From a virus: DNA of 22,677 nt. The translations under genes and the position numbers were made by a program. A model generated the notes under the pieces. The model worked only from the letters and a program-made list of their open reading frames with translations. It was not told where the DNA came from and ran no database searches. Shown piece after piece: positions 1 to 22,677 of the stretch (within the stretch, counting starts at the first letter, position 1; the number at the start of each line of letters is the position of its first letter). The stretch is taken from IMG/VR virus record IMGVR_UViG_3300010370_000266, positions 1 through 22,677 of that record. One strand, written 5' to 3'.

Positions 1-519
1 CTCTTCTGGAACCACGACTACGCGGAGCCTGTCGGCAAGGCGACCATGCCGCTCAAGCGGAAGGAGCGCGAGATCGTCGCGGACTTCGTCTTCGCCAAGC
101 GTCCCGACGGCTACGGCGGCGAGTTCTTTCCCGAGGTCGCGGCGGCGCTGGTCGCGCAGGGGATCGTCAGCGGCGTGAGCGTCGGCTACGTCCCCGAGGA
201 AGGCGGCGTCCGCATGGCGACGGACGTCGACCGCAAGAAGTACGGCGGCCAGGTGTCGCGGATCTTCTCGCGCTGGAAGCTGCTCGAGGTCAGCCTCGCG
301 CCGCTCCAGGCGAACCCGGAGGCGCTCATCACCGCCGTCCGCAAGGGACTCTGCTCTCCTGTCGGCGCGAAGCGCTGGTTCGGGATCGACGTGCCGAAGC
401 GCATCGTCGTGACGGTCGACGTCCCCGCGCGCTCAACTGCGTCGAAGCCGAAGCCGATTGACGTCGATGCCATCGTGCGGCGGGAAATCGCGCGCGCGAG
501 GGGTGCCGTGAGGCTCTGA
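1..519 (+). CDS. HK97-type prohead protease (5' truncated by window edge)
   Basis: Capsid maturation protease that cleaves the scaffold-like N-terminal arm of the major capsid protein inside the prohead. The frame is open to the first base, reading LFWNHDYAEPVGKA before the first methionine, so the true start lies upstream. The three landmarks of the family are visible in order: a histidine in WNHD followed by PVGKA, a serine in SGVSVGY, and the conserved LLEVSLAPLQANPEA block with a glutamate. These fit the His-Ser-Glu catalytic set of HK97 gp4-like (U35) proteases. It sits directly before the capsid gene, the normal order. The product is well supported; only the start is missing. Confidence 0.93.
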   Translation, partial: LFWNHDYAEPVGKATMPLKRKEREIVADFVFAKRPDGYGGEFFPEVAAALVAQGIVSGVSVGYVPEEGGVRMATDVDRKKYGGQVSRIFSRWKLLEVSLAPLQANPEALITAVRKGLCSPVGAKRWFGIDVPKRIVVTVDVPARSTASKPKPIDVDAIVRREIARARGAVRL

Positions 520-528
520 CTTGGACCG

Positions 529-552
529 GCTGTCGGCGTGTGCCTGGACAGC
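529..552 (+). promoter_or_regulatory. Stem-loop in the leader of the capsid gene
   Basis: GCTGTC-GGC pairs with GCC-(TG bulge)-GACAGC around a four-base GTGT loop, giving nine base pairs with a two-base bulge. It lies in the 75-base gap between protease and capsid genes and has no T-run, so it is not an intrinsic terminator. A role in mRNA processing or stability of the highly expressed capsid message is possible but is inference. Confidence 0.35.
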
Positions 553-594
553 GGCCCTGGAGCCACGCCTGACGGCACGCAACAGGAGCAGCAA

Positions 595-1965
595 ATGAAG
601 ACCATGACCATCGACCAGTTCAAGGACGCGCTTACCAAGGCCGCGAAGGCAAAGGGTGAGGCAGGCGTCGTCGCACAGAAGAAGCTCATCCTCGAGGGAG
701 ACTTCATGATTACCGACGCCGCAGGAGTCGCCGTCGATCCCGAGGCGCTCGACGTCGCGATCCGCGCTGCGGCTCCCGCGATGGAGGAGGATTCGGCCGA
801 CACCGCAGGCATCGAGGAGAAGGTCGCCAAGAGCGTGCGCAGCGCGCTCGGCATCCGCACGACCGGCGGCTCGTCGGCGATGGCCGTCACCGCGGAGCCG
901 AAGGCCTGGGAGAGCGCCAAGCAGTACGGCCGCCTCAAGGCGTTCAAGTCCAAGGAAGCGGCGTACCGCTTCGGCTCGTTCTGCCTCGCGGCGATGGGCC
1001 ACCGCAAGAGCGCGCAGTTCTGCGCGAACAACGGCATCCAGGTGAAGGCGCACTCGGAAGGCGTGAACAGCGCCGGCGGCTTCCTCGTTCCCGACGAGTT
1101 CGAGAACGAGATCGTGACGCTCCGCGAGCAGTACGGCGTCTTCCGCCGCAACGCGAAGATCTACCCGATGTCCTCCGACACGCTGCGCATCTCGAAGCGC
1201 ACGGCGGGCCTCACGGCGTACTTCGTCGGCGAGATCAACGCCGGCACCGAGAGCACCCAGACCTTCGACAGCGTCCAGCTCGTCGCGAAGAAGCTGATGT
1301 GCCTCACGACCGTGTCGAACGAGCTCCTCGAGGACGCTCTCGTCAACATCGGCGACGACATCGCCAACGAGGTCGCGTATGCGTTCTCGCTCAAGGAGGA
1401 CGACGCGGGCTTCAACGGAACCGGCACCTCGACCTACGGAGGCATCGTCGGACTTGCCGGCGCGCTGACCAACGCGACCTACCAGGTCTCGACCAGCGCG
1501 ACGACGACCTATGCGAGCGTCTCGAAGGACGAGATCTCCGCTGCTCTTGCGAAGCTCCCGAACTGGGCCTTCCAGCGCAACAACGTCAAGATCTACTGCC
1601 ACAAGTCGACCTATCACGCGATCTTCGAGCGCCTTTCGATGGCCGCAGGCGGCGTGACCGCGAACGAGATGGCGAACGGCATCGCTCCGCGCTACTTCGG
1701 CTACCCGGTCGAGTTCTCGCAGGTGCTCCCCGCCGTGACGGCGACCACCGGCGCTGACGGCGACGTGCTTGCGTACATCGGCGACCTCTCGCAGGCGTGC
1801 TTCCTCGGCGACCGCCGCTCGACCGCCATCGCGTTCTCCGACTCGGCGCTCAATGCGTTCGAGCAGGACGAGCGCGTCGTGCGCGGCACCGAGCGCTTCG
1901 ACATCGTCTGCGCCAACGTCGGCGGCTCCACCGCCACCGGCGCGATGGTGAAGTTCACCCTCTGA
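595..1965 (+). CDS. Major capsid protein, HK97 fold
   Basis: Main structural protein of the icosahedral head. I start it at the ATG preceded by AGGAG six bases upstream, rather than at the in-frame GTG at 538 which has no ribosome site; this gives 456 residues. Residues 1 to about 150 look like the cleavable delta/scaffold arm: charged, helical and alanine-rich, with an acidic EEDSAD stretch near 64-69. The folded core starts at GGFLVPDEFENEIV (161 on), the standard entry to the Phage_capsid family, and continues with FVGEINAGTESTQTFD and the LVAKKLMCLTTVSNELLEDA segment typical of the P-domain/spine helix. Length and position after the protease are normal. The order implies processing by the upstream protease. 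Confidence 0.95.
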   Translation: MKTMTIDQFKDALTKAAKAKGEAGVVAQKKLILEGDFMITDAAGVAVDPEALDVAIRAAAPAMEEDSADTAGIEEKVAKSVRSALGIRTTGGSSAMAVTAEPKAWESAKQYGRLKAFKSKEAAYRFGSFCLAAMGHRKSAQFCANNGIQVKAHSEGVNSAGGFLVPDEFENEIVTLREQYGVFRRNAKIYPMSSDTLRISKRTAGLTAYFVGEINAGTESTQTFDSVQLVAKKLMCLTTVSNELLEDALVNIGDDIANEVAYAFSLKEDDAGFNGTGTSTYGGIVGLAGALTNATYQVSTSATTTYASVSKDEISAALAKLPNWAFQRNNVKIYCHKSTYHAIFERLSMAAGGVTANEMANGIAPRYFGYPVEFSQVLPAVTATTGADGDVLAYIGDLSQACFLGDRRSTAIAFSDSALNAFEQDERVVRGTERFDIVCANVGGSTATGAMVKFTL

Positions 1966-1988
1966 TCTGACAGGAAAGGAACCACACC

Positions 1989-2423
1989 ATGAAGAGCTCC
2001 ACCAAGATCCTCAACGCCATCGCGACAGGCGTCTCGGCCTCCACCGCAGAGTTCGACACGCAGGGCTTCAACTACGCGAAGATCTACGTCTGCACGGTTG
2101 GAACCGTAGCTCCGGCCACGAACGGCAACAACATCACGGAAAGCGATACCTCCGGCGGCACGTTCAACGCGATCAGCGGACTCGTCCAGGGGACCGACTA
2201 CACGCTCTCGACCGCGACCAACAACACGTCGGTCGCCAAGATCGTGTACGGCATCCCGCTCGGAGGCCGAAAGCGCTACCTCAAGGCGACGTTCACCAGC
2301 GGCTCGTCCGTGACCGCGAACCACGCGATCATCTGCGAGCTGAGCGATCCGTACGACTCCATCCTCGTCCGTCGCGCCGGCACCGCCGCGACCGATGCGG
2401 CAGGCAGCGTCGTCAACATCTGA
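1989..2423 (+). CDS. Probable head decoration or other virion structural protein
   Basis: 144 residues with an AAAGGA ribosome site eight bases before the ATG. The sequence is beta-rich, small-residue-rich and lacks catalytic motifs: FDTQGFNYAKIYVCTVGTV, ESDTSGGTFNAISGLVQGTDYTL, then IPLGGRKRYLKATF. This pattern (a strand-rich protein with ESDD-like and GRKRYLKV-like blocks) recurs in proteins encoded right after phage capsid genes, many of which are thought to be cement or decoration proteins. It ends just before a strong terminator, so it closes the head transcription unit. Function is inferred from position and composition; another minor head protein role is equally possible. Confidence 0.6.
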   Translation: MKSSTKILNAIATGVSASTAEFDTQGFNYAKIYVCTVGTVAPATNGNNITESDTSGGTFNAISGLVQGTDYTLSTATNNTSVAKIVYGIPLGGRKRYLKATFTSGSSVTANHAIICELSDPYDSILVRRAGTAATDAAGSVVNI

Positions 2424-2446
2424 GCGGAGACCATCTCCTCCCCGGG

Positions 2447-2482
2447 GCGCGTCGGCATCCGTGCCGGCGCGCTTCTGTTTTT
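2447..2482 (+). terminator. Rho-independent terminator after the head genes
   Basis: An 11-bp stem, GCGCGTCGGCA with TGCCGGCGCGC (one G-T wobble), closes a TCCG tetraloop and runs straight into TTCTGTTTTT. This is a canonical intrinsic terminator. It isolates the capsid operon from the next gene. Confidence 0.9.
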
Positions 2483-2516
2483 GAGATGCGCTGCTATGCT
2501 CCCCGCAGGAGGCACG

Positions 2517-3632
2517 ATGGAGATCAAGGACGGACATCTCAGGATCGGAGAGGCGAGGAAGATCGACCTGTCAGGGATCGCGGATGCATCGCTGAAGTCG
2601 GTCGAGCTGGGGAGCCTGCTCGACCGCCTGCCGGCAAAGGAGGCGCTGCCTGTCCTGCGCGGATTCGCGCTCAAGATGGCCGACAAGGCGCGCATGACGC
2701 TCGACGTCGCAGACTTCGACTGGGTCTGCGCCGCCTACCAGAGCGGGGAAGCTGACGCCGAGTCGATCCTCTGCGCGGACGGGATGAACCGCTCGATCTG
2801 GAATCGCAGCAAGCTCTGCGACACGGTGAACATGGCGGGCCTCGAGATCGTCGGAGGCGTCGACGGAGGACTTGCATGGAAGCCGTCGCCTGAGCGGATC
2901 GCCGTCACCTGCGAGAAGCGCGTCCGCAGGGAGCCCGAGATACCGCTCAAGGACGTCACTGCTCTGATGAGCCTCCCGCGCATCGCGTGGACGGAGACGT
3001 TCGCGCATTCCCTCGAGGTCTGCTCGCAGCTCCAGATGCGCTTCGTCAAGTCGACCGGCGTCTTCTGGGGCCAGTGCCTCGAGCGCATGATCGCAGGGGA
3101 ACTCGAGCGCGGAACGAAGTACGCGCTGACGATCGACTACGACTCGATCTTCGACGCTCGCGACGTCGTGCGGCTCTGGCAGATCATGGAGGACAGGCCG
3201 GACATCACGGCGCTCTGTCCGCTGCAGATCGGCCGCGACCGCGACGAGCTTCTGCTGAACCTGATCGACTCCGAAGGAAAGACGATGGAGCGAGTGACGA
3301 CCGACCACTTCTACCAGGAGGCGGTCGACATCAGGAACGGCCATTTCGGCCTGACCATGATCCGTCTAGAGCACCTCAAGTTCATCAGCCACCCGTGGTT
3401 CCTCGGAATCCCGAACGAGCAGGGCCGATGGGACGAAGGCAGGACGGACGACGACATCCACTTCTGGCACAAGCTCAGGAAGCACAAACTGAAGGTATGC
3501 GCGACGCCGAAGGTCCGACTCGGCCACCTGCAGCTCGTCATAACCTGGCCGATGGACAACTGCGCGGTAAAGCACCAGTACCTCGGCAAGTACCATTCGG
3601 ACGGGAGGCCGCCGGAATGCCAGACCTACTGA
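2517..3632 (+). CDS. GT-A-type glycosyltransferase-like protein with methyltransferase-like N-terminus
   Basis: 371 residues; start chosen at ATG with AGGAGG four bases upstream. Residues about 120-371 look like a GT-A nucleotide-sugar transferase: SLPRIAWTETFAH, GVFWGQCLERMI, a DxD-type metal site at D207-Y-D209 (ALTIDYDSIF), then WDEGRTDDDIHFWHKLRKHKLKV and a histidine-containing VRLGHLQL tail. Residues 1 to about 115 resemble the second half of a class I SAM methyltransferase (SLLDRLPAKEALPVLRGFALKMADKARMTLDVADF ordering of helix and strand), but no glycine-rich SAM motif I is present. The likely role is glycosylation of a virion protein, DNA base or host surface molecule. It follows a terminator and carries its own ribosome site, so it behaves like a moron insert in the head-neck cluster. 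The glycosyltransferase half is fairly secure, the N-terminal reading less so. Confidence 0.68.
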   Translation: MEIKDGHLRIGEARKIDLSGIADASLKSVELGSLLDRLPAKEALPVLRGFALKMADKARMTLDVADFDWVCAAYQSGEADAESILCADGMNRSIWNRSKLCDTVNMAGLEIVGGVDGGLAWKPSPERIAVTCEKRVRREPEIPLKDVTALMSLPRIAWTETFAHSLEVCSQLQMRFVKSTGVFWGQCLERMIAGELERGTKYALTIDYDSIFDARDVVRLWQIMEDRPDITALCPLQIGRDRDELLLNLIDSEGKTMERVTTDHFYQEAVDIRNGHFGLTMIRLEHLKFISHPWFLGIPNEQGRWDEGRTDDDIHFWHKLRKHKLKVCATPKVRLGHLQLVITWPMDNCAVKHQYLGKYHSDGRPPECQTY

Positions 3633-3910
3633 TCGTGCTCAAGACGTTCTCCGTCGCAGACGAGCGCGTGGGCAGGCGCGAGGTACGGCCCGGATGCGTC
3701 GTCAGCGTCGCGTCGGACCTTGCCGACAAGCTCGTCCGGGAGCGCTACGCGGTCCGCGTCGTCCCTCCCGCTCCGCTGTTCACGGAATCGACGCAGCCCG
3801 AGGAGGAGCCGATGAAGGGAAGGAAGAGGCGCAATGCAGATCGACTCAAACCCGCTCACGACGCTCGCCAAGCTGAAGACATGGCTCGGGATCACCAGCG
3901 TCGAGAATGA
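3617..3910 (+). CDS. Small hypothetical phage protein
   Basis: 97 residues, ATG with GGAGG nine bases upstream. The first 55 residues form a compact beta pattern, LIVLKTFSVADERVGRREVRPGCVVSVASDLADKLVRERYAVRVV, resembling small phage proteins that read 'K-x-F ... pG ... v ... A..L...g.A...' and occur among head-completion genes. The last 30 residues are very basic and lie over the start of the next gene (77-base overlap). It also overlaps the glycosyltransferase gene by 16 bases. No function can be assigned. Confidence 0.65.
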   Translation: MPDLLIVLKTFSVADERVGRREVRPGCVVSVASDLADKLVRERYAVRVVPPAPLFTESTQPEEEPMKGRKRRNADRLKPAHDARQAEDMARDHQRRE

Positions 3911-4649
3911 CGCCGTCCTGCAGTGGTCGATCGACTCCGCGTCCCGCGCGGTGCAGACCTACTGCGGCAGGAACTTCACCGAGACGCGCTACTACGAGAT
4001 CCGAGACGGATCGGAGTCTCGCCGCATCGCGCTGGCGAACTACCCTGTCTCGTTCGTCAGGTTCGTAGGCGTCGGATGGGATTCGGTCATGACCGTGTCC
4101 AGCACGATCTCGACGGACGCAGTCTCGACCGTCTCGCTAGGCGCTGGACAGCTCCACCTCTACAGGATGAGCTCGACGGGAACCGAGTCGAATGATCAGG
4201 TCAACTTCTCGAACCACCAGACCTCGACGGAGCTGGCGACGCATATCTCGACGGTCACGGGATTCTCCGCGTCGGCGCTCCTCGACGTGCCTGCGGTCTA
4301 CATCAGGAAGCTCGCTGGCCGCAGCCTCAAGAACGGCTCGGCGTACCTCGAGGCTCCGACCGACGGCCTCGAGGACTACCAGGTCGACCTTGACTCAGGC
4401 GTCCTGTACGGCGCGCAGCTCGGCCTCAACCGATCGCTCCTGGTCGACTACACCGCCGGCTATGCGACCATTCCCTACGACGTCGAGATGGCGACGCTGT
4501 CCGTCTCCGCGAGGCTCTTCCGAGATAGAACGCGCGACCCTGGGCTGAACAGCGAAAGCCTCGGGGGATATTCGTATTCCCGTCGCGGAGGCAGCGAGAT
4601 CAGCACGGAGGAGGCGCGGATGCTCGCGCCGTACCGGAGGCTCCGTTGA
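3834..4649 (+). CDS. Head-tail connector (gp6-like adaptor)
   Basis: 271 residues. The N-terminus NPLTTLAKLKTWLGITSVENDAVLQWSIDSASRAVQTYCGRNF is the signature of the gp6/gp15-like adaptor family that docks under the portal: two helices ending in YCGRNF, then the YYEIRDGSESRRIALANYPV strand block. The C-terminal part GYATIPYDVEMATLSVSARLFRDR matches the usual helical ending. A longer central insert (about residues 90-200) makes it larger than the roughly 100-200 residues typical for the family. AAGGAAGAGG precedes the start. It is followed by the closure, gp10-like and tail terminator genes, the standard neck order. Confidence 0.85.
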   Translation: MQIDSNPLTTLAKLKTWLGITSVENDAVLQWSIDSASRAVQTYCGRNFTETRYYEIRDGSESRRIALANYPVSFVRFVGVGWDSVMTVSSTISTDAVSTVSLGAGQLHLYRMSSTGTESNDQVNFSNHQTSTELATHISTVTGFSASALLDVPAVYIRKLAGRSLKNGSAYLEAPTDGLEDYQVDLDSGVLYGAQLGLNRSLLVDYTAGYATIPYDVEMATLSVSARLFRDRTRDPGLNSESLGGYSYSRRGGSEISTEEARMLAPYRRLR

Positions 4650-5026
4650 GCATCGCGAGCCTCGTCTCCGAGTTCGGCGTCACCCTGTACCTGTACAGGC
4701 CGACGGCGACCGTCTCGAGCGACGGAAAGCCGCTGCGGACCTACGCGCTGGTCGAGTCATTCACGGGGTTCATACAGCCGTCGTCGCAGTCCCAGGACGT
4801 CCTTGAGGGCCGAGCGAGCTCGCGGACGGCCGTGACGATCTACGTCTCCGGGACGCTGGACGTCAGGATCGAGGACGAGATTTACAGCGGGACGTCTGGG
4901 AGCGTCGAGCGCTGGCGCGTCTCTGGCAGCACGAACCCCGGCGAAGTCGGACGGATGTCTTCGGCGCACCGGCTCAACATGACCGTGATCGACGCCGTGC
5001 AGGTCGCACCGGAGGTGAGCCTATGA
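4646..5026 (+). CDS. Head closure / head-tail joining protein
   Basis: 126 residues from a TTG start overlapping the previous stop (TTGA), with GGAGG five bases upstream deciding the start. The small beta-barrel pattern ESFTGFIQPSSQSQDVLEGRASSRTAVTIYV...IEDEIYSGTSGSVERWRVSG matches SPP1 gp16/HK97 gp7-like stopper proteins that plug the connector after DNA packaging: a query-like middle with the 'D.i...g..wrV' block. Its position between adaptor and gp10-like protein agrees with this. Confidence 0.78.
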   Translation: MSIASLVSEFGVTLYLYRPTATVSSDGKPLRTYALVESFTGFIQPSSQSQDVLEGRASSRTAVTIYVSGTLDVRIEDEIYSGTSGSVERWRVSGSTNPGEVGRMSSAHRLNMTVIDAVQVAPEVSL

Positions 5027-5535
5027 GCCAGTTGCCGCCGATGCAAAACCCCGCGAGCATCATCGACATGGCGAAGGTGCGTGACAGGCTGCAGGCCGCC
5101 TCGCTGGAGGCTCTGAATGCCTCTGTCCTGATCCTCAGCTCGGCGATGCGGACTACGCTCAGTCAGCCGGGAACGGGACGGCGCTACTTCCGCAACCCAG
5201 GCTACGGCCGCCGACGCAACGCGCGACAGCAAGGAGTGCATGTTGCCTCGGCACCGGGACGGCCGCCGGCGGTCGACACGAACCGCCTGCGCGCGTCATT
5301 CGCCGTCTCGACCGTCGGAACCCGCGGAGACGGATTCGTCGCCGTAGAGAAGGCACCGACCCGCATGGTCCTCCGCTACGGATCGAAGGTCCGCTACGCG
5401 GTGTTCCTCGAGTACGGGACGCGCAGGACGCGCAAGCGTCCATTCGTCGCTCCGACGCTCGAGAAGTTCCGTCCGAAGCTGCCGGCGATCTTCGCCGCGG
5501 CTTTCCGCAGGCACTTTCCGAGGGTCAAGGCATGA
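5023..5535 (+). CDS. HK97 gp10-like neck/tail completion protein
   Basis: 170 residues with a strong GGAGGTGA ribosome site and ATGA overlap with the preceding gene. The diagnostic stretch is APGRPPAVDTNRLRASF followed by SKVRYAVFLEYGTRRTRKRPFVAPTLEK, which is the gp10 family hallmark (PG.PP..dTG.Lr.S ... Y..ylEfGT....RPFl.pal). The family participates in head-tail joining and tail completion. Very basic overall. High confidence from motif and order. Confidence 0.88.
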   Translation: MSQLPPMQNPASIIDMAKVRDRLQAASLEALNASVLILSSAMRTTLSQPGTGRRYFRNPGYGRRRNARQQGVHVASAPGRPPAVDTNRLRASFAVSTVGTRGDGFVAVEKAPTRMVLRYGSKVRYAVFLEYGTRRTRKRPFVAPTLEKFRPKLPAIFAAAFRRHFPRVKA

Positions 5536-5933
5536 GCGCGAAGGCGATGCTCGACGCGATCTGGACGCGCTTGGCGGCGTCGACCGTCTACACGACCGTC
5601 GGAGGCAGGATCGGCCTCGCCGAGCTTCCTGCCGACACGGCGCTGCCGCTCGTCGTCTACGACTTCGACGCGCCGCCTTCGGCGAGCAAGATGTTCGGGA
5701 ACGTCGAGCGGTTCGAGGGGACGGTCGTGTTCCGCATCTACCAGAGCTCGGCGGCGGGGAACACGCTGCATACGATCTCCGCGGACATCCTGACGGCGAT
5801 GAGCGGAACGATCTCCCCGACAGGGTTCGACCGCCTGACTGCGGTCCGCGTGTCCGTCGGCTCACCCTCATTCTCGGATGATGGTTGGTCGATGGAGGAT
5901 AGGTACAGGGTGGTTGGCTTCAAGACGAGCTGA
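5532..5933 (+). CDS. Tail terminator / tail completion protein (DUF3168-like)
   Basis: 133 residues, ATGA overlap with the gp10-like gene. The pattern MLDAIWTRLAAS...VGGRIGLAELPADTALPLVVYDFD...FEGTVVFRIYQSS...LHTISADILTAM...YRVVGFKTS follows the DUF3168 tail-completion family, which caps the tail tube and joins it to the neck. Length is typical. Confidence 0.85.
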   Translation: MSAKAMLDAIWTRLAASTVYTTVGGRIGLAELPADTALPLVVYDFDAPPSASKMFGNVERFEGTVVFRIYQSSAAGNTLHTISADILTAMSGTISPTGFDRLTAVRVSVGSPSFSDDGWSMEDRYRVVGFKTS

Positions 5934-5941
5934 GGGTTCCT

Positions 5942-6409
5942 ATGGCAATCGACCAATACATCGTTGGCAACGACGGAAACGTCTCCTTCTCGATCGGCGG
6001 CACGAACCAGCCGTTCATGAAGGTCTCGAGCTTCACCGCGAACCTGTCGCGGCCCGTCTCGGTCATCACCGGGTTCGGCGACACAGGCGGCCGCCGCCGG
6101 CTCGGCATGCTCGACTTCACGGGCACGCTGCAGGGTGCGGCAGGCGTCGGCGTCACCAGCGTCACGACGTCGACCTCCCATATCTACGTCTCGAACTTCG
6201 CGAACCCAGCGACGAACGCGACGAACTCGCTCGCCGACGTGACGCTCACGCTCTTCGACGACCCGGGCAGCACGAACGAGGCGAAGATCGTCGCCAAGTG
6301 CGTCCTCTACAACTTCGCGTTCAACGCGGCGAAGGCCGGCGACACGACGCTTTCCTGCAACGTCGAGAACGCGGACGGCGTCGCTCCGGTCGTCACCTGG
6401 ATGACCTGA
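5942..6409 (+). CDS. Major tail (tube) protein
   Basis: 155 residues. It lies between tail terminator and tail chaperone genes, where the tube gene belongs. The protein is beta-rich with a central SRPVSVITGFGDTGGRRRLGMLDFTGTLQG block typical of siphovirus tube subunits (the loop that follows the first beta hairpin), and a C-terminal AAKAGDTTLSCNVENADGVAP strand pair. GAGGG precedes the ATG. It would polymerise around the tape measure to build the tail. Confidence 0.82.
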   Translation: MAIDQYIVGNDGNVSFSIGGTNQPFMKVSSFTANLSRPVSVITGFGDTGGRRRLGMLDFTGTLQGAAGVGVTSVTTSTSHIYVSNFANPATNATNSLADVTLTLFDDPGSTNEAKIVAKCVLYNFAFNAAKAGDTTLSCNVENADGVAPVVTWMT

Positions 6410-6681
6410 TGAGCGAGTTCCAGAAGGCGCTGTCGATCGTCCTTCCGAACGGCGACGACTGGCTCGTCACGATCGTGACCCGCTCCCGCAGGTTCATCAA
6501 CCGGCGCATCTCGCCTGGAGCGATGAGCGAGCAGGAGGCCTCCGACCTCGCCGTGCGCCTGAGCGGCCTGCAGCGATCCGAGATATCCGATCTCTCCGTC
6601 CGCAGGGTAGGATCGGCGAAGCTGGAGCTGCCGGCGTCTGCCGACCCGCTCTCGGCGCTCATCAGGAGGATCGGAGCATGA
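6409..6681 (+). CDS. Small conserved-position tail gene, unknown function
   Basis: 90 residues, translationally coupled to the tube gene (TGATG overlap) and to the next gene (ATGA). The sequence is mixed charged: KALSIVLPNGDDWLVTIVTRSRRFINRRISPGAMSEQEASDLAVRLSGLQRSE. No recognised motif. Its place between tube and chaperone suggests a role in tail assembly, but that is inference from position only. Confidence 0.68.
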   Translation: MSEFQKALSIVLPNGDDWLVTIVTRSRRFINRRISPGAMSEQEASDLAVRLSGLQRSEISDLSVRRVGSAKLELPASADPLSALIRRIGA

Positions 6682-7076
6682 ACATGGCCGCGAACTTCAC
6701 CGTCACCGCCGGAGGACGCACCTTCGAGCTGAGGCCGCTCACGGTGCGCGAGCGGATGCGCCTCTCGAACATGCACGTCGAGCGGGAGCGCGCGAAGGCG
6801 ATCGACACGGCGCGCGCGATGGACGCGAAGGGCCGCGAGGCCGCGGAGTTCGTCGCGGCGCGCGTGGACGAGGCCGAGCGGATGAGCTCGTTCGTCATGT
6901 CGGTCTTCACGATCGAAGGCGCGATGGCTGTGCTGCTGATGGCGGCGCGGTCGCATGCCGAGGCCGAGGAGATCGGAGCGCTCGTCGAGCCTGCGGAGAT
7001 CGGCCGCATCGCGGCGCTCTGCCTCAACGTGCGCGTCGCTTCTGCCGATGGTACGGAGGACGGCTCGGGAAACTGA
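6678..7076 (+). CDS. Tail assembly chaperone, short form (gpG analogue)
   Basis: 132 residues. Highly helical and charged after an N-terminal beta segment (FTVTAGGRTFELRPLTVRERMRLSNM), as in tail chaperones of long-tailed phages. It is the zero-frame product that terminates at the TGA immediately after the slippery heptamer. It is encoded directly before the tape measure gene, the defining context of the gpG/gpGT pair, which keeps the tape measure soluble and recruits tube subunits. Confidence 0.82.
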   Translation: MNMAANFTVTAGGRTFELRPLTVRERMRLSNMHVERERAKAIDTARAMDAKGREAAEFVAARVDEAERMSSFVMSVFTIEGAMAVLLMAARSHAEAEEIGALVEPAEIGRIAALCLNVRVASADGTEDGSGN

Positions 7077-7228
7077 GCGCGCCTCCGCACCCCGAGCGGA
7101 GGCGGGACCTGATCTCGGAGGCTCACTTGATCGCGCGCGCCGCTCCCGGACTCGGGAACCCACTTGACCTGACCTGCGAGGAGTTCGACAGGCATCTCGA
7201 GCTGTCGATGAAAGGCGGCCAGCTGTGA
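6678..7228 (+). CDS. Tail assembly chaperone, frameshifted long form (gpGT analogue)
   Basis: After a -1 slip at G GGA AAC (7067-7073) reading continues from CTG at 7073 for 51 further codons to TGA at 7226-7228, giving 183 residues. The extension reads LSAPPHPERRRDLISEAHL, then AARAAPGLGNPLDLTCEEFDRHLELSMK in outline (exactly: IARAAPGLGNPLDLTCEEF). This 'GLGNPLDLT' block looks like a genuine conserved domain rather than random read-through, and has no start codon or ribosome site of its own. It ends in a GTGA overlap with the tape measure gene. Same logic as lambda gpGT. Confidence 0.85.
7067..7103 (+). promoter_or_regulatory. Programmed -1 ribosomal frameshift signal
   Basis: Slippery heptamer G-GGA-AAC (7067-7073) in the correct phase, immediately followed by the zero-frame stop TGA. 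Seven bases later GCCTCCGC (7081-7088) pairs perfectly with GCGGAGGC (7096-7103) around an ACCCCGA loop; one more C-G pair can extend the stem. Heptamer, spacer and stem all fit the classical -1 signal; lambda uses the near-identical GGGAAAG. Confidence 0.9.
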
Positions 7229-8217
7229 TCGCAGGCGACCTCGAGATCAGGATCGCGGCGGTCTACGACCAGCTGAACCGCGACCTCGCCGCGGCGACGG
7301 CCGCCAGCGCGAAGGCGGGACAGTCATCCGGCGCGCAGTTCGGCCAGCAGTTCGGAACGGCGTCCTCGACGTACATGTCGCAGGCGGCCGACTCGATCAA
7401 GATGAAGTTCCAGAAGGCGCTGCAGGGTGCGAACCTCGCGCAGACCTTCGCGAACAGCCTCGAGGCTGGACTGAAGTCGGGATCGGCGGACGCGGCACTG
7501 TCCGCGGCGGTGCGCGGCATTCCGATCTTCGGCGGGCTGATGGATGAACTGACTCGGCAGATCGCCTACGGCGAGGAACTGGCGCTCCGGGAGGCCGAGG
7601 ACGCGGCGAAGGAGCTGGAGAGGAAGCGGTCGGAGTTCCGCAACAGGCTGACCAGGCTCGAGGTCGAGCGGATCCAGACCGTCCAGCAGGCAGAGATAGA
7701 TGCCGCGATGGAGGTCGACAAGCGCCGCGCACTGATGGAGAAGGCGCGGCTCGACATCTTCAACGCGCGCGCGCAGACGAACGAGCGGCTTACGCAGAAC
7801 ATCGACAAGCAGGAGCGCGACCGCATCCAGGAGATCCAGCGCCTCCGCGAGCAGGCGATAAAGGACCGCCTGCAGAGGGAACTCAAGGCTCTCGACGAGG
7901 CAGACGCGAAGGCGAAGCAGGTCGAGGACGAGCGGAAGGCCCGCGAGGCGAAGGAGCTGCAGGACAAGAAGGACCGAGAGATGGCGCGGATCGACGAGGA
8001 GGCGAAGCGCAGGATCGAGGTCCTCCGCGAGCAGCAGATCGCAGTGCAGAGCTCCGTGTCGACCATCCAGACCGCGCACGGCTCGTTCCGATTCTCGAGC
8101 TACACCGAGCAGGAGAAGAAGCAGGTCGACAAGAGCATCCTCGAGGAGATCAAGACGATCAGCGCGACGGCCGCGAGGATGCGTGACGCCGTGCAGGCCG
8201 GCGGAGGGTTCAACTGA
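7225..8217 (+). CDS. Tape measure protein (unusually short)
   Basis: 330 residues from a GTG start overlapping the previous stop. N-terminus GDLEIRIAAVYDQLNRDLAAATAASAK is the tape-measure-like start; residues about 75-115 contain the only hydrophobic patch (LSAAVRGIPIFGGLMDEL); residues about 115-290 are an almost uninterrupted charged coiled coil; the C-terminus SFRFSSYTEQEKKQVDKSILEEIKTI resembles ends of tape measure proteins. Sets tail length. At about 0.15 nm per residue it would predict a tail of roughly 50 nm, far shorter than usual for siphoviruses. Position after the frameshifted chaperones is decisive. Confidence 0.82.
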   Translation: MIAGDLEIRIAAVYDQLNRDLAAATAASAKAGQSSGAQFGQQFGTASSTYMSQAADSIKMKFQKALQGANLAQTFANSLEAGLKSGSADAALSAAVRGIPIFGGLMDELTRQIAYGEELALREAEDAAKELERKRSEFRNRLTRLEVERIQTVQQAEIDAAMEVDKRRALMEKARLDIFNARAQTNERLTQNIDKQERDRIQEIQRLREQAIKDRLQRELKALDEADAKAKQVEDERKAREAKELQDKKDREMARIDEEAKRRIEVLREQQIAVQSSVSTIQTAHGSFRFSSYTEQEKKQVDKSILEEIKTISATAARMRDAVQAGGGFN

Positions 8218-9044
8218 TGGGACAGATCGTCGTCGAGGCGCTTGACACTCGCTCGCTCTCGAGCAGCAGCGGAGGGCTCACCGGGAGCAGGACGTTCCAC
8301 GTCTACTCGGACAACCCGGCGGTCCCCATCACGGAGCCTGCGTCGATCAAGCTCGGCGACGGGACGCTCCCGCGGTACGGCGACCTGTTCCCAGGCGAGG
8401 TCGACCTCTACGCGACGACGTTCCAGATCGAGTCGGTGCCTGACTCGGGATACGTCTGGCGCGTCAGGTGGAACTACTCGAACGGAGGCGGCGGCGAGGT
8501 TCCAGAGGAGCCGATCGTCGTGCAGCCGGTCGTGCCTGGCTACGTCACGTTCTCGATGGAGTACGGCGGCCAGTGGCGGGACGCTTGGCGCGCCGATCCC
8601 GGCCTTCTGCTCTGGAGCCGGCAATACGCGAACACCGACATCGCAGGCACCAAGATCGACGCGGGAGGAGAGCCTACGAGCGTCTGGAGTCCGCAGCACA
8701 CGCTGATCGTCGAGGAGACGGTGACGGCGGCTTCCATGTCGTCAAGGTCTATCACGATCAGGTCTAAGGTTGGAAAACGAAACATACTCGACTTCTATGG
8801 TGCTGCCAAGGGAACACTCCTGTACGAAGGCGCGAGCGCTCGCCGCGTAAGCTTGCTCGCGTACTCGATCACGCATCGCTTCCGATATGACGAGTGGTCG
8901 CATGCATCGCAGCAGCCGCGGATGAACTCTCAGCGCCAGCCGGACGTCGATCTGTACGGAGGCCAATTGCAGGCCAACAACGTCCGCTGGGTGCAGCCGT
9001 ATCCGACGGAAACAAATTTCCAAACCATCTCGGAGAACTTCTGA
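8217..9044 (+). CDS. Tail-tip/baseplate region protein, unknown
   Basis: 275 residues, start overlapping the tape measure stop, GGAGGG upstream. Beta-rich, with LGDGTLPRYGDLFPGEVDLYATTFQIESVPDSGYVWRVRWNYS in the N-terminal half. It is placed where a distal tail protein is expected, but I do not recognise the fold. The last third, from about position 8745, switches to noticeably lower GC and different codon choice (AAA, AGT-type wobble, ATA) while the frame stays open, which suggests a recombination joint inside the gene. Confidence 0.7.
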   Translation: MGQIVVEALDTRSLSSSSGGLTGSRTFHVYSDNPAVPITEPASIKLGDGTLPRYGDLFPGEVDLYATTFQIESVPDSGYVWRVRWNYSNGGGGEVPEEPIVVQPVVPGYVTFSMEYGGQWRDAWRADPGLLLWSRQYANTDIAGTKIDAGGEPTSVWSPQHTLIVEETVTAASMSSRSITIRSKVGKRNILDFYGAAKGTLLYEGASARRVSLLAYSITHRFRYDEWSHASQQPRMNSQRQPDVDLYGGQLQANNVRWVQPYPTETNFQTISENF

Positions 9045-9415
9045 TGGCAGACGAGATCACAGTCAACGTAAAGCTCGCCGTCAACAAGGGAAGCCTCGTC
9101 CAGCGCTTCGAGTCGGGCTCGCTTACGTTCGACATGACGGGCTCGGTCGCCGCAGGCGGCGTCTCGTCGATCCCGACGACTGCGGCGGGAACGGCGCTCG
9201 GAGTCGGCAGCGTGACCACCGCGGGATGGGCATACCTCCGCAACACGGACAACACGAACTTCGTCGAGATAGGAGTGCAGGTCGCGGGAACCTTCTACCC
9301 TGCGATCAAGCTCAAGGCAGGCGAGGCCGGAGTCGTCAGGCTCGGGACGAACGCTCCGTACGCGCGCGCGAACACGCTTGCCGTGAACCTGCAATACTTC
9401 ATCTTCCAGGACTGA
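9044..9415 (+). CDS. Small virion-associated tail protein
   Basis: 123 residues, TGATG overlap with the previous gene. The pattern MADEITVNVKLAVNKGSL, SLTFDMTGSVAAGGVSSIPTT, GWAYLRNTDNTNFVEIG, FYPAIKLKAGEAGVVRLG and YARANTLAVNLQYFIFQD is a beta-sandwich-like arrangement that I recognise from small proteins encoded near tail-tip genes of environmental phages. No enzymatic motif. Structural role inferred from context. Confidence 0.72.
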   Translation: MADEITVNVKLAVNKGSLVQRFESGSLTFDMTGSVAAGGVSSIPTTAAGTALGVGSVTTAGWAYLRNTDNTNFVEIGVQVAGTFYPAIKLKAGEAGVVRLGTNAPYARANTLAVNLQYFIFQD

Positions 9416-9416
9416 G

Positions 9417-10163
9417 ATGCCTTTCCCGAAGTTCACAAGCGGACGCTCTGGCCGGCTGACGTTCGACACGCTGAACGAGCTGTTCTCCCGCGTCGAGGCG
9501 CTCGAGGGCAACAGCGAGCGGAAGCGGTGGAGCATAAGGCCTCAGAGCGACGCCTTCTTCGCGAGGGTCGGCGTCAACAACACCGGCAACCCGAGCCAGT
9601 GGGAATTCGCCGAGGTGACCCGCCTGGTCAATGCGTCCGGCGCGCCGCTCGATCCTGCTTCGTGGACCGTTGTCGTCGGAGGCAGGAACAGCAGCGGCAC
9701 GCTCTCGAACGGCACCGTGTCGACGTTCGCGTACCCGCTGGTCGGCACGGGACTCGCGACGGGTGCGATCCATCCCGTCGTCGCAAGCTACAACTCGGAA
9801 GGCGACCTGCTCTACGTCCCGATCGTCGCGTCTGGGACCTCGTCGAGCTTCCCTGCGAAGATCGCGACGGTGACGGTCATAACCGCAAATCTGAAGTGGA
9901 AGTACGCCTGCAAGCCGCAGCGCGTGAACCAGGCGTTCGACAACTTCGAAGATATCCCCGGTGCCGGCAACATCGACGCTCTGAACGGAGCGGAGGTGCT
10001 CGCCGACAGCACGACGTTCGGCGTCGGCATGCAGCCGCCGCAGACCGGTACGCTGCAGATGATCCGACAGCCGATCCGCGTAGGCATCGTCGTCACGCTC
10101 ACGCTCGATGCCGCGGGACGCCACTCATTCTCGATGCCGAACGGATACAAGGTGATCTGCTGA
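9417..10163 (+). CDS. Tail-associated structural protein, unknown
   Basis: 248 residues. Starts with a short helix (TFDTLNELFSRVEALEG) typical of trimeric fibre/baseplate proteins, followed by a beta-rich body (FFARVGVNNTGNPSQWEFAEV, ASWTVVVGGRNSSGTL, IATVTVITANLKWKYAC) and a C-terminal RVGIVVTLTLDAAGRHSFSM. No catalytic motif seen. Coupled to neighbours by one-base spacing or TGATG overlap. Likely part of the tail tip. Confidence 0.68.
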   Translation: MPFPKFTSGRSGRLTFDTLNELFSRVEALEGNSERKRWSIRPQSDAFFARVGVNNTGNPSQWEFAEVTRLVNASGAPLDPASWTVVVGGRNSSGTLSNGTVSTFAYPLVGTGLATGAIHPVVASYNSEGDLLYVPIVASGTSSSFPAKIATVTVITANLKWKYACKPQRVNQAFDNFEDIPGAGNIDALNGAEVLADSTTFGVGMQPPQTGTLQMIRQPIRVGIVVTLTLDAAGRHSFSMPNGYKVIC

Positions 10164-10528
10164 TGAGCTCCCTGCCGACCAACTTCAACCTCGCCGAGCG
10201 CTCGTCGCGTCCATCGAGGCGCCTTGCCGCTCGGCTTCTCCCCGCCGCGAACCTGACGGTCTACGAGTGTCCGCAGTCGCGGACGTGCTCCGTCGCCTGC
10301 GTGACGGTCGCGAACGTGGCCGCGTCGTCCGCGAATCTCCGAATGTTCCACGTGATCCCCGCCGAGACGGCGGGTACGGCGAACGCTATCGCCTACGACA
10401 TGCCGATCCCGGCCGGCACGATGACGGCGTTCGAGATCGGGATCACGCTCACGGCGGGAGACAAGCTGGTCGCGTACGCCTCGACCGCGTCTGCGCTCTG
10501 CGTCATGCTGTACGGATCCGAGGCATGA
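10163..10528 (+). CDS. Small tail/baseplate structural protein
   Basis: 121 residues, TGATG overlap upstream and ATGA downstream. A basic start (SSRPSRRLAARLLP) is followed by a beta-sandwich pattern: LTVYECPQSRTCSVACVTVANV, NAIAYDMPIPAGTMTAFEIG, ITLTAGDKLVAYAS, CVMLYGSEA. The ending 'l.aGD.l.v.as...l....yG.E' is a recurring small phage tail-module protein. Function unknown; virion role inferred. Confidence 0.7.
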   Translation: MSSLPTNFNLAERSSRPSRRLAARLLPAANLTVYECPQSRTCSVACVTVANVAASSANLRMFHVIPAETAGTANAIAYDMPIPAGTMTAFEIGITLTAGDKLVAYASTASALCVMLYGSEA

Positions 10529-11208
10529 CCTGGGAGACGTTCCCCTGCTGCTGCGGAAACCCATGCTGTCCGTGCAATCCGCTCTACGGCGGGAACACGT
10601 CGTTTCGCGTGACGTGGAACGGACTGCTGTACAAGCAGTCGAACCTGGATTGCGATTGCGTATGCCTGAGCGCTCCACCGCCTGATGAGTTTGGCAGTGC
10701 GTTCACCGACATGTACGTCGGACCGAGGATCGAGGTCACGAACGAATCGTTCGTTTCTACATGGCTGCAGGTCACGGATCCAATAAACCCGCAGTTCTGC
10801 AACATGTCCTCGTATGAGCGCTTGCTGCCCAGGGATGTCATCCAGAGGTGGTACTGCTGGAATTTTGTCCCGACATGCGGACCTTTAGGGCCGAGAGAGC
10901 AAGGCGGGAACAATTTCATCAGGATGAGGTTGTCACCTGTAAGGAGAGTCGGAGGTCCTTGTCTGCCGCCATTGCCAGGAATCACAAGTGACATCCCGTG
11001 GACACTATCCGTAAACTTCCCGACGGTCGTCGGCTTGGTTTTCGAGGGTGGATTCGACTGCACTCCGGGTCCGTTTCAGTTGAACTTGCAGAGATCATCA
11101 ATGAACACGCTGCAAGGCGGTATTCCATTGAGTGCGCCATCAGGCACGATCGCATGCGCAGGCGGCTACACGATCGGATGGAATGCAGGAACGGTGAAGG
11201 TGACATGA
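10525..11208 (+). CDS. Cysteine-rich tail-module protein, unknown
   Basis: 227 residues. Opens with a dense cysteine cluster, CCCGNPCCPCNPLYGG, and has further cysteines throughout (CDCVC, CNM, WYCW, TCG, PCLP, DCTPG, ACAGG). From about 10610 the DNA is clearly lower in GC than its neighbours. Stop-start overlaps at both ends (ATGA) show that this strand and frame are translated. The cysteines could bind metal or form disulfides in an extracellular virion protein. I do not recognise a family. Confidence 0.65.
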   Translation: MTWETFPCCCGNPCCPCNPLYGGNTSFRVTWNGLLYKQSNLDCDCVCLSAPPPDEFGSAFTDMYVGPRIEVTNESFVSTWLQVTDPINPQFCNMSSYERLLPRDVIQRWYCWNFVPTCGPLGPREQGGNNFIRMRLSPVRRVGGPCLPPLPGITSDIPWTLSVNFPTVVGLVFEGGFDCTPGPFQLNLQRSSMNTLQGGIPLSAPSGTIACAGGYTIGWNAGTVKVT

Positions 11209-11504
11209 CCGACTGCAGGTACATGGTGGATTCGCGCTGCACCAGCAGGCTCGCGCTCCCGATCTACGGATCGAGGCCGAGCGCAGGCGTCTGCGCCGAG
11301 TGCGAGTTCCGCAACGGTCCGCGTGGGCTAGGCGACCTGGTCGCTCTGATGATCTCCTACACGCCGTTCCGCAGGATGCAGAAGGCAGGATGTGGAGGCT
11401 GCAAGCAACGGCAGGAGGCGCTCAACAACGCCGCGCCGATCAGGCGATGCGGATGCGCGGACCGCGCCGCGCAAGCCGATGAACGGAAGGAGAGCACCTC
11501 ATGA
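11205..11504 (+). CDS. Small Cys-motif phage protein (CxxC...CGGCKxRQEALN)
   Basis: 99 residues, ATGA overlaps on both sides. Two CxxC pairs stand out: CAEC near residue 30 and CGGCKQRQEALN near 63-74, separated by RGLGDLVALMI. Small phage-associated proteins with an 'RGxGD ... CGGCxxRxxxLN' arrangement occur repeatedly in tail modules of environmental phages; a zinc-binding knuckle is likely. Function unknown. It pairs with the cysteine-rich gene before it. Confidence 0.7.
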   Translation: MTDCRYMVDSRCTSRLALPIYGSRPSAGVCAECEFRNGPRGLGDLVALMISYTPFRRMQKAGCGGCKQRQEALNNAAPIRRCGCADRAAQADERKESTS

Positions 11505-12877
11505 GCCTGACCTACACCGGTACGAACGGACTGTTCACGCGCCTCGGCGCGCTCATCTACATGATGGACGCGGTCCGCACGCACCAGAACAACCTCAAGA
11601 CGCTGTTCGCGAACGTGCAGGGAGAGTACAGCACCTCCGACCGCTACATGATCGACCAGCTCTCGGGGAACCTCGACCAGAGGATCGCCGAGGCGGGAGG
11701 CGTGCTCGAGGACATCCGCGCCGCCGCGGTGCGGACGCTCGTCGAGATGGTGTACGCGGACGCGGCGGCCTCGAGCACGAACACCGCGCAGTCGCGAGGC
11801 CTCGCCGACGCTCTGGTCTTCCTGATCCGCGACATGGACGCGACGTCGAACACGGTCGAAGGCACTACCGTCGCAGGCGGCGTCCTCGGGACGGGAGCGG
11901 GAAACACGGGAAACGGTACGCAGGTCCATCTCCTCGAGTGTCCGAACATCCTGCTCTCGAGCGTCAACGACTGGCCGAATCTCCGCACCGAGCTACTCGA
12001 GTTCCGCTGCGTCCAGGACGCGCAGAACGGCTCGATCTCGCCTGGCAGCGAGGTATTCGCGGTGCGCGGCCTCGCGGCGTACTCGGGCCTCGACTACAGG
12101 TTCCCAGGCGGCAGCGGAACGGACGTCCAGGTCGTCTCGGTCTGCGCGAGCGTCGACAACGGCGCGCAGTACACGAACGTCCTCACGAACTCCGACCTCG
12201 AGGACTGGACGAGCAACATCCCCGACCAGTTCACCGTCTCGAGCGGAACGGCCGGCACGGACTTCCTCCGCGAGTCGACGACGAAGGCCCGCGGCACCTA
12301 CGGCCTCAAGGCGGCGGTGACGGGTGCGACGTGGAAGATTCGCCAGCAGCTCGGCGCGGCGAGCGGTACGCTCGGGAAGATCGCTCCCGACCGTCCGTAC
12401 GTCCTCGCGGCGATGATGCGCAAGGATGCGAGCGCGACCGGCACGATCAGACTGAGCCTGCAGGACGCCTCCGGAAACATCCTCAGCTCGGGAGCTGTCG
12501 CGATCTCGCAGTCGGTCGCGAGCCTGACGACCAGCTTCGCGATCGTCAGCCTGACCTTCCGTTCCCCGAAGGTCCTGCCGAGCGCGGTGTACCTCGTCCT
12601 CGAGACTACTTCGGCCGTCGCGACGGCCGCCGCGTACGTCGACGAGATCGTGCTTGCCGAGATGCGGCCGATCGCTCCCGGCGGCCAGGCGGTAGCCATC
12701 CTGACCGGCACGACGGACTGGGCCGTCGACGACAACGTGCGCCGCAAGTTCACGAACAACAACGAAGGCGCTTTCGTGCGCGCCTTCGACCGGCTGTTCG
12801 ACATGTACTCGCTCGGCCTCGCGCTGCCGTCGAACTACCTCGGATCCGAGACTATCGCCGACAGCCTGATCGCCTGA
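11501..12877 (+). CDS. Large tail/baseplate protein with jelly-roll carbohydrate-binding-like domain
   Basis: 458 residues, ATGA overlap upstream with GGAGAG ribosome site. Residues 1-120 are helical (MSLTYTGTNGLFTRLGALIYMM start, recurrent in phage structural proteins). Residues about 225-395 read as a CBM4/9-like jelly roll: NVLTNSDLEDWTSNIPDQFTV, TYGLKAAVTGATWKIRQQL, YVLAAMMRKD, IRLSLQDASGN, ending AAYVDEIVLAEM. The C-terminus is again helical. Such domains bind sugars or mediate trimer contacts on virions. It is the last gene of the tail block and converges with the minus-strand gene. Confidence 0.72.
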   Translation: MSLTYTGTNGLFTRLGALIYMMDAVRTHQNNLKTLFANVQGEYSTSDRYMIDQLSGNLDQRIAEAGGVLEDIRAAAVRTLVEMVYADAAASSTNTAQSRGLADALVFLIRDMDATSNTVEGTTVAGGVLGTGAGNTGNGTQVHLLECPNILLSSVNDWPNLRTELLEFRCVQDAQNGSISPGSEVFAVRGLAAYSGLDYRFPGGSGTDVQVVSVCASVDNGAQYTNVLTNSDLEDWTSNIPDQFTVSSGTAGTDFLRESTTKARGTYGLKAAVTGATWKIRQQLGAASGTLGKIAPDRPYVLAAMMRKDASATGTIRLSLQDASGNILSSGAVAISQSVASLTTSFAIVSLTFRSPKVLPSAVYLVLETTSAVATAAAYVDEIVLAEMRPIAPGGQAVAILTGTTDWAVDDNVRRKFTNNNEGAFVRAFDRLFDMYSLGLALPSNYLGSETIADSLIA

Positions 12878-13145
12878 TGAGCTCTCGGAGGATCATCGAC
12901 CGCGCCTGCGCGGTGAGGTTCCTCAGCTCGTCGTCGTCGGCGAGGTCCACGGCCAGCGTGTAGAGGTCGAGGGTGCTCCACTCGATCTCCATGATGGACG
13001 GGCAGGCGGTCGCCTCCCGGCCGACGCACTGGCGGCCTACGCGCTGGCGGCGGATCCCGATCAGGCAGGCGCGGACGTGCGCCTGCACCCTCGAGGCCTT
13101 CAATTTGTCGAGGCGGGGATTTTCCGAAGGTTCTTCCTCGGACAT
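12852..13145 (-). CDS. Hypothetical protein on the opposite strand
   Basis: 97 residues read leftward from ATG at 13145 to TAG. It is the only minus-strand gene I can support. The protein has a balanced composition: acidic start (MSEEEPSENPRLDKLKASR), central HVRACLIGIRRQRVGRQC, and a helical end (MEIEWSTLDLYTLAVDLADDDELRNLTAQ). No motif recognised and no convincing ribosome site, so the call is moderate. It fills the gap between the tail gene (26-base 3' overlap) and the early leader, and would be transcribed divergently from the early genes. An alternative is a noncoding spacer with an accidental frame. Confidence 0.5.
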   Translation of the reverse strand: MSEEEPSENPRLDKLKASRVQAHVRACLIGIRRQRVGRQCVGREATACPSIMEIEWSTLDLYTLAVDLADDDELRNLTAQARSMILRELIRRSGCRR

Positions 13146-13150
13146 GCCGA

Positions 13151-13205
13151 TATGATACGCACGGCGTAGGAAACGCCACTCGCCGCATGGAGCGGCGACC
13201 AGGAG
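13151..13205 (+). promoter_or_regulatory. Early leader 1: TATGAT box, AGGAA-loop hairpin, ATGGA-loop hairpin, ribosome site
   Basis: TATGAT (13151-13156) is a good -10 box, although I see no -35. Six bases later GGCGT-AGGAA-ACGCC (13163-13177) forms a 5-bp hairpin with AGGAA in the loop. A second hairpin CGCCGC-ATGGA-GCGGCG (13181-13197, extendable by one T-A pair) shows ATGGA in its loop. AGGAG (13201-13205) then serves the micro gene at 13212. Two AxGGA-type loops beside a ribosome site is the layout of CsrA/RsmA-controlled leaders; the regulator is inferred. Confidence 0.55.
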
Positions 13206-13211
13206 ACACGC

Positions 13212-13316
13212 ATGTACAACTATATCTGCTGCGCGGGGCTGATCCTCTTCGGGTTGGCCGGCACTCTCGCACCCCTGTTCATCGACGCAATGAAGCGCGG
13301 AGGCTGCGATGAGTGA
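13212..13316 (+). CDS. Micro membrane protein, 34 aa
   Basis: MYNYICCAGLILFGLAGTLA followed by PLFIDAMKRGGCDE: one transmembrane segment (about residues 5-24) and a short charged tail. AGGAG lies six bases before the ATG, and the stop overlaps the start of the next gene by eight bases, so translation is well supported despite the small size. First gene of the early unit. Function unknown; small phage membrane proteins at this place often act on the host envelope or on superinfection, but nothing here proves it. Confidence 0.65.
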   Translation: MYNYICCAGLILFGLAGTLAPLFIDAMKRGGCDE

Positions 13317-14163
13317 CCTCGTACGCGCCGGAACCCAGGCTCTCGAGGCGTACATCGCCGCGGGAGACATCGAGCGTCTCAACCCCGACCAGCGCGTGAG
13401 CCTGTACCGCGCGGTCTGCGAATCGCTCGGGCTGAACCCGCTCACGCAGCCGTTTCAGTACCTGCGGCTCAGCGGGAAGACCGTGCTCTACGCGACGAAG
13501 AGCTGCACCGAGCAGCTCCGCAACATTCACTCCGTCTCGGTGGTGCGAATGGAGAAGGAGGTGTTCGGCGACATCCTCGTCGTGACGGTCGCTGTCCGCG
13601 ACAAGGCGGGCCGCGAGGACATCGCGACGGGTTCGGTATGCCTCAAGGGCCTGGGAGGCGAGAACCTCTCGAATGCCTACATGAAGGCCGAGACGAAGGC
13701 GAAGCGCCGCGCGACCCTGTCGATCTGCGGCCTGGCGGTCCTCGACGAGAGCGAGACGGATTCGATCGCGGGAGCCGAGCGGCGCACGGTGCAGGAGGTC
13801 CACGTGGATCCCGAGCCTGCCGCTGCCGAGGCGGCGCGTCATATCCCGGACGCCGAGCCGTCGAAGCCGAAGCGCGGGAAGCCGAAGTCCGAGAAGCAGG
13901 AGGAGACGAAGCCGCTGCCGCCGGCGACCGAGGAGCACCTCGTCACCCCCGACGCGGACATCTCGGTCGTCCAGAACGCCTCTGGCCGCAAGGTCTGCCG
14001 CATCGACCGCCGAGACGCAGAGACGCTTGCCGTCCTCGACGAGAAGCTCGCCGGCATGATCGAGGCGATCCTCGCTTTCGGCGGGATCGCTCGTTGCACG
14101 GTGACCCGTTCCGCGGCGGGGAAGGCGATCGTGACCGACGTCGGGGAGGTGCGCGATGCATAG
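13309..14163 (+). CDS. Putative single-strand annealing recombinase
   Basis: 284 residues, GGAGG five bases upstream. Residues 22-150 carry LNPDQRVSLYRAVCESLGLNPLTQPFQYLRLSGKTVLYATKSCTEQLR and YMKAETKAKRRATLSICGLAVLDESE. The second block ('A.TKAkRRa..sicGL.vlDE.E') matches the conserved end of RecT/ERF-type annealing proteins, where the region contacts ssDNA. A K/E/P-rich linker (about 165-215) leads to a separate C-terminal domain (220-284). It would anneal complementary strands during recombination-dependent replication, with the nearby nucleases as partners. The exact subfamily is uncertain; another DNA-binding role is possible. Confidence 0.6.
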   Translation: MSDLVRAGTQALEAYIAAGDIERLNPDQRVSLYRAVCESLGLNPLTQPFQYLRLSGKTVLYATKSCTEQLRNIHSVSVVRMEKEVFGDILVVTVAVRDKAGREDIATGSVCLKGLGGENLSNAYMKAETKAKRRATLSICGLAVLDESETDSIAGAERRTVQEVHVDPEPAAAEAARHIPDAEPSKPKRGKPKSEKQEETKPLPPATEEHLVTPDADISVVQNASGRKVCRIDRRDAETLAVLDEKLAGMIEAILAFGGIARCTVTRSAAGKAIVTDVGEVRDA

Positions 14164-14530
14164 GCTCGGTTCGATCGACGAGCCAGGCGCGCAGAGCGTG
14201 CGTCGGATGCTCGGCATCCGTCCCGAGGATCCGCGCATATTCAAGCCGTATTCACTCGGAGAAGCGGTCGCGGCTGCGCGGATCATCTGCGGCGACGACG
14301 CGCTCGACGGCGGCGTGAGGATGCTCGTACCCGTCGGGCTCGCCTACGATCTGTGTCCGGCGCACCTGATGCCGGAGGCGGGTACGCTCGCCGCGTCGCT
14401 CTCGGTCAGCGTGAGACGGATCAGGCGTCACCGCCTGATCTGGGAGACGGTCGACCCTGCGCTGAGGTTCGCGCTGGTCAGGCGCGCCTGCCGGCTGATC
14501 CTCGCTTGGCGCGGCCGCGACTGCTACTGA
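14156..14530 (+). CDS. Hypothetical early protein
   Basis: 124 residues, eight-base overlap with the recombinase gene and a GGGGAGGT ribosome site five bases upstream, so it is clearly translated. Sequence is helical and basic at the end: GEAVAAARIICGDDALDGG, AASLSVSVRRIRRHRLIWETV, LRFALVRRACRLILAWRGR. A DNA-binding role is conceivable from the arginine-rich helices, but I recognise no family. It ends the first early unit at a terminator. Confidence 0.65.
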   Translation: MHRLGSIDEPGAQSVRRMLGIRPEDPRIFKPYSLGEAVAAARIICGDDALDGGVRMLVPVGLAYDLCPAHLMPEAGTLAASLSVSVRRIRRHRLIWETVDPALRFALVRRACRLILAWRGRDCY

Positions 14531-14547
14531 AACACCCCTTCTTGCGG

Positions 14548-14581
14548 AGCCGGCTGCCTTCGGGCAGCCGGTTTCGTTTTT
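14548..14581 (+). terminator. Rho-independent terminator with UUCG loop
   Basis: CCGGCTGCC (14550-14558) pairs with GGCAGCCGG (14563-14571) around TTCG, with outer G-T and A-T pairs, followed by TTTCGTTTTT. The UUCG tetraloop and T-tract make this a textbook intrinsic terminator closing the 13212-14530 unit. Confidence 0.93.
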
Positions 14582-14787
14582 GCCGTTTCTTGAAATCCGA
14601 CCATTTTCCCTCTTGCGCTTCCCCCATTCCCCCCCCTAAAACCCCCCCCAGCACAAGTTGATCCTCTGATCCTTCGTGCTTCCATTCGTCTTCATCGCTT
14701 CTCTTCTTCTCCTGATCTCACTCCCGACAGGGATGCGTATCGCGTTTGTGCGCGGATGCGCGCGCGAGCGCGAGCCGATGCGTCCGC
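14582..14787 (+). other. Pyrimidine-rich intergenic region with long C-runs
   Basis: The longest gene-free stretch in the window. From about 14600 to 14730 the plus strand is almost all C and T. It includes C-runs of five, eight and eight bases (14621-14625, 14629-14636, 14642-14649) separated by ATT and TAAAA, so the minus strand can form stacked G-quadruplexes. Three GATGCG copies follow (around 14732, 14755 and 14777). No gene or clear promoter is visible. A replication or packaging role is possible but unproven. Confidence 0.6.
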
Positions 14788-15132
14788 ATGCCGCACGCAT
14801 GGACGTTTCCCGTTCTTTCCGTACGCAAGGTGGTCGACGGCGACACGCTCGACCTCGAGCTAGACCTCGGGTTCCACGTGCGCACGGTGCAGCGCGTACG
14901 GCTGATCGGGATCGACACGCCTGAGATTGCGTCGAAGGACGCGGGTGACCGCGAGCGCGCGAAGGCCGCGCGTGAGTTCGTGGCTGCCTGGATCGGCCGC
15001 CAGGAGAATCAGATCAGAGCGGAGACGACGAGGGACGACAAGTACGGCAGGATGCTCGCCGAGCTGCACGGCGACTCGTCGACCCTGACGGGGGATCTCC
15101 TCGAGGCTCGGCTCGCGAAGCGCTACAGGTGA
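14788..15132 (+). CDS. Staphylococcal (thermo)nuclease-like endonuclease
   Basis: 114 residues from ATG; an upstream in-frame TTG at 14746 would add a low-quality leader, and MPHAWTFPVLSVRKVVDGDT is the usual beginning of phage members. All SNase active-site residues are present: D17/D19/T20 in VVDGDT, R38 in RVRLIGIDTPE with D43, T44 and E46, and R88 in DKYGR (equivalent to R35, D40, T41, E43 and R87 of the staphylococcal enzyme). Ca-dependent phosphodiesterase expected to degrade or process DNA/RNA. No signal peptide, so it acts in the cytoplasm. No obvious ribosome site. Catalytically complete. Confidence 0.9.
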   Translation: MPHAWTFPVLSVRKVVDGDTLDLELDLGFHVRTVQRVRLIGIDTPEIASKDAGDRERAKAAREFVAAWIGRQENQIRAETTRDDKYGRMLAELHGDSSTLTGDLLEARLAKRYR

Positions 15133-15173
15133 CCGTTTCCCTTTTTTCGACAATGGTCCCCGCGTGATCCGAT

Positions 15174-15209
15174 TATGATCTCCGACCGCTGCAGGAGCAG
15201 CAGAAGGAG
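15174..15209 (+). promoter_or_regulatory. Early leader 2: TATGAT box and AGGA-loop hairpin
   Basis: TATGAT (15174-15179); no well-spaced -35 (a TCGACA lies 21 bases upstream). GCTGC-AGGA-GCAGC (15188-15201) forms a perfect 5-bp hairpin with AGGA as tetraloop, then AAGGAG (15204-15209) serves the gene at 15218. The 20 bases 15186-15205 recur at 16015-16034 with only two differences, and those two bases pair with each other, so the stem is conserved by compensation. Confidence 0.62.
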
Positions 15210-15217
15210 ACAGCACA

Positions 15218-15931
15218 ATGAAGGCGACTGAACTGGGTGAGTTCGTAGGCAGGGTGCGCCGCCTGTTCGGCGGCCCGATGGACGAGGAGCTGTTCGCGAT
15301 CGCGAAGGAGCGTATCGGCGGCCTGGCGGCCAAGCCGTGCGCCGAGGCGCTCGAAGAGTACGCGCTCGCGCACGGCGGCCCGAGGTCTCGGTTCATCCCG
15401 GCGAAGTTTTTGGAGATCTACTCCCGCCGCACCGAGCGGCTCGACGCCGAGGCCGAGCGGACGGCGCGGCTCGCCGCCAAGCGCCGCGCCGAGATCGGCG
15501 TCGGCCTCGAGGCCGAGCAGCACCGACGCGAGTGGGATTCGATCCGAAGGGACGTGGCCGCGCTCGACGACGACCGCCGCCGCGCGGCGGTCGATGTCAT
15601 GCGCCGAGCCGGGTGGAACTACCGCGGATCCGATCCGTCCGGGTGGAGCGACACGCAGGTGCTCGCCGTCCGCGACCTCGCGACCGGAGCGACCGTGATG
15701 GTGCGCGACCAGGACAGCGGCGAGTGGAACGTGCCTGTGGCGGCGCTCGAGTTCTGGACGCGCCTCGTTCCAAGGCCGTCGCAATCGCCTCTGGGAGCCT
15801 CGCTCCTCGAGGAGCGCCGTCGGCCGACTCCTACGACGGAACGGCTAGGCGAGCCTGTGCAGGCGGTTTCCGTCGACCGTGCAGCGGTAGCCTCGGCGGT
15901 GTTCGGCATGGACGAAGAGATTCCATTCTGA
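15218..15931 (+). CDS. Replication-type protein with an SSB-like C-terminal tip (DEEIPF)
   Basis: 237 residues, AAGGAG eight bases upstream. Residues 1-75 (GEFVGRVRRLFGGPMDEELFAIAKERI ... FIPAKFLEIYSRR) resemble the helical N-terminal domain of phage helicase loaders and primosomal proteins (G39P/lambda P-like 'F.P...l.EI'). Residues 76-135 are an Arg/Ala/Glu coiled coil, then a short beta region (TQVLAVRDLATGATVMVRDQ). After a disordered linker it ends GMDEEIPF, nearly the acidic tip of bacterial SSB (DDDIPF). I see no OB fold. In SSB this tip binds host replication and repair proteins, so the phage protein may recruit those or helicase. The loader assignment is tentative; the C-terminal tip is seen directly. 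Confidence 0.6.
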   Translation: MKATELGEFVGRVRRLFGGPMDEELFAIAKERIGGLAAKPCAEALEEYALAHGGPRSRFIPAKFLEIYSRRTERLDAEAERTARLAAKRRAEIGVGLEAEQHRREWDSIRRDVAALDDDRRRAAVDVMRRAGWNYRGSDPSGWSDTQVLAVRDLATGATVMVRDQDSGEWNVPVAALEFWTRLVPRPSQSPLGASLLEERRRPTPTTERLGEPVQAVSVDRAAVASAVFGMDEEIPF

Positions 15932-15977
15932 CAGAGAATCAGAAAGAGAGAGAATCTTCTGATTTCCTAGCCAATGA

Positions 15978-16030
15978 TGCAATTTGCAACGATGGTATCG
16001 GTATGATGGTTGAACCGCGGCAGGAGCCGC
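15978..16030 (+). promoter_or_regulatory. Early leader 3: palindrome, TATGAT box and AGGA-loop hairpin
   Basis: TGCAA-T-TTGCA (15978-15988) is a short inverted repeat. TATGAT follows at 16002-16007, and nine bases later GCGGC-AGGA-GCCGC (16017-16030) forms the same hairpin as leader 2, with its third pair changed from T-A to G-C. The ribosome site for the gene at 16047 is weak (GCGAGA). The surrounding DNA (about 15932-16050) is clearly lower in GC than the flanking genes. Confidence 0.6.
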
Positions 16031-16060
16031 AGAAAGCGAGACAGACATGAGCAATTTGCA
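15979..16060 (+). repeat. Direct repeat GCAATTTGCA flanking the promoter
   Basis: The ten-base sequence GCAATTTGCA occurs at 15979-15988, upstream of the TATGAT box, and again at 16051-16060, just inside the coding start of the next gene. Each copy is itself nearly palindromic. Paired sites 72 bases apart around a promoter suggest an operator pair, but chance in a low-GC patch cannot be excluded. Confidence 0.4.
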
Positions 16061-16319
16061 GAACCAGCATGTCGATGCGTTGAACGCACTCGAGGAGGCA
16101 GCGTTCAACGCGATGGTGGAGCGCCGCATTCTTGAAGAGAAGCAGTGGCGCGCGCATTGCGGATGCGGTCCATTGCTCAGTGCTTCCGAGTACCGCGTGA
16201 TGCGACGAGTCGTCGATCGCATCATGGAGTCGACGCCTGAGATGGAAACGCTCTCCGCCGTCCGCAAGGCGGCGTACATGGCCCGCCTCGCCAACCTTGT
16301 TCCAGGAGGTGCCGCTTGA
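16047..16319 (+). CDS. Hypothetical early protein
   Basis: 90 residues. Starts MSNLQNQHVDALNALEEAAFNAMVERRILEEKQWRAHC with a CGCG cluster near residue 38, then helical VMRRVVDRIMESTPEMETLSAVRKAAYMARLANLV. Predominantly helical and without known motif. It starts in a low-GC patch and is followed by a TTGA-coupled micro gene with a strong ribosome site. First gene of the long small-protein operon 16047-18845. Function unknown. Confidence 0.62.
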   Translation: MSNLQNQHVDALNALEEAAFNAMVERRILEEKQWRAHCGCGPLLSASEYRVMRRVVDRIMESTPEMETLSAVRKAAYMARLANLVPGGAA

Positions 16320-16432
16320 CCCGTATCGCGATCGTCGCCGCTCTCGCGCTCGCCGCGCTGTACATCCCGCCTCGCATCAGGATCGTGACGTCGATCCCGT
16401 CGACCGCGACATGCAGGGAGGCGACCCGATGA
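16316..16432 (+). CDS. Micro membrane protein, 38 aa, TTG start
   Basis: AGGAGGT lies seven bases before a TTG that overlaps the previous stop (TTGA); this ideal ribosome site is the main evidence. The frame encodes MTRIAIVAALALAALYIPPR then IRIVTSIPSTATCREATR: one hydrophobic segment (residues 4-17) and a basic tail. It ends in an ATGA overlap with the next gene. Function unknown; it could also be an exported peptide, as the hydrophobic stretch is signal-like. Confidence 0.55.
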   Translation: MTRIAIVAALALAALYIPPRIRIVTSIPSTATCREATR

Positions 16433-16797
16433 ACCGCGACCGAGACAGGATCGACGCAGACCAGCTCCAGCGCGAGCCGTTCTGGTCCGAGGCGCAGGCA
16501 GCGTCCGTCGAGGACATGCAGCCTCGCCGGTCAGGCGAGGAGCCGACGAGCCGGGACACGATCCTCTGGCTGCGCGCCGAGAACGAGACGCTCAGGAACC
16601 GCCTCGCCGCGCTGGAATGGATGCGAATCAACGTGCTGACCCGCGTCCTGCCGGCGCTCGCCAGGATCCACGACGGCAAGCCGTGTCCGGCCAAACATCA
16701 CTCGCCGTACACGCGATGCCCGGAGTGCGACCTGCGCGAGTTCCTGGACAACTGGCGCGAGGACCAGCAAAAGACGGAGGCACGCAATGAGCAATGA
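16429..16797 (+). CDS. Hypothetical protein with coiled coil and C-terminal zinc-knuckle-like motif
   Basis: 122 residues, start chosen at the ATGA overlap with GGGAGG eight bases upstream. Acidic, disordered N-terminus; residues 45-65 (TILWLRAENETLRNRLAALE) form a coiled coil; residues 84-101 contain CPAKHHSPYTRCPEC, a C/H/C/C arrangement likely to bind zinc. A small regulatory or adaptor protein is plausible. I do not recognise the family. Confidence 0.62.
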   Translation: MNRDRDRIDADQLQREPFWSEAQAASVEDMQPRRSGEEPTSRDTILWLRAENETLRNRLAALEWMRINVLTRVLPALARIHDGKPCPAKHHSPYTRCPECDLREFLDNWREDQQKTEARNEQ

Positions 16798-17059
16798 CAT
16801 CGTGACGCGGCTGCGGCTCCGTCCAACCATCCTTCGGAAGAATCAGTTCGGCGACATAGAAACCGACCGTGCCGCAACCGCCTTGTTTGATGATTGTCAT
16901 GCAATCATGCGCGAAGCCGCCGACGAGATCGAGCGCCTCCGCGCCGAGCGCGACGAGGCGAGGCGGGAAGTCTGCCAAAAGCATGATCACGGATACTTCA
17001 TGGACGAGGACTATGCCGAGATCCGCGGCTGGGACTGCTTCAAGGAGGCTGGCAAGTGA
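16787..17059 (+). CDS. Hypothetical phage protein (MSNDIVTRLR ... AADEIERLRAER type)
   Basis: 90 residues, GGAGG upstream and 11-base overlap with the previous gene. The layout MSNDIVTRLR at the start, a central DCHAIMREAADEIERLRAERDEARREVC helix, and a short tail is a recurring small protein of GC-rich phages, with a coiled coil in the middle. Its role is unknown. Ends with a GTGA overlap. Confidence 0.7.
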   Translation: MSNDIVTRLRLRPTILRKNQFGDIETDRAATALFDDCHAIMREAADEIERLRAERDEARREVCQKHDHGYFMDEDYAEIRGWDCFKEAGK

Positions 17060-17376
17060 GCGACAGGAACGCAACCAACAACATCAGCGGCGAGCTTCAT
17101 GTTCACCTCGACAGGTCGGAACTCGACGAGGAGAATCCCGACGTCGACCTGATCGCCTGGTTCGAGGGACCGACGCTCGGCGACGACATGAAGGAGCCAT
17201 GCGTGTGGCTCACCGTCAAGCGCGTCGAGGAGCCTCACGGCAGCTCCGACGCCATGTTCCGGGTGTCCATCGCCAAGCTGCGCGCGCTCTGCGACATGGC
17301 GCAAGCGATGCACAATGTCGGCGACCTCCAGTGGAAGGACTCGCTCGGGGAGAATGACGACGGAGGCGTACGATGA
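17056..17376 (+). CDS. Hypothetical early protein
   Basis: 106 residues from a GTG start in a GTGA overlap, with AAGGAGG seven bases upstream. Beta-rich and acidic: GELHVHLDRSELDEENPDVD, LIAWFEGPTL, EPCVWLTVKRVEE, then a helix VSIAKLRALCDMAQAM. No motif known. Acidic small proteins of this kind are sometimes DNA mimics or host inhibitors, but I have no specific evidence for that here. Confidence 0.65.
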   Translation: MSDRNATNNISGELHVHLDRSELDEENPDVDLIAWFEGPTLGDDMKEPCVWLTVKRVEEPHGSSDAMFRVSIAKLRALCDMAQAMHNVGDLQWKDSLGENDDGGVR

Positions 17377-17606
17377 CCGACCTCAAGCGTCCGTACCTCA
17401 CCCACCGCGTCGCCGCCGGCATCGCGTCGATCGCCTCCCGTGTCGTCCCCCAGGACGAGCAGGAGGAGCATGCCGTCATCTGGATGCACCGCGTCGCGCG
17501 CTGGCGCGCGCTACAATGCGCGCAGCTCGACCCGCAGGACGCGGAACGCTTGTCTCCCGAGCGGGGAGCCGGAGCACCATCCGGCTCCCCAGGAGACGCG
17601 CCATGA
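17373..17606 (+). CDS. Hypothetical early protein; 3' end doubles as leader of next gene
   Basis: 77 residues, GGAGG upstream, ATGA overlaps on both sides. The first 60 residues (HRVAAGIASIASRVVP, EQEEHAVIWMHRVARWRALQCAQLDPQDAERL) look like a helical protein. The last 20 (GAGAPSGSPGDAP) are encoded by the hairpin leader of the following gene and look like translated structure rather than a fold. Ribosomes crossing this region would melt that structure, which could couple the two genes. Function unknown. Confidence 0.55.
   Translation: MTDLKRPYLTHRVAAGIASIASRVVPQDEQEEHAVIWMHRVARWRALQCAQLDPQDAERLSPERGAGAPSGSPGDAP
17512..17597 (+). promoter_or_regulatory. Leader 4: TACAAT box, AGGAC-loop hairpin, 11-bp hairpin and ribosome-site-sequestering stem
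   Basis: TACAAT (17512-17517) is a possible -10. CCGC-AGGAC-GCGG (17532-17544) presents AGGA in a loop. A perfect 11-bp hairpin (17563-17573 with 17580-17590, loop GCACCA) directly abuts AGGAG. GTCTCC (17552-17557) is the exact complement of GGAGAC (17592-17597), so the ribosome site of the gene at 17603 can be closed in an outer stem around the 11-bp hairpin. CTCCC (17554-17558) can alternatively pair with GGGAG (17564-17568), a competing fold. Confidence 0.55.
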
Positions 17607-17809
17607 CCGACGAACCAGCAATCGGAACCGTCATGCGCGCCATGCGCAAAGGCGACCGCGTGTTCCTCTACGTCGGCGACCGCACGATCGGACACGTCAC
17701 GCTCGCGCACGTCCCGAACGGCATGAAGACGAAGGTCGCGTTCGCGTTCGACAAGTCCGTCCGCATCGAGGCAGACAAGCCCGACAGGAGGAAGCATGCC
17801 GTCGACTAA
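17603..17809 (+). CDS. Candidate CsrA-like RNA-binding protein
   Basis: 68 residues, AGGAG seven bases upstream. The strand pattern is that of CsrA: R-x-G-D (residues 15-18), LYVGD (22-26), a strand HVTLAHV, a glycine turn (NG), then TKVAFAFDKSVRIEAD. From that glycine (residue 40) on, the sequence aligns without gaps to E. coli CsrA GNQVRIGVNAPKEVAVHRE as I recall it, with identities at G, K and V and conserved hydrophobic spacing. It is about five residues longer in the middle, as in some divergent homologues. The key C-terminal arginine (CsrA R44) is alanine here, so RNA binding may differ. Similarity is weak and the call is partly driven by the AGGA-loop leaders. It could be another small beta-barrel. 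Confidence 0.4.
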   Translation: MTDEPAIGTVMRAMRKGDRVFLYVGDRTIGHVTLAHVPNGMKTKVAFAFDKSVRIEADKPDRRKHAVD

Positions 17810-18080
17810 CACCGCCAGCATCGTTCTCTTCCTCGGCGGTCCGATGCACGGCACGTTCCACGAGATGCCGGACACGACGCTCGAACTGTTCATCAGGAAC
17901 GCCGCGGACAAGACCTGGTCGCCGAACGGATGGGACCGCTACACGCGCCGCCGAATCTGCCGCATCGCCGAGGACGAGCATCCCGAGATCGCTCTCCTCT
18001 TCGCTCATGAGACCTGGCTCGACGAGGAGATCGGCGCAGCCCATGTACCGGAGTCCCAATGGAAGCCAGCAGGGCCGTAA
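17796..18080 (+). CDS. Hypothetical small phage protein (FLGGPMHG type)
   Basis: 94 residues, AGGAGG upstream, 14-base overlap with the preceding gene. The start IVLFLGGPMHGTFHEMPD followed by YTRRRICRI corresponds to a recurrent small phage protein pattern ('vfvGGP.dG....vPd ... Y.R'). No biochemical role is established to my knowledge. Its presence in the early operon is typical. Confidence 0.68.
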   Translation: MPSTNTASIVLFLGGPMHGTFHEMPDTTLELFIRNAADKTWSPNGWDRYTRRRICRIAEDEHPEIALLFAHETWLDEEIGAAHVPESQWKPAGP

Positions 18081-18529
18081 GGCATGACGTCACGCAGGAA
18101 CGAACAGGCTCGAGGCACTCAGAGCTGTCGGCGCGCCACCGAGAATGGGGAGTCGAGTGTCCCGCGACCGACATCGACTGCATCGTCGAGATCGCGCGCG
18201 GGAAGCCGGCGGCCATCATCGAGTACAAGCGCTCGAACGCCGACCTCGAGCAGAGCCTCCAGTCCTGGCGCGCGCTCTGGATCCTCGCCGACAAGGCGAA
18301 GCTCCCGTTCTGGGTCGTCGTCTGGGACAACGGCGGCGGCCGCTGGACGTTCCGGATCGCTCGCGCGAATGAGGCCGGCATCAGGCTCATCCGCGAGCAC
18401 CTGCCGTTCGCCGGCGACGCTCCGCTCCTCAGCGAGCGCGACTTCGTCAGGTTCCTCCACCTCGTCCGGGGACGCGACCCGTCCTGCGTAGACAGCCTTC
18501 CCGCATTCCGACCGAGGCTCTCCCGATGA
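18059..18529 (+). CDS. PD-(D/E)xK nuclease-like protein
   Basis: 156 residues, GGAG before the ATG, 22-base overlap with the previous gene. The core ATDIDCIVEIARGKPAAIIEYK gives D40 and E55-Y-K57, the D...ExK catalytic signature, with E22 upstream in the first helix; QSLQSWRALWILADKAKLPFWVVVW follows as the usual helix-strand of the fold. Likely a metal-dependent DNA nuclease for recombination, DNA processing or host DNA breakdown. The specific substrate cannot be told. Confidence 0.68.
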   Translation: MEASRAVRHDVTQERTGSRHSELSARHREWGVECPATDIDCIVEIARGKPAAIIEYKRSNADLEQSLQSWRALWILADKAKLPFWVVVWDNGGGRWTFRIARANEAGIRLIREHLPFAGDAPLLSERDFVRFLHLVRGRDPSCVDSLPAFRPRLSR

Positions 18530-18618
18530 CGGCGTTCCTCTCCTGGGTGTTCATCCTCTCATTCTCCTGGTTCATGGCCGCCATCCTCGTCCCGATCGAG
18601 ACGGAGGACGACTCATGA
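18526..18618 (+). CDS. Micro membrane protein, 30 aa
   Basis: MTAFLSWVFILSFSWFMAAI then LVPIETEDDS: a single strong transmembrane helix (residues 3-22) and an acidic tail. ATGA overlaps with both neighbouring genes and a GAGG upstream make translation likely despite the size. Function unknown; the third such micro membrane gene in the early region. Confidence 0.58.
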   Translation: MTAFLSWVFILSFSWFMAAILVPIETEDDS

Positions 18619-18845
18619 CCGAACTCGTCCAGCTCAGGTTCCACCTGCGCCGCCGCGCAAGCAAGAGCGCCGAGGAGGGGTTCCACGTCGACAGCAGCCT
18701 CTTCGAGCGCGCCGCCGACGCCATCGAGGCGCTGTCGAAGGACCTAGCCGACGCGCGCGCCGAGGCCGACAGGCTGCGCGAGCTCCTCGACGAGTACCGC
18801 GACGCGAACCGCGCGCGCGCCTCCGAGATCGCGAACCGCCGATAG
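18615..18845 (+). CDS. Hypothetical coiled-coil protein
   Basis: 76 residues, ATGA overlap and GGAGG upstream. N-terminal RFHLRRRASKSAEEGFHVDSSLFERAADAIEAL followed by a long coiled coil (SKDLADARAEADRLRELLDEYRD). The 'vdsslfeeAAdaIe.L' element appears in other small phage proteins. It is the last gene before the terminator-like hairpin at 18871. Function unknown. Confidence 0.65.
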   Translation: MTELVQLRFHLRRRASKSAEEGFHVDSSLFERAADAIEALSKDLADARAEADRLRELLDEYRDANRARASEIANRR

Positions 18846-18870
18846 ACGGCTGAAGGCATCTTTTCTCCCG

Positions 18871-18902
18871 CGGACGGACCGGCAATCGCGCCGGTCCGTC
18901 TG
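18871..18902 (+). terminator. Strong hairpin, probable terminator of the early operon
   Basis: GACGGACCGGC (18873-18883) and GCCGGTCCGTC (18890-18900) form a perfect 11-bp stem around AATCGC, extendable by a G-T and a C-G pair. Only TTCCT follows instead of a clear T-run, so efficiency is uncertain. Location in the gap between coiled-coil and resolvase-like genes supports a transcription boundary. Confidence 0.65.
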
Positions 18903-18947
18903 TTCCTGCGCCTTCATAAAAAGCGCGGCGTAGCCGATAGATGCACC

Positions 18948-19325
18948 GTGACGAACAGCAGGCAGAAAGGCGCTCGCATCGAGAGGGAGGCCGCGGAGGC
19001 TCTCCGCGATGTCCTCGGCATCTCCGCGCGAAGGTCCGTGCAGTACGCAGGCGTCGCCGGCGACGCCGACCTGATATCAGGTCTTCCCAGCGTCCATTTC
19101 GAGATCAAGGCGAGGAAGTCCATCGGAGCGCTCCGCTTCATGGAGCAGGCGCAGGCCGACGCCGCGAAGGCGAAGACTCTGCCGATGGTCCTCCTCCGCG
19201 AGAACGGCGACACCGAGTTCTATGCTCTGATGCGGCTCTCCGACCTCCCCGAGGTCGCGAGGAAGGTCGTCTCGGTGCAGGCGATGAACGAGATCGACAA
19301 GGTCAGTGCGGAGGTGGGACAGTGA
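18948..19325 (+). CDS. Holliday-junction-resolvase-like PD-(D/E)xK endonuclease
   Basis: 125 residues from GTG; no clear ribosome site, but TNSRQKGARIEREAAEALRD is the usual opening of archaeal/phage Hjc-type proteins. Catalytic set visible: E12/E14 in the first helix, D41 in GDADLISGLPSVHFEIKARKS, and E52-I-K54. Expected to cut branched DNA during recombination or before packaging. It is the first gene after the hairpin at 18871 and is GTGA-coupled to a membrane protein gene. Confidence 0.82.
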   Translation: MTNSRQKGARIEREAAEALRDVLGISARRSVQYAGVAGDADLISGLPSVHFEIKARKSIGALRFMEQAQADAAKAKTLPMVLLRENGDTEFYALMRLSDLPEVARKVVSVQAMNEIDKVSAEVGQ

Positions 19326-19573
19326 GCATCGAGGACGTCCTCAAGGTCGTTTCCGTCGTACTGATCCCGTCGATCGGCGCGGTCGTCTGGCTTCTGCGCG
19401 AGGTCTACGGACTGCGCGGAGACCTGCGCGAGCTCCAGAGCGAGGCGAGGACGCAGGCGGCCAGGATGAGCCAGCTCGAGCGCTCGGTCGAGCGGCTTGC
19501 CAACAGCGTGACCGAGCTGACCCTCATCCTCGCGCGCAGCGGCATCGAGGCCGAGAAGGGGAAGCATGGCTGA
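19322..19573 (+). CDS. N-terminal-anchored coiled-coil membrane protein
   Basis: 83 residues from a GTG start overlapping the resolvase stop, GGAGG upstream. One transmembrane helix (VLKVVSVVLIPSIGAVVWLL, residues 6-25) is followed by a long heptad region (REVYGLRGDLRELQSEARTQ, RMSQLERSVERLANSVTELT). This layout fits inner-membrane spanins, hemolysin XhlA-like or holin-accessory proteins. No lipoprotein partner is adjacent, so the lysis role is a guess. Confidence 0.7.
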   Translation: MSIEDVLKVVSVVLIPSIGAVVWLLREVYGLRGDLRELQSEARTQAARMSQLERSVERLANSVTELTLILARSGIEAEKGKHG

Positions 19574-19904
19574 CAGCTGGAACCCACTCATCAAGCAAGG
19601 CGAGACGTTCGTCGCGACGATCACCGTCACAGGCGTGAACCTCTCCGGCTACACCGTGCGCAGCAAGGCGCGATCGAGCCATGCGGCGAACGCGACCGTC
19701 TGGGACCTGTCGACCGCGACGAGCGGCATCAGCGTCTCGTCGGGAGCGAACTCGGTCGTCACGATGACCCTGACCGCGACCCAGACCGCTGCGCTCTCCG
19801 CATGGAGCTGCGGCGTGTTCGACATGGAGTACCAGTCGCCGGCAGGCGTCGTGACGAGGTTCCTCGAAGGCGTCTTCACCGTCTCAGGAGAGGCAACGAA
19901 ATGA
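19566..19904 (+). CDS. BppU/Ig-like beta-sandwich tail protein
   Basis: 112 residues, AAGGGG upstream, eight-base overlap with the previous gene. The sequence WNPLIKQGETFVATITVTG, NLSGYTVRSKARSSHAANA, SVVTMTLTATQTAALSAW, CGVFDMEYQSPAGVVTRFLEG, VFTVSGEATK is the common 'P.ikQGetf...it..g.nLtgYt.r' phage domain related to the N-terminal domain of baseplate upper proteins. It precedes the fibre gene and probably connects fibre to tail. Confidence 0.78.
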   Translation: MADSWNPLIKQGETFVATITVTGVNLSGYTVRSKARSSHAANATVWDLSTATSGISVSSGANSVVTMTLTATQTAALSAWSCGVFDMEYQSPAGVVTRFLEGVFTVSGEATK

Positions 19905-21328
19905 GCGTCACCGTATCCACGACGTCGAACTCGGTCACCGTCACCGACCAGGCCGCGCTGCAGGGTGCGACCGCGTCGGGAACCGTCGCGACGCAGCTCA
20001 ACTACGTCAACAACAACGCGGTGAACATCATCCAGGGAGCCGGCACCGACGCGAACGTCTGGGGCAACACGATCTCGGGAGGCGGCAACTCCGCGCAGCC
20101 GAACCTGATCCGCGGCTCGACGAGCCTGCGGACGATCGCCGGCGGCTACGACAACATCATCGGACGCGACGCGACCGCGTTCCCGAGCGACGGCACCGCG
20201 ACCATCCAGTCCCAGATACTCTGCGGCGCGCACAACCGAATATTCCTCAACGGCGACACGAACTTCCCCGCCGGACTCGAGATCCCCGTCAACAACGGCG
20301 TTACGCAGCCGACGCACTCGACGATCGCCGGAGGCTCGTACCACCAGATCAGGAACGGCGACTACGGCTTCATCGGAGGCGGCACCAACTGCGTCATCCA
20401 GGAGAAGGCCGGCTCCGAGGCGTACGCCGACGGACAGGGTGCCTTCATCGGAGGCGGGTTCAAGAACATCGCGTACGGCAAGCAGTGCGTGATCGCCGGC
20501 GGCAACACCAACGTAAACGAATGCCAGAACTCCGCGATCGGCGGCGGCGTCATCAACTCGATCCTCACCCCGAAGGACTCGGGAGGGAACGCGAAGACGT
20601 CGTCCGTCATCGCAGGCGGCTCCAACAACACGATCAACTGCGCCGGAGCGGCGGCCATCGTCGGCGGCGAGCTGAACAAGATCGCCGCGACGAGCGGGAC
20701 GACCGACCTCGGGCTCTACAGCTTCATCGGCGGCGGCTACAACAACCAGATCGCGACGACCCTCTACTCGCCGTACTCGGTGATCTGCGGCGGGTTCCAG
20801 AACACGGTCAACAACCAGTTCTCGGCGGTCGTCGGCGGCCGCGCGAACCTCGTCAGCAGCCTCTACTGCACCGCGATCGGCTTCCAGTCGAACGCAAGGA
20901 ACTACGGCGGTTTCGTGCATGGCGGCGAGGCGTTCTCGAGCGCCGGCGACGCGCAGAGCTCGGTGTACGTCCTCAAGTGCGAGACGACGACTACGGTGCA
21001 GAAGGAGATGCTGTCGATGGGACAGTCGCTCACCGTCCCGAGCGACACGTCCTGGGCATTCCGAGCGCTCGTCGTCGCTCGGCACGGGTCGAGCAACTCG
21101 AGCGCCGGATACGAGGTCAAGGGACTGATCCACAACGACTCTGGAACGGCCGCGATCGTCGGGACCGTCTCGACGACCGTCCTCGGCGAGAGCAGCACCC
21201 CGACGAGCATGACGGGCTGCGACGCGACTGCGGAGGCGAGCGGCGCTACGCTGCGCGTCATGGTGACGGGCCTGTCGACCTCCGTGAAGTGGGTCGCGCG
21301 GCTCGAGATCACCGAGGTCACGGCGTGA
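19901..21328 (+). CDS. Receptor-binding fibre with YadA-like GGG-N repeats
   Basis: 475 residues, ATGA overlap and GGAGAGG upstream. After an N-terminal segment, about twelve repeats of the form (S/A)xI(G/A)GGxxNxI run through residues 60-335 (FIGGGTNCVI, FIGGGFKNIA, AIGGGVINSI, VIAGGSNNTI, FIGGGYNNQI, VICGGFQNTV). Such repeats form the left-handed trimeric beta-roll of YadA-type adhesin heads. Residues about 345-475 form a separate C-terminal beta-sandwich (SWAFRALVVARHG, YEVKGLIHNDSGTAAIVG, LRVMVTGLSTSVKWVARLEI) seen at the end of many phage fibres. Predicted homotrimer that binds the host surface. Confidence 0.82.
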   Translation: MSVTVSTTSNSVTVTDQAALQGATASGTVATQLNYVNNNAVNIIQGAGTDANVWGNTISGGGNSAQPNLIRGSTSLRTIAGGYDNIIGRDATAFPSDGTATIQSQILCGAHNRIFLNGDTNFPAGLEIPVNNGVTQPTHSTIAGGSYHQIRNGDYGFIGGGTNCVIQEKAGSEAYADGQGAFIGGGFKNIAYGKQCVIAGGNTNVNECQNSAIGGGVINSILTPKDSGGNAKTSSVIAGGSNNTINCAGAAAIVGGELNKIAATSGTTDLGLYSFIGGGYNNQIATTLYSPYSVICGGFQNTVNNQFSAVVGGRANLVSSLYCTAIGFQSNARNYGGFVHGGEAFSSAGDAQSSVYVLKCETTTTVQKEMLSMGQSLTVPSDTSWAFRALVVARHGSSNSSAGYEVKGLIHNDSGTAAIVGTVSTTVLGESSTPTSMTGCDATAEASGATLRVMVTGLSTSVKWVARLEITEVTA

Positions 21329-21381
21329 CGTGGAGTGCATGTCGCGGCTACTGCCGCCGATGACAGAGAAGGAGAACCAAC

Positions 21382-21666
21382 ATGGCGACTTTCCTGGCGA
21401 ACATCACAGCTCAATCGAACACGGGATCATGGACGACCATCATGCCTGATGAGCGGCCGCAGGCCATCCGTTCGATGCTCTTCAACAACGGTACCGGCGA
21501 GTTCATTTTGTGCCGGAGGAAGTCGAACACCAACGTCTCGGTGCAGTTCGGGACAGGAACATTCAACATTCCTCGCGTCAATCCAGGAGACCTCGAGGTG
21601 CGCGCCGTAGGAACCAACTCCGCGTCTCTCATCATCTGCTGCGGATGCCCGGAAAACCCCGCTTAA
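21382..21666 (+). CDS. Small hypothetical protein of the fibre module
   Basis: 94 residues, AAGGAG seven bases upstream. Beta-rich with FLANITAQSNTGSWTTIM, SMLFNNGTGEFILCRRKSNT, VQFGTGTFNIPRVNPGDLEV, RAVGTNSASLIICCGCPENP; the cysteine cluster at the end resembles other Cys-rich proteins of this phage. Base composition is lower in GC than the fibre gene. A virion accessory role is inferred from place. Confidence 0.65.
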   Translation: MATFLANITAQSNTGSWTTIMPDERPQAIRSMLFNNGTGEFILCRRKSNTNVSVQFGTGTFNIPRVNPGDLEVRAVGTNSASLIICCGCPENPA

Positions 21667-21676
21667 GGAGCACCCC

Positions 21677-21877
21677 ATGAAGGGAAGCTGGAAGACGACC
21701 GCGTTCGGAATCCTCTCTGCCGTCGGAATCATCGCTACGCAGGTCTCGTACCTGCTCGACGCGAATCCCGAGACGGTGTTCAGCTTCGAGGCCTGCTTCG
21801 CCGCTCTCGGCATGGCCGGCATCGGGTTCTTCGCGCGCGACAACAACGTGAGCAGCGAGAAGGCCGGGGCAAACTGA
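21677..21877 (+). CDS. Holin
   Basis: 66 residues, AAGGAG six bases upstream. MKGSWKTTAFGILSAVGIIA, TQVSYLLDANPETVFSFEAC, FAALGMAGIGFFARDNNVSS: two hydrophobic segments (about 8-27 and 39-53) around a polar loop, and the ending 'GxGxxFARDNNVSSEKAG' that I recognise from small phage holin-type proteins. It would permeabilise the inner membrane to trigger lysis. An endolysin is not visible in the window. Confidence 0.78.
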   Translation: MKGSWKTTAFGILSAVGIIATQVSYLLDANPETVFSFEACFAALGMAGIGFFARDNNVSSEKAGAN

Positions 21878-22116
21878 GAACCGAGGACGGCTATGATTCC
21901 TCTCCAGGGGAGCGCTGGCTCGACGCAGGGACGACCCATTCGCGCGTCCTCCTCGGAATCGAGGACAGGACCGAGCGGATGCGGATGCTCGCCGGCGCTC
22001 CCCTGTTCTCGCTCTGGACCGACACGAAGCGGGAGCTCGAGTGGGCCGCGGACGAGATCGACAGGCTCAGGCGGCGCGTCGCCGAGCTGGAGGCATCCGA
22101 TGAGAGGAGGCGATGA
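21874..22116 (+). CDS. Coiled-coil lysis-module protein with probable CTG start
   Basis: The open frame reads RTEDGYDSSPGERWLDAGTT, HSRVLLGIEDRTERMRMLAG, APLFSLWTDTKRELEWAADE, IDRLRRRVAELEASDERRR. The whole length looks coding (blocks SPGxRWLDAGT and LFSLWTDTKRELEWAADEIxRLR recur in phages next to such holins), yet the first ATG is at 21979. The only start that includes the N-terminal block and couples to the holin stop is CTG at 21874 (CTGA overlap) with AAGG upstream. If ATG 21979 is used the product has 45 residues. Soluble, C-terminal coiled coil. Function unknown. Confidence 0.6.
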   Translation: MRTEDGYDSSPGERWLDAGTTHSRVLLGIEDRTERMRMLAGAPLFSLWTDTKRELEWAADEIDRLRRRVAELEASDERRR

Positions 22117-22371
22117 ATGCTCGAGAAGATCGTCGCGGCCGTCGCGATGGCCCTGTTCGCATGGCTGGAGAAGCGGCTTGACCGTCCGAACGTGTCGGTC
22201 GATCTGGCGATGGACCGCGCTCGCCTCATGCGCGCTGGGAATCGGCTGCGCGCATGGATGCGCCGTCAGGACGGTCTTCGTCAGGGACGGGACGCCGGTC
22301 AGGGTCGCGAAGGCTCGGGGGACGGTGCTGGTCCTGCTCGACGGCCAGTGGACCGAGACGCAGCCGACTGA
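22117..22371 (+). CDS. Short membrane-anchored protein, possible inner spanin-like partner
   Basis: 84 residues; perfect AGGAGG six bases before ATG, directly abutting the previous stop. MLEKIVAAVAMALFAWLEKR is a hydrophobic N-terminal anchor, then a basic helix (DLAMDRARLMRAGNRLRAWM). From about residue 50 the composition turns into R/G/D low complexity because the second gene (22178-22438) occupies the DNA in the +1 frame. The nested arrangement recalls Rz/Rz1, but the periplasmic part is short, so the spanin reading is tentative. Confidence 0.55.
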   Translation: MLEKIVAAVAMALFAWLEKRLDRPNVSVDLAMDRARLMRAGNRLRAWMRRQDGLRQGRDAGQGREGSGDGAGPARRPVDRDAAD

Positions 22372-22438
22372 ACTCCCCGAGGGCTGGTACATGGTCCACC
22401 CGAGCTGGGTGGAGGACGACGAGGACGGCAAGCCGTGA
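22178..22438 (+). CDS. Small probable lipoprotein overlapping in the +1 frame
   Basis: 86 residues from TTG with GGAG seven bases upstream; no ATG fits. N-terminus MTVRTCRSIWRWTALASC gives a possible LASC lipobox, with further cysteines in LGIGC and HGC. The mature part TVFVRDGTPVRVAKARGTVL, VLLDGQWTETQPTELPEGWY, MVHPSWVEDDEDGKP carries 'G.PVR.a......V......g......LPEGWY', a pattern I know from small phage lipoproteins behind holins. It is the clearly coding frame from about 22250 on. A plausible outer-membrane lysis partner (o-spanin-like) or superinfection lipoprotein. Confidence 0.6.
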   Translation: MTVRTCRSIWRWTALASCALGIGCAHGCAVRTVFVRDGTPVRVAKARGTVLVLLDGQWTETQPTELPEGWYMVHPSWVEDDEDGKP

Positions 22439-22647
22439 TCCGCGTCTACCCGGCTGCGTACGAGATCCCGATCGGAGACGGCCTCGCGGTCGTCGGAGCC
22501 AAGCTGGAAGCGGACGTCCAGTTCGGCGACCTGACGGACGTGGATGCGCCGTCTCCTTCCGACAAGGACGTCCTGCAGTACCAGACAAGCACGTCGAAAT
22601 GGACGCAGACCGCGCAGACCGAGCTGGTCGACGGCGGCAACTTCTGA
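22435..22647 (+). CDS. Small fibre-type protein with LTDVDxPSPSDKDVLQY motif
   Basis: 70 residues from GTG overlapping the previous stop. After IRVYPAAYEIPIGDGLAVVG it contains LTDVDAPSPSDKDVLQYQTS and SKWTQT, the 'LsDVd....dgdvL.Y....skW' repeat found in phage tail fibre and baseplate proteins. Only one copy is present. Probably a virion accessory of the fibre module. Confidence 0.68.
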   Translation: MIRVYPAAYEIPIGDGLAVVGAKLEADVQFGDLTDVDAPSPSDKDVLQYQTSTSKWTQTAQTELVDGGNF

Positions 22648-22655
22648 GGTGAAAC

Positions 22656-22677
22656 ATGGCGAACACGGTACGGATCA
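22656..22677 (+). CDS. Start of a probable tail fibre gene (3' truncated by window edge)
   Basis: GAGGTGA precedes ATG; only MANTVRI is visible before the window ends. Many phage fibre-module proteins begin MANTxxIKR, so a fibre or structural gene is likely, but the fragment is too short for a firm call. Confidence 0.4.

Follow-up and report, generated by a model that had tools for sequence, protein, structure and literature searches.

In bacterial genome maintenance, the C-terminal tip of SSB serves as the principal docking peptide, and the gene at positions 15218 to 15931 of virus record IMGVR_UViG_3300010370_000266 encodes a protein that ends in a closely similar peptide. This raises the question of what such a tip does on a phage protein that is not recognizable as an SSB. 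The window analyzed, i.e., the complete stretch of 22,677 nucleotides, represents a tailed phage, since this 22.7-kb virus record carries capsid and connector genes.

Gene and predicted fold of the tip-bearing protein

The open reading frame (plus strand, 237 amino acids, P0001) starts with an ATG that is preceded by an AAGGAG Shine-Dalgarno sequence, and its product ends in VFGMDEEIPF, confirming by ORF translation the SSB-like tip GMDEEIPF that had been noticed in the preliminary description. An end of the [DE][ILV]P[FWY] type occurs on no other ORF of the window. To judge from the sequence, 15218-15931 is a real coding sequence, because two phage orthologues (57-58% identity) display synonymous codon changes in the tip, the codons differing among the orthologues (GAAGAGATTCCATTC, GATGAAATCCCGTTC, and GACGAGATACCGTTC) with the residues EIPF unchanged.

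Upstream of the gene, a likely promoter -10 hexamer (TATGAT, 15174-15179, plus strand), resembling elements found 5' of the orthologues, is followed in the interval up to the start codon by a leader hairpin (GCTGC-AGGA-GCAGC, 15188-15201, plus strand) that covaries across relatives. Hairpins of this form have a 5-bp stem and a loop of 4-5 bases (e.g., GCGGC-AGGA-GCCGC), and the order of -10-like box, hairpin, and ribosome-binding site recurs at several early genes. The stem is 94% paired, with a covariation of 0.378 vs 0.087 for shuffled sequences and changes on both sides in four of the five stem pairs. A second hairpin of the same kind is located at 16017-16030 of the window, and others were encountered in the records of the orthologues, G001 (about 2669, 3497, and 6148 (-)) and G002 (about 610, 1438, and 30678), as well as 5' of relatives in L264, L273, L274, L276, L277, L278, L354, and L374.

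An AlphaFold2 model of the full protein, built from a three-sequence alignment, predicts helices at residues 3-17, 23-33, 41-51, 62-115 (long), 118-130, 145-156, and 176-183, and a beta-hairpin at 159-175. Together with the alignment, the model divides the plus-strand gene into a predicted four-helix N-terminal domain (residues 1-72, 15218-15433), which is present in all family members and holds the conserved stretch R-x-R-F-I-P-A-K-F; a predicted long helix or coiled coil (residues 73-117, 15434-15568); a second conserved domain composed of helices, the beta-hairpin, and a further helix (residues 118-187, 15569-15778); a poorly conserved, predicted disordered linker (residues 188-232, 15779-15913); and the SSB-Ct-like tip EEIPF (residues 233-237, 15914-15928). 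Mean pLDDT is 58.8, with values of 74-87 for residues 101-180 and about 50 for the N-terminal domain, of which the confidence was not raised when the N-terminal 78 residues were folded alone; the tail (residues 185-237) appears disordered, with pLDDT below 50 and low conservation.

The protein had been described as lacking a visible OB fold, and this was upheld: no SSB or OB profile matched, and the model contains two short strands only and no OB barrel, its N-terminal part being of low confidence. Moreover, no match was obtained in Pfam, PHROG, or NCBIfam, and no relative of known function was found among PDB sequences, by tblastn against phage and plasmid records, or in GTDB genome contigs. 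Foldseek searches of PDB and BFVD with these low-confidence models returned nothing significant; a hit to a viral 'replisome organizer' of 94 aa, at E 5.5, was too weak to be taken as evidence. Like the bacterial and phage SSB-Ct (DDDIPF), the protein thus has a disordered linker that leads into acidic residues and a terminal Ile-Pro-Phe, but unlike SSB it has no SSB or OB domain by profile or model, and its core is of a different family.

The helical domain, coiled coil, and linker proposed earlier are all predicted by AlphaFold2, whereas for the loader type suggested for the helical domain no sequence or fold search gave a link to any loader. The resemblance to SPP1 G39P-type loaders consists of a small, predicted helical N-terminal domain and a phage replication context; in contrast to those loaders, the protein has no Pfam or structure match (a Pfam scan of the protein at E up to 1 gave no loader family, the G39P-type PF11417 included), and no phage helicase gene was recognized. 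Only the pattern of four short helices is suggestive of a loader.

A protein family with an optional tip

Starting from the window protein, the family was extended to more than 20 members, which all come from environmental phages and are mostly encoded close to the same annealase-like gene. Direct scans of IMG/VR yielded the two orthologues, in G001 and G002; a tip-protein profile then identified 15 further members among ORFs around relatives of the annealase-like gene, in the same downstream position; and more, including L354 and L374, came from a final scan based on the enlarged alignment. Tip and linker are present in five members, ending in EEIPF (window), DEIPF (G001, G002, and L374), or VEIPF (L354), and EIPF is invariant although the L374 protein is only 27-29% identical to the other four tip-bearers. 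About twenty relatives have neither tip nor linker, their sequence ending directly behind the core at about residue 190, and the conserved core is present in tip-bearing and tipless members alike. Among the three nearest members (window, G001, and G002), identity amounts to 81% in the N-terminal domain, 56-59% in the second domain, 8-12 of 45 residues in the linker, and four of five residues in the tip. Within the linker (window, about 15836-15880), an arrangement of RL, five to seven residues, and VS recurs in most tip-bearers, and this stretch of an otherwise variable region may, by its sequence, be a second small motif.

Whether the tip could be a functionless relic or have arisen by chance was weighed against the frequency of such ends. 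In 12 related genomes, five of 2456 ORFs (>=60 aa) end in [DE][ILV]P[FWY], and all five are orthologues of the tip protein; composition predicts 0.13 such ends among the same ORFs, and 0.0095 for EIPF exactly. The tip thus occurs more often than by chance, because five ends were seen vs 0.13 expected, all on orthologues. Most relatives do lack the tip, as would be expected of a relic, but EIPF is identical in five members that share as little as 27% identity, and its codons differ synonymously, which makes this explanation extremely unlikely.

In an 18-member tree, constructed before L354 and L374 were known, all tip-bearers are on one side of a single branch; with these two included, two changes are needed, and two losses and two gains fit alike. 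None of the seven tipless genomes examined contains another tip-bearing ORF. Loss of the tip in homologues had been named beforehand as a refuting observation, and about twenty relatives indeed lack it, while selection has kept it in five diverged members. Since so many homologues do without it, the tip is an optional module outside the core function, and as most relatives are tipless, the core must do something independently of it. The tip is a genuine feature that is conserved in those members that have it, can be separated from the core, occurs on no other ORF of these genomes, and is located on a protein that by sequence is not of the SSB family. A new protein family carrying an optional SSB-like tail, with a proposed recruitment role, is thereby described, and a basic function can be proposed for it.

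Some relatives have the tip and others do not, as in an arms-race trait, and host SSB could face competition from a free tip, so that the protein could be a competitor or decoy that fills SSB-Ct pockets and blocks host repair or nuclease proteins (e.g., RecO, ExoI, or RecG). This appears improbable, as the tip is fused to a conserved core in a replication and recombination cassette, and a pure decoy would need no such core.

Neighbouring genes and candidate partners

Upstream of the tip-protein gene, all on the plus strand, are the annealase-like gene (13309-14163), a gene for a 124-aa protein (14156-14530) that is conserved in the same cassette by co-occurrence in related genomes, and a gene for a staphylococcal-nuclease-type endonuclease, identified by family match (14746-15132). 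The annealase-like, 124-aa, and tip-protein family genes are all present and close together in ten related genomes, and the nuclease gene joins them in the nearest phages; because of this synteny the cassette is assigned to DNA metabolism.

The annealase-like family has more than 500 relatives in IMG/VR (L258-L337 among them) and matches neither a PHROG nor a Pfam family. Its homologue in Campylobacter phage PP935708 is preceded by a RecE-like exonuclease and directly followed by an SSB (phrog_743) ending in DDDESLPF, which by sequence is the order of a recombination operon and means that in another phage this gene has a tip-bearing partner as its neighbour. Because of these neighbours, the family may be an undescribed single-strand annealing family, an assignment made from neighbourhood and not from a profile match.

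Recognized replication genes are scarce in these phages. With PF00436, no SSB was recognized in 21 records (window, G001, G002, and 18 further records of the group), and phrog_44 and phrog_18154 were not found in the window, G001, or G002; the search for phrog_112 (gp2.5) ran without a positive control and is not counted as an absence. Among 60 ORFs scanned from the near-complete G002 are genes for head, tail, terminase, methyltransferase, ParB-like, nuclease, and PD-DEXK proteins, whereas neither Pfam nor the best 25 PHROG families listed gave a polymerase, primase, helicase, or SSB. This gene content suggests that the phage depends on replication proteins of its host, since no SSB, helicase, primase, or polymerase was recognized in G002.

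With no SSB recognized in these phages, the tip protein could itself bind ssDNA in an unusual way, with no OB fold, and take the place of a phage SSB, its succession of domain, linker, and tip being that of SSB and its gene lying near annealase-like and nuclease genes. The AlphaFold2 model does not contain an OB fold, however, most relatives keep the core without the tip, and host SSB would be available anyway, which renders this replacement quite unlikely.

The same neighbourhood brings in the annealase as a candidate partner: the tail would mainly dock the phage annealase (13309-14163), the protein would replace its SSB partner, and both would anneal phage ssDNA. An annealase-like gene is near the tip-protein gene in nearly all members, and the arrangement in PP935708 points in the same direction, as do HK620, in which Sak4 needs the phage SSB tail NDYPPF and the tip is required for SSB-Sak4 cooperation (PMC5928155), and RecT/Red-beta, of which the activity depends on SSB C-termini (PMC10711431). 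The likeness to HK620 lies in a phage tip beside an annealase gene, but the HK620 tip sits on a true SSB. Moreover, tipless relatives keep the annealase-like gene without any tip-bearing protein, the identity of the annealase derives from neighbourhood, and in L374 no homologue was found in the stretch searched. Docking of the annealase as the main role is considered unlikely, and host proteins are favoured over the phage annealase as partners of the tip, because the phage itself does not seem to supply a replisome.

SSB-like tips on other phage proteins and the proposed role

A DEIPF-stop pattern was found in at least 120 stretches of IMG/VR, vs 6 stretches in a complete IMG/VR scan for a scrambled control with the same codons ordered FDEPI-stop, a strong enrichment of SSB-like tips at the ends of phage proteins. 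Among the matches listed, 77 tip-bearing ORFs include 11 that match SSB, and others match further ssDNA-binding families; the non-SSB proteins comprise five DNA helicases (phrog_16), two AEP-type primases, two Erf proteins, and two of another annealing protein, and nine ORFs belong to a family with an ExoX-like C-terminus (phrog_19042). With the second pattern, DDIPF, the matches listed include Sak4, a DnaB-type helicase end, and another ResIII helicase. The individual DEIPF or DDIPF ends are on helicases in L014, L028, L056, L085, and L160, primases in L012 and L057, Erf in L032 and L055, Sak4 in L159, and the DnaB-type protein in L173. The phrog_19042 proteins are about 275 aa long (L022, L023, L027, L029, L048, L073, L076, L082, and L084); all nine sampled members end in DEIPF, having been chosen by that end, and a profile comparison of this family with the annealase-like family gave nothing.

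In the literature covered by the search, no description of such tips on non-SSB phage proteins was found. The window protein belongs to this class, with its conserved EIPF, no SSB profile match, and a position in a DNA-metabolism cassette. It has the same terminal motif as the ResIII/DEAD helicases (phrog_16), AEP primase (phrog_21866), Erf, Sak4, and DnaB-type helicase, but those enzymes have recognizable catalytic or annealing domains, whereas its core matches no known family. A precedent for a tail on a non-SSB replication protein is the T7 gp4 helicase, of which the acidic C-terminal tail holds a replisome partner (PMC7231222); in contrast to the window phage, the partner is T7 polymerase, and T7 encodes its own SSB.

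The reading preferred here, held with about even confidence, is that of an early phage replication or recombination accessory protein, composed of a conserved core and an SSB-Ct-like recruitment tail. The core (four-helix domain, coiled coil, and small second domain) would perform the basic job, would sit either on a replication complex or on the DNA of the phage, and may dimerize, perhaps through the coiled coil. Docking of DnaG, PriA, chi, and ExoI to the SSB-Ct peptide is documented (PMC5872125), and by analogy the EIPF tip could occupy the SSB-Ct pocket of PriA, DnaG, RecO, RecG, or Pol III chi; the proteins bound would most likely be brought to phage DNA, wherever the core sits. The earlier suggestion that the tail draws SSB-binding proteins fits, by analogy, with the wider pattern of tips on non-SSB phage proteins. 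Recruitment is supported by the divergence of the linker before an EIPF that stays fixed in five members; against it, about twenty family members manage without the tip, and the N-terminal domain has no recognizable relative and a low-confidence model. The tail may be regarded as a lineage-specific, selected recruitment module on a probable replication or recombination accessory protein, because phage proteins end in SSB-like tips more often than the scrambled control predicts, non-SSB DNA enzymes among them.

As a more tentative generalization, it is possible that phages repeatedly graft SSB-Ct-like tips on unrelated replication and recombination proteins, from helicases, primases, and annealases to the new core family, thereby recruiting SSB-binding host proteins directly and bypassing host SSB, with the tip as an optional module that is gained or lost within the group of the window phage. 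If so, such grafting would offer phages a simple, general means of turning host replication and repair towards their own DNA, and defence systems that monitor SSBs could possibly target the grafted tips. Because orthologues with and without the tip occur naturally, its effect is open to direct comparison.
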